DNA of 64,000 bases from Curtobacterium sp. VKM Ac-1395 (GTDB lineage: Bacteria > Actinomycetota > Actinomycetes > Actinomycetales > Microbacteriaceae), in the NCBI RefSeq assembly GCF_015350975.1, contig NZ_JADKRX010000003.1, forward strand, positions 124,001 to 188,000, given 5' to 3'. Each line of letters starts with the position of its first letter. Position 1 is the first letter of the stretch. A program made the translations under genes and the position numbers. The notes beneath the pieces are model-generated. The model was not told the DNA's origin and did no database searches. It saw only the letters and a list, made by a program, of their open reading frames with translations. Below, one piece after another: positions 1 to 64,000 of the stretch.

Positions 1-28
1 TGGTTCCCGTTACTGTTAACCTCCACAG

Positions 29-658
29 GTGCCGCCCCAGCCCGTCCGCCTCCGTTCCGTGACCGTCCGCCGCGGCCAGCGCACCGTGCTCCACCGCACC
101 GACGCCGTCTTCGAACCCGGCTCCGTCACCGTCGTCGCCGGCGCGAACGGCTCCGGCAAGTCCACACTCCTCGAGGCCGTCGCCGGCACCCTCCCCACGA
201 CCGAGGGCAGCGTCACCGGAGCAGGACCACGCCGGGTCGCCCACGTCGCCCAGTCGGTCTCGACCCCCGGGCCACCCCTCACCGTGCACGCCGCCGTCGC
301 CATGGGCCGGTGGGGCGCCCTCCCCTGGTGGCGTCCCCTCCGCGCCGCCGACCGCGCACTCGTCGACGACCAGCTCCAGCGCCTCGACCTCCTCGACCTC
401 GCCACCCGCCCCCTCGCCGAGCTCTCGGGCGGCCAACGCCAGCGCACCCTCGTCGCGATGGGCCTCGCCCAGCGCGCCCCCGTGCTCCTCGTCGACGAGC
501 CCACCGCCGGCGTCGACGCCCACTCGCTCCACCTGGTGCTCGCTGCGCTCGCCGCCGAGGCCGCCCGCGGCGCCGTCGTCGTGCACGCGGCGCACGACCC
601 CGGGGCGCTCGCCGCAGCCGACCGCGTGCTCACCCTGCGCGACGGCGCCCTGCGCTGA
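29..658 (+). CDS. Metal-type ABC transporter ATP-binding protein (AztA-like)
   Basis: This 209-residue protein is the ATPase subunit of an ABC importer acting at the inner face of the membrane. It has a Walker A motif (GANGSGKST, about residues 38-46), an LSGGQRQR signature and a Walker B motif (VLLVDEPTAG). Its short length and overall look resemble zinc/manganese-type ATPases such as AztA, but the substrate is an inference because the permease and binding protein are not in the window. The start is GTG at 29. It may be the last gene of its unit: a 229-bp gap with a palindromic terminator-like repeat follows it. Confidence 0.8.
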   Translation: MPPQPVRLRSVTVRRGQRTVLHRTDAVFEPGSVTVVAGANGSGKSTLLEAVAGTLPTTEGSVTGAGPRRVAHVAQSVSTPGPPLTVHAAVAMGRWGALPWWRPLRAADRALVDDQLQRLDLLDLATRPLAELSGGQRQRTLVAMGLAQRAPVLLVDEPTAGVDAHSLHLVLAALAAEAARGAVVVHAAHDPGALAAADRVLTLRDGALR

Positions 659-734
659 CGCACCGCCCGCGCCGAGGGAGCAGGAATGGTCGCCTCCGCC
701 GGGGCGACCCGACGATTCGTGCGCACCGGATGGC

Positions 735-776
735 GGACGGGAGGGTCGTGGCGGGGCCGCCACGAGCCTCCAGTCC
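735..776. terminator. Palindromic terminator-like repeat, copy 1
   Basis: Two 20-nt arms (735-754 and 757-776) pair with two mismatches around a 2-nt loop. The arms match the dispersed family seen eight more times in the window. It lies 77 nt after the stop of the ABC ATPase gene and upstream of the DUF4397 gene. There is no T-run, so rho-independent termination is inferred from position and structure. Confidence 0.6.
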
Positions 777-887
777 GGCAGTTCCCGGGTGGGTGCATCC
801 GGACGGGCCCTCCGGACGGTAGTGGAGGTGAGCGTCGATGACGACGCCCACCCGACCCGGCCCAGAGGGCCGACCTGGAGGCACACC

Positions 888-1730
888 ATGCGCAAGAACC
901 TCGTGACCGGCATCGGCGCCGGCGCACTGCTCGCGGCGTTCGCGATCGCGGTCCCCGCGACCGCGGCGACCGCAGCACCCGGCGACGCCACGCTGAGCGT
1001 CCTGCACGCCGTCCCCGACACCACGGTCGACGTCTGGCTCGACGGCGCCCGGGCGATCGACGACTTCACGCCCGGCACGATGGCCGGACCGATGTCCGTC
1101 GCCGCCGGGGCGCACACGCTCGCGATCACGGCGAGTGACGCGACCGACGACTCGAAGCCCATCATCGGCCCGGCCGACGTGTCGTTCGCCGCCGGCAGCA
1201 ACTCGACCGCGGTGGCGCACCTGAAGGCCGACGGCACCCCGACGGCGACCGTCTTCAGGAACGACACCTCCGCGGTCCCCGCCGGGCAGGGTCGTCTCGT
1301 CGTGCGGCACGTCGCAGCCGCACCCGCGGTCGACGTCCTCGCGGGCGGGAAGGCCGTCGTGTCGAACCTGTCGAACCCGGACGAGCAGGCGCTCGTGCTC
1401 CCGGCCGGCACCGTGTCCGCCACGGTCGCGGCGACCGGGACGACCGCTCCGGTGATCGGCCCGGCCGACGTCGCCGTCGCCGCGGGTGCCGACACCATCG
1501 TGTACGCGTGGGGCAGCCTGGAGGACGACAACCTGATGCTCGCCACGCAGACGATCAGCGACCTCGGCGGTGACCCGAACGGCGTGCCGGCCGGGAACGC
1601 CGGACTCGTCGCGACGAACGGCACGGAGACCACCCCGCTCGTGATCGGCGGCAGCGCCGTCGTCCTCGCCGGGCTGGCGCTCCTGGTCCTCCGACGTCGC
1701 GTGAGCGCCGTCCGAGCCGCACGGCGCTGA
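888..1730 (+). CDS. Secreted/surface DUF4397 domain protein
   Basis: The protein has 280 residues. It starts with a Sec signal peptide (MRKN, then a hydrophobic stretch ending near TAATAAPG), followed by two related beta-rich segments of the DUF4397 type, each with an IIGPADV/VIGPADV-like phrase. It ends with a hydrophobic helix and an RRR-rich tail, the layout of a wall- or membrane-anchored protein. No LPxTG motif is visible before the tail. I chose ATG 888 because a GGAGG site precedes it; the open frame extends upstream to 789 without a good start. It lies 2 nt before the class F sortase gene, so the two are probably co-transcribed and functionally linked. The function of DUF4397 proteins is unknown. 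Confidence 0.8.
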   Translation: MRKNLVTGIGAGALLAAFAIAVPATAATAAPGDATLSVLHAVPDTTVDVWLDGARAIDDFTPGTMAGPMSVAAGAHTLAITASDATDDSKPIIGPADVSFAAGSNSTAVAHLKADGTPTATVFRNDTSAVPAGQGRLVVRHVAAAPAVDVLAGGKAVVSNLSNPDEQALVLPAGTVSATVAATGTTAPVIGPADVAVAAGADTIVYAWGSLEDDNLMLATQTISDLGGDPNGVPAGNAGLVATNGTETTPLVIGGSAVVLAGLALLVLRRRVSAVRAARR

Positions 1731-1732
1731 CC

Positions 1733-2407
1733 GTGCACCACCGGGTCGGGGCGGCGACGGCGGTCCCCCTCGCCGCCGCCGTCGCCCTGGCCTGCCTGAC
1801 CGGGTGCTCGTCGGCGGACCGTGTCCCCGGCGGGCGCTCGCTCTCGGGGGACGGTGCGTGGTCGTCAGCGGCCGCCGCGCCGACACCGGCACCGGCACCG
1901 TCGGCGTTCTCCACCGCCGTGCCCCTGCGCGACGCGGCGCTCCCCGACGAGGTGCCGGTCGTGGTCGCCCCCGTGCGCGTCGCCGTCCCGGCCCTCGGCA
2001 TCGACCAGGCCGTCCAGCCCGAGGGCGTCGACCCCACCGGCGCGATGGCACTCCCCGCGGACCCGGCAGTTGCCGGCTGGTGGCGGTTCGGCTCGACCCC
2101 GTCCTCCGCGGCCGGCTCCACCGTCCTCGCCGCGCACGTGGACGCGGTCGGGTACGGCATCGGCCCGTTCGCGCACCTGGTCGACGTACCCGTCGGCACG
2201 CAGGTCACCGTCACCAGCGAGGACGGCACCGCGACGCGGTACGCCGTCGCGACGGTCGACCTGCTCGCGAAGACCGGCGTCCCCTGGGCGAGCGTGTTCG
2301 ACCACGACGGACCTCGGCGTCTCGTGCTCGTCACCTGCGGCGGCACGTTCGACACCACCACGCACCACTACCGCAGCAACCTCGTCGTCACCGCGACACC
2401 GCTGTGA
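1733..2407 (+). CDS. Class F sortase, lipoprotein-like
   Basis: This is a 224-residue class F sortase, a cysteine transpeptidase/hydrolase acting on surface proteins outside the membrane. The catalytic set is visible: His135 (LAAHVDA), Cys202 (LVTCGG) and Arg214 (YRSNL). The N terminus is a hydrophobic signal followed by a lipobox, Leu-Thr-Gly-Cys with Cys25, so the enzyme may be lipid-anchored rather than held by a transmembrane helix; that is an inference. A proline/alanine linker follows. The start is GTG 1733, 2 nt after the DUF4397 stop, which makes that protein a candidate partner although it has no obvious LPxTG signal. Confidence 0.85.
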   Translation: MHHRVGAATAVPLAAAVALACLTGCSSADRVPGGRSLSGDGAWSSAAAAPTPAPAPSAFSTAVPLRDAALPDEVPVVVAPVRVAVPALGIDQAVQPEGVDPTGAMALPADPAVAGWWRFGSTPSSAAGSTVLAAHVDAVGYGIGPFAHLVDVPVGTQVTVTSEDGTATRYAVATVDLLAKTGVPWASVFDHDGPRRLVLVTCGGTFDTTTHHYRSNLVVTATPL

Positions 2408-2496
2408 CCGATCCCCGACTCCCCACCGCCACCCGGCCCCGCGCCCTACGATCAGGGCAGGGGTCCCGAGCGGCCCCCGGAAGGCACCACGACGAC

Positions 2497-3045
2497 GTGA
2501 CGACCAACCAGCCCGACGAGCGCGACCTCGCCGACGCCTTCGGCAGCGGTGACGAGCGCGTCCTCCGGGCGGTCTACGAGCGCTGGTCGTCCCTCGTGTA
2601 CACGCTCGCGCTGCGTTCGCTGACCGACGCCGCGGCCGCCGAGGACGTCACCCAGCAGGTCTTCGTCCGGGCCTGGCGTGGACGGCACACCTACCACCCC
2701 GACACGGCTCCGCTCGGCGCGTGGCTCGTCGGCATCACCCGGAACTGCGTCGCCGACGCCCTGGCCGAACGGGCACGGCACGAGCGGGTCGCGCACGCCG
2801 TCGCCGACGAGGAACGGACCACTCCCGCCGAGGACCCGCACGACGGGATGGCGGAACGCGTGCTCGTCGCCGGGGAGCTCGACCGGCTCGAGGAGGTGCC
2901 GCGCACGGTGATGCGACTGGCGTTCTTCGAGGAACTGAGCCACCGTGAGATCGCGGAACGGCTCGGGCTGCCGCTCGGCACCGTGAAGAGCCACATCCGT
3001 CGAAGTCTGGCTCGGCTCCGAACACGTCTGGAGGTGATCGAATGA
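2497..3045 (+). CDS. ECF RNA polymerase sigma factor, SigK-type
   Basis: The 182-residue protein has sigma region 2 (about residues 25-90, with an AAEDVTQQVFVRAW-type segment) and region 4 (about 125-180, with the helix-turn-helix LSHREIAERLGLPLGTVKSHI). It recruits RNA polymerase to a small regulon. The start is GTG 2497 with GGAAGG 12 nt upstream; a TACGAT -10 box lies at 2448-2453. The next gene, a zinc-finger anti-sigma factor, overlaps by ATGA, the usual co-translated pair. The pair resembles SigK/RskA of mycobacteria, whose targets are surface proteins, which fits the DUF4397/sortase genes just upstream. Confidence 0.88.
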   Translation: MTTNQPDERDLADAFGSGDERVLRAVYERWSSLVYTLALRSLTDAAAAEDVTQQVFVRAWRGRHTYHPDTAPLGAWLVGITRNCVADALAERARHERVAHAVADEERTTPAEDPHDGMAERVLVAGELDRLEEVPRTVMRLAFFEELSHREIAERLGLPLGTVKSHIRRSLARLRTRLEVIE

Positions 3046-3812
3046 ACCACATCGACGAGGAGTCCCTCGCGTTGCTCGCCATCGGCGACGACGCGCCCTC
3101 CGGTGCGGCCGCCGAGCACCTCGCCGCGTGCCCGGCGTGCCGCGCCGAGCTGGAGGACCTGCGGCACGTGGTGACCGTGGCGAAGTCGTCGCAGAGCGTC
3201 GAGCTCCAGCAGCCGTCCGCGCGCGTGTGGGACCGGATCGCGACGGACCTCGGGTTCGACGACCGGTCAGCCGCGCCGGCAGCGGCACCCGCGCCTGCGC
3301 CTGCTCCTGCTCCTGCTGCTGCCGAGCACGTCGCTCCGCTCCGTCGGTCCCGGGTTCGTCGTCGCACGGCGCTGCTCCTCACCGCCGCCGCTGCCGTCGT
3401 GGGCCTCGTGCTCGGCCTCGGCGGTGGCTGGTACCTGTTCGCCGGCGGCCCGGGCCGCTCCGACACGGTGGTGTCCCGCACGGCGCTCGACCCGCTGCCC
3501 GGCTGGTCCGGTGCCCGCGGGTCCGCCGAGCTCGAGCGGGACGGGGACGGACGCCTCAGCCTGGTCGTCGACCTCGACCACCGGGCCCGTGACGGCGCAG
3601 CGCCCCTCCGCGAGGTCTGGATGATGCGCTCCGACCTCAGCGGGCTCGTCAGCGTCGGGTTCCTCGACGGTGACACAGGCCGGTTCGTGGTGCCCGCGGG
3701 CGTCGATCCGACGCGGTACCCCGTGGTGGACGTCTCCGCCGAGTCGAACGACGGCGACCCCGCGCACTCGGGCAACTCCGTCGTGCGCGGCACGCTCCAC
3801 ACGCGGGCCTGA
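3042..3812 (+). CDS. Membrane anti-sigma factor, RskA-like
   Basis: This 256-residue protein holds the upstream sigma factor at the membrane. The cytoplasmic N-terminal domain has an H-x3-C-x2-C zinc motif (His26, Cys30, Cys33). An Ala-Pro repeat linker (about residues 80-95) and a basic patch lead to one transmembrane helix (about 109-132). The extracytoplasmic C-terminal domain resembles the RskA family (PLREVWMM, then a VVPAGVDPTRYPVVDVSAE-type segment). Release of such factors usually needs regulated proteolysis; no protease gene is next to it. Its ATG overlaps the sigma stop codon. Confidence 0.87.
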   Translation: MNHIDEESLALLAIGDDAPSGAAAEHLAACPACRAELEDLRHVVTVAKSSQSVELQQPSARVWDRIATDLGFDDRSAAPAAAPAPAPAPAPAAAEHVAPLRRSRVRRRTALLLTAAAAVVGLVLGLGGGWYLFAGGPGRSDTVVSRTALDPLPGWSGARGSAELERDGDGRLSLVVDLDHRARDGAAPLREVWMMRSDLSGLVSVGFLDGDTGRFVVPAGVDPTRYPVVDVSAESNDGDPAHSGNSVVRGTLHTRA

Positions 3813-3945
3813 CGCCGCAGCCCACCCGCAGGTCCACGCAAGGGGGGACGGGCCGTGACCCGACCGGGCGGACCGACCCGGTCCTCCCGGCCGTTGCCCA
3901 GGCCGACCACAGCACCAGCGCAGGTCGGGAGCGCTCCATCGAGAG

Positions 3946-5073
3946 ATGGCCAGATCCCTGCTGACCGTCCCCCTGTCCCTCACCGTCGTCGCGGCCGCAC
4001 TCGCCTGGATCGTGCTCGGTCCGGCCGCCGCGCTCGCGTTCGTGGCGCTCGCGCTGCTCGAGATCGCGATGGCGGCCGACTCCTCCGTGCCGATGGCCGG
4101 CATCGCCGGGCGCCTGCACTCCCCCGCCAGACGGCTGTTCCTGTCGCTCGGGATCGTCGCCGGCGTCCTCGCGATGCGGCTCATGCTGCCGCCCGTCGCG
4201 GTGGTCGTGGGCTCCGCCGAGGACCCGACCGCCACCGTCGGCGAGGCCGTCTTCGCCCCCGGCGCGTTCGCCGCCCACCTGCAGGAGGTCCGGCCCGCCC
4301 TCGCCGCCTTCGGCGCCGCGTTCATCTGGCTTGTGTTCGCGGAGTACCTGTTCAACACGGACCGTGCGTCGCGTCGGTCCTGGCTCGGCCGCCTGGAGGC
4401 CCGACTCGCCGCCGTCGCGCGCCCTCGCGTCTGGTCGCTGGTCACCGCCACCGCCGGGGTCGCGCTGACGAGCGTCCTGGTCGCCTCCGCCGCCGCGTGG
4501 GAGCCGTCCGAGGTCGTGCCGGTGGTCGTCGGCGGCCTGCTCGGCATCGGCGCGTACCTCGGGTCGAAGCGGCTCGCACGGTGGGCGTTGCACGGGGGTG
4601 CGGCTGCCGGCGCTGACACCGGCTCGGTCGGGACGGGTCGCGGTGCCTGGCGAATCCACGTGTACGCGTCGACCGTGGTGTTCGAGCGCGGGCTGGTCGT
4701 GTTCATGCTGTTCGAGATCCTCGACGGCGTGTACTCGCTGTCAGGGTCCGGCGTGCTCGGCGCGGACGGGCTCAGCGCGCTCGAGCAGGCCGGGGTCGGT
4801 GCTGCGGCGATCGGTGTCGGTGCGCTGTTCCTGGCGCGGTTGACCTCGCGCCTGGACCAGGCCGCGGGACTGAAGCGGCTGCGCTACCTCAAGGCCGGTG
4901 CGGCGTACGTGCTCGGGGTGCTGGCGGTGCTCCTGTGGACGAGCCTGCTCGTGCCGATCCCGGGCGTGCTCGTCGGGTGGTTCGGCACGGTCGTGATCGG
5001 CCTGGCGCTGGCGTCGTCCCTGCCGTGGCGGGCGTGGGTGCGGCGCGCGGGGCTCCGTCCGGTGCGGGGCTGA
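3946..5073 (+). CDS. DUF475 / TerC-superfamily integral membrane protein
   Basis: The 375-residue protein has about nine hydrophobic helices and the paired acidic motifs of the DUF475/TerC group (ALLEIAMAADSS near residue 40, FEILDGVYSLSG near residue 265). TerC-related proteins are linked to metal handling and tellurite resistance, but DUF475 members have no settled activity, so I do not assign a substrate. ATG 3946 is the first good start. It stands 133 nt after the anti-sigma gene and is convergent with the Na+/H+ antiporter gene (30-nt gap). Confidence 0.78.
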   Translation: MARSLLTVPLSLTVVAAALAWIVLGPAAALAFVALALLEIAMAADSSVPMAGIAGRLHSPARRLFLSLGIVAGVLAMRLMLPPVAVVVGSAEDPTATVGEAVFAPGAFAAHLQEVRPALAAFGAAFIWLVFAEYLFNTDRASRRSWLGRLEARLAAVARPRVWSLVTATAGVALTSVLVASAAAWEPSEVVPVVVGGLLGIGAYLGSKRLARWALHGGAAAGADTGSVGTGRGAWRIHVYASTVVFERGLVVFMLFEILDGVYSLSGSGVLGADGLSALEQAGVGAAAIGVGALFLARLTSRLDQAAGLKRLRYLKAGAAYVLGVLAVLLWTSLLVPIPGVLVGWFGTVVIGLALASSLPWRAWVRRAGLRPVRG

Positions 5074-5103
5074 GGCGGGCGCGCCCGGTCGCCTCGGTCG
5101 TGC

Positions 5104-6702
5104 CTACTCCCGCTCGCCCTGCCGGAGCAGCCGGGTCTCCTCGGCGTCGTACTCCGCGCGCACCTGGCGCAGCACGAGGTCGTCGATCTCGCCGTCGTCG
5201 CGCATCTTGATCACCTTCGCCGACTTCAGCCGGACGAGCGCGAGTTCGAGCTCCACCGCTGCGCCCCGCTGCTGCAGGAGCGGGTGGTCGTCGTCGTCGC
5301 TCTGCTCGGCGCGCACGAGGGCGAGGTGGCCCTCGTACTCGTCCTGGATGCGCTGCACGACCTCGGCGTCGGCGCCCGACCGCTTGGCCAGGCGGGGCAG
5401 GGCGTCGAGCGCTTCCTCGATCGCCAGGCGCTCGGCCCGGCGGCGTTCCTCGACCACCTCGCCGCTGCCGTCGAAGTCCGCCCACCGGACCACCGCGGGC
5501 AGCACGAGCGACTGCGCGACGATCGTCACGACGACGACACCGGCGACCACGAAGACGATGAGGTCACGCTCGGGGAACGCGCCGCCGCCCTCGACCATGC
5601 GCGGCACGGCGACCGCTGCTGCGAGCGAGACAGCGCCGCGGAAGCCCGTGAAGCCGCTCACCACGCGGTCGCGGTGCCCTTCGCGCGGACTGCCGCCGGT
5701 GCGCAGGGTCACGAGTCGGATGGTGCCCCACGACAGGTTGAGGAACGCGAAGCGGAGCACGACGACCGCGAGCGACACCAGCCCGATCATGCCGAGGCCG
5801 ACCAGGAGCTCGCGGGCCTCGAGTTCCCGGATGGCGATCGTGGCCTCGATCCCGACGAGCACGAACAGGGCGCCGTTGAGCAGGAACGTGGCGAACGACC
5901 AGAACGAGCGCACCTGCTGTCGGGTCTCCGCGCGGTCCAGCTTCGGGGCGACCTGGCTGACGACGAGCCCGGCCACGACGACCGCGAGCACGCCGGAGGC
6001 CCCGATCGCCTCGGCCGCGAGGAAGGCGACGAACGGCACGAGCAGCGTCAGCATGTTCTCGAGGATCACCGCCGACACCCGGCGCAGCACCAGCATCCCG
6101 AGCCAGGACACCAGCAGCCCCGCCGCGATGCCCCCGACGTAGGAGAGCAGCAGCATGCCGGAGACGTTCCAGACCGTGAGTGTCTGCTCCCCCGCGGTCA
6201 CCGCGACCGCGATGCCGTAGATCACGAGCGTCGTGCCGTCGTTCACCAGGCTCTCCGCGCGGAGCACCGTGGTGTTCCGCCGCGGCAACGACCGCGTCAA
6301 CGCACCGACGGCGGTGGCGTCGGTCGGGGCGACGGCAGCGCCGAGCACCCATGCCGGTCCCCACGGCATCCCGAGCAGGTTCAGCAGCGTGGCGACCCCG
6401 CCGGCCGTCAGCACGACGAGCAGCGTGCCCATGAGCAGGATGCCGCGGAAGTTCGCGCGGATCTCCCGCAGCGAGATCGTCAGGCTCTCCCAGTACAACA
6501 GCGTGGGCAGGAACAGCAGCAGGACCGCGTCGGCCGGCAGCTCCAGCTTCCCGAAGACGGGGATGAACGCGATGCCGGCGCCGAAGGCGAGCAGCAGGAC
6601 GGGTGGTGCGATCCGCAGGCGTCCGGAGACCGCCGTGGCGACGGCGATCGCCGTGGCGAGCACGACGACGAGTTCGGGTGCGATGAGTTCCATGGGTGTC
6701 AC
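5104..6702 (-). CDS. CPA1-family Na+/H+ antiporter
   Basis: The 532-residue protein exchanges Na+ for H+ across the membrane for pH and salt balance. About twelve hydrophobic helices fill residues 1-400, with the exchanger motifs A-P-T-D-A (Asp128) and E-S-L-V-N-D (residues 150-155) that carry the ion-binding acids. A 110-residue hydrophilic, Arg/Glu-rich tail follows and is probably cytoplasmic and regulatory. The frame opens at GTG 6702; ATG 6693 is an equally possible start, and neither has a strong ribosome site. It is a single gene, convergent with DUF475 and divergent from the MFS gene. Confidence 0.87.
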   Translation of the reverse strand: MTPMELIAPELVVVLATAIAVATAVSGRLRIAPPVLLLAFGAGIAFIPVFGKLELPADAVLLLFLPTLLYWESLTISLREIRANFRGILLMGTLLVVLTAGGVATLLNLLGMPWGPAWVLGAAVAPTDATAVGALTRSLPRRNTTVLRAESLVNDGTTLVIYGIAVAVTAGEQTLTVWNVSGMLLLSYVGGIAAGLLVSWLGMLVLRRVSAVILENMLTLLVPFVAFLAAEAIGASGVLAVVVAGLVVSQVAPKLDRAETRQQVRSFWSFATFLLNGALFVLVGIEATIAIRELEARELLVGLGMIGLVSLAVVVLRFAFLNLSWGTIRLVTLRTGGSPREGHRDRVVSGFTGFRGAVSLAAAVAVPRMVEGGGAFPERDLIVFVVAGVVVVTIVAQSLVLPAVVRWADFDGSGEVVEERRRAERLAIEEALDALPRLAKRSGADAEVVQRIQDEYEGHLALVRAEQSDDDDHPLLQQRGAAVELELALVRLKSAKVIKMRDDGEIDDLVLRQVRAEYDAEETRLLRQGERE

Positions 6703-6828
6703 AGCCTGACATGGCGTCGATGTGGGCGGTGCCGGGAAGTGCGCACCTGTGGAGAGTCAGCGCGACGAGGTGCCCTGTGCATTCCGCACCCGGGCACGCG
6801 CACCGCACCGACCTGCCAGAGTGGAGAC

Positions 6829-8088
6829 GTGGGAACCGCAACGGCGCCGCTGCCGACCCGACGTCACCGCGTGGCACTCTTCGCCACGTCCACCATGACC
6901 GGGTTCGGGATCGCGTCCTGGATCACCCGCACGCCGGCCGTCCGCGACGACCTCGGCGCCTCGCTCGAGGCGATGGGCCTCGTCCTCTTCGGCCTCTCCG
7001 TCGGCTCGATGATCGGCATCCTCGGCGCCGGCGCGCTCATCCGCCGCGTCGGGACCCGACCGCTCGTGCTGCTCGGCGGCGCACTGCCCGTGATCGGAGT
7101 CCTGCTGGTCGGGCTCACGGCCCCGGCGCAGCTGCCCGCCGGGGTCTGGATCGGCCTGTTCCTCGTCGGGTTCGGGGCCGGGGTCGCCGAGATCGGCCTG
7201 AACGTCGAGGCGGCTGCCGTCGAACGGGTCATCGAGCGTCCGGTCGTGCCGGTCCTGCACGCCTGCTTCAGCCTCGGCACCGTCGCCGGCGGACTCGTCG
7301 GCATCGCCATGACCGCGGCTCGGGTGCCCGTGGTGGTGCACCTGCCCGTGGCCGCCGTCGTGATGGCCGCGCTCGCCCTCGTCGCCGCGCTGAACCTCCG
7401 CCCGATGCCCCGTCCCGACCCGGACGCGGCTGCGGCTGTGGCTGCGGCTGCGGCTGCCGACCTCGACACGGCCGCCGAGCCCGGCATCCCCGGTGCCGCG
7501 GCGCGCACCGCCCGCCGACGCTCCGTCATCACCGTGCAACTCCTGCTCATCGCCGTCATCACCCTCGCGATGGCCTTCGCCGAGGGTGCCGCGAGCGACT
7601 GGCTCCCCCTGCTCATGACGAGCGACCACGACGCCCCCGAGGTCCTCGGCTCCCTCGTCTTCACCGGCTTCTCCGTCGCGATGCTCATCGGCCGCTCCGC
7701 CGGGACGCCCCTCGTCACCCGGTTCGGTCGGGCGACGGTCATCCGCACGTGCGCGGTCGTCGGCGCCGTCGGCGTGGTGGCCGTCGTGCTGTCGCCGTCA
7801 CCGGTCGTGACCGCCGCGGCCGCCGCCGTCTGGGGGCTCGGCATCGCGCTCGGGTTCCCGCTCGCCGTGTCGGCCGCCGGCGACCACCCCACCGACGGTG
7901 ACCGCCGGGTGTCCGTCGTCGCGACCGCCGGCTACGTCGCGTTCCTGGTCGGCCCGCCCGCCCTCGGTTTCCTCGGTGAGCACCTCGGCCTGCGGGTCGC
8001 GATGCTCGTCCCGCTGGCGCTCCTCGTGGTCGCCGTCGTCATCGCGTCGGCGGCCGGACGGCAGACACCGACACCCCGCACCGCCTGA
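6829..8088 (+). CDS. MFS transporter
   Basis: This is a 419-residue major facilitator with twelve predicted helices and a central Ala/Asp-rich loop (about residues 195-225) containing a run of alanines. An MFS helix 2-3 loop is visible (IRRVGTRP). It resembles actinobacterial exporters of the FucP/YbjJ-like type, but the substrate cannot be told. GTG 6829 is chosen because coding character begins there; CAGAGT ends 6 nt before it, compatible with a leaderless transcript. A perfect 50-bp palindrome (8123-8172) follows the gene. Confidence 0.82.
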   Translation: MGTATAPLPTRRHRVALFATSTMTGFGIASWITRTPAVRDDLGASLEAMGLVLFGLSVGSMIGILGAGALIRRVGTRPLVLLGGALPVIGVLLVGLTAPAQLPAGVWIGLFLVGFGAGVAEIGLNVEAAAVERVIERPVVPVLHACFSLGTVAGGLVGIAMTAARVPVVVHLPVAAVVMAALALVAALNLRPMPRPDPDAAAAVAAAAAADLDTAAEPGIPGAAARTARRRSVITVQLLLIAVITLAMAFAEGAASDWLPLLMTSDHDAPEVLGSLVFTGFSVAMLIGRSAGTPLVTRFGRATVIRTCAVVGAVGVVAVVLSPSPVVTAAAAAVWGLGIALGFPLAVSAAGDHPTDGDRRVSVVATAGYVAFLVGPPALGFLGEHLGLRVAMLVPLALLVVAVVIASAAGRQTPTPRTA

Positions 8089-8122
8089 CACGTCGACGTC
8101 TCGCCGCTGCGACGCGGCAGCG

Positions 8123-8172
8123 CCACGGACTGGAGGCCCGGTGCCAGCTGGCACCGGGCCTCCAGTCCGTGG
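8123..8172. terminator. Palindromic terminator-like repeat, copy 2 (perfect 50 bp)
   Basis: The palindrome is perfect, with its centre between 8147 and 8148; the half-site core is GGACTGGAGGCCCGGTGCC. It sits 34 nt after the MFS stop and directly abuts the stop codon of the minus-strand gene at 8173, so it is placed to end transcription from both sides. No T-run is present. Confidence 0.75.
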
Positions 8173-8424
8173 TCAGGGAGTGTGCGCCGGGGGCGACCTC
8201 GCCCACCAGCCGATCCACGAGCGGATCTCCCGCAGCGGGCGGTGCGCCCGCCGGACCAGCCACTGGGGCCGGCCGTCGACCGGACATCTCCGGTCGGGCG
8301 GGACCGCCGTGGTCGTCGTCAGGACCAGCCCGCGGACGACGTCCGCGAACAGCGCGTCGACGATCACCATTTCCGCGTCGTGGACCGCTGCGTCCGGCGT
8401 CTCCACCGAGGCGACGAGTTCCAC
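8173..8424 (-). CDS. Small conserved-looking protein of unknown function
   Basis: This 83-residue frame has a hydrophobic-alternating first half (MELVASVETPD, then VIVDALFADVV) and a basic Trp-rich end (RSWIGWWARSPP). I do not recognise a family. The start is GTG 8424, 20 nt after the Hsp20 stop on the same strand, so it is probably read through from hsp20. The frame stays open upstream and reads RHTDGTA before the GTG; translation from a CTG at 8446-8448 overlapping the Hsp20 stop is possible. Codon use fits coding DNA better than the competing frames. Confidence 0.5.
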   Translation of the reverse strand: MELVASVETPDAAVHDAEMVIVDALFADVVRGLVLTTTTAVPPDRRCPVDGRPQWLVRRAHRPLREIRSWIGWWARSPPAHTP

Positions 8425-8444
8425 CGCAGTGCCGTCCGTGTGCC

Positions 8445-8873
8445 TCAGCCGGCGATTGCCTGCTGGTCGGTGGGGGCGCCGCTCGAGATCGCGATCTTCC
8501 GGGGCTTGGCCTTCGGCGTGACCGGGATGACGAGGGAGAGCACACCGTTGTCGTAGTGCGCGGAGATGGCATCGGAGTCGACGCCCTCGCCGAGGCTGAA
8601 CTGCCGCAGGTACGAGCCGTGCGGACGCTCCTGCAGCAGCCAGCCGCTGCCGGACCGCTCCGGGGCGCTGCGCTCAGCGCGGATCGTGAGGAGCTGCCCG
8701 TCCACGTTGACGTCGACCGAACCGGGGTCGATGCCGGGCAGGTCGGCGTTGAGGACGTACTGGTCGCCGTCGCGGTGCAGGTCGACGGGCATCGGCTTGA
8801 GGCTCTGACGGCCGCCGAGCAGCGCCCCGGTGAGACGGTCCAGTTCGGTGAAAGGATCGAACGTCATGGTCAT
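8445..8873 (-). CDS. Hsp20/alpha-crystallin small heat shock protein
   Basis: The 142-residue chaperone binds unfolding proteins without ATP. The alpha-crystallin domain runs from about residue 35 to 130, with typical phrases (VLNADLPGIDPGSVDV, then NGVLSLVIPV) and the short C-terminal I-x-I-type segment KIAIS. ATG 8873 is set by a strong AAGGGGA site 8 nt upstream; a longer frame runs back into a decayed gene. A TACGAT -10 box lies about 64 nt upstream. I see neither a CIRCE nor a HAIR operator, so its heat-shock control is unclear. Confidence 0.9.
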   Translation of the reverse strand: MTMTFDPFTELDRLTGALLGGRQSLKPMPVDLHRDGDQYVLNADLPGIDPGSVDVNVDGQLLTIRAERSAPERSGSGWLLQERPHGSYLRQFSLGEGVDSDAISAHYDNGVLSLVIPVTPKAKPRKIAISSGAPTDQQAIAG

Positions 8874-8964
8874 GAGGGAGTCCCCTTTCGGTGTCGTGGT
8901 GTCGTGGTGTCCGGCCTGGACGCCGGATCTGCCGTTATCGTAGGACTGCTCCGGACCGTGTTCC

Positions 8965-9262
8965 TCAGGGCTCGCTCCGAGGTCGCTGCGTGGTTGCTCG
9001 GAGGCCGGACCCCCGTTCGAACTGCAGCTCGTCGGTGCGTCGCTCGAACGCCAGGTGCACCACCGCGGACGGGACGGGGTGGTGGTGACCTCGAAGCGCT
9101 CCTCCATGCCTTCCAGCCCGTCCCAGAGCCGCTCGCCACGACCGAGCACGATCGGCACGACCGAGCACGATCGGCACGACCACCACGTGCAGGTGGTCGA
9201 CCAGACCTCGACGCCGATGCCCGGTCCTCAGGCGCTGGCGAACTCGTCGTCCAGCCCGGTGT
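8965..9262 (-). pseudogene. Remnant of a DHFR/RibD-C-family reductase gene
   Basis: Only the last third of a dihydrofolate-reductase-like domain remains (a phrase like VDHLHVVVVPIVLGRGERLWDG, interrupted, then PSAVVHLAFERR). Two small tandem duplications break it: a 19-bp unit (9141-9178) and a 5-bp unit GGACG (9067-9076). They shift the frame and then restore it, because 24 is divisible by three. The N-terminal nucleotide-binding part is missing. It lies between hsp20 and the alanine-dehydrogenase-like gene. The family call rests on my recognition of the C-terminal motif. Confidence 0.6.
9141..9178. repeat. 19-bp perfect tandem duplication
   Basis: The unit GACCGAGCACGATCGGCAC occurs at 9141-9159 and again at 9160-9178. 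It lies in the DHFR-family remnant, where its length (not a multiple of three) shifts the reading frame. Confidence 0.9.
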
Positions 9263-9277
9263 CGCCGCCGGGGGCGC

Positions 9278-10441
9278 TCACGAGGCCTCGTGGGGGTACT
9301 CGGCTGTGCGACCCTGGAACGCGAGGATCGCCTCGTTGCGGACCTGCCCGTCCTCGATCTCGATCGCGCGGCGGATCGGCTCACACTCCTGCCAGGACGT
9401 GCTGCCCTCCATCACCGGGCGGAGGAACGGCAGCAGCGCCTCGCTGATCTCCCACGTAGCCGAGTTCCAGAGCAGCGACGGGCTGTGGTCGACGGCGTAG
9501 TAGTTGGTCCACTCCCCGACGGTCACCAGGGGCTCGTCGAAGGACGTCGCGCGGGCCCAGTCGAAGCCCATGCCCGGGTCGATGGAGACGTCGACGACGA
9601 GGCTGCCGGGACGGAAGGCCTCGAGGTCGACCTCGCGCAGGTACGTCAGGGGTGCGTTCGGGTCCTGCAGCGTGCAGTTCACGACGATGTCGTGGTCGGC
9701 GAGGTACGGCGCGAGTGCGACCGGCCCGTCGGGGGTGTCCACCGTGCTGGCGTAGGGCGCTTCCGGGTCGTGCTCGAAGTGCAGCATGTCGACGGACGGG
9801 ATCGGTGACCCCACCGCGGCGATGTCCCGGTTCGTCAGGACGCGCACGTCGTGGACCCCGTGGGCGTTCAGTGCGGTGACGGCACCGCGGGCCGTGGCCC
9901 CGAAGCCGATCACCACGGCGGAGAGCCGGCGGCCGTAGTCCCCGGTCGACCCGCAGAGCTGCATCGCGTGGATGACCGAGCAGTAGCCGGCGAGCTCGTT
10001 GTTCTTGTGGAAGACGTGCAGCCCGAAGCCGCCGTCGGCGCGCCAGTGGTTCATGGCCTCCCAGGCGATGAGCGTCAGACGCTTGTCGATCGCGGACTGG
10101 GTCAACGCTCGGTCCTGCACGCAGTGCGGCCAGCCCCAGAGCACCTGGCCGTCGCGCAGGTCCTCGAGGTCGGCGGCGAGGGGCTTCGGGAGCAGGACGA
10201 CGTCAGCGGCGGCGATGACCTCGGCACGGTCGGCCATCGCCCGGACGAGCGGTTCGATCTGGTCGTCCGGGACACCGAACCGCAGCCCGTACCCACGCTC
10301 CAGCACCATCGCGGCGCGCAGGTCGGGGTCGATCCGGGCGATGTGCGCCGGGTGGACGGGGAGTCGCCACTCGTCGGCCTTGGCGGAGTGCGCCAGGACG
10401 CCGAGTCGGAGCAGCGGCGTTGCGGTTCCTGCAGTGGTCAT
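9278..10441 (-). CDS. Alanine dehydrogenase / N5-(carboxyethyl)ornithine synthase-like protein
   Basis: The 387-residue protein belongs to the AlaDH/PNT family. The N-terminal catalytic half carries RLPVHP (residues 26-31) and LLPKP (83-87); the C-terminal half has a Rossmann motif GFGATARG (179-186). Close relatives are often named N5-(carboxyethyl)ornithine synthase, an NAD(P)H-dependent reductive coupling of pyruvate to ornithine, or alanine dehydrogenase; the sequence alone does not decide. ATG 10441 follows a TAGTGT -10 box by 6 nt, so the mRNA is probably leaderless. It is divergent from the ABC exporter operon, with 99 bp between. Confidence 0.75.
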   Translation of the reverse strand: MTTAGTATPLLRLGVLAHSAKADEWRLPVHPAHIARIDPDLRAAMVLERGYGLRFGVPDDQIEPLVRAMADRAEVIAAADVVLLPKPLAADLEDLRDGQVLWGWPHCVQDRALTQSAIDKRLTLIAWEAMNHWRADGGFGLHVFHKNNELAGYCSVIHAMQLCGSTGDYGRRLSAVVIGFGATARGAVTALNAHGVHDVRVLTNRDIAAVGSPIPSVDMLHFEHDPEAPYASTVDTPDGPVALAPYLADHDIVVNCTLQDPNAPLTYLREVDLEAFRPGSLVVDVSIDPGMGFDWARATSFDEPLVTVGEWTNYYAVDHSPSLLWNSATWEISEALLPFLRPVMEGSTSWQECEPIRRAIEIEDGQVRNEAILAFQGRTAEYPHEAS

Positions 10442-10540
10442 GGGGCGACACTACGGGGCGCTCGCGGCGGCCGATCACACATCAGATCTCATACTCCCGG
10501 GGGAGGCGCCCGACGCACCGGTTGTCCTAGCGTGGCGGGC

Positions 10541-11473
10541 GTGATCGAAGTCGACCATCTCACCAAACGTTACGGTCCCAAGCTCGCCGTCGACGACGTC
10601 TCGTTCGTCGTGCGGCCGGGCAGCGTGACCGGATTCCTCGGCCCCAACGGCGCCGGGAAGTCCACCACGATGCGCATGATCATGGGACTGGACCGGCCGA
10701 GCGCCGGCACCGCGACCGTGAACGGGAAGCCCTACACCGCCTTCCGTGACCCGCTCCGGCAGGTCGGTGCCCTGCTCGAGGCCAAGGCGGTCCACTCCGG
10801 CCGCAGCGCCTACAACCACCTGCTCTCCCTCGCGGCCACCCACGGCATCCCCAAGTCCCGCGTGCACGAGGTCATCGACATGACCGGGCTCGACTCCGTC
10901 GCCCGCAAGCGCGTCGGCGGCTTCTCGCTCGGCATGGGCCAGCGCCTCGGGATCGCCGCGGCACTGCTCGGCGACCCGAAGACCCTCATCCTCGACGAGC
11001 CGGTCAACGGCCTCGACCCCGACGGCGTGCTGTGGGTCCGACAGCTCGCCCGACGGATGGCCGCAGACGGCCGCACCGTCTTCCTCTCCAGCCACCTGAT
11101 GAGCGAGATGGCGCAGACCGCGGACCGCGTGGTCGTCCTCGGCCGCGGCAAGGTGCTCGCGGACGCCCCCATCGCCGAGTTCGTCGCCGGTGGCGGTTCC
11201 GCCGACGGCCAGGGTGGTGGCAGCCGCGTCGTCGTGCGCACCCCGTCACCGGACCAGCTCTTCGCCGCGATCGGGCAGGCCGCCACCGCGGTCACCCCGC
11301 GGGAGGACGGCTCCTTCCTCGTGGTCGGCCCCGACGCCCCGACGGTCGGCACCATCGCCGCCCGGGCCGGCGTCGTGCTCCACGAGCTCACCCCGATGGG
11401 CGCCAGCCTGGAAGAGGCGTACATGGCCCTCACCCGCGACGACGTCGAGTACCGATCGGAGGGCGTCCGATGA
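10541..11473 (+). CDS. ABC exporter ATP-binding protein (drug/antibiotic type)
   Basis: This 310-residue ATPase powers the membrane partner encoded next. Walker A GPNGAGKST begins at residue 34, the signature is FSLGMGQ, and Walker B is LILDEPVNGLD. A C-terminal extension of about 100 residues is typical of ABC-2 drug exporters of the BcrA/DrrA kind. GTG 10541 is the start; a TAGCGT -10 box ends 7 nt earlier, so the transcript is probably leaderless. The stop overlaps the permease ATG (ATGA). The substrate is unknown. Confidence 0.87.
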   Translation: MIEVDHLTKRYGPKLAVDDVSFVVRPGSVTGFLGPNGAGKSTTMRMIMGLDRPSAGTATVNGKPYTAFRDPLRQVGALLEAKAVHSGRSAYNHLLSLAATHGIPKSRVHEVIDMTGLDSVARKRVGGFSLGMGQRLGIAAALLGDPKTLILDEPVNGLDPDGVLWVRQLARRMAADGRTVFLSSHLMSEMAQTADRVVVLGRGKVLADAPIAEFVAGGGSADGQGGGSRVVVRTPSPDQLFAAIGQAATAVTPREDGSFLVVGPDAPTVGTIAARAGVVLHELTPMGASLEEAYMALTRDDVEYRSEGVR

Positions 11474-12342
11474 GCGCGCCGAACACCGCCCCGGCCCAGC
11501 AGCACCGACACCGCGAGGCCTCCGTGCCGGACAGCGTCGGCCTGAGCTTCCCGCGCCTGGTCCGCAGCGAGTGGATCAAGCTCCGCAGCATCCGCTCCAC
11601 CATCTGGTGCTACGCGATCCTGGTCCTGCTGACGATCGCGATGGCCGTGCTCCTCGGCGCCGTCATCGACCAGGGCGCGGGACAGATGCCGCAGGAGGCC
11701 GTCAACGGCGGCTTCGTCAACATCAACACGGTCAGCGTCTCCCTGACGGCGCTCGTCGTCGGCGTGCTCGGTGTGCTCATCATCACGGGTGAGTACGGCA
11801 CCGGGCAGGTCCGCTCCACCTTCACGGCCGACCCGGGCCGCACGGGCGTCATCCTCGCCAAGGCGTTCGTCCTGGCGCTCGCGACCTTCGTCGTCAGCGT
11901 CGTCTCGACCGGGATCGGTGTCGCGGTCTCCGCCGGCCTGCAGGCCAGCAAGGACATCCACCCCGAGTTCACCGACCCGGCGGTGTGGATGCCGATCCTC
12001 GGCGCCTCCGTGTACGTGACGCTGGTGGCACTGTTCGCCTACGGCATCGGCCTGCTGGTCCGGTCGAGCGCCGGCGGCATCGCCATCACGCTCGGGATCT
12101 TCCTGGTGCTCCCGGTGATCCTGTCGATCTTCGCCGAGCTGACGCAGGCCCAGTGGGTCGCCGACGTCGCGACCCTGCTGCCGTCCGCGGCGGGCGCCGA
12201 GCTGTACGCGTACTCGTACAGCGGTGCGAGGGACGTGACCGGTCTCGTGCTGAACGGCTGGAGCGGCTTCGGCGTCCTCGCGGGCGAGGTCGTCGTCATC
12301 GGTGCGATCGCCATCGCGGTGGCGCGCTCGCGCGACGTCTGA
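11470..12342 (+). CDS. ABC-2 type permease
   Basis: The 290-residue protein is the membrane half of the exporter. A hydrophilic N terminus ends in RLVRSEWIKLRSIRST, a phrase common in ABC-2 permeases, followed by six hydrophobic helices and the extracellular/cytoplasmic motif ITGEYGTGQVRSTF. It is translationally coupled to the ATPase gene. A diverged palindromic repeat follows 12 nt after the stop, so the operon is probably two genes long. Confidence 0.85.
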   Translation: MSAPNTAPAQQHRHREASVPDSVGLSFPRLVRSEWIKLRSIRSTIWCYAILVLLTIAMAVLLGAVIDQGAGQMPQEAVNGGFVNINTVSVSLTALVVGVLGVLIITGEYGTGQVRSTFTADPGRTGVILAKAFVLALATFVVSVVSTGIGVAVSAGLQASKDIHPEFTDPAVWMPILGASVYVTLVALFAYGIGLLVRSSAGGIAITLGIFLVLPVILSIFAELTQAQWVADVATLLPSAAGAELYAYSYSGARDVTGLVLNGWSGFGVLAGEVVVIGAIAIAVARSRDV

Positions 12343-12354
12343 CCCGACCACCTC

Positions 12355-12401
12355 CGGACAGGACGCCCCACTCGCCGGACGCGCGTGGAGCCTCCTGTCC
12401 G
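12355..12401. terminator. Palindromic terminator-like repeat, diverged copy 3
   Basis: Arms 12355-12371 and 12385-12401 (17 nt each) pair at 15 positions around a 13-nt loop and keep the family outer arm (CGGACAGGA / TCCTGTCCG). It lies 12 nt after the ABC permease stop, which supports a terminator role despite the altered centre. Confidence 0.5.
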
Positions 12402-12470
12402 TCGTCGTGTCGCGGCCATACGCTCGACGATGGCCGTGCACCGCGGCACCGGACGACGAGGACGTACGCC

Positions 12471-13988
12471 ATGACCAGACCACTCCGCTTCGACGGGACG
12501 ACCATCGCCGACGCGGAGGGACTCGTCGCCACCGCGCAGGGGTGGCTCGTCGGCTCCGGCCCGGTCTCCGTCATGCTCGACACGGACGTCACCGAGTTCC
12601 ACCGTCAGGGCTGGACCTCGTGGTCGCCCTCGGGCTGGGCGCCGCTCGACGAGAGCCCCCTGCGGATCTGGGGTGACGACGAGCGCCGCCAGACCGCCGA
12701 CGACGCCGCCAACGACACGCCGGACCGGCACGAGGGCAACGGCGTCGGCGCCGTCCGCCTGGCCGACGGACGCATGCTGCTGCTCGGCGCCCTCGGCCTC
12801 GGGACGCCGCGTGTCGGGGCGTCGCCCACGGAACTCAGCGGCACCGTCGAGCACGACGACGGCTCGGGCTGGTTCCTCGGCCTGGGACCCGAGGACACGG
12901 TCTTCGCCCGGTACGCGGAACTGCTCCGGGAACGCCTCGGGACCCCGACCGCTCCCCCGGTCTCGACGCTCTGGTGCAGCTGGTACTCGTACTTCGAGGA
13001 CATCGACGAACAGCTGATCACGACCGCCGTCGACGACCTCGGCACGCTGCCGATCGACGTCGTGCAGGTCGACGACGGGTGGGAGACGATCGTCGGCGAC
13101 TGGCTGCCGAACGAGAAGTTCCCGTCCGGCATGGACGCCCTCGCCGAGCGACTGGCCGCACGGGGTTCGCGCCCAGGGCTCTGGCTCGCCCCGCTGATCT
13201 GCCTGCCCGGTTCACGGACGGCCACGGAGCACCCCGAGTGGTTGGTGCAGGACCCGTCCGGCGGCCCGCTCGTCGCCGGGCACAACTGGGACTCGCACTA
13301 CTTCGCCCTCGACACCACCCGACCCGACGTGCAGGAGCACCTCGACACGGTCATCCGCCGGGTGGTCGGCTGGGGCTTCCGCTACCTCAAGCTCGACTTC
13401 ATGTACGCCGGGGCCCTGCGTGGTGTCCGGCACCAGGACCTGCCGCGCGAGCGCGTCTGGCGTGACGCCGTCGAGCTGATCCGCGCAGCCGCCGGGCCCG
13501 ACGTGTACCTGCTCGGCTGCGGTGTGCCGATGGTGCCGTCGGTCGGGGTCTTCGACGGCGTGCGTGTCGGACCGGACACCGCATCCGACTGGACCTACCC
13601 GGCCTGCGTCGCCGACCCGAGCCACGAGGGCGGGCTCAACGGCGTCGCCGCGTCGGTCCCCCGGCTCTGGATGCGCGACCTGTACCAGGTCGACCCCGAC
13701 GTCGCGTACTTCCGCTCCCGCGAGACCACCCTGACAGCCGAGCAGCGACAGACGATCGCCGACCTCGCCGTCGTGTCCGGCTTCCGGTCGACCTCAGACC
13801 CCGTCGCGTGGCTCGAGGCCCCGGAGCGCGTGGCGCTGGAGCGGTTCCTCGGACAGTCCCCCGTCGTCGAGCGTCTCGGGGACGACCGGTTCCTGGTGGA
13901 CGGCCGGACGGTGGACTTCGGTCCGGCGGTGCGCGAAGCGCGCGCCGGTCGCGAGCGGCTGACCGAAGCAGGGTCCCGCTCCGTCTGA
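12471..13988 (+). CDS. GH36-type alpha-galactosidase
   Basis: The 505-residue enzyme has an N-terminal beta-sandwich (about 1-160) and a TIM barrel. It should hydrolyse terminal alpha-galactosides such as raffinose, melibiose or galactomannan side chains. The nucleophile is Asp309 in RYLKLDFMY and the acid/base is Asp369 in VRVGPDTASDW; VVQVDDGWE (about 198-206) marks strand 2. There is no signal peptide, so it is cytoplasmic and implies uptake of oligosaccharides, yet no sugar transporter or LacI regulator is adjacent. ATG 12471 is preceded by a weak GAGGA. A palindromic terminator follows 12 nt after the stop. Confidence 0.85.
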   Translation: MTRPLRFDGTTIADAEGLVATAQGWLVGSGPVSVMLDTDVTEFHRQGWTSWSPSGWAPLDESPLRIWGDDERRQTADDAANDTPDRHEGNGVGAVRLADGRMLLLGALGLGTPRVGASPTELSGTVEHDDGSGWFLGLGPEDTVFARYAELLRERLGTPTAPPVSTLWCSWYSYFEDIDEQLITTAVDDLGTLPIDVVQVDDGWETIVGDWLPNEKFPSGMDALAERLAARGSRPGLWLAPLICLPGSRTATEHPEWLVQDPSGGPLVAGHNWDSHYFALDTTRPDVQEHLDTVIRRVVGWGFRYLKLDFMYAGALRGVRHQDLPRERVWRDAVELIRAAAGPDVYLLGCGVPMVPSVGVFDGVRVGPDTASDWTYPACVADPSHEGGLNGVAASVPRLWMRDLYQVDPDVAYFRSRETTLTAEQRQTIADLAVVSGFRSTSDPVAWLEAPERVALERFLGQSPVVERLGDDRFLVDGRTVDFGPAVREARAGRERLTEAGSRSV

Positions 13989-14000
13989 GGTGACCAGCTG

Positions 14001-14045
14001 CGGACTGGAGGCTCGGTGCCGGCCCGGCACCGAGCCTCCAGTCCG
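14001..14045. terminator. Palindromic terminator-like repeat, copy 4
   Basis: Two perfect 21-nt arms (14001-14021 and 14025-14045) surround a 3-nt loop, 12 nt after the alpha-galactosidase stop. The arms carry the T-A/A-T version of the family (CTGGAGGCTCGG / CCGAGCCTCCAG). Confidence 0.75.
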
Positions 14046-14184
14046 TCCGGGGTCGTGTCGCCGGACGCGACCGGTCACGACACCCCGTCGGCCAGCCGCC
14101 GAGTGGCCATAGATGGTCGCTGCGCGCCGCCTCGGCCGACGGGTGGTGACCGCTCGGCAGACGTGAGCGGGGTGTTGCGGCCGG

Positions 14185-14901
14185 TCAGGGGACGTCGCTG
14201 GGGCGACTCGCCGCGGTCTCGACGCCGAGCTGTTGGGCGAGCCGGTCGACGCGGCCGTGGATCGCGTCGCGGACGGCCGACCACGCGACGACTCCGCCGA
14301 CTCCGGCCTCGACGAACCAGTCCTGCACCTGGGTCCCGCGTGGCACGGGGCAGGTGTCCCGACAGCCGATGCGGACGACGAGGTCAGCGTCGACGAGGTC
14401 CTGCGGCTCGAGGCGGACCGGGACCGCGTCGGGGGCGATTTCGACACCGTCGAGGTGCATGGCGACCACCACCTCGGGGTCGACCCGGACGGCAGGGTCG
14501 AGCGCCCTCGCGGTGACCTCGACGTCCGGTGGCAGGAGCCGGCGGAAGTACGCCACCGCGATCGGAGCGCGACCGGCGCCGTGCGGACTCACGACGACGA
14601 GCCGACGGAAGCCGTCCTGCGGCAGGTCAGTCGGCGCCCCGGGCGTGTGCCCGGTCAGCACGCGGACCTGGCGCACGATGCCCACCACGACGCCCGCGCC
14701 GAACAGCGGTCCGCCGAGCAGGAGGAGCAGCCAGAGCGGGGCGTGTCGGGAACCGCCGCCGATCGTCGCGCCGAGGTCCCAGTCGACCGACGCGGCGATC
14801 CAGAGCATCGCGAGGACGAAGCCGGCGCTGCCGAGGGAGACCGCCCAAGGGTTCCGGAGGAGCCAGGCCTGCGACTCCTGGGGCGGCGAGTGGTTCGTCA
14901 C
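14185..14901 (-). CDS. Membrane-anchored ArsC/LMW-phosphatase-like protein with Ser in place of catalytic Cys
   Basis: The 238-residue protein has two N-terminal helices (about 20-38 and 56-80) and a C-terminal domain resembling low-molecular-weight phosphatase/arsenate reductase. The P-loop C-x5-R is here Ser105-PHGAG-Arg111, so the nucleophilic Cys is gone. A later stretch (IGCRDTCPVPRG, then QDWFVEAG) matches the ArsC-type C-terminal region and still has two cysteines. It may be a pseudo-enzyme that binds rather than cleaves phosphate-like ligands; that is an inference. GTG 14901 lies 6 nt after a TACGAT -10 box (leaderless). It is divergent from the membrane protein gene at 14995. Confidence 0.65.
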   Translation of the reverse strand: MTNHSPPQESQAWLLRNPWAVSLGSAGFVLAMLWIAASVDWDLGATIGGGSRHAPLWLLLLLGGPLFGAGVVVGIVRQVRVLTGHTPGAPTDLPQDGFRRLVVVSPHGAGRAPIAVAYFRRLLPPDVEVTARALDPAVRVDPEVVVAMHLDGVEIAPDAVPVRLEPQDLVDADLVVRIGCRDTCPVPRGTQVQDWFVEAGVGGVVAWSAVRDAIHGRVDRLAQQLGVETAASRPSDVP

Positions 14902-14994
14902 GCTGCGATCGTAGGGGCGCGGCCGGGGTGCGGGGGTTCGGCGCGGCCGGGGTGCGTATGCTCGACGGACGACGACGACGGCGAGGGGGCCATC

Positions 14995-15564
14995 ATGCGC
15001 AGTGTCACTGATGGGGACGGTCGGCTCGTCATGCGCGTCGCGGCGACGCGGATGGTGGTCGTGCCGGTCGTGGTGTTCGTCGTGACGAGCATCCTCGTCG
15101 GATTCCTCGTCGGTCTGGGCTGGCGCTCCGTGGTCATCGGGGCCTCGGTTGCGGGGCTGGCCCTCATGATCACGGCGTTGACGCTGCGGGCGTCGTTGGG
15201 GACGCCCTGGTCGAACGGCAGGCGGTTCGGTGACCAGGACGCCGTCCGCCGGATCCGCCGGGCGATCCGACGCGACTCGATCGACGACCTGACCGCGGAC
15301 GAACGGCTCGTCGTCGCCGACTACGCGTTCCAGTCCCGGGACGGCATCGTGCTGTCGGCGGTGCAGAGCGCTGGGCTCGGGCTGTCGATCGCGATGAACC
15401 AGCTGGCGCGGGTCATCGGTCACGGAGCGGACGTGTCCAGCAGCGCGCTCCTCGTCGCCGCCGTCGGGCTCGTCGTCGCAGCGGTCATGATCGCCGTGGT
15501 GCAGCAGCGGCGGACCCGGCAGTTCCTCGAGCACTACGAGCGGATCGATCCCGTCCGGGTCTGA
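14995..15564 (+). CDS. Membrane protein of unknown function
   Basis: The 189-residue protein has two N-terminal hydrophobic helices (about 19-39 and 43-62), a charged central region with many Arg/Asp (about 65-110), and one or two C-terminal helices (about 120-168). I do not recognise a family. ATG 14995 has a GAGGGGG site 4-5 nt upstream; TATGCT at 14957-14962 is a likely -10. It is divergent from the ArsC-like gene, sharing a 93-bp promoter region. Confidence 0.65.
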   Translation: MRSVTDGDGRLVMRVAATRMVVVPVVVFVVTSILVGFLVGLGWRSVVIGASVAGLALMITALTLRASLGTPWSNGRRFGDQDAVRRIRRAIRRDSIDDLTADERLVVADYAFQSRDGIVLSAVQSAGLGLSIAMNQLARVIGHGADVSSSALLVAAVGLVVAAVMIAVVQQRRTRQFLEHYERIDPVRV

Positions 15565-15715
15565 GCCCGCCGATACGCTCCCGGGCATCAACCTCATCCG
15601 TGACACCGGCCGTGGCACGTGGCTGCTCGCGCGGGCCGGCCACCGCGACGACGTCGGCGGCATCGCGGGGACGGGTTTCACGGCGTACGCCCGCATCCTC
15701 CACCCACTGACCGCG

Positions 15716-16444
15716 GTGCGCGAGGACCGGTCGATCGCTGACGAGTACGGGGACCACCCCACGCTCGACGAGGTGCGCTGGCGATGGGCCGACGTCGCCG
15801 CCCGCACCGGGAGTGCCGTGCATCCCTCGGTGACCTGGGCGTCCGCCGGCGGGCGGGACGATGAGTCCGACGTGCCGTTCCCGGACGGGTGGCGCGCGTC
15901 GCCGCCCGAGGAGGGCTGGTTCGACCCCGTGGTGCTCGCAGCGCTCACGGAACACCTGGCTCGCGCGACCTCGACGCCCGACGACCTCGTGGCCGGGTTC
16001 TGGGACGGCCGGAGCGACCTCAGCGGCGGCTCGATGCTGGCGTTCGGGTGGCAGGGGGACGATTCCCCGACTGCCGAGGAGCGCGCCGAAGTCGGCGAGT
16101 GGATGGCTGAGCACACTGCAGCGCACGGGCGCGACCAGGACGCGGTCGCGGCGTCGTTGTCGCTGCCCCGGTTCGCCTGGCCCGGTCGGGACCTCATCCT
16201 GGCTGCGACCGACCTTTCCACGCTGGCCGACCCGACGTGGCTCGAGCACACGCGCCTCGGGCCCCTGGTCCCGCTGGAGCACACGCCACAGATGCTCTGG
16301 CCCGAGGACCACGCCTGGGTGATGGCATCGGAGATCGATTGGGACTCGACGATCATTGCCGGCTCACGGTCCCTGGTCGACGCCGTGCTGGCCGACGAGC
16401 GGTTCGAGGCGTTCGAGGTGGCCGAGGACAGCTCGCTGTCCTGA
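15716..16444 (+). CDS. Protein of unknown function (coding extends upstream to about 15587)
   Basis: The 242-residue frame is soluble, acidic and Trp-rich (RWRWADVAAR, later LEHTPQMLWPEDHAWVMASEIDWDS). I do not recognise the family. The first canonical start is GTG 15716, but protein-like sequence continues 43 codons upstream (NLIRDTGRGTWLLARAG, then FTAYARILHPL) with no ATG, GTG or TTG. At its upstream end an ATC codon (15587) stands 7 nt after a TACGCT -10 box, the spacing seen for leaderless genes here, so translation may begin at ATC. It is downstream of and co-directional with the membrane protein gene. Confidence 0.6.
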   Translation: MREDRSIADEYGDHPTLDEVRWRWADVAARTGSAVHPSVTWASAGGRDDESDVPFPDGWRASPPEEGWFDPVVLAALTEHLARATSTPDDLVAGFWDGRSDLSGGSMLAFGWQGDDSPTAEERAEVGEWMAEHTAAHGRDQDAVAASLSLPRFAWPGRDLILAATDLSTLADPTWLEHTRLGPLVPLEHTPQMLWPEDHAWVMASEIDWDSTIIAGSRSLVDAVLADERFEAFEVAEDSSLS

Positions 16445-16447
16445 CGG

Positions 16448-16717
16448 TCAGCCGAACTGGTACCCGACCTGGGGACCCCAGAGGACGTCCGCGACGGCGA
16501 CGGCGAGGAATGCCGCGCTGAGCACGGCGACCACGATCAGCACGACGACGAACGGTCGGGTCAGCCGTGCTCGTCGCCACCAGAGCAGCGCCACGAACGC
16601 GATGCCGAGGCCCGGGAGCACGAGGTTGCTGAGTACCTGAAGGACGACGATCAGACCGAGCAGTGCCGGGGTCACCCGTCGGGGCGGAGCCGTGTCGACA
16701 TCGGTCGTCGTGGTCAT
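16448..16717 (-). CDS. Small membrane protein of unknown function
   Basis: The 89-residue protein has two hydrophobic helices (about 18-46 and 55-78) separated by a basic WWRRARLTR turn. A GAGGAG site 6 nt before ATG 16717 supports the start. It is convergent with the preceding gene (3 nt apart). No family is recognised. Confidence 0.6.
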   Translation of the reverse strand: MTTTTDVDTAPPRRVTPALLGLIVVLQVLSNLVLPGLGIAFVALLWWRRARLTRPFVVVLIVVAVLSAAFLAVAVADVLWGPQVGYQFG

Positions 16718-16882
16718 GCGCGCTCCTCGGTCCGGGGCCGCTGGGTCAAGCGGCGGTCAACCGTAGCGACTGTCAGCGGAGGGCGTCCAGGACGGCGGCT
16801 TCCTCCCAGCACGTCACCCTTGCTCACCGTGGCGAGAACTTCGCAGAGTCCCGGGCATGCACGGTTCGTCCCGGACGTGCCG

Positions 16883-17566
16883 TCACCGGGAGCGCGGCGC
16901 TCGACCCGCGTCGTTCTGCGGCCCGATGATGCCGAGCTGCGCGAGAACGGCCTGCTCGCCAGTGGTCGTGATGCTCCAGGTCGGGCGGTTGAAGGCTTTC
17001 CGGGACAGGCGCACTCGCTGCTCGTCAACTGGTTGCGCTGACCGCGGAGCCACCCGTGTGACGCCGTTCGGTCCATAGCCGAGCTTGTACGACACACGCA
17101 GCGACGCGGTGTTCCAGGCCGCAGCGCTCGACTCCGCCCATTCCGCGCCGAGGACGTCGAAGGCGAACAGCAGCAACGCGGCCCGCATCTCCGTGCCCAC
17201 TCCCTGACCTTGTGCGTTCTTGGTCAACCACGAGCCGGAATCGACGGTCTTGCGGTCAGTGAAGGCGTGGGCGGCGAGGTCCTGCGCTCCGACCACCGTG
17301 CCGTCGAGGATGACAGCGAACTGGATCGTCCAGCTCTGCGGAGAGACCTGGCGCAGGCTCCATTGATGCATCGCGAGATTCCGAGGAAGGTCAGCAGGAG
17401 AAGCATCCGTCCACGGGAATCCGAACGGCATCCGGTCCGGATCGTGGATGCCGTCGAGTGCGGCCCTCACCAACGCCGGGAGATCCGCATCTTGGACGGG
17501 ACGCAGCAGCAGCCTGGGGGTCCGGATCTCGAGTCCGAACAACGGCCACAGTTCTCCGAGGTTCAT
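16883..17566 (-). CDS. GNAT acetyltransferase (RimJ/RimL type)
   Basis: The 227-residue protein resembles RimJ/RimL-like N-acetyltransferases, which move an acetyl group from acetyl-CoA to an amine. A typical N terminus (IRTPRLLLRPVQDAD) is followed by motif A (GSWLTKNAQGQGVGTEMR) and a motif B-like segment (ASLRVSYKLGYG). The target is unknown. ATG 17566 is preferred over the longer frame because a TACCGT -10 box ends 6 nt upstream, indicating a leaderless transcript. It is the first of several acetyltransferase-type genes in this stretch. Confidence 0.8.
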   Translation of the reverse strand: MNLGELWPLFGLEIRTPRLLLRPVQDADLPALVRAALDGIHDPDRMPFGFPWTDASPADLPRNLAMHQWSLRQVSPQSWTIQFAVILDGTVVGAQDLAAHAFTDRKTVDSGSWLTKNAQGQGVGTEMRAALLLFAFDVLGAEWAESSAAAWNTASLRVSYKLGYGPNGVTRVAPRSAQPVDEQRVRLSRKAFNRPTWSITTTGEQAVLAQLGIIGPQNDAGRAPRSR

Positions 17567-17703
17567 GCGGTGACGGTACCTGCGCAGCTTGCCTCTGCGC
17601 CGCACGTCACGCCTGACGGAACGCTGGTTCGCGCCGAGGATGGCTGCTCTTCTCGCTGCGTCCGTTCAGATCACGCGGTCAGCCTGTCCCGCTGATTGAT
17701 CTT

Positions 17704-18258
17704 TCAGTGAGACGGAGCAGTTCCCAGGCCGAGTCCGGTGGCGATGTGTTCGGCGGTCGTGTCTGCGGTGACCTCGCTGGTGTCGAGCCACCAACCGCGG
17801 TCTCCGAAGTCGCGACGCATCGCTTGGTCGAGCTCGTCGTACCCGTCGAAGGTGAACCGCTCGTTCGCTTCCCTGCTCGCGTTGCGTTCCCTGCACGTTC
17901 CTGTGCTCGGAGCGAGAACGACGAGGGATGAGGAATCCGACGAGAGATGCTCGAGGAGCCGGTTGAGGTGTGCTCCGTCCGGGATGACGCAGTCGATGAT
18001 GGTGACGAAGCCAGCGGCGGTGAAGTTCTGGGTGAGTGCAGCGAGGTTGCGGTAGCTGAGCTCGACCTGGCGGGCGGCTTCGTCGGCGGGCTGACCAAGC
18101 GGCCATACGGCTCCGGCGATGATCATCGCGTTGAGGTCGTCGGCTGCGATCCGCGCGGCGCGGGGCAGTTTCGCCGCGAGGAGGCGACTCACGGTGGATT
18201 TGCCGGCGCCGGGCATGCCGGTCAGGATGACTGTCTCCACGGAGCCATCTGACCACAT
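17704..18258 (-). CDS. Small P-loop kinase-like ATPase
   Basis: The 184-residue protein has a Walker A motif GMPGAGKST (residues 14-22) close to the N terminus, an IAADDLNAMI acidic segment and an arginine-bearing lid region (CRERNASREANERF). It belongs with small AAA/zeta-toxin/chloramphenicol-phosphotransferase-like kinases; the substrate is not evident. The start is ATG 18258. The 285 bp upstream (18259-18543) hold no convincing gene, and about 100 bp separate it from the acetyltransferase downstream. Confidence 0.7.
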   Translation of the reverse strand: MWSDGSVETVILTGMPGAGKSTVSRLLAAKLPRAARIAADDLNAMIIAGAVWPLGQPADEAARQVELSYRNLAALTQNFTAAGFVTIIDCVIPDGAHLNRLLEHLSSDSSSLVVLAPSTGTCRERNASREANERFTFDGYDELDQAMRRDFGDRGWWLDTSEVTADTTAEHIATGLGLGTAPSH

Positions 18259-18543
18259 CTGTGCTCTCCGGCTCTCCGCCGGTTCTCCACCCGTCAGCGT
18301 GATTCCCTTGGCTCAGAAGTCGCGGGTGTCCGGTACCCGATGCGCTACCGGGCAGCGTGTCGTCGCAACCCCTTGTCCAGGACCCTGATCGCGCTCGGAG
18401 GCGTGGACCTTCTTGCCGGCGAACTGCTTGCGATCTTCTCGAACCACCAGCAGACCGCACTGCCTTTCCGGGAGCCGACCGGCCGTCAAGACGTCACCTG
18501 CAAGGGCCGGAAGGACCGTTGAGCGCGATCCTCCCGGCCTCGT

Positions 18544-19020
18544 TCACAGTGCCCGGGCGTAGTCGACTGTTGGGTACGCGATGAAGCCGAGCGATTCGTA
18601 GAGCGCTCGTGCTGGCGCGTGGAACTCGTCGCCTCCGGTCCCGATGTGGACAACGGTGACTCCGAGCTGTTCAAGGCGGCTCAGGACGGTCGAGCAGAGG
18701 GCTCGCGCGACCCCTCGACGTCGAGCGTCCGGGTGGACAGCGACCATCTCCAGCCGCCCGGCCGAGTCACCCGTGGTGTTCCAGCCGACGTATCCGAGGA
18801 CCTTGCAGTGTTCCTCCGCCAGGGTGATGAGCCTTCCCTCGTCGGGAGCGAGCAGGGACGGGACCTCGTGGCGGTAGTCGTCTTCCCAGCGTCCGTGGTC
18901 GTGCGCGGTCACTTCGGGTCGAAGTTGGACGAGCGAGCCGGCAAGGAGCGGTCGGAAGACCTCGATCGTCAAGTCGGTCAGCGCGGGCAGGTCGAGCGGT
19001 GTGCAGTCGCGGATGTGCAT
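18544..19020 (-). CDS. GNAT acetyltransferase
   Basis: This 158-residue single-domain GNAT protein shows the acetyl-CoA-binding motif A clearly (MVAVHPDARRRGVARAL, about residues 92-108) and a C-terminal ALYESLGF motif B. The acceptor is unknown; such stand-alone enzymes modify antibiotics, polyamines or protein N termini. An AAAGAAG purine run precedes ATG 19020. It is divergent from the acetyltransferase at 19218. Confidence 0.8.
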   Translation of the reverse strand: MHIRDCTPLDLPALTDLTIEVFRPLLAGSLVQLRPEVTAHDHGRWEDDYRHEVPSLLAPDEGRLITLAEEHCKVLGYVGWNTTGDSAGRLEMVAVHPDARRRGVARALCSTVLSRLEQLGVTVVHIGTGGDEFHAPARALYESLGFIAYPTVDYARAL

Positions 19021-19217
19021 GGTTCTGCTTCTTTCATGAGCGGGCTGAAGGCTCCACGCCCGTGGTCGGGGTGGAGGAGAGCGACGGCCGGGGCCGTCCC
19101 TTCAGGAGCGCGTGCGCCAGCTCGCGAAGCAGTTCATTCGGCCACGGTATCCGGCGGGACGGCGCCGGGAAAGAGCCCGCTGCCCCTCGGCTGCTGAGGC
19201 AGCCCTAGGATCGCTGG

Positions 19218-19760
19218 ATGCAACTCGAGCGTCCGTCTGAACGGCTCTTCAGATCGTTCCAGCAGTCCATGCTCGAGTGGGAGGGCGCGCACCAGGACGG
19301 TGCCGGCATCCGTGAGGCAGCACTGTTGGCGACGGAAGGCGGCTTCGCTCGGTGGGTGACGCAACTGCGTGCCGAGGAGGACGTCTCAGCGGGCGACGGG
19401 TACGTCACTTGCAGCTACTACTGGATGGTCGAGGACGACGAGTACCTGGGAAGCATCGCGCTCCGTCACGAGTTGAACGACTTTCTCCGCTCCTACGGCG
19501 GTCACATCGGCTACAGCGTTCGCCCGAGTGGCCGACGCCGAGGGCTTGCCACACGGGCACTCCGGGGCGTCCTCCGTATCGCTCACCAGCGTGGTCTCGA
19601 AGAAGTGCTGCTGACCTGCGACGCGAAGAACCTCGGCTCCCGTCGCGTGATCGAGGGCAACGGGGGTCGATTCGAGAACGAGGTGACCGACTCTGCCGGG
19701 CGAGTGTTCCACCGTTTCTGGATGTCGACGGACGCTGAGCCCGCCGAGCTGCATCGCTGA
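19218..19760 (+). CDS. GNAT acetyltransferase
   Basis: The 180-residue protein has a GNAT fold with motif A SVRPSGRRRGLATRALRGVL (about 105-124) and a C-terminal segment (CDAKNLGSRRVIEGNGG) usual in this family. ATG 19218 is placed 6 nt after TAGGAT (19206-19211), so the transcript is probably leaderless. It is convergent with the cytidine-deaminase-like gene. The substrate is unknown; it adds to a run of drug-modification-type genes. Confidence 0.8.
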   Translation: MQLERPSERLFRSFQQSMLEWEGAHQDGAGIREAALLATEGGFARWVTQLRAEEDVSAGDGYVTCSYYWMVEDDEYLGSIALRHELNDFLRSYGGHIGYSVRPSGRRRGLATRALRGVLRIAHQRGLEEVLLTCDAKNLGSRRVIEGNGGRFENEVTDSAGRVFHRFWMSTDAEPAELHR

Positions 19761-19785
19761 CGGATCGCATCTCGGACGCTTCGTC

Positions 19786-20226
19786 TCAGACCTGTTCAGC
19801 GCGGTGGTCGAAGGCAAGCGGCAGCAGGTCGCTCGCTGTCACGCTGATGAGGCCGTCTGGTCCGGGCAGGATGACGCGCACGTGCGGGTGGTAGTCAGCG
19901 AGGACCTGACGGTCGCGGCCACACGGGCTCTTGACGCCCCGGCCGTGGTTGCCCACGGCGACCACGTGCGTCAGCTCGGTGGCGCCGCCGGCGCGGGCTG
20001 CTCCGAGCGCCACGAGTTCGGCACAGGGGCCGCCCGTGAAGTGGTGGACGTTCACGCCGGTGAAGATCCGGCCGTCTGCGGCGCGGACAGCTGCGCCCAT
20101 GGTGTGCACACCGTCCTCGTCCGGGCCCGCATCGGTGACGGCATCGATGGTCGAACGAGCTGCTTCGACAAGGGCGTGGTCATCCTCCGTGAGTTCAGCG
20201 GCGGACGGCGGGAGGGCACGGAACAT
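19786..20226 (-). CDS. Cytidine/blasticidin-S deaminase-like protein
   Basis: This 146-residue protein belongs to the zinc-dependent cytidine deaminase family, which hydrolyses an exocyclic amine of cytidine-like substrates. The first zinc/catalytic motif is GPCAEL (Cys68, Glu70). The second, normally P-C-x2-C, reads PCGRDRQ, so the last Cys is Asp105. Activity may be altered, or Asp may act as ligand. ATG 20226 lies 6 nt after a TAGTGT box (leaderless). It is divergent from the chloramphenicol acetyltransferase gene, with 176 bp between. Confidence 0.75.
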   Translation of the reverse strand: MFRALPPSAAELTEDDHALVEAARSTIDAVTDAGPDEDGVHTMGAAVRAADGRIFTGVNVHHFTGGPCAELVALGAARAGGATELTHVVAVGNHGRGVKSPCGRDRQVLADYHPHVRVILPGPDGLISVTASDLLPLAFDHRAEQV

Positions 20227-20402
20227 GCTCCGACACTACGTCGCGAAGCGCCCCGGACCCGGACCTGGACCCTCTCCACTCCTGTCGCGGTCACGATCGA
20301 GACTGTCGCCCCCGACGCCCTGATCGCGGCTCAGGTCGTCCGTGGTTCGAGCGCGTCGACTGAGCCGCGCTGCGACCCGCGCGGCGCGCCTACGGTTGCA
20401 GG

Positions 20403-21062
20403 GTGAACAGTGCAGGACTGACCAAAGTCGACATGCATCGCTGGCCCCGCCGCGAGCACTTCGAACACTTCTCCGGCAAGAGCCCCTGCCTCTGGTCGAT
20501 GACCGCGCAAGTCGACGTCTCAGAGCTGGCGGCGCGCCTCCGTTCCTCACGACGGAAGACCTACCTCGCGCAGCTCTGGATGCTCGCGACGGTCGTCAAC
20601 CGTCACGACGAGTTCCGGATGGCGATCGATGCAGCCGGCGACCTCGCCGTCTGGGACGTCACGCACCCGTTCTTCACGGTCTTCAACCCGACCGCGGAGA
20701 CGTTCTCCACGGTCTGGACCCCGTACCACCCCGACTTCGCGGTGTTCCACGACACCGCGCTGCCGCTCCTGAGCGACTACCGGGACTCGACCGCGTACGT
20801 CCCGCAACGCGACGTCCCCGAGAACACGTTCGACGTGTCCAGCGTGCCCTGGACCTCGTTCACCAGCCTCGAGCTGCAACTCAAGGACGCGTGGAACTAC
20901 CTGTCACCGATCTTCACGATCGGCAAGTACGAACAGCGCGACGGCACGACGCTCATGCCGCTGGCAGTACAGGGCAACCACGCAACCGTCGACGGCTTCC
21001 ACGTCTCCCGACTCATCACCGAAGTGAGCGCTCTCGCCGCCGATCCGAGCTGGATCGACTGA
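20403..21062 (+). CDS. Type A chloramphenicol O-acetyltransferase-like enzyme
   Basis: The 219-residue protein matches the length and layout of trimeric CatA enzymes, which acetylate the 3-hydroxyl of chloramphenicol. The catalytic loop reads NHATVDGFH, with His193 as general base and Asp197; the residue before it is Asn where classical CATs have His. GTG 20403 follows TACGGT (20391-20396) by 6 nt, so it is probably leaderless and constitutive; I see no attenuator leader of the inducible cat kind. Resistance to chloramphenicol is an inference. Confidence 0.82.
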   Translation: MNSAGLTKVDMHRWPRREHFEHFSGKSPCLWSMTAQVDVSELAARLRSSRRKTYLAQLWMLATVVNRHDEFRMAIDAAGDLAVWDVTHPFFTVFNPTAETFSTVWTPYHPDFAVFHDTALPLLSDYRDSTAYVPQRDVPENTFDVSSVPWTSFTSLELQLKDAWNYLSPIFTIGKYEQRDGTTLMPLAVQGNHATVDGFHVSRLITEVSALAADPSWID

Positions 21063-21097
21063 CTGGAGGAACAGCCAGACCTGCAGGAGCCGATCGT

Positions 21098-21529
21098 CTA
21101 CCCGGCAGTTGGTCGTCGCCCGAGTGACGACTGGAACCGCACGAGGTATCCGTCCGGGTCCTGCACGAGGAACTGGTGGACGCCAGCCTCGTCCGCGCCG
21201 ACGCCGTACCACCTCGTCTCGGGTTGCATGAAGAGGTCGACGCCAGCACGTCCGAGTACCTGCGCGAGCGCCGCTGTGTCCGGCACCGTGATCTGGAGGT
21301 TGATCCCTCGGCCCAGCGGGCGCTCAAGTGGTCCGGTGATCCAGTTGCGACCCACTCCCGCTTGTTCCAGCATCAGGTGCGCAGAACCGAGCGCGATGTA
21401 CGCGAAGCGTTCCTCAGGGCGCGAGTAGGCGACGCCGAAGCCGCACAGGTCGCACCAGAACTCGAGGCTCTGGTCCAGGTCGGCCACGAGCAGCTCTGGA
21501 ACGAGCGAGGGTTCGAGGGTCTCCGTCAC
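21098..21529 (-). CDS. VOC/glyoxalase-fold protein (bleomycin-resistance-like)
   Basis: The 143-residue single VOC protein has the paired beta-alpha-beta-beta-beta modules (LVPELLVADLDQSLEFW at the N terminus, HQFLVQDPDGYLVRF at the C terminus). Members bind metals or sequester drugs such as bleomycin; which applies here cannot be told. GTG 21529 is chosen because GATGAT ends 6 nt upstream and the homologous part begins there; the longer frame to 21658 is antisense to the next gene. It is convergent with the cat gene. Confidence 0.75.
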   Translation of the reverse strand: MTETLEPSLVPELLVADLDQSLEFWCDLCGFGVAYSRPEERFAYIALGSAHLMLEQAGVGRNWITGPLERPLGRGINLQITVPDTAALAQVLGRAGVDLFMQPETRWYGVGADEAGVHQFLVQDPDGYLVRFQSSLGRRPTAG

Positions 21530-21645
21530 CAGCCAATCATCACAGTCCTCACCCTGCGGGTGGTCCCGGGAGCGGATCGGCCATCGACACGACCGGTACT
21601 GTGTCGTCGCGGTCGCTCGACTGCTCTTATCCGGGGGTGCTGACC

Positions 21646-22203
21646 ATGTCTGACGCAATCGAGGCGCAGCTCGACGCGATCTTCGCTGCCCGGGACCGCG
21701 AGGACATGCAACCGACCATCGACGCGCTGCTTCCCGTCCACACCGAGCACCCGGAGGACCCTCGCGTCCTCTACGAGCTCGGTGGTGCCTACGACACGGC
21801 GGGAGACGAGGCGACGGCGATCGGCTTCTACGAGCGAGCGATGGAACGAGGACTCACCGGAGACGTCCGACGCCGCTGCTGGCTCCAGTACGGGAGCACC
21901 CTCCGGAACCTCGGCCGGATCGACGACTCGCTCCGGGTGTTCGCGCGGGCGCGGGCTGAGTTCCCTGACTCCGTCGCCCTCGGAGCCTTCGAGGCCCTGA
22001 CGTTGCACGCCGATGGCCGGCCGAACACCGCCCTCGCCAGCCTCCTCGGGCTCCTCGCGGAGCACGTGGACGCCCCGGAACTCGACCGGTACAAGCCGGC
22101 CTTGCGCGGCAACGCCGACCACCTCGCCTCGCTGGACGCAGGAGACGACGCCGCGCACGCGCAAGCCCGACAGGGCCCCGCTGACGGACAGCTGTCGATC
22201 TGA
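21646..22203 (+). CDS. Tetratricopeptide-repeat protein
   Basis: The 185-residue soluble protein has two to three TPR-like helical hairpins (VLYELGGAYDTAGDEATAIGF, about 45-65; SLRVFARARAEFPDS, about 100-114). TPR proteins act as scaffolds; no partner is evident. ATG 21646 is preceded by GGGGG about 8 nt upstream. The gene ends 4 nt before the stop of the convergent siderophore ATPase gene. Confidence 0.72.
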   Translation: MSDAIEAQLDAIFAARDREDMQPTIDALLPVHTEHPEDPRVLYELGGAYDTAGDEATAIGFYERAMERGLTGDVRRRCWLQYGSTLRNLGRIDDSLRVFARARAEFPDSVALGAFEALTLHADGRPNTALASLLGLLAEHVDAPELDRYKPALRGNADHLASLDAGDDAAHAQARQGPADGQLSI

Positions 22204-22207
22204 TCGC

Positions 22208-23035
22208 TCACACCGACGCCGAACGACCCCCTGCACCGCCCGCGTGGTGCCGCCCGATCGGGACCATCAGCGGCGACCCCGACACCGGGTCCGTCGTGAT
22301 CACGCTCTCGAGCCCGAACACCCGGCGCACGGTCTCCTCGGTGAGCACCGCGGCGGGCGTCCCCGCAGCACACACCGTGCCGTCGGCCAGCGCCACCAGG
22401 TGGTCCGCGTACCGCGCCGCGAGGTTCAGGTCGTGCAGCACCATCACGACGGTGGTCCCGTTGCGGAGGTTGAGGTCCCGCAACAGGTCGAGCACCTCGA
22501 CCTGGTGGGCGACGTCGAGGAACGTGGTCGGCTCGTCGAGCAGCAGCACGTCGGTCTCCTGCGCGAGCGCCATCGCGATCCAGACGCGCTGCCGCTGCCC
22601 ACCCGAGAGCTCGTCGACGTTGCGGTCCGCGAGCTCGGCGGTGCCGGTGACGTCGAGGGCGGTCCCGACGGCGTGGTCGTCCGCACGGCTCCACCGCTGG
22701 AACGCGCGCTGGTGGGGGTGCCGTCCGCGGCCGACCAGGTCGGCGACGGAGATGCCCTCCGGGACGATCGGCGACTGCGGCAGCAACCCGAGCGTCCGGG
22801 CGAGTTCGCGCGCTGGGGTCTCGTGCACGGCACGGCCGTCGAGCAGCACCTGCCCGCCCGCGGGGCGCAGCAGCCGGGACATCGACCGCAGCAGGGTCGA
22901 CTTGCCGCAGGCGTTCGCGCCGACGATCGCGGTGATCCGGCCGGTGGGGAGCTCGAGCGACAGGTCGTCGATGACGGTGCGGTCGGCGTAGCCGAGGGTG
23001 AGACCGGTCGTGTGGAGGTCGTGGGCGGTGGTCAC
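22208..23035 (-). CDS. Ferric-siderophore ABC transporter ATP-binding protein
   Basis: The 275-residue ATPase is of the FepC/FhuC type, energising iron-siderophore uptake from the cytoplasmic side. Walker A is GANACGKST, the signature LSGGQRQR, and Walker B DVLLLDEPTTFLD, with the FepC-like phrase VLHDLNLAARYADHL. It is the last gene of a four-gene operon (binding protein, two permeases, ATPase); its GTG start overlaps the permease stop by 4 nt. A DtxR/IdeR box upstream of the first gene implies repression by iron. Confidence 0.9.
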   Translation of the reverse strand: MTTAHDLHTTGLTLGYADRTVIDDLSLELPTGRITAIVGANACGKSTLLRSMSRLLRPAGGQVLLDGRAVHETPARELARTLGLLPQSPIVPEGISVADLVGRGRHPHQRAFQRWSRADDHAVGTALDVTGTAELADRNVDELSGGQRQRVWIAMALAQETDVLLLDEPTTFLDVAHQVEVLDLLRDLNLRNGTTVVMVLHDLNLAARYADHLVALADGTVCAAGTPAAVLTEETVRRVFGLESVITTDPVSGSPLMVPIGRHHAGGAGGRSASV

Positions 23036-24129
23036 AGCGAGGTCCCCCTGCGGTTGGTGCGGATGATGAGCCAGACGAGGTACGGCGAGCCGAGCACCCC
23101 GGTGACGACGCCGACCGGGTACCGGACCCCGAGTGCGTTCTGCCCGATCAGGTCCGCGAGCAGCACGAGCGCGGCACCGATGAACCCGGCGGGCACGAGC
23201 GGCGACGTCCCGGCACCGACGAGCCGGGCGGCGATGGGCCCGGACAGGAACGCGACGAACGCGATGGGCCCCGACGCCGCGGTCGCGAACGCCACCAGGC
23301 CGACGGCCGCGACGATCACGAGCACCCGGGTCCGTTCGACGCGGATGCCCTGCGCGGATGCGGCGTCGTCGCCGAGCCGCAGCCCGGCCAGGGCGCGCCC
23401 CTGTCCGAGGAGCACGGGTCCCAGGACCGCGAGGGCGACGACGGTCGGGAGCACAGCCTCCCAATCGGCGCCGTTGAGACTGCCGGTCAGCCACCGCGTC
23501 GCCTCCTGGAGGTCCCACTGGGCCGCGCGCGACAGCACGTACGCCGTCACGGACTCCAGCATCGCGGCCACCCCGATGCCGATCAGGATGAGCCGCGTGC
23601 CGGCGACCCCGTCCCGGTACGCCAGCAGGTAGACCACCAGGGCGACGCCGAGGGCGGCGACGATGGCGAATGCCGAGACGGCCGCGCCGCCCAGGCCGAG
23701 CGTGATGATCGCGAAGGCGGCCGCGGCGCTCGCACCGGAGCTGATGCCGATGACGTCGGGGCTGGCGAGCGGGTTGCGGAGCATCGTCTGGATCGCGACG
23801 CCGGCGAGCCCGAAGCAGAAGCCGGTGACGGCGCCGAGGACGGCCCGCGGCAGGCGGAGTCGACCGACGGTGAACGAGGCGCCTGGGACCTCGTGGCCGG
23901 TGACGACGGCGACGACGTCCGGGATCGAGTACCAGCGCTCGCCGACGACGAGGGTCGCGGTGAACGCGACGAGGACGACGGCGGCGAGCACGCCGACGAC
24001 GACGCCGGCGCGCACGGCACGGCGACGTCGGATGCGACGGACGGTCGCCGCGGTGCTGCCGGGCGTCGGGGTGCCGGGGACGTCCTGTCGGACGGCCTCG
24101 AGGTGCGGGAGCGGCTGCTGCGTGCTCAC
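23032..24129 (-). CDS. Ferric-siderophore ABC permease (FecCD family)
   Basis: The 365-residue FecCD/FepG-type permease has about ten helices after a 45-residue cytoplasmic N terminus. Family phrases include RLPRAVLGAVTGFCFGLAG, QTMLRNPLASPDVIGISSG and GPIAFVAFLSGPIAARLVG. It forms a heterodimeric channel with the product of the adjacent permease gene. The GTG 24129 start overlaps the stop of that gene (4 nt). Confidence 0.9.
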   Translation of the reverse strand: MSTQQPLPHLEAVRQDVPGTPTPGSTAATVRRIRRRRAVRAGVVVGVLAAVVLVAFTATLVVGERWYSIPDVVAVVTGHEVPGASFTVGRLRLPRAVLGAVTGFCFGLAGVAIQTMLRNPLASPDVIGISSGASAAAAFAIITLGLGGAAVSAFAIVAALGVALVVYLLAYRDGVAGTRLILIGIGVAAMLESVTAYVLSRAAQWDLQEATRWLTGSLNGADWEAVLPTVVALAVLGPVLLGQGRALAGLRLGDDAASAQGIRVERTRVLVIVAAVGLVAFATAASGPIAFVAFLSGPIAARLVGAGTSPLVPAGFIGAALVLLADLIGQNALGVRYPVGVVTGVLGSPYLVWLIIRTNRRGTSL

Positions 24130-25154
24130 AGGGACCGGACCTTCCGACGGCGGATGATCGCGATGAAGACGGGCGCGCCCACGATCGCGGTGATGATGCC
24201 CACGTCGATCTCCTCGGGCCGGGCGACGACCCGACCGAGCACGTCCGCCGCGACGAGCAGCACGGCTCCCCCGACCGCGGCGAACGGCAGCAGCCAGCGG
24301 TGGTCCGTGCCGACCAGCAACCGGTACGCATGCGGGACGACGAGCCCGACGAACCCGATCGGGCCGGCGACGGCCGTGCTCGCGCCGCACAGCAGCACGG
24401 CGCCGGTCGCGGCGAGACCGCGGGTCAGGGCGACGCGCTCGCCGAGTCCGGCAGCGAGGTCGTCGCCGAGCGCCAGCGTGTTCAGGCCCTTGGCCGTCGC
24501 GGCGCAGAGCAGGGCCCCGGCAGCCAGGAACGGCAGTACCTGCAGGATCCGGTCGGCGGTGGCTCCGCCGACGCCGCCGATCTGCCAGGACCGCACGCCC
24601 TCGGCGATGTCGCCCCGGGGCAGCGAGACGGCGATGACCAGCGACGCGAAGGCCGCGGACGACGCTGCGCCCGCCAGCGCGAGCTTGAGCGGGGTGGCTC
24701 CCCCACGGCCGAGCGAGCCGACGACGTACACGAAGACGGCGGCCACCGCCGCTCCGGCGACCGCGACCCACATGGTCGCGATCGCGGCGGACAGCCCGAA
24801 CCACGCCATCCCGGTGACCACCGCGAGCGAGGCACCCGCGTTGACGCCGAGGATCCCCGGGTCGGCCAGCGGGTTGCGGGTCACGCCCTGCATGACGGTC
24901 CCGGCGATCGCCAGGGAGGCTCCGATCACCACCGCGAGCAGGGTGCGTGGCAGACGCACGGCGACCGCGGCCTCTCCCACGGTCCGCGATGAGCCCGTCA
25001 GTCCGGCGAGCACCTCGTCCGCGCTGACGGCACGGGCGCCGACCGTCACCGAGAGCAGGACGAGGCCCGCCAGCACGGCGAGGCTGACGACGAACCACAC
25101 CGGTCGCGCCGAGGGGCGCGACCGGTGTGGTGTCGTCGTGACGAGGGCGGTCAC
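24126..25154 (-). CDS. Ferric-siderophore ABC permease (FecCD family)
   Basis: The 342-residue FecCD/FepD-type permease carries the family phrases RLPRTLLAVVIGASLAIAG, QGVTRNPLADPGILGVNAG and GPIGFVGLVVPHAYRLLVG. GTG 25154 directly follows the binding-protein stop (25155). The first 25 codons contain a perfect 17-bp hairpin (25094-25131), unusual inside a coding region; it may set the ratio of binding protein to permease. A later start is not excluded, since family members vary at the N terminus. Confidence 0.88.
   Translation of the reverse strand: MTALVTTTPHRSRPSARPVWFVVSLAVLAGLVLLSVTVGARAVSADEVLAGLTGSSRTVGEAAVAVRLPRTLLAVVIGASLAIAGTVMQGVTRNPLADPGILGVNAGASLAVVTGMAWFGLSAAIATMWVAVAGAAVAAVFVYVVGSLGRGGATPLKLALAGAASSAAFASLVIAVSLPRGDIAEGVRSWQIGGVGGATADRILQVLPFLAAGALLCAATAKGLNTLALGDDLAAGLGERVALTRGLAATGAVLLCGASTAVAGPIGFVGLVVPHAYRLLVGTDHRWLLPFAAVGGAVLLVAADVLGRVVARPEEIDVGIITAIVGAPVFIAIIRRRKVRSL
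25094..25131 (-). promoter_or_regulatory. Perfect 17-bp hairpin at the 5' end of the permease gene
   Basis: Arms 25094-25110 and 25115-25131 are exactly complementary around a GAGG loop (CCTC in the mRNA). It begins about 24 nt inside the permease frame, just after the binding-protein stop. Stem-loops at this point in binding-protein operons often stabilise the upstream message or attenuate the permeases; that role is inferred here. Confidence 0.6.
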
Positions 25155-26204
25155 CTACGAGGCGTCGGCGGAGTCCGCGTCCGCCTTGTCGGCGGCGTCG
25201 GCCAGCATCTGCACGTAGTCCTCGAGGACCCACGAGATCGCCAGGGGCGTCGGGTTCGCGGCGGTGCCGATCGGGTCGTCGGAGGGCAGGGCGACGATCG
25301 CGTTGTTCGCGACCGCGGGCATCTTCGACAGGAGCGGGTCGGACTCGAGCGTCGTGACCAGGCTGTCGTCGCCGTACGTGACGATCATGTCGACGTCGTC
25401 GAAGGTGTCGACCTTCTCGGCGCTGATGGTCTTGGAGAACGCCGTGCCCTTCGACGCCTCGGCGATCGACTCGGGGGCCTCGAGGCCGAGGTCCTCGAAG
25501 AACAGCGCGCGGGTGTCCTTCGTCGTGTAGAAGCTGACCTCGCTGAGGTCGCTCGCGTCGACGTGGGTGAGGAACATCGTCGACTTGCCCTCGAGCTGCG
25601 GGTGCTTCGCGACGGCGGCTTCGATGTCGTCCTCGATGCGCTCGACCAGGTCGTCGCCCCGGTCCTCGAGCCCGAGCGCCTCGCTGCTCATCTCGATGGA
25701 CTCGCGCCAGTTGGTCGCCCAGGCGGCCTCCGGGTACGCGACCGTCGGGGCGATCTCGCTGAGGGTCTCGTAGTCGTCCTCCGTCAGGCCGGAGTACGGC
25801 GCAAGGATGACGTCGGGGTTCGTGTCCGCGACCGCCTCGAAGTCGATGCCGTCCGTCTCGTCGAACAGGACCGGGGTCTTCGCGTCGAGCTCCTCGAGCT
25901 TGTCCGCGACCCACGGCAGCACGCCGTCACCGTCGTCGTCCCCGAAGTCGGCCCGGGCCATGCCGACGGGCACGATGCCGAGCGCGAGCGGCACCTCCTG
26001 GTTCTCCCACTGCACCGTGGCGACGCGCTTCGGCTCCGCGTCGATCGTGGTCGTGCCGAGCGCGTGCTCGATCGTCACCGGGAAGGCACCGTCGGCAGTC
26101 GCGGCCGAGGTGCTCTCGGCTGCGGGGGTGGTCGAGCTGCAGGCAGCGGTGAGGAGCACGGCAGCGGCGGCCGCCGCGACGGCGACGGGACGGAGTGGGC
26201 GCAC
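25155..26204 (-). CDS. Ferric-siderophore substrate-binding lipoprotein
   Basis: The 349-residue class III binding protein captures the siderophore outside the membrane and delivers it to the FecCD permeases. The signal ends in the lipobox LTAAC with lipidated Cys22. Two lobes are joined by a long helix; phrases such as PKRVATVQWENQEVPLALG and NPDVILAPYSGLTEDDYETL are typical of FepB/FhuD-like proteins. GTG 26204 has AAGGA 8 nt upstream. It is the first gene of the iron operon, with a DtxR-type box about 134 nt upstream. Confidence 0.9.
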   Translation of the reverse strand: MRPLRPVAVAAAAAAVLLTAACSSTTPAAESTSAATADGAFPVTIEHALGTTTIDAEPKRVATVQWENQEVPLALGIVPVGMARADFGDDDGDGVLPWVADKLEELDAKTPVLFDETDGIDFEAVADTNPDVILAPYSGLTEDDYETLSEIAPTVAYPEAAWATNWRESIEMSSEALGLEDRGDDLVERIEDDIEAAVAKHPQLEGKSTMFLTHVDASDLSEVSFYTTKDTRALFFEDLGLEAPESIAEASKGTAFSKTISAEKVDTFDDVDMIVTYGDDSLVTTLESDPLLSKMPAVANNAIVALPSDDPIGTAANPTPLAISWVLEDYVQMLADAADKADADSADAS

Positions 26205-26337
26205 GGGAGGGTCCTTCCTGGGCACGGTCGAGTGACCGGGCAGGGGTGTGGTGTCGGCCTCGGCTCGGTCTGCGGCGTCGGCTCTGCGGGGACGGGATGG
26301 TCCCGGCGGCGGGCGACGGATCGCTCCGGCCGCCGGG

Positions 26338-26356
26338 CAAGGCAAGCCTAACCTAA
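26338..26356. promoter_or_regulatory. DtxR/IdeR-type iron box
   Basis: The 19-bp site matches the known palindrome TTAGGTTAGCCTAACCTAA at 15 of 19 positions, with the right half (AGCCTAACCTAA) perfect. It lies between the siderophore uptake operon (minus strand) and the BLUF gene (plus strand), about 134 nt from each start. Iron-loaded DtxR/IdeR is expected to repress the uptake operon. Confidence 0.8.
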
Positions 26357-26490
26357 CAACGGGCTTGTCTGTACAGCCCCACAGCACGTCGCTGTCCGCG
26401 ATCCGTCGCCGGGACGCCCTCCGCCCAGGAGGACACGAGTTCAGTGGGCCGCGTCTGCGCGGATGCACCGCGCGTCGTCGGAGGAACCAC

Positions 26491-26907
26491 ATGCTGTCCT
26501 TGATCTACTCCAGCGTCGCGACGAGCGTCCTCGAACCGCAGGAGCTCACGGCGCTGCTGGCCCAGAGCCGTGCGTCGAACGAGCAGACCGGCATCACCGG
26601 CATGCTGCTGTACCGGAACGGCTACTTCCTGCAGGTGCTCGAGGGCCCGGACGCCGTGGTCCGACACAAGATGCAGACGATCCGCGACGACGGACGCCAC
26701 ACGAAGGTGTCCGTGTTGCTCGAGGACGTCATCGAGGACCGCCAGTTCCCGGAGTGGACGATGGGCTTCCCCGCCGACGCTGAGCTCGAGGACGTGCCCG
26801 GCTACCGCGCCACCTTCGACGACCTCGACGCGCACGAGGGCGACGCCGTCTCGTCGGTGCCCGCACTCCGCGCGCTGGTCGGCTGGTTCCAGGCGCGCGC
26901 GTCCTGA
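26491..26907 (+). CDS. BLUF-domain blue-light sensor
   Basis: This 138-residue short BLUF protein binds FAD and senses blue light. The photochemical residues are all visible: Tyr6 (LIYSS), Asn30 (SRASNEQTGITG), Gln48 (YFLQVLEG), Trp89 and Met91 (PEWTMGF). About 45 residues follow the core fold and may carry the output helices; there is no EAL or other effector domain, so it must signal through a partner. ATG 26491 follows a strong GGAGGAA site. It is convergent with the GAF gene (22 nt between stops), whose product is a candidate but unproven partner. Confidence 0.92.
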   Translation: MLSLIYSSVATSVLEPQELTALLAQSRASNEQTGITGMLLYRNGYFLQVLEGPDAVVRHKMQTIRDDGRHTKVSVLLEDVIEDRQFPEWTMGFPADAELEDVPGYRATFDDLDAHEGDAVSSVPALRALVGWFQARAS

Positions 26908-26929
26908 CGGTCCCGCCGCGCCGAGGTCC

Positions 26930-27931
26930 TCAGCGGTAGAGCTCCGTGCGGGCCAGCACGGCGAAGTCGCGGAGCAGGTCCACCTCGACGGTCCGTTCGC
27001 TCCGCGGTGCGGGGTCGAAGACACACACCGCCCCGACACGGACACCGTCGAGGGTCTCGATCGGGTGACCGGCGTAGAAGCGGATCGCGTTGCGCGGCAG
27101 GCCACCGGCGTCGTGCCAGGCGTCACCGACGACCATCGGGCCAGCTCCGGTCACCGTCGTCCGGCAGAACGAGTCCTCGAGCGCGGTGTCCCCGGAGGCG
27201 TTCCAGGTGCCCGACTTCGTCCACTGGCGACCCTCGGGCAGGAAGTTGATCGCCGCCCCCTGGGTCCGGAACAGCCGGCGCATCCCGTCGACGATGCGGT
27301 CGAAGCGTTCCTCCCCCGGGGTGTCCAGGATGCCGAGGCGGTCCAAGGCGTCGTACCGCCGCTGCTCCTGCTGCGGCGCGTCTCGGTGTCCCTGCGGGCT
27401 GTCGGTCCGCGCGCGCTGCTCCGCCAGGACCGCCCGCACGACCTCGATCACCCGCGGCCGTCCGTCCGGTCCGCTGTCAACCGCGAGTGCGACGATCCCG
27501 GGGCCGGACGCCTGGACGGCAGCGGCGAGGAACCCCCGGTCGGCTCCGCCGGGGATCGCCACCACGAACACCGCTGCGCGGTCGACACCCGGCCGGACCG
27601 CGTCGATCAGGGTCGTGACGCTCAGGACGACGTGCGACGGCGACTGCCCCTGCACCGCGCGCTCCGGGACGGCGAGGAGCACGACGTCGTACGTCGACGT
27701 GTCCACCCCGAGGTCGGCGTCCACGGGTCCCGAGCCCGACGACCACCACGCCGTTGCCGTGACGTCCGTGCCGCGCCCGGTGCTCGCCGCGAGTTCGTCC
27801 GCGATGAGCCGTGCTCCGGTGGACCGCCCGACACCGTGCGGCGCCAGGGCGTCCCCGAGCACCAGCACGCGATCGGGGTCGAGCCCGCTGGCAGAGACGG
27901 TCGTGGCCGACGGCGTCGTGTCCGGGTTCAT
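26930..27931 (-). CDS. GAF-domain protein with N-terminal SGNH-like region
   Basis: The 333-residue protein is soluble. The C-terminal half (about 180-333) is a GAF sensor domain (LGILDTPGEERFDRI, SFCRTTVTG, FYAGHPIETLDGVRVGAVCV). The N-terminal half starts RVLVLGDALAPHGVG, reminiscent of a degenerate SGNH/GDSL fold in which the nucleophilic Ser would be Ala; this part is uncertain. No HTH, kinase or cyclase domain is present, so its output is unknown. ATG 27931 has GGAGAA 5 nt upstream; the frame continues to 28093 without a better start. Confidence 0.75.
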   Translation of the reverse strand: MNPDTTPSATTVSASGLDPDRVLVLGDALAPHGVGRSTGARLIADELAASTGRGTDVTATAWWSSGSGPVDADLGVDTSTYDVVLLAVPERAVQGQSPSHVVLSVTTLIDAVRPGVDRAAVFVVAIPGGADRGFLAAAVQASGPGIVALAVDSGPDGRPRVIEVVRAVLAEQRARTDSPQGHRDAPQQEQRRYDALDRLGILDTPGEERFDRIVDGMRRLFRTQGAAINFLPEGRQWTKSGTWNASGDTALEDSFCRTTVTGAGPMVVGDAWHDAGGLPRNAIRFYAGHPIETLDGVRVGAVCVFDPAPRSERTVEVDLLRDFAVLARTELYR

Positions 27932-28170
27932 CGGTTCTCCGTTCTCCGAGGAGCGGCGCAGAGCACCTGCCGCGACCTCGGCCGTCTCCCTGTCGAGACA
28001 GCAGCCCCGCTGCTCGACGTCGGTTGAACGCGAGACCCTGCGGGATCCGCACCACGATACGCGAACGGCGCCGGCAGGACGGCTCGACGACACGGCGACA
28101 CGGCGACACGACGCCCGGTCGTAGGCTCGCGACCATCAGGACGACGAGCACCACGACGACCGGAGGAACG

Positions 28171-28929
28171 ATGACCGACCTGCACCACGCCCGAGCACTC
28201 ATCACCGGCGGGACCTCGGGTCTCGGGCGCGCCATGGCCGAGGGGCTCGTCGAGGCCGGTGCCCGGGTCGCCGTCACCGGGCGGTCGGCGGACCGTGTCG
28301 CCGCGGCCGCGTCGGCGATCGGCGACGACACCATCGGCATCGTGATGGACAGCCGTGACGAGGCCTCGGTCGATGCCGGGACGGCGGCCGCGTGGGACGC
28401 GCTCGGCGGGGTCGACCTGCTGGTGAACAACGCCGGCATAGGGATGCGTACGGTGAACCCGGACTTCATGACGACGCCGCAGGGCTTCTGGGACGTCACG
28501 CCGGAGGGGTTCCGCGCCGTCGTCGACACGAACCTGACGGGGTACTTCCTGGTCGCGCGGGCCGTGGTCCCCCGGATGCTCGCCGCCGGCAGCGGCCGCG
28601 TCGTCACGGTCAGCATGAACCACGGCACGATGAACCGACGCGGGTTCGTCCCGTACGGGCCGTCCCGCGCCGGGGCCGAGGCACTCGCGCGGATCATGGC
28701 AGCGGACCTCGCGGACACCCCGGTGCGGGCGAACATCCTGCTGCCGGGCGGCGCGACGGCGACCGGGATGCTCGACGGCGCGGCGCAGCCCGCGGGACTG
28801 ACGGTGCTCTCCCCCGACGTCATGCGGGACCCGATCCGGTGGCTCGCCTCCGGCGAGGCCGCCGACGTGCACGACGAGCGGATCGTCGCGACCGAGTTCG
28901 CGGACTGGCTGGCCGCACGGCGCGAGTGA
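28171..28929 (+). CDS. Short-chain dehydrogenase/reductase with Arg replacing catalytic Lys
   Basis: The 252-residue classical SDR has a cofactor motif TGGTSGLG (residues 12-19), NNAG (86-89) and catalytic Ser148 and Tyr162. The usual Y-x3-K reads Y162-GPS-R166, so the lysine is arginine, which may weaken or change catalysis. The substrate is unknown. A GGAGGA site precedes ATG 28171 and a TAGGCT -10 box lies about 45 nt upstream. A 50-bp palindromic terminator-like repeat begins 2 nt after the stop. Confidence 0.82.
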   Translation: MTDLHHARALITGGTSGLGRAMAEGLVEAGARVAVTGRSADRVAAAASAIGDDTIGIVMDSRDEASVDAGTAAAWDALGGVDLLVNNAGIGMRTVNPDFMTTPQGFWDVTPEGFRAVVDTNLTGYFLVARAVVPRMLAAGSGRVVTVSMNHGTMNRRGFVPYGPSRAGAEALARIMAADLADTPVRANILLPGGATATGMLDGAAQPAGLTVLSPDVMRDPIRWLASGEAADVHDERIVATEFADWLAARRE

Positions 28930-28930
28930 C

Positions 28931-28980
28931 CACCGGACTGGAGGCTCGGTACCAGCTGGCATCGAGCCTCCAGTCCGGTG
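28931..28980. terminator. Palindromic terminator-like repeat, copy 5
   Basis: A 50-bp palindrome begins 2 nt after the SDR stop. The 25-nt arms differ only at two inner positions, where G-U pairs would preserve the RNA stem. Same family core as copies 4 and 8. Confidence 0.75.
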
Positions 28981-29055
28981 GGTGGTGACGCATCGTGACC
29001 GTCGGGACCGACGACACCCGGTGCGCTACCGTCGTCCTGACCAGAGGGGGGTCTG

Positions 29056-29882
29056 ATGACGGACAGCACGGAGACCGGGACACGAGGGCTCGAGCCGGCC
29101 TGGGCACGGGTCCGCCCGCTGGTGTTCCGGACGGTGATCGGCGCGGTCGTCGCCGCCGGGTTCGTGGGGATCATCGCGGTCCTGGTCGGGGACTTCGGCC
29201 TGGTGGCGGTGCAGCTGCTCCTGACGATCGTGGTCGTCGTCGTCTTCGCGCTGCTCTCCTGGTACGACGCCGACGTGTCGTCCCGGCGATCGGGGGTGTT
29301 CGCGTTCGCGAGCATCCTGACGTCGATGTACCTGTTGGCGACCGGGCTCCTGAAGACCTGGGTGCTGCGCACGGACCTCGGCGACGCCGACGACTTCTCC
29401 GTGGTCGGCCGACAGTTCTCCGAGTGGATCGGGCTGGTCGCCATCGCCCGCGTCGCGCTGCTGCACGTGCACCTGCTGCTCGTCATCCACAGCCGACGAC
29501 CGACAGCCCTGCTCCGGGTGGCGGCTCGGGCGACCGTCGGCGTGATCGCGGTGCTCGCGGCGCTGCTCTCGTTCCCGTTGCTCGTGAGTGACCTCGACCA
29601 GCCGGAGGGGCTCTGGCGCACCGTGTGGGTCGTCGTGATCCTCGACCTGCTCGGCACGGTGGTCATCCCGCTCAGCAACGCGCTCTTCAGCCCCCGCCGC
29701 GCCGAGCAGCCCGCCGCCTGGACGGTGCAGTCGCCCCCGCCGCCCCGGCCCCGACGGCCTTCGTGTACGAGGAGCGCCCCGAACCGCTGCGGGTCCTCGC
29801 CTGGCCGCGGTACGTCGACGGCACGCCGCTGCCGACGCTGGCGGACGGTTCCCCCGACTTCTCGGGCGTCCTCCGGCGCTGA
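29056..29882 (+). pseudogene. Membrane protein gene interrupted by a frameshift
   Basis: The first 225 codons encode about five hydrophobic helices (VFRTVIGAVVAAGFVG, LLLTIVVVVVFALLSW and others). At a C5 run (29734-29738) the frame shifts; the sensible C terminus continues in another frame (TAFVYEERPEPLRVLAWP, then a stop at 29880-29882). Without a shift the frame would run 300 nt into the antisense of the TetR gene with arginine/serine-rich nonsense. One missing C explains it: a true mutation, slippage, or an assembly error. ATG 29056 follows a G-rich site. No family is recognised. Confidence 0.6.
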
Positions 29883-29924
29883 GCGCCCGTTCCCTCGCTG
29901 GGCCCGGTCCGCGTCGTGGTCGAC

Positions 29925-30530
29925 TCAGGTGCGGAGCACGAGCTGCACCTGGGCGCGGACGTCGCGACAGATCTCCTCGTTCGACGCGTGCAGGTGGGCC
30001 GGTGAGGCGAGGGTCACGAACATGACCGCCGAGATCGTCCGCGCGAGGAGCGTTGCCTCGGCGGCAGTGAACCGCTCGTCCCGCTGCAGGACGTCGGCGC
30101 AGGCGTCGTCCACCTGCTGGATCAGCTCCAGACCCAGGCGGTGGTGCGGTTCCTCCGGGTCGCCGAAGACGAGCTCGCGGAGGTAGGTGCGGCCGTTGTC
30201 GACCTGCCTCCGGTTGCACTCGACGACGGGCTCGACGAGCCGCATGATCGCGTCGATCGGCGAGCTGGTGGCGCCCGAGGCAGCGAGTCCGCGCTCGATG
30301 GCCTCGGCGTAGTGCGTGTTCTGCACCAGGAGCAGGAGCTCGGCCTTGGTGCGGGCGTAGAGGAACAGCGTGCCCGTCCCGATGTCCGCGGCGTCGGCGA
30401 TCTGCTGGGTGGTGACCTCGTCGACGCCGTGTCGGCCGAAGAGCTCGTCGGCGGCGGCGATGATCCGAGCGAGCTTCTGCTGCTTGTTGCGCTCGCGTCG
30501 CCCGGGAGCTGCCGTGTCGGGAGTCGTCAT
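29925..30530 (-). CDS. TetR-family regulator
   Basis: The 201-residue repressor has an N-terminal TetR HTH (about 20-65; TTQQIADAADIGTGTLFLYARTK without the canonical YYHF) and a helical ligand domain. It is divergent from the quinone-oxidoreductase gene at 30624, its likely target; two ACTC-N6-GAGT sites lie between them. I chose ATG 30530; a GTG at 30563 gives 11 more residues. TATGCT at 30540-30545 may be its -10 box. The ligand is unknown. Confidence 0.82.
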   Translation of the reverse strand: MTTPDTAAPGRRERNKQQKLARIIAAADELFGRHGVDEVTTQQIADAADIGTGTLFLYARTKAELLLLVQNTHYAEAIERGLAASGATSSPIDAIMRLVEPVVECNRRQVDNGRTYLRELVFGDPEEPHHRLGLELIQQVDDACADVLQRDERFTAAEATLLARTISAVMFVTLASPAHLHASNEEICRDVRAQVQLVLRT

Positions 30531-30561
30531 CAGGACTGCAGCATACCGCTGCCGATCCTGC

Positions 30562-30591
30562 ACTCACTTGCGAGTTCACTCATTCCTGAGT
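30562..30591. promoter_or_regulatory. Two ACTC-N6-GAGT operators for the TetR/oxidoreductase pair
   Basis: Two 14-bp sites, 30562-30575 and 30578-30591, share the form ACTC-N6-GAGT and are separated by 2 bp; the second has 5-bp arms (ACTCA/TGAGT). They lie in the 93-bp gap between the divergent TetR and oxidoreductase genes, where autoregulating TetR proteins usually bind. Confidence 0.55.
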
Positions 30592-30623
30592 ACGCTCAGC
30601 TTTACTCGAGGGCAGGAGCCAGC

Positions 30624-31622
30624 ATGAAGGCGTTCGGGATCGACCGGTACAAGGGTGCAGTGCGCGAGATCGACGTGGCCGAGCCCGTCGCGGGACCGCG
30701 GGACGTGGTGGTGCGTGTCCACGCAGCGAGCGTGAACCAGCTCGACCTGAAGCTCGCCGAGGGCGAGTTCAAGGCCCTGCTCGAGCACGACCTCCCCCTC
30801 ACGCTCGGGCACGACCTCGCGGGCGTGGTCGAGTCGATCGGTCCGGCGGTGACCCGGTTCGCGGTGGGCGACGAGGTGTTCGGACGGGTGGCGGACCTCC
30901 GGATCGGCACGTTCGCGGAATGCATCGCCGTCGACGAGGCCGACCTCGCGCACAAGCCGACCTCGACCAGCATGATCGAGGCGGCGTCGTTGCCGCTCGT
31001 CGCCCTCACCGCGTGGCAGGCCCTCGTCGAGCGGGCGAACGTCGGAGTCGGCAGTCGCGTGCTCGTCCACGGCGGCTCCGGCGGCGTCGGATCGATCGCG
31101 GTCCAGCTCGCCCGGCACCTCGGTGCGCACGTGACCACCACGGCGAGCGGAGCCAACGCGGACTGGGTCCGATCGCTCGGGGCCGATGACGTGATCGACC
31201 ACCGCACGCAGGACTTCGAGCAGGTCGTATCCGACCAGGACGTCGTCATCGACGGCATCGGCGGCGAGAACCTCGAGAAGTCCCTCCGCGTCCTGCGCCC
31301 GGGTGGCAGCGCCATCGGGCTCGCCGGCCCTCCCGACCCGGCCTTCGCACGTCAGCTCGGCCTCAACCCACTCCTCCGGATCGCCGTCGCCGGGCTCAGC
31401 GCGAAGGTCCGTCGGCATGCGAAGCGGTCAGGCGTGGAGTACTCGTTCCTGTGGGTGCGTCCGGACGGCCGCCAGCTGGCCGAGATCGCGGCCCTCGTCG
31501 ACGCGGGACTGCTGCGCCCGGTGGTCGGCCGCGTGTTCCCGTTCTCCGAGACTCCCGACGCGCTTCGCGCCCTCGCCCGGGGCGGCACGCGCGGGAAGAT
31601 CGTCGTGGCGGTGTCCGACTAG
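30624..31622 (+). CDS. Quinone-oxidoreductase-like NADP-dependent enzyme (MDR family)
   Basis: The 332-residue medium-chain dehydrogenase/reductase of the zinc-free QOR type has a GroES-like N-terminal domain (about 1-125) and a Rossmann domain with HGGSGGVGSIAVQLA (149-163). It probably reduces quinones or enals with NADPH. ATG 30624 has AGGAG upstream. A divergent TetR gene and paired operators suggest induction by an electrophile or quinone; that is an inference. It ends 12 nt before the convergent DUF1349 stop. Confidence 0.85.
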   Translation: MKAFGIDRYKGAVREIDVAEPVAGPRDVVVRVHAASVNQLDLKLAEGEFKALLEHDLPLTLGHDLAGVVESIGPAVTRFAVGDEVFGRVADLRIGTFAECIAVDEADLAHKPTSTSMIEAASLPLVALTAWQALVERANVGVGSRVLVHGGSGGVGSIAVQLARHLGAHVTTTASGANADWVRSLGADDVIDHRTQDFEQVVSDQDVVIDGIGGENLEKSLRVLRPGGSAIGLAGPPDPAFARQLGLNPLLRIAVAGLSAKVRRHAKRSGVEYSFLWVRPDGRQLAEIAALVDAGLLRPVVGRVFPFSETPDALRALARGGTRGKIVVAVSD

Positions 31623-31634
31623 CCACACCACCCG

Positions 31635-32222
31635 TCAGGCATCGGGGTGCAGGCTCGTGTCTGCCGGTCCGGTCCGCCACGCGGTGAAGTGGACCGTGAG
31701 GTCGTCCCGTGACGGGGCGCAGCACATCGGCCCCGCGGTGACGACCGCATCCGGGTCCAGGGGCGCCACGCGCACCAACCGCCACGGCTCGTCGTCGACC
31801 CGGGCGCGGATGGTCAGCGCGTCGCCGGAGCGGCTGGCGCGGACCGTGACGACCCGGTCGTGCCATCCGGGGACGGGCGAGAGCGACCAGTCGGAGACTC
31901 CCCGTGTGACGACCGCGCCGAGGCTGTCCTCGCCGTCGCTGCGTTCCACACCGGTCTTGATCCAGGTGCTGTCGTCGACCTTGACGAAGACGCCGGCCTG
32001 GTCGAACTGCGCGGAGAAGTCGAGGAGGAACGACACCTCCACGGCGCTGTCCTGCTCGAACGGCGCGAGGAGGGCGTGTTCCGTGTCGTGGACGAACCCG
32101 TACGAGGTGATCCGCCAGGCATCGCTCTCCTCGACGGCGGTGACGTGCATCCCGTCGTCGGCGATCTCCACGTGCGCGGGCGCGGTCGTCCAGGTGCCGG
32201 AGTTCCAGTCGATGTCGGTCAT
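31635..32222 (-). CDS. DUF1349 (concanavalin-like) protein
   Basis: The 195-residue protein is a single DUF1349 beta-sandwich, with a QFDQAGVFVKVDDSTWIKTGVE-type segment (about 90-112) and SLSPVPGWHD. Such proteins look like carbohydrate-binding lectin folds, but their role is unproven. There is no signal peptide, so it is cytoplasmic. The start is ATG 32222. It is divergent from the small membrane protein gene, with about 60 bp between. Confidence 0.75.
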   Translation of the reverse strand: MTDIDWNSGTWTTAPAHVEIADDGMHVTAVEESDAWRITSYGFVHDTEHALLAPFEQDSAVEVSFLLDFSAQFDQAGVFVKVDDSTWIKTGVERSDGEDSLGAVVTRGVSDWSLSPVPGWHDRVVTVRASRSGDALTIRARVDDEPWRLVRVAPLDPDAVVTAGPMCCAPSRDDLTVHFTAWRTGPADTSLHPDA

Positions 32223-32281
32223 GGTCTCGAACGTACCGGCCGTCCGGTCGACCGGTGGTGGTCCGCGGTACCGTCAGGTCC

Positions 32282-32566
32282 GTGAAGTGGTTGCTCGGGT
32301 TCTCCTCGCTGTTGAAGTTGCCGTTGCTGGCGCTCGCAGCTCTGGCGATCGTCGCGTTCACCACCGCGCACGGTGACCTCGGACGGATCGGACTGGGATG
32401 TCTGGCCGCAGTGGGTGCGGCAGCCTGCTTCGTCCTGATGTGGCTCGCCGAGCGAGCGGTGCGGAACCGCGCTGCGGACGATGCCATCGCTCGCAGCATC
32501 GAATGGGACGCCGCTGCTGATCGTGAGCGGGCGGCTTCGGCCGACAGCGCCTCGGACCGTCCGTAG
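32282..32566 (+). CDS. Small membrane protein
   Basis: The 94-residue protein has two hydrophobic helices (about 7-30 and 34-57) and a charged C-terminal tail. GTG 32282 is chosen because TACCGT (32269-32274) ends 7 nt upstream, a leaderless layout; the longer frame from 32255 would start inside the promoter. No family is recognised. Confidence 0.55.
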   Translation: MKWLLGFSSLLKLPLLALAALAIVAFTTAHGDLGRIGLGCLAAVGAAACFVLMWLAERAVRNRAADDAIARSIEWDAAADRERAASADSASDRP

Positions 32567-32813
32567 GGCGAGGGATGCCTCCCAGACGGAGAGCGCCGGC
32601 TGAGGCGCGACCTCCGTTCCTCCCCCGTCGACGCCATGCGCTCTCGCACCCCTGCGTCGTGGTCTGCACCGGGTCGGTGCTGTCGTCGCGGCCAGTCCGC
32701 ACGGCCGTCGGTACCGGGCCGTAGGCTGAGGCCGGCTCGCCGCCGCCGGGGAGGACCCCGATCTCGGGCGCCCGGCATCCACGTCGGGCCTGGAGCCCAC
32801 GGAAGGAATCGCA

Positions 32814-34733
32814 ATGAGCATGGAAGGCGTGGCCTGGAGCTCGCTCTACAAGATCTCCACCGCCAGGGACGGCAAGCACGGCATCTCCCGCGAGTCCGTG
32901 CGGCGGATCATGACCTTCGCCGTGCCGTACCGGGCCAAGCTGGTGGTCTTCATCGCCCTCTCCGTGGTGGGCGCCTTCCTGGCGGTCGCGACGCCGGTGC
33001 TCGCCGGCCAGGTCGTCGACGTCATCGCCGCGCGCGGTGCGGTCGACACGATCGTGTGGCTCGCCGTCGTCATCGCCCTGGTCGCCGTCGCCGATGCCGC
33101 CACGTCACTGGTGACCCGCTGGTACTCGGCACGGATCGGTGAGGGCGTGATCCTGGACCTCCGCACCGCCGTCTTCAACCACGTGCAGAAGATGCCGATC
33201 GCCTTCTTCACCCGCACCCGGACGGGCGCGCTCGTGAGCCGTCTCAACAACGACGTGATCGGTGCGCAGCAGGCCTTCAGCGGCACGCTGTCCGGCGTGG
33301 TCACGAACATCGTGGCGTTGGTCCTCACCCTCGCCGTCATGCTCAGCACCTCCTGGCTCGTGACCGTGCTCGCGGTGGTCATGCTCCCGATCTTCCTCAT
33401 CCCTGCACGCCGGATGGGCAGTCGCCTCGCTGCGTTGCGTCGTGAGGCCGCCGACCACAACTCCGCGATGAGCACGCAGATGACCGAGCGGTTCTCGGCG
33501 CCCGGCGCCACGCTCGTCAAGCTGTTCGGCCGCCCGGACGAGGAAGCCGAGGAGTTCCGCGTGCGCGCCGCCCGGGTCCGCGACATCGGGGTCCGGAGCG
33601 CACTGCTGCAGTTCGTCTTCGTCACCGCGCTCACCCTGGTCTCCGCTCTCGCACTCGCGCTCGTCTACGGGGTCGGTGGTTCCCTCGCACTCGGTGGTCG
33701 GCTGAACACCGGCGACGTGGTGACGCTGGCCCTCCTGCTCACCCGCCTGTACGCGCCGCTGACCAGCCTCGCGAACGCCCGCGTGGAGATCATGAGCGCC
33801 GTCGTCAGCTTCGAGCGCGTGTTCGAGGTGCTGGACCTGAAGCCGCTCATCGAGGAGAAGCCCGACGCCGTCACCGTCCCCGACGGCCCCGTCTCCGTCG
33901 AGTTCGACGACGTCCGCTTCGCCTATCCGTCCGCGGACAAGGTGTCGCTCGCCTCTCTCGAAGAGGTCTCCACCCTCGACACCCGCGGCGGTGACGAGGT
34001 GCTGCACGGCGTCTCCTTCCGGATCGAGCCGGGGCAGACCGTCGCCCTCGTCGGCACGTCCGGCGCCGGCAAGTCCACGGTCGCGCAGCTCCTGTCGCGG
34101 CTCTACGACGTCGACAGCGGTGCCGTCCGCCTGGCCGGCACGGACGTCCGGGACGTGACCTTCGCCTCCATGCGGCACACCATGGGCATGGTGACCCAGG
34201 ACGGCCACCTGTTCCACGAGACCATCCTGTCCAACCTGCGCCTGGCGCGACCCGAGGCCACCGAGGCCGAGGTCTGGGACGCCGTCCGCCGCGCACGGCT
34301 CGAGCCGCTCATCCGGTCCCTGCCGGACCAGCTCGACACGATGGTGGGCGAGCGTGGCTACCGGCTGTCGGGTGGTGAGCGTCAGCGGATGACCATCGCG
34401 CGGCTCCTGCTCGCCCAGCCGCGCGTCGTCATCCTCGACGAGGCGACGGCGGCACTGGACTCCACGTCCGAGGCTGCCGTGCAGGAGGCCCTGAGCGAGG
34501 CGCTCGAGGGCCGCACCGCGATGGTCATCGCCCACCGGCTCTCCACCATCCGCAGCGCCGACGTGATCCTCGTGGTCGAGGACGGCTCGATCGTGCAGCG
34601 CGGGACGCACGAGGAACTGCTGGCAGCGGGTGGGCGCTACGAGGAGCTGCACCGGACCCAGTTCGCGGTGCAGAAGGACGTCGCGCCGGACGAGGAAGCG
34701 CTGACGGGGGCCGAGTCCGCGAGTCGCGCCTAG
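32814..34733 (+). CDS. ABC exporter, fused permease-ATPase (MsbA/LmrA type)
   Basis: The 639-residue half-transporter acts as a dimer to export lipids, peptides or drugs. Six transmembrane helices occupy about residues 40-330, followed by a nucleotide-binding domain with Walker A GTSGAGKST near residue 414, signature LSGGERQR, Walker B VVILDEATAALD and an H-loop histidine (IAHRLST). ATG 32814 has GGAAGGA 6 nt upstream, and TAGGCT near 32728 is a probable -10. A second copy of the dimer or a regulator is not adjacent. A palindromic repeat follows the stop. Confidence 0.88.
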   Translation: MSMEGVAWSSLYKISTARDGKHGISRESVRRIMTFAVPYRAKLVVFIALSVVGAFLAVATPVLAGQVVDVIAARGAVDTIVWLAVVIALVAVADAATSLVTRWYSARIGEGVILDLRTAVFNHVQKMPIAFFTRTRTGALVSRLNNDVIGAQQAFSGTLSGVVTNIVALVLTLAVMLSTSWLVTVLAVVMLPIFLIPARRMGSRLAALRREAADHNSAMSTQMTERFSAPGATLVKLFGRPDEEAEEFRVRAARVRDIGVRSALLQFVFVTALTLVSALALALVYGVGGSLALGGRLNTGDVVTLALLLTRLYAPLTSLANARVEIMSAVVSFERVFEVLDLKPLIEEKPDAVTVPDGPVSVEFDDVRFAYPSADKVSLASLEEVSTLDTRGGDEVLHGVSFRIEPGQTVALVGTSGAGKSTVAQLLSRLYDVDSGAVRLAGTDVRDVTFASMRHTMGMVTQDGHLFHETILSNLRLARPEATEAEVWDAVRRARLEPLIRSLPDQLDTMVGERGYRLSGGERQRMTIARLLLAQPRVVILDEATAALDSTSEAAVQEALSEALEGRTAMVIAHRLSTIRSADVILVVEDGSIVQRGTHEELLAAGGRYEELHRTQFAVQKDVAPDEEALTGAESASRA

Positions 34734-34760
34734 GGTCGGCGCACCAGGGCACCACGATGC

Positions 34761-34802
34761 GGACGGGAGGCTCGGCACCAGCTGGCAAGGAGCCTCCAGT
34801 CC
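34761..34802. terminator. Palindromic terminator-like repeat, copy 6
   Basis: Two 21-nt arms (34761-34781, 34782-34802) with a few mismatches, including a G/A pair at the position that differs between family versions. It lies 27 nt after the ABC exporter stop and 9 nt before the stop of the convergent AraC gene. Confidence 0.6.
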
Positions 34803-34811
34803 GGCGGGTGG

Positions 34812-35792
34812 TCACCGCGCAGGTGACCTGTCCTCGGTGCGCGACGCGGTCCGGTACCGACCGGGCGGGAGCGAGCGTTCGCGACGGAAGGCCCGGTTGA
34901 AGGCGTAGACGGAGGTGTAGCCGACGTCGGCTGCGATCGCTTCGAGCGTGTCGTCGGTGTCGCGGAGTCGACGAGCCGCCAGGCTCATCCGCCACCGGGT
35001 GAGGTACTCCCCCGGCGTCGTGCCCGCGAACGTCGCGAAGCGGCGCGTCAGCGTCTGCTTCGACGTCGCGACCTCACGCGCCAGCGCCTCGGCTGTCCAG
35101 GGACGGCCCGGGGCCTCGTGGATCCTCGTGACGGCCCGCAGGAGGAGGGGATCGCGGAGGACCCCCCACCACGAAGGGTCAGCGTCCGGGGACGAGGCGA
35201 GCCAGGCGCGCAGGACCTCGACGAGGAGGACGTCGACGAGACGGTCGAGGACGAGGTCGGTGGCCAGACCGGAACGGGCGAGTTCTCGCCCGAGGAGTCG
35301 GACGATGGCCTCGAGGTCCGCGTCGAGCTGCTGCGCCCGGAAGTGGACGACGGGAGGGAGCAGCGCGAAGACCGGCGTGGAGCCAGCGGGGTCGTGCGAG
35401 TACGAGGCACCCAGGATCTGCGTCTGCGCGTCCCCGTCGCCGAGACGCAGGAGGTCACCGTGTCGGCGGGCGTCGTCGGCAGCCGCGACGTCGCACGAGT
35501 GGATGTCGGCGCCGGGTTCGCTGGAGAGTGAATGGGCGGCACCGGTCGCGAGGACGACGACGTCACCCGTCATCAGGAGCCGGGGGGCGTCGCCCTCGAC
35601 GGTCAGGTACGCGATGCCTGCCGTGACCGCGTACACGACGGCGTCGCGGTCACGGACCCACTCGACGCCCCAGTTGCCGGCCGCCGCGATAGCCGTCGGG
35701 CCGGTCCTCGGCGGAGCACTGACCACGCTCGACTGGCGTCTGGTGTTCGCGATCAACCTGCCGGTCTGCGTCGTCATGCTCGCGCTGCTCAC
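34812..35792 (-). CDS. AraC-family regulator with a chimeric N terminus
   Basis: The C-terminal AraC DNA-binding domain (about 230-326; two HTHs, VATSKQTLTRRFATFAGTTP and IAADVGYTSVYAFNRAFRR) and most of an N-terminal cupin-type domain (from about NWGVEWVRDRD, residue 40) are intact. The first 35-40 residues are antisense to an MFS gene and do not look native. The gene seems to have lost its own start when a deletion joined it head to head with the MFS remnant at about 35685. It may still be translated from ATG/GTG codons in the foreign part, but function is doubtful. Confidence 0.7.
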   Translation of the reverse strand: MSSASMTTQTGRLIANTRRQSSVVSAPPRTGPTAIAAAGNWGVEWVRDRDAVVYAVTAGIAYLTVEGDAPRLLMTGDVVVLATGAAHSLSSEPGADIHSCDVAAADDARRHGDLLRLGDGDAQTQILGASYSHDPAGSTPVFALLPPVVHFRAQQLDADLEAIVRLLGRELARSGLATDLVLDRLVDVLLVEVLRAWLASSPDADPSWWGVLRDPLLLRAVTRIHEAPGRPWTAEALAREVATSKQTLTRRFATFAGTTPGEYLTRWRMSLAARRLRDTDDTLEAIAADVGYTSVYAFNRAFRRERSLPPGRYRTASRTEDRSPAR

Positions 35793-36588
35793 TCGGGTGG
35801 CCCCGTCGCCGCGACGCCCCAGCCGGTTCGACCCCGTCGGTCAGGTCCTGGCGCTCGTCACGCTCGTGGGACTCGTCTTCGGGCTCATCGAGGGCGGCGC
35901 GAACGGGTTCGACGCCTTGTACGTCGTGACCGCGCTCGTCGTCGCGGCGGCGGCACTCGTCGGGTTCCTGGTCGTCCAGGCCCGAGGCCGCGCCCCGATG
36001 ATGCCGCTCGACCTGTTCCGCTCGAGCGGGATGCGGATCGCGCTCGGCGTCGGCTTCGCGTTCATGGTCGGCAACTTCGGCAGCGTGTTCGTCCTGAGCC
36101 TCTACCTGCAGCAGCACCTCGAACTGACGCCCCTGGCCGCCGGGCTGGTGTTCCTGCCCTCCGCAGCCTTCAGCATCGTCGGCAACGTCGTCAGCGGCAC
36201 GCTCGCGAACCGGTTCGGTGCTCGCGTCCCGGTCGTCGCCGGACTCCTGTCGATGGTGCTCGGTCTGGCCGTGATGGTCGTGCTCGCTCCGTCCGACTCG
36301 GTCGTCGCCGTCGCCGTGTGCACGATCCTGACCGGCGCGGGCGGGGCGGTGGCCATGCCGCCGGCGACCTCCGTCGTGCTCGCCGCCGTCCCGTCGGAAC
36401 GGGCCGGCACCGCGAGTGCGGTGTTCAACACCTTCCGCCAGGTCGGTGGCGCCGTCGCCATCGCCGTGTTCGGCGCGTTCCTCGCGGACCGGGCACACGT
36501 CGTCGCCGGCACCCAGCTCAGCTGCGTCGTCGCCGGTGCCGTCATCCTCGTGGCCGCGCTGGCGGCCACCCGGATCCGGACCAGATGA
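35680..36588 (+). pseudogene. 5'-truncated MFS (DHA2/EmrB-like) exporter gene
   Basis: About 300 codons remain, from the helix 5-6 region (VGPVLGGALTTLDWRLVFAINLP) to a normal C terminus; the first 130-150 residues, including motif A, are absent. A 14-helix drug exporter normally has about 450-500 residues. The break at about 35685 coincides with the truncated 5' end of the AraC gene, as expected if a deletion removed both starts of a divergent pair. Internal starts such as GTG 35743 or ATG 35776 exist, but the product would lack half the N-terminal bundle. Confidence 0.72.
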
Positions 36589-36634
36589 CGGACTGGAGGC
36601 TCCCGACCAGCAGGTGGGGAGCCTCCCGTCCGTC
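36587..36634. terminator. Palindromic terminator-like repeat, copy 7
   Basis: A 48-bp imperfect palindrome of the family, overlapping the MFS stop codon (36586-36588) and ending 13 nt before the stop of the convergent aldo-keto reductase gene. Its inner arm is altered (CTCCCGACC / GGTGGGGAG), keeping most pairs. Confidence 0.65.
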
Positions 36635-36646
36635 GTCGGATCGCGA

Positions 36647-38538
<1,892 letters not shown>

Positions 38539-38547
38539 GAGGCGACC

Positions 38548-38934
38548 CTACGAGTGCGTGTCGAGACGCGGGCGGATGCGGACGGTCGCCGAGGTCGGGC
38601 CGTCCTGCAGCATCGGCGGCAGGTACTGGCTGCCCGCGTACTTCGTCTCGTACGCGGCGTCGATGCGACTGTTCAGGTCCGGTCCGATCGCCTCGAACGT
38701 CACCTCGTGGTCGGCTCCGGCGACGGTGATCCTGCCGGCGCCCTGCTCGACGGCCGAGCGGTACCAGCGGGAGCGGCGTCCGTTGTACGCGCGGACGTAG
38801 AGGTCGCCGTCGACGACGACCGACCAGATCCAGGTCGGCGTGCCGTACGTCGTGCCGTCGGCTCGGAAGGGACTGACGTGGAGGTCGTCGCTGGCTGCGA
38901 TCGCGGCGATGGTGTCGGGGGTCCAGGTGGCCAT
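38548..38934 (-). CDS. DUF2255 family protein
   Basis: The 128-residue protein has the compact split-barrel look of DUF2255 (TWIWSVVVDGDLYVRAYNG, about 38-56; DLNSRIDAAYETKYAGS, about 90-106), a fold related to flavin/deazaflavin-binding oxidoreductases, though binding is not shown here. ATG 38934 is preferred over 38949 because AGGAGC lies 4 nt upstream. It is part of a six-gene co-directional run from the FAD monooxygenase to the aldo-keto reductase. Confidence 0.75.
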   Translation of the reverse strand: MATWTPDTIAAIAASDDLHVSPFRADGTTYGTPTWIWSVVVDGDLYVRAYNGRRSRWYRSAVEQGAGRITVAGADHEVTFEAIGPDLNSRIDAAYETKYAGSQYLPPMLQDGPTSATVRIRPRLDTHS

Positions 38935-38975
38935 GGTGCTCCTGTTCAAGCGGTCGGTGGGTCGGATCCCGTTCG

Positions 38976-39383
38976 TCAGTGGCCGGCGAGGTCCTCGTCG
39001 GCGACGTGCTCGAGCCAGGTCGTCGTGGTCGAGGGGTCGTCGGCGTTCTCGAGCATCGCGACGTGCTCCATGAAGGTGCCTTCGGCGGACGCGTGGAAGT
39101 GCTCCTCGCCGGGCGAGACGTGCACGGTGTCACCGGGGCGGGCGGTGATGACCGCGCCGTCACGGGTCCCGAAGCGGGCGACGCCCTGCGTGATGCGCAG
39201 GAACTGGCCGCGGGCGTGGGAGTGCCATGCGGTGCGAGCACCGGGAGCGAACTTGACGAGGGCGAGCGTCGCGCGCTGGTCGCCGTTCTGCGGGGCGGCG
39301 ATCAGGTCGACCCAGACATCGCCGGCGAACTGCTCCGGCGGGTTCTTGACGGTCGGTGTCTTCGGCAGGATCTCCTGCGACAT
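38976..39383 (-). CDS. Cupin-domain protein
   Basis: The 135-residue single cupin has metal-ligand motifs TAWHSHARGQFLRITQG (His53 and His55 region) and PGDTVHVSPGEEHFHAS. Cupins of this size next to carboxymuconolactone-decarboxylase-like genes occur in detoxification clusters. ATG 39383 has AAGGGA 6 nt upstream. It has its own TAGCGT -10 box (39454-39459) and a 7-7-7 palindrome at 39480-39500 over the -35 region, so it can be transcribed separately. Confidence 0.82.
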   Translation of the reverse strand: MSQEILPKTPTVKNPPEQFAGDVWVDLIAAPQNGDQRATLALVKFAPGARTAWHSHARGQFLRITQGVARFGTRDGAVITARPGDTVHVSPGEEHFHASAEGTFMEHVAMLENADDPSTTTTWLEHVADEDLAGH

Positions 39384-39479
39384 GGTGGTCCCTTCGGTTT
39401 CGGTGTCCAGGCGGCACCTGGGAGTTCGGATCGGGTGCGCCGCGCTGCCCCCCACGCTACGAGCGGGGGCAGCGCCGAG

Positions 39480-39500
39480 GGATGCCCTGACGGGGCAGCC
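39480..39500. promoter_or_regulatory. 7-7-7 palindrome upstream of the cupin gene
   Basis: GGATGCC, a 7-bp spacer containing CTGACGG, then GGCAGCC (one arm mismatch). It covers the -35 region of the cupin promoter. The same architecture, with CGTCA/TGACG in the spacer, occurs at 40341 and 43335. Confidence 0.55.
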
Positions 39501-39512
39501 CTCACCGCTGAC

Positions 39513-40277
39513 TCACTGGTCTTCTGCGGGCGCGGCGGCGTTCACCTGCGCGAGCCCGTTCAGGGTGCGCGGGTAGCCGACGTGCGGCAAGAGGACCGTG
39601 AGCACGTCGAGGAGCTGGGCACGGGTGTTGCCGACGTTGCGGTTCGCGGCGACGTGCCCCTTGACCTGGGCGACGGCACCGCCGAGTGCGACGAGGAGCG
39701 CGAACGTGATCAGTTCACGCTGCTGCAGGTCGAACCCGGTGCGCGTGTAGTGGTCGCCGAAGCAGTTGGCGGACAGGAACCGCTGGAACCGGAGTGCGTC
39801 GGCCGGAGCGTCGTCGTACATCCCGTCGACGGTCTCCGTCCCGACGATCTGACGCTGCACCGCGATCCCGAGGTCCGTACGGTCCTCCGGTGTCGTGGTC
39901 GACTGCCCGGGGAGGGGCAGCGCGACACCGCGTTCCGTGAGGACCTCGTTGGTGATGGCGATGAAGTCGACGACGCGGGCGGCCCCGACGTATGCGACGG
40001 CCTGGTAGGCGACCTCCTTCACCTGGACCGGGGTGACGCCGTTGTCGAGCGCGGCTCCGAGCAGGCTGCGGAACGGTTCGTGCGCGCCGACGGCGATCAT
40101 CGCTGCGAGCTGGTAGGTGAGGCGGTCGGGACGGCTCAGCGCGCTGTCGGAGAGCACCTCACCGAGCGCGAAGTCGGAGTGGTACGCCCAGAACTCCGGG
40201 TCGGTCTCGGCCAGCGAGGTGGTCAGGTCCGGGAACAGCGTCGCGAGTTCCTGCTGTGCGTCGTCATGGGTGGTCAT
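39513..40277 (-). CDS. Carboxymuconolactone-decarboxylase-like protein (double AhpD/CMD domain)
   Basis: The 254-residue protein has two CMD-type helical domains (about 35-110, with QLAAMIAVGAHEPFRSLLGAALDNGVTPVQVKEV, broken here as QLAAMIAVGAH and GVTPVQVKEV; and about 165-245, with RELITFALLVALGG). The C-x2-C of AhpD peroxidases is absent, so a decarboxylase or unknown role is likelier. ATG 40277 has AGGAG upstream. It lies 54 nt after the monooxygenase stop, with its own TAGCGT -10 and a perfect 7-7-7 palindrome. Confidence 0.8.
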   Translation of the reverse strand: MTTHDDAQQELATLFPDLTTSLAETDPEFWAYHSDFALGEVLSDSALSRPDRLTYQLAAMIAVGAHEPFRSLLGAALDNGVTPVQVKEVAYQAVAYVGAARVVDFIAITNEVLTERGVALPLPGQSTTTPEDRTDLGIAVQRQIVGTETVDGMYDDAPADALRFQRFLSANCFGDHYTRTGFDLQQRELITFALLVALGGAVAQVKGHVAANRNVGNTRAQLLDVLTVLLPHVGYPRTLNGLAQVNAAAPAEDQ

Positions 40278-40331
40278 CGAGGCTCCTGTCGTCCTGGGTG
40301 CAGCCGGTGCTCCGACTGCACCCGTTCGACG

Positions 40332-41627
40332 CTAGGAGCGGGTGTCCTGACGTGGGACACCCTGACAGGGAACCACTGTCGGGACCGCCGTTCCGTCGCC
40401 TTCGTAGCGCGGAAGCGCCCACGCTCCCCCTCGATCCGTCGTGGCTCGCGCCGCGATGCGTTCGGGGATGCGCAGAGCACAGGCGACGGCGAACGCCGCC
40501 TGGAGTGCAGCGACGGCGATCCTCGGTCGCGGGAACCCGAAGGCGAGCAGGCGGGGCTTCACGGCCGCCTGGATCTCGTCGACGAAGGGGCGGAGGGTCG
40601 AGTCGTACCGCGCGAGTGCGCCGTCCAGGTCATCCGGTGTGGCGTTGACCTCACCGGCGAGGACGTACGCACCGACGAGCCCGCCGGAGATGCCCATGCC
40701 GCTGTAGGGCGACGCGCAGTGTGCGGCATCGCCGAGCAGGACGACGCGGCCCGTCGACCAGGTGTCGGTGCGGACCTGCAGGACTTCCTGCGAGTAGAAG
40801 AACGGCGCTTCCGCCATGCCGTCGACGAACCGCTGCGTCTGCCATCCGGCATCCCGGAACCGGTCAGCCCAGAACCGCTGCTGGTCCTCGACCGGAGCAC
40901 GGTGGACCGCGGAGGCCTCGTCCGACGAGTCGCGGAGGATGAAGTACGCCTGCGTCTCGGTCGCGTTGTGACTCCGTCGCATGATCTGCCGTCCGCCTGG
41001 AGCCGCGTAGGTCTCGCGGACGTCACTGTCGGAAGCGACCCGCGGCACGAACCAGTAGGCCATGTGCAGCCCGGTCCGCCAGTACACGTCCGCGCCCTCG
41101 GGGAGGACGTCGCGACGGATCCGGGATCCCTGACCGTCAGCACCGACGAGCAGGTCGAACGTCTCGTCCGAGCCGTCCGAGAAGTGCGCGACGACCTCGT
41201 CCTGCGTCTGGTCGAACCCCTCGACGGTCAGCCCGAAGCGGTACTCGACGTCCTCCTTCGTGGCGTCGTGGAGGATGCGGACGAGGTCGCCGCGCATGAT
41301 CTCGTACTCCGAGGTGAGCGTCTGCTTCCCCTGACCGGAGGTGTTCGCCATGATCGCGCCGAGCCGTCGTCCCGACCGGCTCACGAATGCGACACCCGGC
41401 TCGGCGACGAGGTGCGCCCGGACCTCGTCCAACAGGCCCATCGCCGTGATCGCCTCGATGCCCTGCCCGCGCAGGTCCACCTGCGCACCCGTTGCCCGGA
41501 GGGCCGGGTACCGCTCCGCCACCGTGACGCGGTGACCGGCTCGTGCCAGCCAGAACGCGAGCGCCGGACCGGCGACTCCCCCACCGGCGACGAGCACTTT
41601 CAACGACTTCTCCTGCTTCGTGACCAT
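40332..41627 (-). CDS. FAD-dependent monooxygenase under tetO-type control (TetX-like class)
   Basis: The 431-residue class A flavin monooxygenase has GxGxxG (residues 15-20) for the FAD ADP moiety, the NADPH/FAD DG motif LLVGADGQGSR, and the GD motif VVLLGDAAHCASPYSGMG with GISGGLVGAYVL. This is the fold of TetX, which hydroxylates tetracyclines, but also of many aromatic hydroxylases. The divergent TetR and two tetO-like operators 16-60 nt upstream argue for a tetracycline-like substrate; that is an inference. GGGAGA precedes ATG 41627. Confidence 0.85.
   Translation of the reverse strand: MVTKQEKSLKVLVAGGGVAGPALAFWLARAGHRVTVAERYPALRATGAQVDLRGQGIEAITAMGLLDEVRAHLVAEPGVAFVSRSGRRLGAIMANTSGQGKQTLTSEYEIMRGDLVRILHDATKEDVEYRFGLTVEGFDQTQDEVVAHFSDGSDETFDLLVGADGQGSRIRRDVLPEGADVYWRTGLHMAYWFVPRVASDSDVRETYAAPGGRQIMRRSHNATETQAYFILRDSSDEASAVHRAPVEDQQRFWADRFRDAGWQTQRFVDGMAEAPFFYSQEVLQVRTDTWSTGRVVLLGDAAHCASPYSGMGISGGLVGAYVLAGEVNATPDDLDGALARYDSTLRPFVDEIQAAVKPRLLAFGFPRPRIAVAALQAAFAVACALRIPERIAARATTDRGGAWALPRYEGDGTAVPTVVPCQGVPRQDTRS
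40341..40361. promoter_or_regulatory. Perfect 7-7-7 palindrome upstream of the CMD gene
   Basis: GGTGTCC, spacer TGACGTG, GGACACC: both 7-bp arms pair exactly. It overlaps the -35 region of a promoter whose -10 is TAGCGT (minus strand, 40329-40334) and lies inside the end of the monooxygenase gene. Confidence 0.6.
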
Positions 41628-41643
41628 GGTGCATCTCCCGCTT

Positions 41644-41685
41644 TCCCTATCAGTGATAGTGGGAGTGTGCGCCTATCAGCGATAG
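41644..41685. promoter_or_regulatory. Pair of tetO-like operators
   Basis: Site 1 (core 41647-41659, CTATCAGTGATAG) matches Tn10 tetO2 (TCCCTATCAGTGATAGAGA) at 17 of 19 positions starting at 41644. Site 2 (core 41673-41685, CTATCAGCGATAG) differs only in the centre. Their centres are 26 bp apart, between the divergent TetR and monooxygenase genes, so both promoters should be covered. Confidence 0.88.
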
Positions 41686-41695
41686 TCTGTCAAGC

Positions 41696-42289
41696 ATGGC
41701 GAAGATCGATCGGGCTGTGGCAGTCCGGGAAGCACTGGCGTTGCTCGACGAGGTGGGCCTCGACGGCGTGAGCACCCGGGCGGTGGCGCGACGGCTCGGC
41801 GTGGAGCAGCCGTCCCTGTACTGGCACTTCAAGAACAAGCAGGAGCTGTTGGCCGCGATGGCCGCGGCCGCGCTCGAGCCGCAGGACGCGCTCCCGTTGC
41901 CGCAGACGGGCGACGACTGGAGGTCGTGGTTCCTGGAGAACTACCGGAGCTTCCGCAGCGCCCTCCTGGCGCATCGCGACGGGGCGCGCCTCCACGCTGG
42001 GTCGGTCCCTGACGGCGCGTCCCGGGAACGGCTCCTGCAGAAGTTCGCGTTCCTCGTCGACGCCGGTGTGCCCCAGTCACATGCGATCGCTGGGATGCTC
42101 GCGGCGAGCCGGTTCACCGTCGGGAGCGCGCTCGAGCAGCAGGCCGACCCGGACGCCGACGAGGCCGCGGCCCCGACACCAGGCGAGCACCTCGCCGTCC
42201 CCACGCACGAACAGGCCTTCGAGGCGGGCTTGCTGATGCTGCTGACCGGCCTCGAGAGCGGGAGCGGGAGCGGGAGGGATCAGAGGTGA
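41696..42289 (+). CDS. Tetracycline-repressor-type TetR protein
   Basis: The 197-residue protein aligns with Tn10 TetR from residue 1 without gaps through helix 3. DNA-contact positions are kept (Thr27, Arg28, Gln38, Pro39, Tyr42, His44, Lys48; Thr40 is Ser). Of the tetracycline-Mg pocket, Asn82, Phe86, His100, Pro105 and Glu147 are kept, while His64 is Asp, Arg104 is Val and Gln116 is Lys. It should repress itself and the divergent monooxygenase through the two tetO sites 10-50 nt upstream; inducer identity is inferred. ATG 41696; a palindromic terminator follows. Confidence 0.9.
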   Translation: MAKIDRAVAVREALALLDEVGLDGVSTRAVARRLGVEQPSLYWHFKNKQELLAAMAAAALEPQDALPLPQTGDDWRSWFLENYRSFRSALLAHRDGARLHAGSVPDGASRERLLQKFAFLVDAGVPQSHAIAGMLAASRFTVGSALEQQADPDADEAAAPTPGEHLAVPTHEQAFEAGLLMLLTGLESGSGSGRDQR

Positions 42290-42308
42290 CGTGTGGCGCT
42301 GTGGCCAT

Positions 42309-42356
42309 GACGGACTGGAGGCTCGGTGCCAGCTGGCACCGAGCCTCCAGTCCGTC
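42309..42356. terminator. Palindromic terminator-like repeat, copy 8 (perfect 48 bp)
   Basis: A perfect 48-bp palindrome centred between 42332 and 42333, 19 nt after the TetR stop and 46 nt before the stop of the convergent XRE gene. Core half GGACTGGAGGCTCGGTGCC. Confidence 0.75.
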
Positions 42357-42402
42357 CCGTGCCCCGGCAAGTCAGGTCAGCGCTCGAGGCGCCACCCCCT
42401 GA

Positions 42403-43302
42403 TCAGTGCGCAACGACCTCGTCGTCGTTCGCTGCCGGAGCGGCGTCGGACGTGCGACGGGTCGCTGCCCACGACTCCAGGAGTCGCAGCGCTTGCTCCG
42501 TCTCGGAGGCCGGTTCAGCGGTGTAGATGCAGAGGTTCAGCCGCCGGTCGATGCTGAGGTCGGCCGTCTCGTACGTGAGACTCAGATCGCCGACGGCTGG
42601 GTGGTGGAAGGTCTTGACGCCCTCGGCGTGGTTGCGCACGTCGTGTCGGCCCCATCGCGAGCGGAAGTCGTCGCTGACGGTGGACAGCTCCCCGACGAGG
42701 TCGTGCAGGTCTCGGTCATGCGGGTCGCGCCCGGCTTCCGTGCGCAGGATCGCGACGGCGACGTCGGCGGCGCCGTCCCAGTCCGGGTAGAACTGCTCGG
42801 CGCGAGCACGGTCGAGGAACGTGAACCTCGCGAAGTTCGGGAGCTCACCGACTCGTGGCTGTACCTCCGAGTAGAGCGCCCACCCCAGGCTGTTCGCGGC
42901 GACGAGGTCCATCCGACCGTTCCGGACGATCGTCGGCGCGTGGACGATCGCGTCGAGCGTCCGTTGCAGTCCCGGTCGCACCACGGCGATCCGCTGTCGA
43001 CGGGCCGGCCGTCGCGGGGTGGTCCCGGCAGCGCGAGCGAGGTTGAACAGGTGCTCGCGCTCGGCGTCGTCCAGCTGCAGTGCCCGGGCGATCGACGAGA
43101 GGACCGGTTCGGAGACGCCGACCAGGTCGCCGCGTTCGATGCGCGCGTAGTACTCCGAGCTCATGTCGGCAAGGAGCGCCACCTCAGACCGGCGCAGGCC
43201 GGGCACCCGGCGGTTCGGACCGCTCGGGAGTCCCACCAGGTCGGGCGTGACGCGGGCGCGCCGGGAGGAGAGGAACGCCGATGCCTCGTGCTTGCTGTCC
43301 AT
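42403..43302 (-). CDS. XRE-family regulator with MmyB-like ligand domain (paralog 2)
   Basis: The 299-residue protein has the same architecture as the paralog at 37633: XRE helix-turn-helix (GLRRSEVALLADMSSEYYARIERG split here as GLRRSEVALLADMS and SEYYARIERG, about 35-58) and an MmyB-like domain (PNFARFTFLDRARAEQFYPDW). ATG 43302 is 6 nt after TAGCGT (leaderless), and a 7-7-7 palindrome (43335-43355) covers its -35 region, which suggests autoregulation. It is divergent from an MFS exporter, its probable target. Confidence 0.88.
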   Translation of the reverse strand: MDSKHEASAFLSSRRARVTPDLVGLPSGPNRRVPGLRRSEVALLADMSSEYYARIERGDLVGVSEPVLSSIARALQLDDAEREHLFNLARAAGTTPRRPARRQRIAVVRPGLQRTLDAIVHAPTIVRNGRMDLVAANSLGWALYSEVQPRVGELPNFARFTFLDRARAEQFYPDWDGAADVAVAILRTEAGRDPHDRDLHDLVGELSTVSDDFRSRWGRHDVRNHAEGVKTFHHPAVGDLSLTYETADLSIDRRLNLCIYTAEPASETEQALRLLESWAATRRTSDAAPAANDDEVVAH

Positions 43303-43334
43303 GCCCTGACGCTACGTCAGCACACCCTCGTCTG

Positions 43335-43355
43335 GCGTGCCTCGTCAGGGCACGC
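43335..43355. promoter_or_regulatory. Perfect 7-7-7 palindrome between XRE and MFS genes
   Basis: GCGTGCC, spacer TCGTCAG, GGCACGC, arms fully complementary. It lies at the -35 of the leaderless XRE gene and 66 nt upstream of the MFS start, placed to regulate both. Confidence 0.6.
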
Positions 43356-43420
43356 TCCAGCGCTTCCGCGCCGTCCGCGCTCGGGGCATCGTTGCAGTCC
43401 AGCCACGAGGAAGGACCTGC

Positions 43421-44626
43421 ATGACCACCACCGGATCCGTCCCGGTCGCCGCACGACGGCCGGCTCCGGCAGACACCCGTTTCCCGTTGCCCGCACTGGT
43501 CGTCCTCGCGGCGACGGGGTTCGTCCTGATCGGAGCGGAGACGATGCCAGCAGGTCTGCTCCCGCAGATCGCGGACGGCCTGTCCACGTCCGAGGGAACC
43601 GTCGGTCTGCTCGTCAGTGCGTACGCACTCGGCACGGTGGTCGTGACGATCCCTGCCATCACCCTCACCCGAGGGATCGATCGCAAACCCCTCCTGCTCG
43701 CCGGTGTCGCGGCGCTGCTCGTCGCGAACACGATCACGGCGTTCTCCGACTCGGTGACGCTGTCGCTGATCACCCGGTTCCTCGCCGGTGCGTTCTCCGG
43801 AGTGCTGTGGGGCATGCTCGCCACCTACGGACGACGGATCAGCCCACCGGCATCGGCCGGCCGGTCGCTGGCGATCGTGTCGACGGGGGCGCCGGTCGGG
43901 ATCGCGTTCGGCACACCGCTCGGCTCCTGGCTCGGGACCACGTTCGACTGGCGGTGGTCGTTCGGCGGACTCAGCATCATCACCGCTGTGGTGTTCGCGC
44001 TCGTCGTGCTGCTCGTGCCGAACGTCCCCGGCCAGGCGGCGGAACAGCGGAAGCCCCTCCGGCAGGTCGTCCGCATCCCGGGCGTCGGGATGGTCCTCGC
44101 CGTGATCGCCGTGTGGATGCTCGGGCACAGCACCGCCTACACGTACATCGCGCCGTTCCTGCGGGCGGCGGGCCCAGGTGTGGGTGTGGACCTCGTCCTC
44201 GTCGTCTTCGGTCTCGCCTCGATCGCCGGCATCGCCGTCACCGGCGCGCTGCTGGACCGGTTTCCGCAGCTGCTCCTGCACGGCACGGTGCTCGTCTTCA
44301 CGGTCGCCGGCGTGCTGCTCCTGGTCGGCAACGGCTCCACGCTGCTCGTCGTCGTCGCCGTCGCTCTGTGGGGCATCGCGTTCGGCGGCGCCCCGGCGCA
44401 GCTGCAGTCCGCTCTGACGATCGCGGGCGGTGCTGACGCCGACGTCGCGAACTCGTTCCTCCCCGTCGCGTTCAACATCGCGATCTTCGGCGCCGGCATC
44501 CTCGGCGCCGGTGTCCTGGCTGCCGGCGGAGGCCTCGCGCCCATGGGGGTCATGGTGGTGCTCGGCCTGGCAGCGCTCGCGCTCACCGTCGTCGGTCGCC
44601 GCACCGCGTTCCGCCCGGCGTCCTGA
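43421..44626 (+). CDS. MFS exporter (DHA1/AraJ-type)
   Basis: The 401-residue transporter has twelve helices and starts with the DHA1-type phrase GFVLIGAETMPAGLLPQIADGL, followed by SVGLLVSAYALG-like helix 2 sequence and the loop RGIDRKPLL. It resembles sugar/purine/drug efflux proteins of the AraJ-PbuE group. ATG 43421 has GAGGAAGGA 5 nt upstream; the frame to 43337 lacks a better start. It is divergent from MmyB-type regulator 2 and presumably induced by that regulator's ligand. Confidence 0.87.
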   Translation: MTTTGSVPVAARRPAPADTRFPLPALVVLAATGFVLIGAETMPAGLLPQIADGLSTSEGTVGLLVSAYALGTVVVTIPAITLTRGIDRKPLLLAGVAALLVANTITAFSDSVTLSLITRFLAGAFSGVLWGMLATYGRRISPPASAGRSLAIVSTGAPVGIAFGTPLGSWLGTTFDWRWSFGGLSIITAVVFALVVLLVPNVPGQAAEQRKPLRQVVRIPGVGMVLAVIAVWMLGHSTAYTYIAPFLRAAGPGVGVDLVLVVFGLASIAGIAVTGALLDRFPQLLLHGTVLVFTVAGVLLLVGNGSTLLVVVAVALWGIAFGGAPAQLQSALTIAGGADADVANSFLPVAFNIAIFGAGILGAGVLAAGGGLAPMGVMVVLGLAALALTVVGRRTAFRPAS

Positions 44627-44649
44627 CCGCGCCGGCCCCGCCCCGCCGT

Positions 44650-44941
44650 GTTCGGCGAGCACGTCGTGGGATGTCAGCGACGTCCTGGTCACCCTGTCCG
44701 ACTCGGACTCCGAGACGTGGTGCGTGGACTGCTGGCGTGGGTGGGGGCGAGGGCTGCCGAGCGCGGAGCGGCCTCCGTGCGGCTCGACTGTGCGACGGAC
44801 AACCCCGACCTGCGGCGCTTCCACGAACAGCAGGGGTTCCGGCACGTCCGTGACGTGACGGTGACCTCGCTCGATGGCGGGCGGCAGCTCGCTTCCAGCC
44901 TGTACGAACGCGAGCTGGGCCTGGGACCCTGGGGAGCATGA
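44650..44941 (+). pseudogene. Remnant of a GNAT acetyltransferase gene
   Basis: A good GNAT C terminus is readable (RGLLAWVGARAAERGAASV, then RLDCATDNPDLRRFHEQQGF), but the acetyl-CoA motif A region is missing. Just upstream, in another frame, VLVTLSDSDSETW looks like the preceding strand of the same family, so an internal deletion of about 20-25 codons plus loss of the 5' end is likely. Its stop overlaps the ATG of the intact acetyltransferase gene at 44938. Confidence 0.6.
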
Positions 44942-45423
44942 CACTCCTCGGTGACCGCGTCGCGCTCGAGCCGATCTCACCAGCGCTGGCGCACCGCATC
45001 ATCGCGCGTGACGAGCGTCCCGACGACGCCTGGCATCCCGACTACCCGTTCGCCGACGAACTGGACCCCCTCCGGTCTCTCGCTGCTGAGACCGCTGTGG
45101 AGCAGGACTTCACCATGTACCTGGTGCGGCGTCGCTCAGATGGCCTCGCCGTCGGTGGCTTCGGGTTCTTCGGTCCGCCGGACGCCACCGGGACCGTCGA
45201 GTTCGGGTACGGCCTGGTCCCCGCAGCCCGAGGAGCGGGACTCGCGAGCGACGCCGTGCACCTGGGTCTCCAGCACGCCACCGAGTGTGGTGCGCGGATC
45301 GCACTGGCTGACACGGACCTGGGGAACGTCGCCTCCCAACGTGTCCTGGAGAAGAACGGACTCACCGAGATCCAGCGCAACCAGACCCACGTGTTCTACC
45401 GTCGCGCACTCACTGCCGCGTAG
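44938..45423 (+). CDS. GNAT acetyltransferase (RimJ/RimL-like)
   Basis: The 161-residue GNAT protein has motif A GYGLVPAARGAGLASDAVHL (about 94-113) and motif B NVASQRVLEKNGL. The acceptor is unknown. ATG 44938 overlaps the stop of the acetyltransferase remnant (ATGA), so in the ancestor the two were probably coupled; the present promoter is unclear. Confidence 0.82.
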   Translation: MTLLGDRVALEPISPALAHRIIARDERPDDAWHPDYPFADELDPLRSLAAETAVEQDFTMYLVRRRSDGLAVGGFGFFGPPDATGTVEFGYGLVPAARGAGLASDAVHLGLQHATECGARIALADTDLGNVASQRVLEKNGLTEIQRNQTHVFYRRALTAA

Positions 45424-45455
45424 GCGATCACCGGGCAGGTCCGTATCGTGACGGC

Positions 45456-46055
45456 ATGCGCCGACGCCATGACCCGTCCGTGGACCGGTGGGCGCCGCTG
45501 TCCGTGGCGCACGTGCGAGAGGTCATCGCCGGGAGCCCCGCATGGCTCTCCGGCGGGTTCGGCATCGACGTCGTCCTCGGGTACACGTCACGCGCGCACG
45601 GCGACATCGACGTCAGCATCGTCGATGCGGACTTCCCCGCCTTCGCCGCGACGCTCCCCCGGTGGATGCAGCTCTTCGCAGCGCAGTCCGGGCACCTCGC
45701 ACCGATCGACAACGCCGTCGACACGGAGCCGCTGGACAACATCTGGTGTCGTGACGAGCGATCCGGGCTCTGGTGCCTCCAGGTCAACCGAGAGACCGGC
45801 AACAGCGACACCTGGCTCTACCGCCGCGACCCCACGGTCCAACGCACGTGGTCCGCGGCCGTCCTCGACGTCGAGGGGTTGCGGGTCGTGGCACCCGAGG
45901 TGCAACTGCTCTGGAAGTCGGCGGACCCGTCCGCGAAGGACGAGTCGGACCGAGCAGCGGTGACGCCGTTGCTGGACGACGAGGCGCGTCAGTGGCTCCA
46001 CGAAGCGATCGCGCGGGCGCACCCCGCATCAGCATGGGCGGACGTGTTCCGGTGA
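45456..46055 (+). CDS. Aminoglycoside/lincosamide-type nucleotidyltransferase-like protein
   Basis: The 199-residue protein has the nucleotidyltransferase signature WLSGGFGIDVVLGYTSR followed by HGDIDVSIV (about 30-56), with the Asp pair DID that binds Mg-NTP in AadB/Lnu enzymes. These transfer AMP to antibiotics; the substrate here is unproven and many chromosomal relatives are uncharacterised. ATG 45456 lies 6 nt after TATCGT (45444-45449), a leaderless layout. A 54-bp perfect palindrome follows the gene. Confidence 0.75.
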   Translation: MRRRHDPSVDRWAPLSVAHVREVIAGSPAWLSGGFGIDVVLGYTSRAHGDIDVSIVDADFPAFAATLPRWMQLFAAQSGHLAPIDNAVDTEPLDNIWCRDERSGLWCLQVNRETGNSDTWLYRRDPTVQRTWSAAVLDVEGLRVVAPEVQLLWKSADPSAKDESDRAAVTPLLDDEARQWLHEAIARAHPASAWADVFR

Positions 46056-46092
46056 GGGCGTGGCGGCCAGCCGGCCGCCCCGATCCGGAACC

Positions 46093-46146
46093 CATGACGG
46101 ACGGGAGGCCCGGTGCCAGCTGGCACCGGGCCTCCCGTCCGTCATG
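46093..46146. terminator. Palindromic terminator-like repeat, copy 9 (perfect 54 bp)
   Basis: A perfect 54-bp palindrome centred between 46119 and 46120, the longest of the family. It carries the G-C version on both arms (GACGGGAGGCCCGG / CCGGGCCTCCCGTC), a compensated change relative to copies 4 and 8. It separates the nucleotidyltransferase gene from the convergent flgE, ending the flagellar operon. Confidence 0.78.
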
Positions 46147-46169
46147 TCGTCGCGGTCATGACCCGACGA

Positions 46170-47345
46170 CTACCGCTTGAGGTTCGTCAGCTCCTGCAGC
46201 ACCTCGTCGGAGGTGGTGATGATGCGGGCGTTCGCCTGGAAGCCGCGCTGCGCGACGATCAGGTTCGTGAACTCCTGCGACAGGTCCACGTTCGACATCT
46301 CGAGCGTGCCCGACGCGAGCGAGCCGATGCCCGCGGAGCCCGGGGTGCCGACGTTCGCCTGGCCCGAGTTGGCGGTGGTGCGGTAGCCGGACGCACCGGT
46401 CTTCTCGAGGCCGGCGGGGTTCGCGAAGGTCGCGAGGGCGATGCGGCCGATGGCGAGCGACGAGCCGTTGGAGAAGCTGCCGACGACGGTGCCGTCCTTC
46501 GAGATCGAGTAGCCCTGCAGCGACCCGGCCTCGTGGCCGTTCTGCGACGAGATCGACGCAGTGTTGAGCGTGGCGAAGCCGGAGAGCTGCGTCATGTCGA
46601 CGGTGATGCCGCCGACCGCGATGGTGCCGCCGGAGGCGATGGTGCCGTCGGCCTTGAAGGTCATGTCGGCGGTCTTCGAGGTGCCCTGGCCGTTGCTGGC
46701 CGTGACGGTCCAGCCCGTGGTGGTGCGCTGGTACGCGAGGGACATCGTGTGCTTGGTGCCGTACTGGTCGTACACGGTGGCGTCGCGGTTCAGCGTCTGG
46801 CCGACGGCGGTGTCGGACGGCAGGTTGCCCGTGACCGTCGCCGAGCTGGTGGCCGTGGCGGGGGCCGCCGCGTCGATCGGCAGGGTGATGTCGGTGAGCG
46901 CGCCGCCGTCGTTGACGACCCCGTTGGTGGCCGGGTAGCCCTGGACGATCTTGCCGTCCGAGCTGACCAGACGGCCGTTGGCGTCGAAGTCGAACGCGCC
47001 GGCGCGGCTGTAGACGGTGTCGTTGCCGAGGCGGGTGACGAAGAACCCGTCGCCGGAGATCATCAGGTCGGTCGCCTTGCCGGTGGCCTGCGCCGAGCCC
47101 TGCGCGAAGTTGGTGGAGACGCCGGCGACCTGCACGCCGAGGCCGATCTGGGCGGGGTTCGTGCCGCCGATCCCGGTCTGCGGTCCCCCGGCGCCCTGGG
47201 TCATCTGCGACAGGGTGTCCTGGAAGACGGTCGACGAGGCCTTGAAGCCGACGGTGTTCACGTTGGCGATGTTGTTGCCCGTGACGTCGAGCATCTCCTG
47301 GTGCGAGCGGAGGCCGGAGATCCCGGAGTAGAGCGAGCGGAGCAT
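46170..47345 (-). CDS. flgE: Flagellar hook protein FlgE
   Basis: The 391-residue FlgE builds the flexible hook. The N-terminal rod/hook motif (SLYSGISGLRSHQEMLDVTG, then NNIANVNTVGFK) and the C-terminal ANARIITTSDEVLQELTNLKR (broken as ANARIITTSDEVLQ, ELTNLKR) are diagnostic, with a beta-rich middle. ATG 47345 has AAAGG upstream. It is the last gene of the flgB operon in this window, 52 nt after flgD; a strong palindromic terminator follows, so motor and export genes do not continue on this side. Confidence 0.94.
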   Translation of the reverse strand: MLRSLYSGISGLRSHQEMLDVTGNNIANVNTVGFKASSTVFQDTLSQMTQGAGGPQTGIGGTNPAQIGLGVQVAGVSTNFAQGSAQATGKATDLMISGDGFFVTRLGNDTVYSRAGAFDFDANGRLVSSDGKIVQGYPATNGVVNDGGALTDITLPIDAAAPATATSSATVTGNLPSDTAVGQTLNRDATVYDQYGTKHTMSLAYQRTTTGWTVTASNGQGTSKTADMTFKADGTIASGGTIAVGGITVDMTQLSGFATLNTASISSQNGHEAGSLQGYSISKDGTVVGSFSNGSSLAIGRIALATFANPAGLEKTGASGYRTTANSGQANVGTPGSAGIGSLASGTLEMSNVDLSQEFTNLIVAQRGFQANARIITTSDEVLQELTNLKR

Positions 47346-47397
47346 GGTGTGTGCCTTTCAGGGCGAGGAAGAAGAGTGGAGAGCAGGGGGAGGTGGA

Positions 47398-47832
47398 TCA
47401 GGAGGCGGTCTTGATACCGGAGATCACGTCGAGATCGACCTCCTTCCCGTTCACGGTCACGGTCGGGACGCTCTTGGCGTACGAGACCGCTGATGCGGTC
47501 CCGGTGATCGAGGCCCCTGACACGGCGTCCGTGTAGCTGACCTGCTTGCCCACGAGGTTCGCCGCGGCGATCCGCATCTGCAACGAGAAGTTCTCGTTCC
47601 CCGTGGTGGTCTGGTTGGTGACCTGTTCCATCATCGCGAGCTGCGTCTGCTGGCTGATCATCTGGTTGGTGTCCATCGGCGACGACGGGTCCTGGTTCCG
47701 CAGCTGCGTGACGAGCAGCTTCATGAACACCTCGGAGTCCATCGTCTGGGACGTCTTCGAGCCGCTGTTCGCAGCGAGTGCGGCGGCCTGCGCGGCCTGG
47801 TCCACACTCCCGGTGATCCCGTCGATCGGCAT
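47398..47832 (-). CDS. flgD: Flagellar hook-capping protein FlgD
   Basis: The 144-residue FlgD scaffolds hook assembly. The conserved N-terminal segment (FMKLLVTQLRNQDPSSPMD, then TNQMISQQTQLAMMEQVTN) is clear; the C-terminal region is short compared with the 220-residue enterobacterial protein, as is common in actinobacteria. The start is ATG 47832, 25 nt after fliK. Confidence 0.92.
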   Translation of the reverse strand: MPIDGITGSVDQAAQAAALAANSGSKTSQTMDSEVFMKLLVTQLRNQDPSSPMDTNQMISQQTQLAMMEQVTNQTTTGNENFSLQMRIAAANLVGKQVSYTDAVSGASITGTASAVSYAKSVPTVTVNGKEVDLDVISGIKTAS

Positions 47833-47857
47833 GGTGTCTGTTCCTTGTCGTCAGGCC

Positions 47858-49462
47858 TCAGGCGAGGACGTCGAGTCCCGCGGTGCGGACGGTGGTGGGT
47901 GTGGGACGCAGGGTGCGTGCGGTGGTGGGGCGAGCCTCCCGGTCGTCGTCGGCTCCGGTCCCACCGGCTGCCGGACGTCCGTCGCGACCGGCGGAGTCGC
48001 CGGCCGGTCGGTCCGGGTGGTTCTGCGACGACAGGTCGAGCGTCGTCGCGACCCCGCTGCCGGCGGCGTCGCGGCGCAGGTCCGGCAAGACCTGGCGGAC
48101 CGCGTCGCGCCCGGCGTCCGAGGCGGCGAACAGCTCGACGTGCATCCCGTGCGCGCCGACGGCTGCCCGGACCGTGACCGGGCCGAGCGAGTCCGGGACC
48201 AGGTGGACGGTGACGACGTGCTCACCCGTGCCGGCCTGCGCGAGCGTGAACAGCGGTCGGGCGAGCTGCTGAGCGAGCGGTGCGGGCGCGGGGGCGGTCG
48301 TCGCGGCCGGTGCCGTGGCCGTCGCCGGAGCGGCGGGTGCGGTCGTCGGGAGCGCGAAGGCCACCTCCGGCGCGCGGCCGGTCGGTCCAGCCGGGAGGCC
48401 CTGGTCGGCCTGCGGGCGCTGGCCCACCTCGGCACGGTGACCGGGCTCGGTCGTCGTGGTCGCGACGATCGCGACGGCGGCGGCTGCGGCGGCTGGCGTG
48501 GTGGCGGTGACCGGGGTGGCGGGCACGGCGGGCGGCGTCGGGGCAGCCTGCACGAGCGGCGCGGCAGCAGCAGTCGGTGTGGCGGCGTCCGGGGCCGGGG
48601 CGGTCGGCGCGGCTGCGGCGCCCGTGGTGCCGGTCGGCGACGGTGCTGCCGCGCCCGACGGGTCGGTCGGCCCCGCCGCGGAGGTCGCACCGGTCGTCGT
48701 GGTGCTCGCAGCCGAGGCGCTCGTCGCCGTCGTGCTCGCAGCCGTCGTGCTCGACGCCGGGTCCGCCGTCGTCGTGCTCGCCGCCGGGTCCGTCGTGGTC
48801 GGGCTCGTCGTGGTCGGGCTCGTCGTGCTCGGGCTCGTCGTGCTCGGGCTCGTCGCGGCCGCGCCAGTCGTCGTCGTGCCCGCGGTGGTCGTGCCCGCGG
48901 TCGTCGTGCTCGTCGTCGTCGGTGCCGCGAGGGTCGCGGCGGCCACGAGCACGGCCGAGGACACCGGCGCGGAGGTGCCTGCGGCCGAGGTAGTCGTACC
49001 AGCCGCATCGGCCGTCGTGCTGCCCGCCGCGCCGGTCACTGCGGCGGACGAGGCCCGTGCCGCGCGGCCGAAGTCGACCCCGGCGACCCGAGCCATCTCG
49101 CTCAGCGCGAGTCTCGGGGCCGTTGCGGCCGCGCCCGCCGCGCCGGACGCAGCATCCGCGACCGAGTCTCGCGCTCCCGGACCGGACTCGGCCCCCGCGT
49201 CGCGAGGACCGTCCACCTGGGCGAGACTCGGCTCCGTGGCCGGCGCGGTCGCGGCGTCAGCCGTCGCAGCGGCGTCAGCGGGAGCGTCACGGCGCTCGTC
49301 GTGCCCGGCGTCGGTCCGGGGGCGGTCGCGGCGTGCGCCGTGGTCGCTGCCGACGGCGCGCATGGCGGCGTCGAAGCCGGTGCTCGTGCCGGCTGCGGCA
49401 GGGGTGCTCGATCCGCTCCGGGCGGGGGTCGCCGGCGCGCTCGGTGCGATGGTCATGCTCAT
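47858..49462 (-). CDS. fliK: Flagellar hook-length control protein FliK
   Basis: The 534-residue protein has a long low-complexity middle, rich in Ala, Thr, Ser and Pro (about residues 130-360, with TTTSPTT-like repeats), which fits the molecular-ruler role. The C-terminal Flg_hook domain (about 395-500) contains TGEHVVTVHLVPDSLGPVTV and GMHVELFAASDAGRDAVRQ, typical of FliK. ATG 49462 overlaps the stop of the C40 peptidase gene. The long antisense frames over it are GC shadows. Confidence 0.88.
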   Translation of the reverse strand: MSMTIAPSAPATPARSGSSTPAAAGTSTGFDAAMRAVGSDHGARRDRPRTDAGHDERRDAPADAAATADAATAPATEPSLAQVDGPRDAGAESGPGARDSVADAASGAAGAAATAPRLALSEMARVAGVDFGRAARASSAAVTGAAGSTTADAAGTTTSAAGTSAPVSSAVLVAAATLAAPTTTSTTTAGTTTAGTTTTGAAATSPSTTSPSTTSPTTTSPTTTDPAASTTTADPASSTTAASTTATSASAASTTTTGATSAAGPTDPSGAAAPSPTGTTGAAAAPTAPAPDAATPTAAAAPLVQAAPTPPAVPATPVTATTPAAAAAAVAIVATTTTEPGHRAEVGQRPQADQGLPAGPTGRAPEVAFALPTTAPAAPATATAPAATTAPAPAPLAQQLARPLFTLAQAGTGEHVVTVHLVPDSLGPVTVRAAVGAHGMHVELFAASDAGRDAVRQVLPDLRRDAAGSGVATTLDLSSQNHPDRPAGDSAGRDGRPAAGGTGADDDREARPTTARTLRPTPTTVRTAGLDVLA

Positions 49463-50202
49463 GCGGCGGCCTTCCCGGTCTGCAGCAGCGACATCAGCGC
49501 GGCGGTCTGCAGGTCGGTGCCACCGGCTGCCGGCGTGGCGGAGACGGCCTGGGCTGCCTTCGTCGCGGCGGCCTCCTGCGCGGACGGCACGATGCGACGG
49601 ATGGTCGCGATGTCGCTGTCCTTGTACCAGTTGTCGACGATGCGGACGTCCTTGCCGGGGTGCGGTGCGTGCAGCACCTTGCCGTCGCCGACGTAGATGA
49701 CGACGTGGCCCTTGCCCTTGGGGATGATGAGGTCTCCTGGCTGCGCGTTCGCGAGCGACCCGACCTCGGTGCCCATCTTCGCCTGGTCCGGGACGACCCG
49801 GGGCATCGTCACGCCGAGGTCCTTGAAGACGGTCTGCACGAGTCCGGAGCAGTCCATGCCGGCGGTCGTGGTGCCGCCGAACACGTACGGCACACCGAGG
49901 TACTTCTTCGCGTCGGCGACGACGTCGTCCCCGGTGGCACCGCTGCCCGTCGCGACGGTCCCGGCGCCGGCGTCCACGGAGGTCGCCGGGGCAGCGGGAG
50001 CCACCGCGGCAGCAGCCGCCGCCCCGGTCGTCGTCCCGGTGCCCGTCGAGCCGTTCGCGCCGGCGAGGGCCGAGGCGAACGCGGTCGACGAGTCCGCCGT
50101 CGACCCGGGGGCCGCCGACGTCCGGGTGGCGCCCCCGTTCTGCAGGGTGTCGATCTGGGAGCGGATCTCGGAGATCCGGCTCAGCACGGCGTCGAGGCTC
50201 AT
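49459..50202 (-). CDS. NlpC/P60 (C40) peptidase of the flagellar operon
   Basis: The 247-residue protein has an N-terminal helical segment (SLDAVLSRISEIRSQIDTL), an Ala/Thr linker and an NlpC/P60 domain (about 100-205) with catalytic Cys in GMDCSGLVQ, His in GKGHVVIYVGDG and HAPHPG as third-residue region. It probably cuts peptidoglycan so that the rod can pass, the job of FlgJ in proteobacteria. It has no classical signal peptide and may be exported by the flagellar system, which is an inference. GGAAGG precedes ATG 50202. Confidence 0.85.
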   Translation of the reverse strand: MSLDAVLSRISEIRSQIDTLQNGGATRTSAAPGSTADSSTAFASALAGANGSTGTGTTTGAAAAAAVAPAAPATSVDAGAGTVATGSGATGDDVVADAKKYLGVPYVFGGTTTAGMDCSGLVQTVFKDLGVTMPRVVPDQAKMGTEVGSLANAQPGDLIIPKGKGHVVIYVGDGKVLHAPHPGKDVRIVDNWYKDSDIATIRRIVPSAQEAAATKAAQAVSATPAAGGTDLQTAALMSLLQTGKAAA

Positions 50203-50630
50203 CGAGCACCACCTTCCACGCGGCCACGTGCCGCGATCTCGTCGAGCACGGTCTGTTCCGTGCGGAGTTCCTCGGCCGCCACGCGGGTGCCGTGCTGCTC
50301 CTCGAGCTTCTCCAGCCCGAGTGCCGACCGGCGTGCGGTGTTGTAGTCGTCCTGCGCCCGGTCGGCGTCGACGCGGCGGTTCTGCACCACGGCGTCGAGC
50401 TCCTGGAGCATCCCGCGGGTCGCGGCCCGGGCAGCGGCCACGGCGCTCAGGGTCGCGGCGTCCTGGATCGGCATCACGACGCCGGTGTCCTCGAGCGTGC
50501 GACGGGCGGCGATGCGGGCGTCGGCGGCCTCGCGGACGCGGTCGTTCGCGGCCGCCAGGGACGCTGCGGCACGGTCCTGTTCGGCGTGCCGGAGGCGCAG
50601 GAGCCCGGCCAACGGGAAGCGGCGGTTCAC
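50199..50630 (-). CDS. fliJ: FliJ-like flagellar export chaperone
   Basis: The 143-residue protein is almost wholly helical and charged (RHAEQDRAAASLAAANDRVR, LEKLEEQHGTRVAAEELRTE), the coiled-coil look of FliJ, the central stalk of the export ATPase. Its position directly after fliI supports this. The GTG 50630 start overlaps the fliI stop; its own stop overlaps the C40 peptidase ATG. The sequence alone is weakly diagnostic. Confidence 0.78.
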   Translation of the reverse strand: MNRRFPLAGLLRLRHAEQDRAAASLAAANDRVREAADARIAARRTLEDTGVVMPIQDAATLSAVAAARAATRGMLQELDAVVQNRRVDADRAQDDYNTARRSALGLEKLEEQHGTRVAAEELRTEQTVLDEIAARGRVEGGAR

Positions 50631-51958
50631 CGGACGCCCCCGAGCTGCCGGACCAAGCCGCCGAGGCGCTGCCAGGAGTCGGCGGACGTGACACGCTCGT
50701 CCATCCCCTGGCGCAGGAACGCGTCGATCGCGTCCTGGTGGTCCACGGCGGCGTCGACGAGCGGGTTCGACCCGCGCTGGTACGCGCCGACGTCGAGCAG
50801 GTCCTGCGCCGCCTTCCGTGCGGCCATCACCTTCCGGAGCGCCGTCGCCGCGGACCGCTCCTCGGGGGACGTGACCTTCGACGCCACGCGGGAGATCGAC
50901 CCGAGGGCGTCGACGGACGGGAAGTGCCCGGTCACGGCGAGCTTGCGGTCGAGCACGACGTGCCCGTCGAGGATGCTGCGGGCGGAGTCGGCGATCGGCT
51001 CGTTGTGGTCGTCGCCGTCCACGAGCACCGTGTACAGGCCCGTGATGCTCCCGACGCGGTCGGTGCCGGCGCGCTCGAGCAGCCCGGCGAGGACGGAGAA
51101 CGTCGACGGCGGGTAGCCCCGCGTGGCCGGCGGCTCCCCCACGGACAGGCCGATCTCCCGCTGCGCCATCGCGACGCGGGTGAGCGAGTCCATCATCAGC
51201 ACGACGTCCTGCCCGGCGTCGCGGAACGACTCCGCGATCCGGGTCGCGACGAACGCGGCACGCAGGCGCATCAGCGCCGGCTCGTCCGAGGTGGACACGA
51301 CGACGATCGAGCGGGCGAGGCCCTCGGCGCCGAGGTCGTCCTCGAGGAACTCGCGCACCTCGCGGCCACGCTCCCCGACCAGGGCGATCACGTTGACGGC
51401 GGCGTCGCTCCCCCGCGCGATCATCGACAGCAGCGAGGACTTGCCGACGCCGGACCCGGCGAACAGGCCCATGCGCTGCCCGCGGCCGACGGTCGTCAGG
51501 GTGTCGAGCACGCGGACGCCGAGCTGCATCGGGGTGTCGATGCGGGTGCGGGCCATGGCGTTCGGGGTGGCGTGGTCGAGCTCGACCCAGTCGTCGGCGT
51601 CGAGCGGCCCGCGGTCGTCGATCGGACGACCGAGCCCGTCGAGCACGCGGCCGAAGAGCCCGCGACCGGTCGGCACCAGCACCGGACGACCCGTGGGCCG
51701 TGCCGGGGTGCCGGCGGTGATCCCGGTCAGGCGCCCGAGCGGCATGCAGCGGACCCCGGTCACGTCGGTGGCGACGACCTCGACGGCGGTCTGCGGTCCG
51801 TCCTCGTGGCCGACGAGCACGACCTCGCCGATGCGGGCGTCGAGGCCGGCGACCGTCAGGCCGAGGCCGACCGCGCTCGTGACGACGCCGACCCGCTGCG
51901 GTGCGGCGAGGGCGACGGCCGCGTCGAGCGCGCGGGGACGGAGGAGCGTCGCGGTCAC
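50627..51958 (-). CDS. fliI: Flagellum-specific ATPase FliI
   Basis: The 443-residue ATPase of the flagellar type III export apparatus is related to the F1 beta subunit. Walker A GLFAGSGVGKSSLL (about 165-178), Walker B VVLMMDSLTR and the family phrase PPATRGYPPSTFSVLAGLLE are present. The GTG 51958 start overlaps the fliH stop by 4 nt. Confidence 0.94.
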   Translation of the reverse strand: MTATLLRPRALDAAVALAAPQRVGVVTSAVGLGLTVAGLDARIGEVVLVGHEDGPQTAVEVVATDVTGVRCMPLGRLTGITAGTPARPTGRPVLVPTGRGLFGRVLDGLGRPIDDRGPLDADDWVELDHATPNAMARTRIDTPMQLGVRVLDTLTTVGRGQRMGLFAGSGVGKSSLLSMIARGSDAAVNVIALVGERGREVREFLEDDLGAEGLARSIVVVSTSDEPALMRLRAAFVATRIAESFRDAGQDVVLMMDSLTRVAMAQREIGLSVGEPPATRGYPPSTFSVLAGLLERAGTDRVGSITGLYTVLVDGDDHNEPIADSARSILDGHVVLDRKLAVTGHFPSVDALGSISRVASKVTSPEERSAATALRKVMAARKAAQDLLDVGAYQRGSNPLVDAAVDHQDAIDAFLRQGMDERVTSADSWQRLGGLVRQLGGVR

Positions 51959-52590
51959 GCGGACACCCCCAGCGCGTCCTTCGCGCGGTCGAGCGCGACA
52001 CCGATGCGGGCGTCGAGCACGCCGTCGGGCAGGTCGACGACGGCGTCGCCGTCGGCGAGCATGACGTCGGCGCGCACGGCGACCGGCAGGTCGAGGGCGG
52101 CGACCGCGGCAGCGTCGGCCGGGCTGAGCCGGACGGCGATCGCGACGGTGTGGTCGACCAGGGCGAGGGCGCGGCGGACGGTGGCCTCCGCGCCGGAGTC
52201 GGCCCGAGCCTCCAGGCCGGCACTGGCCGTGTCCGGAGCCGGACGGGAGGCGCGGATCGCGTACCCGACTGCGGCATCGGCGAGCTCCATGGCCGCGTCG
52301 ACGACCGACTGCTCGGCGGACTCCAGGACCGGCACGGTGCGCGCGAGGAGCGCGTCGGTGGCGGCGACCAGCGCCGCGACCCGGCGGGCCGTCTCGGCCT
52401 CCAGGGCGGCGGACCGGGCGGCGTGCTCGGCGTCGAGCCGGGCACGGAGCGCCTCGGTCTCTGCGTGCGCGACACGGAGCCCGGCGGCGTACCCGGCGGC
52501 GTGGCCACGGACCTCGGCGCTGGCGACCCGGTTCGCGAACCCGGCGTCGGCGACGACGGGGAACGCCAGGCGTTCGAAGGTGTCAGTCAA
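51955..52590 (-). CDS. fliH: FliH-like flagellar export regulator
   Basis: The 211-residue helical protein has an Ala/Glu/Arg-rich N-terminal half (VRGHAAGYAAGLRVAHAETE, as in FliH/YscL) and a C-terminal domain ending in LPDGVLDARIGVALDRAKD. FliH binds and restrains FliI. The start is probably TTG 52590, inside the GTTGACTGA end of fliG (8-nt overlap) with GAGGA upstream; no ATG or GTG fits better. Confidence 0.83.
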   Translation of the reverse strand: MTDTFERLAFPVVADAGFANRVASAEVRGHAAGYAAGLRVAHAETEALRARLDAEHAARSAALEAETARRVAALVAATDALLARTVPVLESAEQSVVDAAMELADAAVGYAIRASRPAPDTASAGLEARADSGAEATVRRALALVDHTVAIAVRLSPADAAAVAALDLPVAVRADVMLADGDAVVDLPDGVLDARIGVALDRAKDALGVSA

Positions 52591-53617
52591 CGAGCTCGTC
52601 CTCCTCGGCGCGGTGCACCGTGATGACGCCCTGCGCCTCGAGCTCGCGCACGGAGCGGACGACCTCGGCACGCGCTTCCTCGACCTGCGAGACGCGGACC
52701 GGCCCCATCGACTGCAGTTCGTCGTCGAGCAGCTGGCGGTTGCGCTCGGACACGTTCGCGCGGATGGTCTCGGTGACCGGGCCCGCCGCGCCCTTCATGG
52801 CGGTCGCGAGGATCTTCGAGTCGATGCCGCGCAGGACCTGCTGGATGTCGCGGGACTCGAGCTTGACGATGTCCTCGAACGTGAGCATGCGGGAGCGGAT
52901 GTCCTCGGCGAGCTCGGGGTCGCGGGCCTCGAGGCCGTCGAGCACGGCCTTCTCGGTCGCGACGTCGGAGCGGTTGATGATGTCGACGAGCGGCTGGATG
53001 CCCCCGACGACCTCGACGCTCTCGCGCGGCGACACGACGGCCCCGGCACGCTGGCGGAGCACGCCGGCGACGATCCCGACGGACTCGGGGGTGGCGGAGC
53101 CCATGGTGGCGAACGCCTGCGCGACGTCGGTGCGGGCGCGGTCGTCGACCCCGGCGAGCACGGCGCTGGCCTGCGCGGGCTTGAGGTGGGCGAGCACGAG
53201 CGCGATCGTCTGCGGCAGCTCGCCCTCGAGCAGGGACACGACCTGCCCGGGCTCGGCGTCGTCGAGGAAGTCGAACGACTGGCCGGCCAGGTTCGACGCG
53301 AGCCGGTCCATCACGCCGGCGGCGCGCTCGGAGCCGAACGAGGCCTCGAGCAGGCCCATCGCGGCGTCCTTGCCACCGCGGCGCTGGCGACGACCGCTCT
53401 GGGTCATCCGGTGGAACTCGCTGAGGGTCTGGTCGACGACGGTGTCCTCGACGCGGCGCATCCGGACGATCTCGGCGGAGATCTCCTCGGCCTCGAGCTC
53501 GGAGAACTGCTTCATCACCTCGGCGGCGCGGTCGGTCTCCATCTGCATGAGGATCAGCGCGACCTTCTGCGCGCCGCTCAGGGAGCGGTCGCCGGCCTTG
53601 ACGGCGGGGCCGTTCAC
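52583..53617 (-). CDS. fliG: Flagellar motor switch protein FliG
   Basis: The 344-residue rotor protein transmits torque. The N-terminal FliF-binding part (LSGAQKVALILMQME), the middle EHPQ-like region (GELPQTIALVLAHLKPAQAS) and the C-terminal torque domain with charged helix (LTFEDIVKLESRDIQQVLRG) are all present. The GTG 53617 start overlaps the fliF stop. Confidence 0.94.
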   Translation of the reverse strand: MNGPAVKAGDRSLSGAQKVALILMQMETDRAAEVMKQFSELEAEEISAEIVRMRRVEDTVVDQTLSEFHRMTQSGRRQRRGGKDAAMGLLEASFGSERAAGVMDRLASNLAGQSFDFLDDAEPGQVVSLLEGELPQTIALVLAHLKPAQASAVLAGVDDRARTDVAQAFATMGSATPESVGIVAGVLRQRAGAVVSPRESVEVVGGIQPLVDIINRSDVATEKAVLDGLEARDPELAEDIRSRMLTFEDIVKLESRDIQQVLRGIDSKILATAMKGAAGPVTETIRANVSERNRQLLDDELQSMGPVRVSQVEEARAEVVRSVRELEAQGVITVHRAEEDELVD

Positions 53618-55293
53618 ACCGGGCTCCGGTCGTCCAGCAGCCCGCGGAGCAGGTCGGCGGTGCGCTTCGGGTCACGCTCGGCCAGGGCGGAGATGTCCTG
53701 GCGGCGGCGCTCGGCCGTGACCTCGTCGGTCGTGAGGATCTCGGTCGGGGCGTCGTCGTGCGGCAGCGTCGGCAGGGCGACCGTGGCCGGGTCGCTCCCC
53801 GCCAGCAGCCCGGCGCGGGCGTCGGCGGCGTCGACGGCCATCGGCAGTTCGAACGCGGTGCCGAAGGCGTCGAGCTCGCCGACGTCGACGGTCTCGCGCT
53901 CCTGTCGGCGGCCGCGGCGGACCAGCACGATCATCAGCGTGATGAGGGCGAGGGCGATGCCGACCACGATGCCGGCGGTGCGGATAGCGGACCAGAGGGC
54001 CTCCTGCTGGTCCGACTCCTGCTGGGCCTTGAGCGCCTTGGCGGCGTCGTCGGCGGCACTGGTGTCGAAGTCCATCATCGCGACCTTGACCTGGTCACCG
54101 CGGGCGGTGTCGGTGCCGGCGGCGGCGGACACCAGGTCGTTGATGCTCTGCAGGTTCGCGCTCTGCACCGACGGGGCCTTGCTGTTCAGGGCGACCGAGA
54201 CCGTCTGGCGGTCCACGGCACCGGCCGGGATCTGCGTCGTCTCGGTGGTGTGGTCGACGGCGTTGTTCTTCGTCGCCGACTCGTTCTTGTAGCCGTCGTC
54301 ACCGGTCGAGGACCCGCTGGCGGCCGTGCCGTTGGGCACCGCGATGTTGTCCGGACCGAGGACGCCCGTCGCGCCCTTGCCACCGGCACCGGTGCCGGCG
54401 CCGTACTGCTCGGTGGTGGACGACTCGTTCAGCGCGACCGGGCCGGTCGTCGGCGTCGTGTACGACTCCGACGTGCGGGTGCCCGTGTTCTGGTTCATGG
54501 TCGCGGAGACGACCACGCTGGCGTTCCCGACGCCGAGGGTGGTGTCGAGCAGGTCCTGGATCTTCTTGCTCGTCGCGGCGTCGTAGTCGGCGGCCTGGTC
54601 GCTGCCGGAGCCGGTCGCGCCGGTGCCGACCGCGGAGAGGGTCTGGCCCTTCTGGTCGACGACGGAGACGTCCGTGGTCTGCATGCCCTCGACGGCGGCG
54701 CTGGTCAGGTGCACGATCGCCTGGACCTGGTCGGTGGAGAGCTCGGTGCCGTTCTTCGTGGCGATGAACACCGACGCGGTCGGGTCCTTCTCCTCGGACA
54801 CGAACACCGACTTCTTCGGGATCGCGAGCTGCACGGTGGCGGTCTGCACGCCGTCCATCGCGGAGATCGTCTTGGCGAGCTCGCCCTCGATCGCGCGCTT
54901 GTACGTGACGTCCTGCTGGAACTCGGAGCTGGTCACGCCCATCGTGTCGAGCAGCGAGTAGCCGCCCTCGTTCGACGACGGCAGCCCGTTCGACGCGGCC
55001 TTGAGCCGCTCCGTGTAGACCTTCGACTGCGGGACGAGGATCGTCGCGCCGCCGTCGGTGAGCTGGAACGGGACGCCGTCGGTGGTGAGCTGGTCGGTGA
55101 CCGAGCTCGCGTCCGCCGCGGCCAGGCCGGTGAACAGCGGCGCGTAGGACGGCTTGCCGAGCCACGATGCCAGCGCGAAGCCACCGAGCACGAGCGCGGC
55201 GACACCGATGATCGCGATGGTGCGCTGGGCGGCGGTGAAGCCCTTGACGTAGCCGCCGAGGCGACCGAACAGGTTCTGCAGTGCAGCGGGCAT
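53614..55293 (-). CDS. fliF: Flagellar MS-ring protein FliF
   Basis: The 559-residue protein forms the membrane ring. It has a first transmembrane helix (about 25-45, IAIIGVAALVLGGFALASWL), ring-building motifs (KPSYAPLFTGL, GYSLLDTMGVTSSEFQQDV) and a second helix (about 437-459), then a FliG-binding tail ending in DISALAERDPKRTADLLRG. ATG 55293 overlaps the fliE stop. Confidence 0.94.
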   Translation of the reverse strand: MPAALQNLFGRLGGYVKGFTAAQRTIAIIGVAALVLGGFALASWLGKPSYAPLFTGLAAADASSVTDQLTTDGVPFQLTDGGATILVPQSKVYTERLKAASNGLPSSNEGGYSLLDTMGVTSSEFQQDVTYKRAIEGELAKTISAMDGVQTATVQLAIPKKSVFVSEEKDPTASVFIATKNGTELSTDQVQAIVHLTSAAVEGMQTTDVSVVDQKGQTLSAVGTGATGSGSDQAADYDAATSKKIQDLLDTTLGVGNASVVVSATMNQNTGTRTSESYTTPTTGPVALNESSTTEQYGAGTGAGGKGATGVLGPDNIAVPNGTAASGSSTGDDGYKNESATKNNAVDHTTETTQIPAGAVDRQTVSVALNSKAPSVQSANLQSINDLVSAAAGTDTARGDQVKVAMMDFDTSAADDAAKALKAQQESDQQEALWSAIRTAGIVVGIALALITLMIVLVRRGRRQERETVDVGELDAFGTAFELPMAVDAADARAGLLAGSDPATVALPTLPHDDAPTEILTTDEVTAERRRQDISALAERDPKRTADLLRGLLDDRSPV

Positions 55294-55634
55294 CAGGCCT
55301 GCATCCTCATGATCTCGTTGAAGGCGTCGACGCCCTTGTTGCGGACCGCGGCGACGAGCTCGAGCGTGACCTGTGCGCGGGTGGACGCGATGGTGGCGTC
55401 GTGGATGTCGTCGAGGTTGCCGGTGACCGCCTTGAGCGCGAGCGTCTTGGAGTCGCTCTGCAGCTGCTGCAGGCCGTCGACCGCGTTGCCGAGGGACGCG
55501 GCGAAGCCGCTGCCGCCGGTGCCCTCGGTGCCGGAGGTGGCCGAGGTGCCGATGTCGCTGCTCGTCCCGGAGACCGAGGTGAGCGCGTTCGTCATGGCGT
55601 TCGTGGTGACGCCGTTCACGCCGTCGATGGGCAT
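55293..55634 (-). CDS. fliE: Flagellar hook-basal body complex protein FliE
   Basis: The 113-residue protein links the MS ring to the rod. The conserved C terminus is readable (ASTRAQVTLELVAAVRNKGV, then DAFNEIMRMQA), which is diagnostic for FliE; the N-terminal 45 residues are Gly/Ser/Thr rich. ATG 55634 overlaps the flgC stop. Confidence 0.92.
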   Translation of the reverse strand: MPIDGVNGVTTNAMTNALTSVSGTSSDIGTSATSGTEGTGGSGFAASLGNAVDGLQQLQSDSKTLALKAVTGNLDDIHDATIASTRAQVTLELVAAVRNKGVDAFNEIMRMQA

Positions 55635-56029
55635 CAGTTCTTCCCGATCTGCAGTGCCGCCTCGTAGGCGGTCTTGGCACGGTCGACCACGGCGGCGTTC
55701 GCCTGGTAGCCGCGCTGAGCCATGATGAGGTCCGCCATCTGCGTGCCGAGGTCGATGTCCGGCATGCGGACGTACCCCTCGGCGTTCGCGAGCGGGTTGT
55801 CCGGGTCGTACGTGACACGGCCGGCGGCGCTGCCGAACGCGGCGCCCTTGACGTAGGCGCCGGACACCCCGTTGCCCTCCTGCACCTCGACGTAGCGGGC
55901 CTGGAAGGCGGTGTCGTCCATGGACTTGACCGTGTTGACGTTCGCGATGTTGTCGGAGATCGCGTCGAGCCACTTGCGGTGCACGGTGAGGCCGGTGCTC
56001 GCGATCCCGATCGCGTCGAACGTGGTCAC
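55634..56029 (-). CDS. flgC: Flagellar rod protein FlgC
   Basis: The 131-residue proximal rod protein has the rod motif FDAIGIASTGLTVHRKWLD followed by ISDNIANVNTVKS and the C-terminal ADLIMAQRGYQANAAVVDRA. The GTG 56029 start overlaps the flgB stop. Confidence 0.94.
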   Translation of the reverse strand: MTTFDAIGIASTGLTVHRKWLDAISDNIANVNTVKSMDDTAFQARYVEVQEGNGVSGAYVKGAAFGSAAGRVTYDPDNPLANAEGYVRMPDIDLGTQMADLIMAQRGYQANAAVVDRAKTAYEAALQIGKN

Positions 56030-56370
56030 GAGTTCGTCCGCATCGCCGCACGGACGCTGGTGAGCTCGGAGTTCATCGCCTGCGTGGCGAACTGGTACCG
56101 GAGCACGGTGTCGATGTTCGACAGCGTCTCCTCGTCCAGGTTGACGTTGTTGCCGTTCGTGTTCGTCGGCTCGAGGCTCCGCGCGATGGTCGGCGTCGTC
56201 GAGCCCTTGCCGTCGACGATGGACTTCGCGAGCGCGTCCTCGAACTGCACCTTCTCGGCGTGGTAGTTCGTGGTGTTGATGTTCGCGATGTTGTTCGCGA
56301 TCACGCGCTGGCGCATCGACAGACCGTCGAGCGCGCTCTGCAGCGCTGCCGACGTGACGGAATCGAACAC
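56026..56370 (-). CDS. flgB: Flagellar rod protein FlgB
   Basis: The 114-residue proximal rod protein carries LSMRQRVIANNIANINTTNY and a C-terminal RYQFATQAMNSELTSVRAAM. I chose GTG 56370 (VFDSVTSAALQ) because a GGGGGA site lies upstream and the homologous part begins there; a longer frame to 56400 exists. It is the first gene of a 12-gene operon ending with flgE, with a FliA-like promoter 102-130 nt upstream. Confidence 0.92.
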   Translation of the reverse strand: MFDSVTSAALQSALDGLSMRQRVIANNIANINTTNYHAEKVQFEDALAKSIVDGKGSTTPTIARSLEPTNTNGNNVNLDEETLSNIDTVLRYQFATQAMNSELTSVRAAMRTNS

Positions 56371-56471
56371 AGGGGTCCCCCTCGGACGCGGCGCCGTCAC
56401 CGGTGGTGACGTCGCCGTGCGGTGGTGGCCGATCCCTGGCCGGTTGTCGAGCGATCCGTGCTCGTGTGGCG

Positions 56472-56500
56472 CTATCGGAACCCGTCGTGAGGGTCGTTAG
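56472..56500 (-). promoter_or_regulatory. FliA-like promoter of the flgB operon
   Basis: On the minus strand: CTAACG (56495-56500), 15 nt, TCCGATAG (56472-56479). It resembles the enterobacterial FliA pattern TAAA-N15-GCCGATAA and matches the promoters found before fliC and flgN. It lies between fliT and flgB. Confidence 0.6.
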
Positions 56501-56530
56501 CGCTCGCCCCGAACGGGGGCCGGGTGCGGC

Positions 56531-56881
56531 TCAGGCCGAGGCGTCGAGGTACACCGAGCGCTGCGGCGCACGGGTCGCGTCGACCTGGCGGAGCGCACCG
56601 AGGTGCTCCAGCGCCTGCCGGCGGTCCCGGTCGAGGGTCGCCATCCGGTCCCGCTGCGCGGCGAGCAGCCGGGAGGCTCGACCCGCCAGTCCGCGCGGCA
56701 TCGGACCCAGCCCGGTCGGCTCGCGCCACGGGGCCGGGTCGTCGTCGACCGTCGCCTGTTCCAGGGACGTGAGGACGGCCTCCCAGGCGGTGACGCGGTC
56801 GGCGTCGGTGCCGGGCCCGGCGTCGGATCCGGTGGTGGGGTCGGCGTCGGCTCCGGCGATGGGGTCGGCCTCAGGCGACAC
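56531..56881 (-). CDS. FliT-like small protein downstream of fliS
   Basis: The 116-residue protein has an acidic Asp/Ala/Pro N terminus (about 1-30) and two charged helices (AWEAVLTSLEQATVD, RLLAAQRDRMATLDRDRRQA). Position after fliD-fliS, small size and helical character suggest a FliT-type chaperone for the filament cap, but no diagnostic motif is seen. GTG 56881 overlaps the end of fliS by 11 nt. Confidence 0.65.
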   Translation of the reverse strand: MSPEADPIAGADADPTTGSDAGPGTDADRVTAWEAVLTSLEQATVDDDPAPWREPTGLGPMPRGLAGRASRLLAAQRDRMATLDRDRRQALEHLGALRQVDATRAPQRSVYLDASA

Positions 56882-57305
56882 CGAGTGCTCCGCCTGCGTG
56901 CGCGCCGACGACGGTCGGGGCGGCCGGCATCGCGGCGGCCGCGTCGTGCCAGGCCTGACGCAGGGGCTCGAGGATGCGGACGCAGTCGCGCGTGGCCTGC
57001 ACGTCGCGGTGCACGTTCGCGGTGATGAGCGAGGTCGAGGCGTAGTTGTAGATCGCGAGCAGGCCCTCGCCGCCGTCCCACGCGTCGATGCGCAGGGTCG
57101 AGGACAGCTCCCCGACGATGGCCTGGGCGTGCAGGAGCTGGTCGCGGGCGGCGTCCCAGTCGGACCCGACCTGGGCGGCCTCGGCGCGGTGCAGGTCGAG
57201 CAGCAGGCGGTCGTAGAGCATCGTGACGAGCTGCGCGGGCGTCGCGGAGAGCACCGACTCGTTCGTGTACTGGGCTCTGCGGCGCTGCGTCTGGTTCGTG
57301 TACAT
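56871..57305 (-). CDS. fliS: Flagellar export chaperone FliS
   Basis: The 144-residue chaperone keeps flagellin unfolded before export. Diagnostic phrases are ATPAQLVTMLYDRLLLDLHRA (split as ATPAQLVTMLYD, RLLLDLHRA) and LLAIYNYASTSLITANVHRD near the middle. ATG 57305 has AGGAGA upstream. It lies 13 nt after fliD. Confidence 0.93.
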   Translation of the reverse strand: MYTNQTQRRRAQYTNESVLSATPAQLVTMLYDRLLLDLHRAEAAQVGSDWDAARDQLLHAQAIVGELSSTLRIDAWDGGEGLLAIYNYASTSLITANVHRDVQATRDCVRILEPLRQAWHDAAAAMPAAPTVVGAHAGGALGVA

Positions 57306-57318
57306 GGGGGTCTCCTGC

Positions 57319-58722
57319 TCAGCTCGACGAGGTCGAGGCGAGGTGGCTGGCGATGAAGCTCGACTGCGACTGGAGCTTGCTGAGGCTGGTCTCGAGCGCC
57401 GCGTACTGCGTCTGCAGCGTCGACTTCCGCGCCGCGAGGCGGTCGGTCCAGCGGTCGATCTGGTCGTTGAGGTCCTTGACCACGGCCTGCTGGCCGGTGA
57501 TCGCGGTGGTGATGGAGCCGGTGTACTTGTCCGACGCCGACGTCGCAGCGGCACCGACGGCGGTGGCCATCCCGGACAGGATCGCCTGGGTGCCCTGCGG
57601 GTCCGCGGCGAGGGCCTTCTGGAAGACGTCCGCGTCGAAGGTGAAGTCACCGGACCGGGTGATCGAGATGCCGATCGACGACGGGGACTTGCCGTTCACC
57701 GGGGCCGACATCGTGCTCGTCAGGCGCTGCACGGCGTCGCGGCTGCTGGCGTCGCCGAGGAGCACACCCGCCGTCGTCGTCGTCGCACCGGTGGACGGGC
57801 TCGTGGTGCTGGTGACCTTGGTGTTCGAGGCGTAGTAGGACGCAACCGCGTTGATGGCGTCGACCAGGCCGGACGCGACCGACTGGGCCTTGGTCGTGTC
57901 CTGCGCGACCGAGACGGTGACGGGGTCGGTGGTGGCCTGGGAGACGGTGACGTCCACGCCGGGCACGAGGTCGCGGAAGGTGTTCGACGCGCTCGTGACG
58001 GTCTGCGCGGCAGCGGTGCCGGCCCACAGCGTGACCGACGCGTCGCTCGCCTGCTTGACGACCGCGGCACCAGCCTCCGTGAGCACGTTCGTCGCCGTGC
58101 CCGCGGCGACCTCGTCGGCCGTTCCGCGGTGGATCGTGAAGGCGCCTGCTGAACCGGAGGCGGTCGAGCTGAGCTGCAGCCGCCAGAGCCGAGTGCCGTC
58201 GGCAGCGGTCCCTGCCTGCACCTTGGTGGCGGTCACCCCGGCACCGGACTTGGTGATCGCGGCGGCGACGTCGTCGAGCGAGCCGGACTTCGGCGTGACG
58301 GTCGTGGTCGTGCCGTCGGCCTTCGTGATGGTCAGCGGCTGTGCGTCGACGGACCACGTCGACATCGCCGCGGTGACGCCGACCTGGGCGGACGCGGTCG
58401 ACCCGACCGAGAAGCTGATGGACCCGGGCGCGGCGGTGGCGCTCGTGGCGACCGTGACCCCGGGGGCCGAACTGGTGGCGGAGAAGACGTCGAGGGACGC
58501 GGGCTTGGCGGCGTCGGTTGCCTTCGTCGCGAGGGTCTGCACCAGGGAGTTGATGGTCTGCAGGGACGAGACGAACGCGGTGGTCGCGGTGACCTTGTTC
58601 TTGAGGAGCGTCTGCGGGACCGTCTCGATGGACATCAGCGAGTTGATGAGGCTCGTGGTGTCCAGGCCGGAGACGAGTCCGTCGATGGCGAAGCTGCCGC
58701 TCGACACGGAGGACGTTGACAT
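57319..58722 (-). CDS. fliD: Flagellar filament cap protein FliD
   Basis: The 467-residue cap protein has the N-terminal FliD_N motif (AIDGLVSGLDTTSLINSLMS) and the C-terminal domain with GISITRSGDFTFDADVFQKA and a coiled-coil end (LQTQYAALETSLSKLQSQSS). ATG 58722 has AGGAGC upstream. It is the first gene of fliD-fliS-fliT, separated from fliC by a terminator-like hairpin. Confidence 0.93.
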   Translation of the reverse strand: MSTSSVSSGSFAIDGLVSGLDTTSLINSLMSIETVPQTLLKNKVTATTAFVSSLQTINSLVQTLATKATDAAKPASLDVFSATSSAPGVTVATSATAAPGSISFSVGSTASAQVGVTAAMSTWSVDAQPLTITKADGTTTTVTPKSGSLDDVAAAITKSGAGVTATKVQAGTAADGTRLWRLQLSSTASGSAGAFTIHRGTADEVAAGTATNVLTEAGAAVVKQASDASVTLWAGTAAAQTVTSASNTFRDLVPGVDVTVSQATTDPVTVSVAQDTTKAQSVASGLVDAINAVASYYASNTKVTSTTSPSTGATTTTAGVLLGDASSRDAVQRLTSTMSAPVNGKSPSSIGISITRSGDFTFDADVFQKALAADPQGTQAILSGMATAVGAAATSASDKYTGSITTAITGQQAVVKDLNDQIDRWTDRLAARKSTLQTQYAALETSLSKLQSQSSFIASHLASTSSS

Positions 58723-58782
58723 GGGTGCTCCTGTTCAACGGGGCAGATCGGGGCACGCGCCGACGACGGCACGCAGGGGTGC

Positions 58783-58821
58783 GCCGCCCCCCGGGAGGCC
58801 TGAACTGTCCCGGAGGGCGGC
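58783..58821 (-). terminator. Hairpin terminator of fliC
   Basis: The 14-bp stem (arms GCCGCCCTCCGGGA and its near complement, with one G-U pair) and an 11-nt loop lie 26 nt after the fliC stop. It is not of the dispersed palindrome family. It should separate abundant fliC mRNA from fliD. Confidence 0.65.
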
Positions 58822-58846
58822 GCGGGTCACGCGTCGCGCGTGGTGG

Positions 58847-59707
58847 CTAGCGGAGCAGCGACAGGACGCCCTGCGTGCTCTGGTTCGCCTGCGCGAGCAT
58901 CGACGTGCCGGCCTGGCTGAGGATGTTGTCGCGCGTGTACTTGACCATCTCCTCCGCCATGTCGACGTCGGTGATGCGGGACTTCGCAGCGGTCAGGTTC
59001 TCCTTGGCCACGTTCGTCACGTTGATGGCGTGGTCGAAGCGGTTCTGGACGGCACCGATGTTGCTGCGAGCGGTCGAGACCGACTTGATCTGCGCGTCGA
59101 TCGCGGTGATCGCCAGCTGCGAGTTCGCGTTCGTGTCGAACGCGAGCTTGCCGCCGGTCCCCGTGGTGAGCGCGTCGGCCACCGTCTTCACGTTCGCGCC
59201 GGAGAGGTCGACGTCGATCTTGCTGGCGTCGTCGCCGTTCGCCCCGACCTGGAACGTCAGCTTGCCGTCCTTGCCCGCACCGGCAGACCCGTCGAGCAGG
59301 TTGATGCCGTTGAAGTTGGTCGAGGCCGAGATGCGGGTGAGCTCCTTCTGGAGCTCGCCGACCTCGGTCGTGATGGCGGTGCGCGAGTCGGCGTTGTTGG
59401 AGTCGTTGCCGGCCTGCACGGCGAGGTCACGCATGCGCTGGAGGATGGAGTGGGTCTCGGTGAGGCCACCTTCAGCGGTCTGCACGACGGAGATGCCGTC
59501 CTGCGCGTTGCGGGCGGCGACCGTGAGGCCACCGACCTGGGACTTCAGCCCCTCGGAGATCGACAGACCGGCCGCGTCGTCGGCAGCACGGTTGATGCGG
59601 AGACCCGTCGAGAGCTTCTCGAGGGACTTCGACAGGTCGTTCTGCGTCGAGTTCAGGTTCCGGTACGTGTTGAGTGCCGAGAGGTTGGTGTTGATGGACA
59701 TACCCAT
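58847..59707 (-). CDS. fliC: Flagellin FliC
   Basis: The 286-residue filament subunit has complete D0/D1 ends: MGMSINTNLSALNTYRNLNS (1-20), LSTGLRINRAADDAAGLSIS, and a C terminus with SRITDVDMAEEMVKYTRDNI and ANQSTQGVLSLLR. The variable middle is only about 60-70 residues, so the outer domains are almost absent. ATG 59707 has GGAGGAAAT upstream. A FliA-like promoter lies 61-88 nt upstream and a hairpin terminator follows. Confidence 0.96.
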   Translation of the reverse strand: MGMSINTNLSALNTYRNLNSTQNDLSKSLEKLSTGLRINRAADDAAGLSISEGLKSQVGGLTVAARNAQDGISVVQTAEGGLTETHSILQRMRDLAVQAGNDSNNADSRTAITTEVGELQKELTRISASTNFNGINLLDGSAGAGKDGKLTFQVGANGDDASKIDVDLSGANVKTVADALTTGTGGKLAFDTNANSQLAITAIDAQIKSVSTARSNIGAVQNRFDHAINVTNVAKENLTAAKSRITDVDMAEEMVKYTRDNILSQAGTSMLAQANQSTQGVLSLLR

Positions 59708-59767
59708 GGTGATTTCCTCCGTGAAGTGTGGGTCTTCGCCGGCCCGTCCGTGGGCTGGCATCGTTGC

Positions 59768-59795
59768 CTGTCGGCCGGGCGGCCGGAGGCGTTAG
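59768..59795 (-). promoter_or_regulatory. FliA-like promoter of fliC
   Basis: On the minus strand: CTAACG (59790-59795), 14 nt, GCCGACAG (59768-59775), 61 nt before the fliC ATG. Same architecture as the promoters of flgN and flgB. Confidence 0.65.
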
Positions 59796-59837
59796 GAGAA
59801 CCGGAGCGTTTTTTCCGCGCCGACCGTCCTCCTGGTC

Positions 59838-60656
59838 TCAGCTCGCGGCCACCTGATGCGTCGCGGTCGCGTGCTGGACGGCTCGGGCGACGCCGGCCGT
59901 GGCGTTCGCGGCCACGCGGGCCAGGTAGGCGCTGCGGCGCGCGGCGGTGGTGCGCGACGCGGGTTCGGGGGCCGGCTGGCCGTCGCCGTAGTGCGTGGCG
60001 AGGCCGTCGCGGAGCAGGCGCATCGCCTCGGAGCGCTGCTGCGAGACCGCCGAGTGGGTGATGCCGAGCTCGGCGGCGACGTCGGTCACCGAGCGGTCGC
60101 CGAAGTAGACGGCCTCGACGACGAAGCGCATGCGCTCCGGCAGGGCCTCGACGGCGGCGCGGAGGTAGCGGTCACGCTCGGTGTCGACGAGCTCGTCGCC
60201 GGGAAGCGGCAGGTCGGCGGCGACGGTGTCGTGCACGGTCTCGTCGATCGGGCTCGTCGTGCGGCCGGCGTCGCTCATCGCGTCCACGGCGGTCTGACGG
60301 TCCACGCCCATCGCGTCGGCGATCTCCTGCACCGAGACGCTGCGGCCGAGACGAGCGGACAGGGCTTCCTGCGTGGCGAGGACCTCGCGGATGCGCTTGC
60401 GGGTGCCGCGGCTCGCCCAGTCGGCGGAGCGCATGTCGTCCGCGAGCGCACCGGTGATGCGCGTCCGGGCGTAGGCGCCGAACGGGACGCCGAGGGTGGG
60501 GTCGAACGCGTCGGCGGCCGCGACGAGCGCGAGCGAACCGACGGCGGCGAGGTCGTCGCGGTCGAGGTGGGTGGCACGGGCGCGGACGTCCGCGACGATG
60601 TAGCCCACCAGCGGCAGGTGTTCGACGATCATCGCGTTGCGTTCGGTGCGGTCCAT
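59838..60656 (-). CDS. fliA: Flagellar sigma factor, FliA/WhiG type
   Basis: The 272-residue sigma-70 group 3 factor has region 2 (HLPLVGYIVADVRARATHLD, FDPTLGVPFGAYARTRITGA, then DWASRGTRKRI), region 3 (LSARLGRSVSVQEIADAMGV) and region 4 (RSVTDVAAELGITHSAVSQQ), plus a 45-residue Ala-rich tail. It probably directs transcription from the CTWACG/KCCGAYAG promoters in this region. ATG 60656 has GGGGAAG upstream; the open frame further upstream is non-coding. No anti-sigma FlgM gene is visible in the window. Confidence 0.88.
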   Translation of the reverse strand: MDRTERNAMIVEHLPLVGYIVADVRARATHLDRDDLAAVGSLALVAAADAFDPTLGVPFGAYARTRITGALADDMRSADWASRGTRKRIREVLATQEALSARLGRSVSVQEIADAMGVDRQTAVDAMSDAGRTTSPIDETVHDTVAADLPLPGDELVDTERDRYLRAAVEALPERMRFVVEAVYFGDRSVTDVAAELGITHSAVSQQRSEAMRLLRDGLATHYGDGQPAPEPASRTTAARRSAYLARVAANATAGVARAVQHATATHQVAAS

Positions 60657-61051
60657 TGGTCTTCCCCTGGTCGACTCGTGCTGACTGACCCCGTCCGTGG
60701 GCACGACGAACACCGGCCGCGTGGTGGCCGGTCGGTACGCCGAGGTCCCGCTCGGTTCCCTCCGAGCGGTGCACCTGCGCCGTTCCCGACGCCGTCCGGG
60801 TGTCCCCCGGTGGTGCGCTTCTGAAGGTATCGGCTGGCAATCGCCTGGACACCCCTGTGAACGGCCCCAATGCGGGGGGACGAGGGGTGTCAAAGGGTCC
60901 GCATTCGGGGGGACACGGGCAGGAGAACGGTCGTTCCTGTCCCCTGTTCTGAGGGTGGCGGCGGGCCGCGTCGGGTGTCGTGCTTACGCGCTTGCCGGAC
61001 TGGCCGATAGTCCACCGTGTCCGACTGGACGACCGACAACGGGAGGAGCTG
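60657..61051. promoter_or_regulatory. 395-bp divergent control region between fliA and flgN
   Basis: No gene fits here. The region holds stacked inverted repeats: GACACCCCT (60848-60856) with AGGGGTGTC (60883-60891); CCCCAATGCGG (60865-60875) facing CCGCATTCGGGG (60899-60910); and an imperfect palindrome 60917-60943 (GGGCAGGA to TCCTGTCCC). To their right is the FliA-like promoter of flgN. The repeats are a likely binding region for a flagellar master regulator, which is an inference. Confidence 0.55.
60983..61010 (+). promoter_or_regulatory. FliA-like promoter of the flgN-flgK-flgL-fliW operon
   Basis: CTTACG (60983-60988), 14 nt, GCCGATAG (61003-61010), 41 nt before the flgN ATG. The -10-like element differs from the enterobacterial GCCGATAA only in the last base. 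Confidence 0.68.
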
Positions 61052-61537
61052 ATGAGCGTGAACGACCTGTCTGCCGTGCTCTGGCGCGAACGAGAGCTGC
61101 TCGAGATGCTCACCTTCAAGCTCGAGGAGGAGCAGCTGCTGCTCGCCGCCGGCCGCTCCCGCTGGGTCTCGCACGCCAGCCGTGAGGTCGAGCAGGTGCT
61201 CGCACGCCTCCGCACCACCGGCCTCGAGCGCAGTGCCCAGAGCGCCGCCGTCGCCGAGGAGTGGGGCGTCGACCCCGACGCTCCCCTGCGCGAGGTCGTC
61301 GCCGCTGCCCCGGCCGGACCGTGGGGCGAGATCCTCGCGTCGCACCTGCAGGCGATGCTCGAACTGACGACGCAGATCGGCGCCCTCCGCGACGAGAACG
61401 ACCGCTTCCTCCGCACCGCCGGACAGTCGACCGAGGAGACCCTCGCCGGGTCCGTCGGCGACACCGCGACCTACGACGCCTCCGGTGTCTCGGGTCGACC
61501 GGGCAGCGAAGCACGCCTCTTCGACGGGAGCCTGTAG
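61052..61537 (+). CDS. flgN: FlgN-like flagellar chaperone
   Basis: The 161-residue helical protein (LWRERELLEMLTFKLEEEQL, about 10-29; LASHLQAMLELTTQIGALRD, about 101-120) is of the FlgN type, which escorts the hook-filament junction proteins FlgK and FlgL. Position immediately before flgK supports it. ATG 61052 has GGGAGGAG upstream; the longer frame to 60980 would start inside the promoter. Confidence 0.85.
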   Translation: MSVNDLSAVLWRERELLEMLTFKLEEEQLLLAAGRSRWVSHASREVEQVLARLRTTGLERSAQSAAVAEEWGVDPDAPLREVVAAAPAGPWGEILASHLQAMLELTTQIGALRDENDRFLRTAGQSTEETLAGSVGDTATYDASGVSGRPGSEARLFDGSL

Positions 61538-61539
61538 CC

Positions 61540-62961
61540 ATGGTGAGCACCTTCGGGTCCCTCGCGACCGCGTACTCCGGCCTGAGCGCCGCCCGCGCCG
61601 GCATCGACGTCACCGGGCAGAACATCGCCAACGTGAACACCACGGGCTACACGCGGCAGCGCGTCACGCAGACGTCGGTCCCCACGGCGCAGACGGGCTT
61701 CATGCGCGGCACCGCTGCCCTCGCCGGCCAGGGCGTGTCCATCGACGGGATCGCGCGGCTCGGCTCGATGACCCTCGACGCGGGCGTGCGTGCGGCGGCG
61801 GGTTCATCCGCGTACGCCACCACCCGGGCCACCGCCCTCGACCAGCTCGAGACGGGGCTACACGAGCCCGGCACCGACGGACTGTCCGCGAAGCTCGACG
61901 CGTTCTGGTCGTCGTGGAGCGACCTCGCGTCGCACACCGAGGACCCCGGCGCCGGGACCGCACTCCTCGGCGCGGCCGGCACCGTCGTCGCCGCGCTCGC
62001 CAGTGGCTCGAAGGCCGTCGACGCCCAGTGGACGAGCGTCCGCGGGACGGTCGTCGGTCAGGTCCAGCAGCTCAACGACGCGGCGAAGCAGATCGCCGAC
62101 CTGAACGGTCGGATCCGCACCACCCTGGCGGGCGGCGGCAGCGCCAACGAGCTGCTCGACCAGCGCGACCAGCTCACCGAGCAGGTCGCATCGCTCGCGG
62201 GCGGCACCACCCGGACCAACGCCGACGGCACGGTCGACGTGCTCATCGGCGGGAACCCGCTCGTGCAGGGCAGCGACGCCCGGTCGATCGCCCTGGGCGG
62301 CGGCACCCGACTCGGCGACGGCGCCCCGCTCACCCTGACCTGGACCTCCGGTTCCGGCTCGGCCGTCGGGCTCGGCGGCGGTTCCATCGCCGGCAACCTC
62401 TCCCTGCTCGCCCCGGCGAACCAGGGCGGGACGGGCGGCGCACTCGCGCAGGCCTCCGCCGCCTACGACGCCACCGCCACCGCCATCGCCACGCAGGTGA
62501 ACGCCGTGCACCGCACCGGCACGACCGCAGGCGGCGCCACCGGGACCGACTTCTTCGCCCTCGCTGCCGGTGTCCCCGCTGCGCAGGGCCTGACGGTCCT
62601 GCCCACCGACGCGAGTGGACTCGCGACGCGGAACGCCGCCGGCGACCACGACGGCTCCGTCGCGGACGCCGTCGGGCAGCTCGGCGCTGCCCTGGACGCT
62701 CCCGACCGCACCTGGTCCGCGTTCGTGGCGGGCGTGGGCACGGCCTCCCGGTCGGCGACGTCCGAGTCCACGCTCTCCGGCCTCGCGCTCACCAGCGCCA
62801 GGACCCAGCAGCAGTCCAGCGCGGGCGTCGACCTCGACGAGGAGAACGTGAACCTGCTGAGCTACCAGCACGCGTACCAGGGCGCGGCGCGCGTCCTGAC
62901 CGCCGTCGACGAGATGCTCGACACCCTCATCAACCGCGTCGGCCTCGTCGGGAGGGGATGA
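61540..62961 (+). CDS. flgK: Hook-filament junction protein FlgK
   Basis: The 473-residue protein joins hook to filament. The N-terminal motif (STFGSLATAYSGLSAARAGI, then DVTGQNIANVNTTGYTRQRV) and the C-terminal DLDEENVNLLSYQHAYQGAA are diagnostic. ATG 61540 follows the flgN stop by 2 nt; its stop overlaps the flgL ATG (ATGA). Confidence 0.95.
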   Translation: MVSTFGSLATAYSGLSAARAGIDVTGQNIANVNTTGYTRQRVTQTSVPTAQTGFMRGTAALAGQGVSIDGIARLGSMTLDAGVRAAAGSSAYATTRATALDQLETGLHEPGTDGLSAKLDAFWSSWSDLASHTEDPGAGTALLGAAGTVVAALASGSKAVDAQWTSVRGTVVGQVQQLNDAAKQIADLNGRIRTTLAGGGSANELLDQRDQLTEQVASLAGGTTRTNADGTVDVLIGGNPLVQGSDARSIALGGGTRLGDGAPLTLTWTSGSGSAVGLGGGSIAGNLSLLAPANQGGTGGALAQASAAYDATATAIATQVNAVHRTGTTAGGATGTDFFALAAGVPAAQGLTVLPTDASGLATRNAAGDHDGSVADAVGQLGAALDAPDRTWSAFVAGVGTASRSATSESTLSGLALTSARTQQQSSAGVDLDEENVNLLSYQHAYQGAARVLTAVDEMLDTLINRVGLVGRG

Positions 62962-63845
62962 CCGTGATCGCCCGTGTGACCACCCAGATGTCCATGGCGG
63001 CAGCGACCAACCGGCTGCAGGCCGGAGCCGCGAAGCTCGCGCAGCTGACCGAGCAGGCCACCACGCTGAAGAACATCGGCAAGCCCTCCGACGACCCCGT
63101 CGGCACCGCGTCCGCGATGCAGGTGCGCAAGGAGCAGGCCGCGAACGCGCAGTTCACCCGCAACGCGGACGACGCCGCAGGCTGGCTCGCCACGACCGAC
63201 AGCGCCCTCGGGGACGTGTACTCCGTGCTCGCGAAGGCCCGGGACCTGACGGTCCAAGCCGCCAACACCGGCAGCATGAGCGACACCGACCGGGACGCCG
63301 TCGTGACGCAGCTCCGCGCCCTGTCCGCCGACCTCGCCGCGTCCGCCAACACGAAGTACGGCTCGCGTTCCGTGTTCGCCGGTTCGACCACCGCGGCGAC
63401 CGCGTTCGACCCGGCCACCGGGTGGGCGTCGTCCACCGCGACCGTCGACCGTCGCATCGGGGACGGCGCCTCGGTCCGCGTCGACACCTCGGGGCAGGCC
63501 GTGTTCGGCACCGGCAGCACGTCGGTGTTCGCCGCGATCGACTCCATCGTGACCGACCTGCAGAACGGCGTGAACGTGAACCCCCGGCTGAACGAGCTCG
63601 ACGCACACCTGACGACCGTCCGCGGTGTGCAGGCCGACGTCGGCGTGCGGCACGCGTCCGCGCTCACCGCGCAGTCCTCGTTGAAGTCCTCCTCGGTGGA
63701 CCTCGAGGCACGCCGGTCGTCGGTCGAGGACAAGGACCTCGCGAAGGCCGTCCTCGACCTCCAGCTCCAGCAGACCAACTACCAGGCAGCACTCGCCGTC
63801 ACCGCGAAGGTGCTGCAGCCGACCCTGATGGACTACCTCCGATGA
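62958..63845 (+). CDS. flgL: Hook-filament junction protein FlgL
   Basis: The 295-residue protein resembles flagellin at its ends: MTVIARVTTQMSMAAATNRL, KNIGKPSDDPVGTASAMQVR, and a C-terminal SSVEDKDLAKAVLDLQLQQT. It completes the junction with FlgK. Its stop overlaps the fliW ATG (ATGA), so the operon is tightly coupled. Confidence 0.94.
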   Translation: MTVIARVTTQMSMAAATNRLQAGAAKLAQLTEQATTLKNIGKPSDDPVGTASAMQVRKEQAANAQFTRNADDAAGWLATTDSALGDVYSVLAKARDLTVQAANTGSMSDTDRDAVVTQLRALSADLAASANTKYGSRSVFAGSTTAATAFDPATGWASSTATVDRRIGDGASVRVDTSGQAVFGTGSTSVFAAIDSIVTDLQNGVNVNPRLNELDAHLTTVRGVQADVGVRHASALTAQSSLKSSSVDLEARRSSVEDKDLAKAVLDLQLQQTNYQAALAVTAKVLQPTLMDYLR

Positions 63846-64000
63846 ACATCGCCCTCACCTTCACCGTCGCGCCGTTCGGCCTCGAGCCGCTCTCCGCCTT
63901 CGTGCTCTCCCCCATCGAGCACACCGACGGCCTGTTCGCGCTGGTCGGCTCGGGCACCACGGACACCGGGGTCGAGGACCCGCGGCTGTTCCTGCTCGAC
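63842..64000 (+). CDS. fliW: Flagellar assembly factor FliW (partial, runs off the window)
   Basis: The first 53 codons are present. The start MNIALTFTVAPFGLEPLSAF, the phrase DGLFALVGSG and the end PRLFLLD match the N-terminal half of FliW, which binds flagellin and the RNA-binding regulator CsrA. The gene overlaps flgL by ATGA. A csrA gene is expected next, beyond the window. Confidence 0.8.
   Translation, partial: MNIALTFTVAPFGLEPLSAFVLSPIEHTDGLFALVGSGTTDTGVEDPRLFLLD

Follow-up and report, generated by a model that had tools for sequence, protein, structure and literature searches.

What does a domain of the ArsC/LMW-phosphatase fold do at the membrane once its nucleophilic cysteine has been replaced by serine? 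This question is raised by a gene of Curtobacterium sp. VKM Ac-1395 within the stretch of 64,000 nucleotides analysed here, called the window throughout. The original prediction, made from the sequence alone, had placed the gene at 14185-14901 and read its product as a membrane-anchored protein with S105-PHGAG-R111 in place of the catalytic C-x5-R; the coordinates are correct, with the gene on the minus strand (Table 1), and the loop codons AGT CCG CAC GGC GCC GGT CGC bear out the residues. That the open reading frame has arisen by chance is ruled out by the homology of its product to a PDB entry and by the match to the ArsC fold.

Table 1. Positions in the window of the gene, its parts and the adjoining inverted repeat
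Feature	Position	Strand	Remarks
Gene of the membrane-anchored Ser-P-loop ArsC-like protein	14185..14901	minus	238 aa; GTG start at 14901, TGA stop ending 14185
N-terminal membrane anchor, residues 1-95	14617..14901	minus	hydrophobic at 21-39 and 58-76; homologs occur as small stand-alone proteins in other Microbacteriaceae
ArsC/LMW-phosphatase-fold domain, residues 99-230	14212..14607	minus	sequence matches and predicted structure
Altered P-loop S105-P-H-G-A-G-R111	14569..14589	minus	replacements C to S, V to P and N to G; Arg unchanged
C180-R-D-T-C184	14350..14364	minus	aligns with C162 and C166 of C. glutamicum ArsC1'
Inverted repeat, perfect, 22 nt, 1-nt gap	14001..14045	unstranded	between the 14185-14901 gene and the convergent glycosidase (Melibiase)-family gene

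The assignment to the fold is carried by sequence and predicted structure alike. In a phmmer search the best PDB match was 3t38, an arsenate reductase of C. glutamicum (E 2.1e-8, residues 101-221), which a profile of nine relatives retrieved at 9e-12, with other ArsC entries and a YwlE ranking behind. An AlphaFold2 model built from six sequences, with pLDDT block means of 72-90 in the domain (residues 101-230), could be superimposed with residues 96-224 on the ArsC of pI258 (2cd7; Z 19.0, 127 aligned residues, 1.9 A), and the Foldseek top match was 1jf8 (E 4.9e-10), a C10S/C15A mutant of ArsC which retains the fold. The ArsC/LMW-phosphatase fold that had been proposed for the domain is thus confirmed, and an unrelated fold was not seen. 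Block means of 39-54 for residues 1-90 mark the membrane part as poorly modelled, and a model of a full Frigoribacterium protein, based on two sequences, was discarded for its mean pLDDT of 42.

While membership in the LMW-phosphatase/ArsC fold superfamily follows from the P-loop after strand 1 and from the predicted structure, the scores against curated family models stay below their cut-offs. With the Pfam model PF01451 LMWPc (cut-off 23.2 bits), 17.7 bits were obtained for the window protein, 21.5, 16.7 and 11.9 bits for its Curtobacterium orthologs and 15.5, 15.9 and 19.9 bits for three Frigoribacterium proteins; with the NCBIfam model TIGR02689 of glutaredoxin-type arsenate reductases the window protein scored 19.6 bits against a cut-off of 157.6. 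A whole-genome LMWPc search (E 0.001) recovered five genes with an intact Cys from the same genome, the 14185-14901 gene not being among them. Among the hallmarks of ArsC, the nucleophilic Cys of C-x5-R, the Asn at loop position 4 and the Asp-Pro pair are missing from the window protein, and the second and third Cys of the thioredoxin-linked enzymes are present (C180/C184). The protein is not a channel-ArsC fusion either, as the N-terminal part of 95 residues comprises two hydrophobic windows only. The loss of the catalytic residue is common to the orthologs and maintained under selection, as would be expected of a pseudophosphatase, and the name 'arsenate reductase' or 'phosphatase', if given from similarity alone, would mislead.

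The protein of 238 aa was found in 4 of 66 Curtobacterium genomes including that of the window (threshold 1e-40), the three other orthologs having the same length and being 81-87% identical to it, while a related protein with a Ser at the same site is encoded by 5 of 16 Frigoribacterium genomes (threshold 1e-20), among them the records F. endophyticum and MEB024; the identity between the domain of the window protein and the Frigoribacterium domains is 33-44%. At E 1e-15, 250 of 396 genomes of the order contain a match, and the best 30 of these loci comprise 29 with a Cys P-loop and the window's own; the family-level search, in 398 genomes drawn from a larger group, reached down to E 1e-19. No relative was confirmed in the viral contigs searched. 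The plasmid matches amount to 96 records, in which identity stays below 60% and the match always spans less than 80% of the query; the eight listed are annotated as arsenate reductase ArsC.

The nine distinct Ser-type sequences (4 Curtobacterium, 5 Frigoribacterium) all bear the loop S-P-x-G-x-G-R. Compared with them were 62 Cys-type proteins of the order, a subset of all matches with three members from the window's own genome, of which all 62 have C at the first and N at the fourth loop position, and 60 have V at the second. The loss of the nucleophile with retention of the Arg accordingly extends to all nine Ser-type sequences, and Cys-bearing orthologs, which would have pointed to a recent mutation, were not seen. 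Five of the seven loop columns are invariant among the nine sequences versus 31 of 132 columns overall (p 0.008); for the active-site segments, which were picked after viewing the alignment, 19 of 30 columns are invariant, a figure given no weight here. Fixed in all nine Ser types and absent from the 62 Cys types are S105, P106, G108, L174, R177, P187 and A222. The Asp-Pro pair, present in all 62 Cys-type proteins and in 5/5 Frigoribacterium Ser types, occurs in none of the four Curtobacterium proteins, which possess A199 followed by G, A or P.

The C-terminal cysteine pair CRDTC, held to be kept, stands as such in the four Curtobacterium sequences, but the second Cys is Phe in 5/5 Frigoribacterium sequences, so that C184 is present in four of the nine Ser types and only C180 in all of them. 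The first Cys is likewise found in 61 of the 62 Cys-type proteins. In the alignment with 3t38, S105, C180 and C184 correspond to C88, C162 and C166 of the enzyme, Cg_ArsC1'.

Can such a loop still accommodate an anion? In PTP structures the backbone NH at loop position 2 takes part in holding the phosphate, and a Pro there eliminates it. As Val to Pro and Asn to Gly are fixed in the loop and the Asp-Pro pair is absent from the Curtobacterium forms, the anion site may be weakened. On the other hand, the class I PTP motif CSxGxGR, as given in PMC2661844, has Gly at position 4, and owing to the resemblance of the new loop to this pattern, Gly in place of Asn need not destroy the site. Judged by its residues, phosphate binding by the altered loop is plausible.

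In an unrooted tree calculated with the loop columns excluded and two long Cys-type rows left out, the nine Ser types fall on one side of a branch with support 100/98, versus 60 Cys-bearing ArsC-like proteins, and a quick unrooted tree of all 71 rows recovered the same split with support 99. The end branch of one sequence (L054) is very long in the two trees (2.33 and 2.63), and its own placement is unsure. The Ser codon at position 105 is AGY in 9/9 genes, one step from TGY, and the Ser codons elsewhere in these nine genes are mostly TCN (90/131). One old change from Cys to Ser followed by retention is the simplest reading, and the catalytic Cys appears to have become Ser before the Curtobacterium and Frigoribacterium forms parted. 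A recent mutation of a normal ArsC is ruled out by the presence of Ser in 9/9 sequences, all on one side of the branch.

Selection on the domain is purifying, with dN/dS values of 0.25-0.30 in 6/6 Curtobacterium pairs; the values are 0.16-0.59 for the anchor of the four Curtobacterium copies and 0.24-0.42 in pairwise comparison over the whole protein, all being simple Nei-Gojobori estimates from four sequences. These values rule out a pseudogene.

The domain is preceded by a membrane anchor, for which two membrane helices had been expected. With a hydrophobic window defined as a Kyte-Doolittle mean of at least 1.6 over 19 residues, two hydrophobic stretches of the window protein agree with this expectation, but in two of its three Curtobacterium orthologs (L007, L008) the second stretch alone passes the threshold, so that two of the four proteins fall short of it in the first. 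Positively charged residues ahead of stretch 1 and behind stretch 2 lead us to infer a cytoplasmic orientation. Among 398 genomes of the family, residues 1-91 of the anchor matched in 13 at E 1e-4, of which two carry the fused gene (the window's own and G029). For the other 11 matches no ArsC domain follows downstream in the open frame, one frame (L115) looking truncated, and one stand-alone anchor is located in a Frigoribacterium (G122) without the fused form at threshold 1e-20. The stand-alone loci (L105-L115) make up a family of small membrane proteins with two helices, found by itself in other genera of the Microbacteriaceae, which serves as the anchor here.

The Frigoribacterium Ser types also have two hydrophobic stretches in their anchor, which is a different one with no detectable relation to that of Curtobacterium (hhalign probability 0.1%), and they bear in addition a C-terminal domain of ~190 residues without a Pfam match (e.g. 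L049 8418-9005). This C-terminal domain is also encoded separately, in short frames, in three genomes (G380, G343 and G385; L125, L126 and L127). That the anchors of the two genera are not detectably related suggests that membrane placement matters for the domain. The dead ArsC domain gives the impression of an adaptor, shuffled and tethered to the membrane, and its occurrence on two anchors and with an extra domain would be expected of an adaptor rather than of a decaying enzyme.

The genomic neighbourhood of the gene offers few clues to a pathway. A Melibiase-family gene that ends at 13988 converges on it, and the inverted repeat between the two is possibly a two-way terminator without a U-run; a terminator scan requiring a T run and a promoter scan found none near the gene. 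Of the 18 congeners that match the end of the Melibiase-family protein (E 1e-60), 14 are without the Ser-type gene anywhere at E 1e-40, and the flanks of these 14 Melibiase-family genes, 1500 bases in 13 and 177 bases in L096, contain no Ser-type gene. On the other side, the divergent neighbour 14995-15564 is a membrane gene whose product no Pfam model matches above its cut-off; this gene adjoins the Ser-type gene in 4/4 carriers and has relatives in 7 of 66 congeners, namely the four carriers and, elsewhere in the genome, three non-carriers. A long plus-strand open frame (14233-15564) overlaps the Ser-type gene antisense and is in frame with this membrane gene. By eye, the neighbours look different in two Frigoribacterium records, and no ars gene or redox operon was recognised near the Ser-type gene among the open reading frames of 9000-20000. 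A role in an ars operon was rejected, as no ars gene was recognised nearby by eye, the neighbours are the Melibiase-family gene and genes that no Pfam model matches above its cut-off, and the LMWPc genes of the genome lie on other contigs (C1, C11 and C14, with the Ser-type gene on C12). Two of these LMWPc genes adjoin each other on the same strand of contig C11 (L002 and L005; G000, 96348-98577), and the product of L005 (CKHNAGRS) keeps the nucleophile and is missing the GCxxxC cysteines.

The reading which we prefer, and to which we give about even chances of being right, is a membrane-tethered pseudoenzyme, an ArsC domain without its nucleophilic Cys that has been retained as a non-catalytic binder of an oxyanion or a phosphorylated partner. 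On this view the loss of the Cys would predate the split between the Curtobacterium and Frigoribacterium forms, and selection would since have preserved the domain as a binding module, which probably faces the cytoplasm. The oxyanion or phosphorylated partner may be held without turnover by the retained Arg and Gly, together with the remodelled G-x-G-R loop and the newly fixed R177 near C180, in a way similar to STYX and to C-to-S mutants of phosphatases, which trap their substrate, and the anchor would place this binding at the membrane. We infer a lack of catalysis, and an oxyanion or a phosphorylated partner would most likely be what is bound or sensed. The original prediction finds support for the fold, the hydrophobic stretches and the lost nucleophile with its kept Arg; the sensing or tethering of a phosphate-like ligand which it proposed is a putative function. 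Against the preferred reading it has to be said that the loop has gained a Pro and lost its Asn, that the Asp-Pro pair is missing in Curtobacterium, that no shared gene neighbourhood names a pathway and that the presence of the gene is patchy; the poor model of the membrane part and the first hydrophobic stretch, too weak in two Curtobacterium proteins, also count against it. In a bolder version, which we put forward tentatively, the protein might be a bacterial membrane-tethered counterpart of STYX, with S-P-x-G-x-G-R forming an anion cradle flanked by R177 and C180, and the domain might serve in Microbacteriaceae as an interchangeable oxyanion or phosphoprotein receptor module on different anchors and with an extra domain.

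A possible though somewhat doubtful alternative is a plain scaffold, in which the domain would be dead for catalysis and anion binding alike and would act as a protein-protein surface at the membrane, the loop being kept for structure. The Val to Pro and Asn to Gly replacements, the missing Asp-Pro pair in Curtobacterium and the joining of the domain to different anchors and an extra domain would all suit a scaffold, but five of seven loop residues including the Arg are invariant despite the low domain identity to Frigoribacterium, and as the position-4 Gly is also part of the class I PTP motif in PMC2661844, the loop may still cradle an anion.

An unlikely candidate is a thiol sensor, in which C180 would now be the reactive residue, partnered by C184 in Curtobacterium, and would at the membrane sense oxidants, mycothiol or As(III). 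C180 is universal in the Ser types and by homology to C82 of ArsC lies beside the P-loop; its equivalent in B. subtilis ArsC is described in PMC6193951 as forming a disulphide bond with the P-loop Cys, and PMC6514093 terms C162/C166 of Cg_ArsC1' catalytic. However, the replacement of the second Cys by Phe in all Frigoribacterium sequences and the failure to recognise an ars or redox operon nearby by eye argue against such a sensor, and since nearly all Cys-type proteins possess the first Cys anyway, it could be a relic.

That the protein is still an enzyme, an arsenate reductase or phosphatase working via Ser105 or another residue, is very improbable although the overall fold and the Arg are kept, because the attack is made by the P-loop Cys in ArsC (according to PMC6193951), Ser in its place abolishes activity in PTPs (according to PMC2661844), and the Asn and, in Curtobacterium, also the Asp-Pro pair are lost. 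Hardly any credence is due to a decaying gene or sequencing artefact, for which the patchy presence in Curtobacterium might speak, since nine distinct sequences agree, their frames are open and dN/dS is well below 1.

Returning to the membrane-tethered pseudoenzyme, several known systems resemble it in part. Cg_ArsC1', the thioredoxin-linked arsenate reductase behind 3t38 and the best PDB sequence match, also has its ArsC domain behind an N-terminal extension and shares the aligned C-terminal cysteines. Unlike the window protein, it is a crystallised enzyme with the nucleophile C88 in a loop CVHNAGR instead of SPHGAGR, and it is not known to be membrane-anchored. In actinobacterial aquaglyceroporin-ArsC and ACR3-ArsC fusions (Wu, Song and Beitz 2010, cited via PMC9775063 and PMC12838822) a preceding membrane part likewise keeps the ArsC domain at the membrane; these fusions however combine an active reductase with a channel or transporter, whereas here two hydrophobic stretches precede a domain without a nucleophile. 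STYX and other pseudophosphatases have a C-x5-R lacking the catalytic Cys and are used for binding, STYX binding ERK2 in competition with DUSP4 (PMC10211241); in contrast to the window protein, STYX as described there has the class I PTP fold of animals with Gly, not Ser, at the Cys site and no ArsC domain. The C7S form of the arginine phosphatase YwlE (PDB 4kk4) shows the LMW-phosphatase fold with Ser for Cys, the Ser being phosphorylated according to the title of the entry, but is an engineered mutant of an active enzyme. Among the matches listed, the titles and abstract starts of the open-licence literature mention no Ser-type ArsC, and those on pseudophosphatases are mostly concerned with eukaryotes.

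The Ser-type proteins of Curtobacterium and Frigoribacterium provide a natural Cys-to-Ser version of the ArsC fold. Selection maintains it, two anchors without detectable relation attach it to the membrane, and the former enzyme domain has probably become a module for binding or sensing. If phosphate, arsenate or phosphoproteins are bound, the domain would amount to a substrate trap supplied by nature and to a new bacterial way of sensing such ligands at the membrane.
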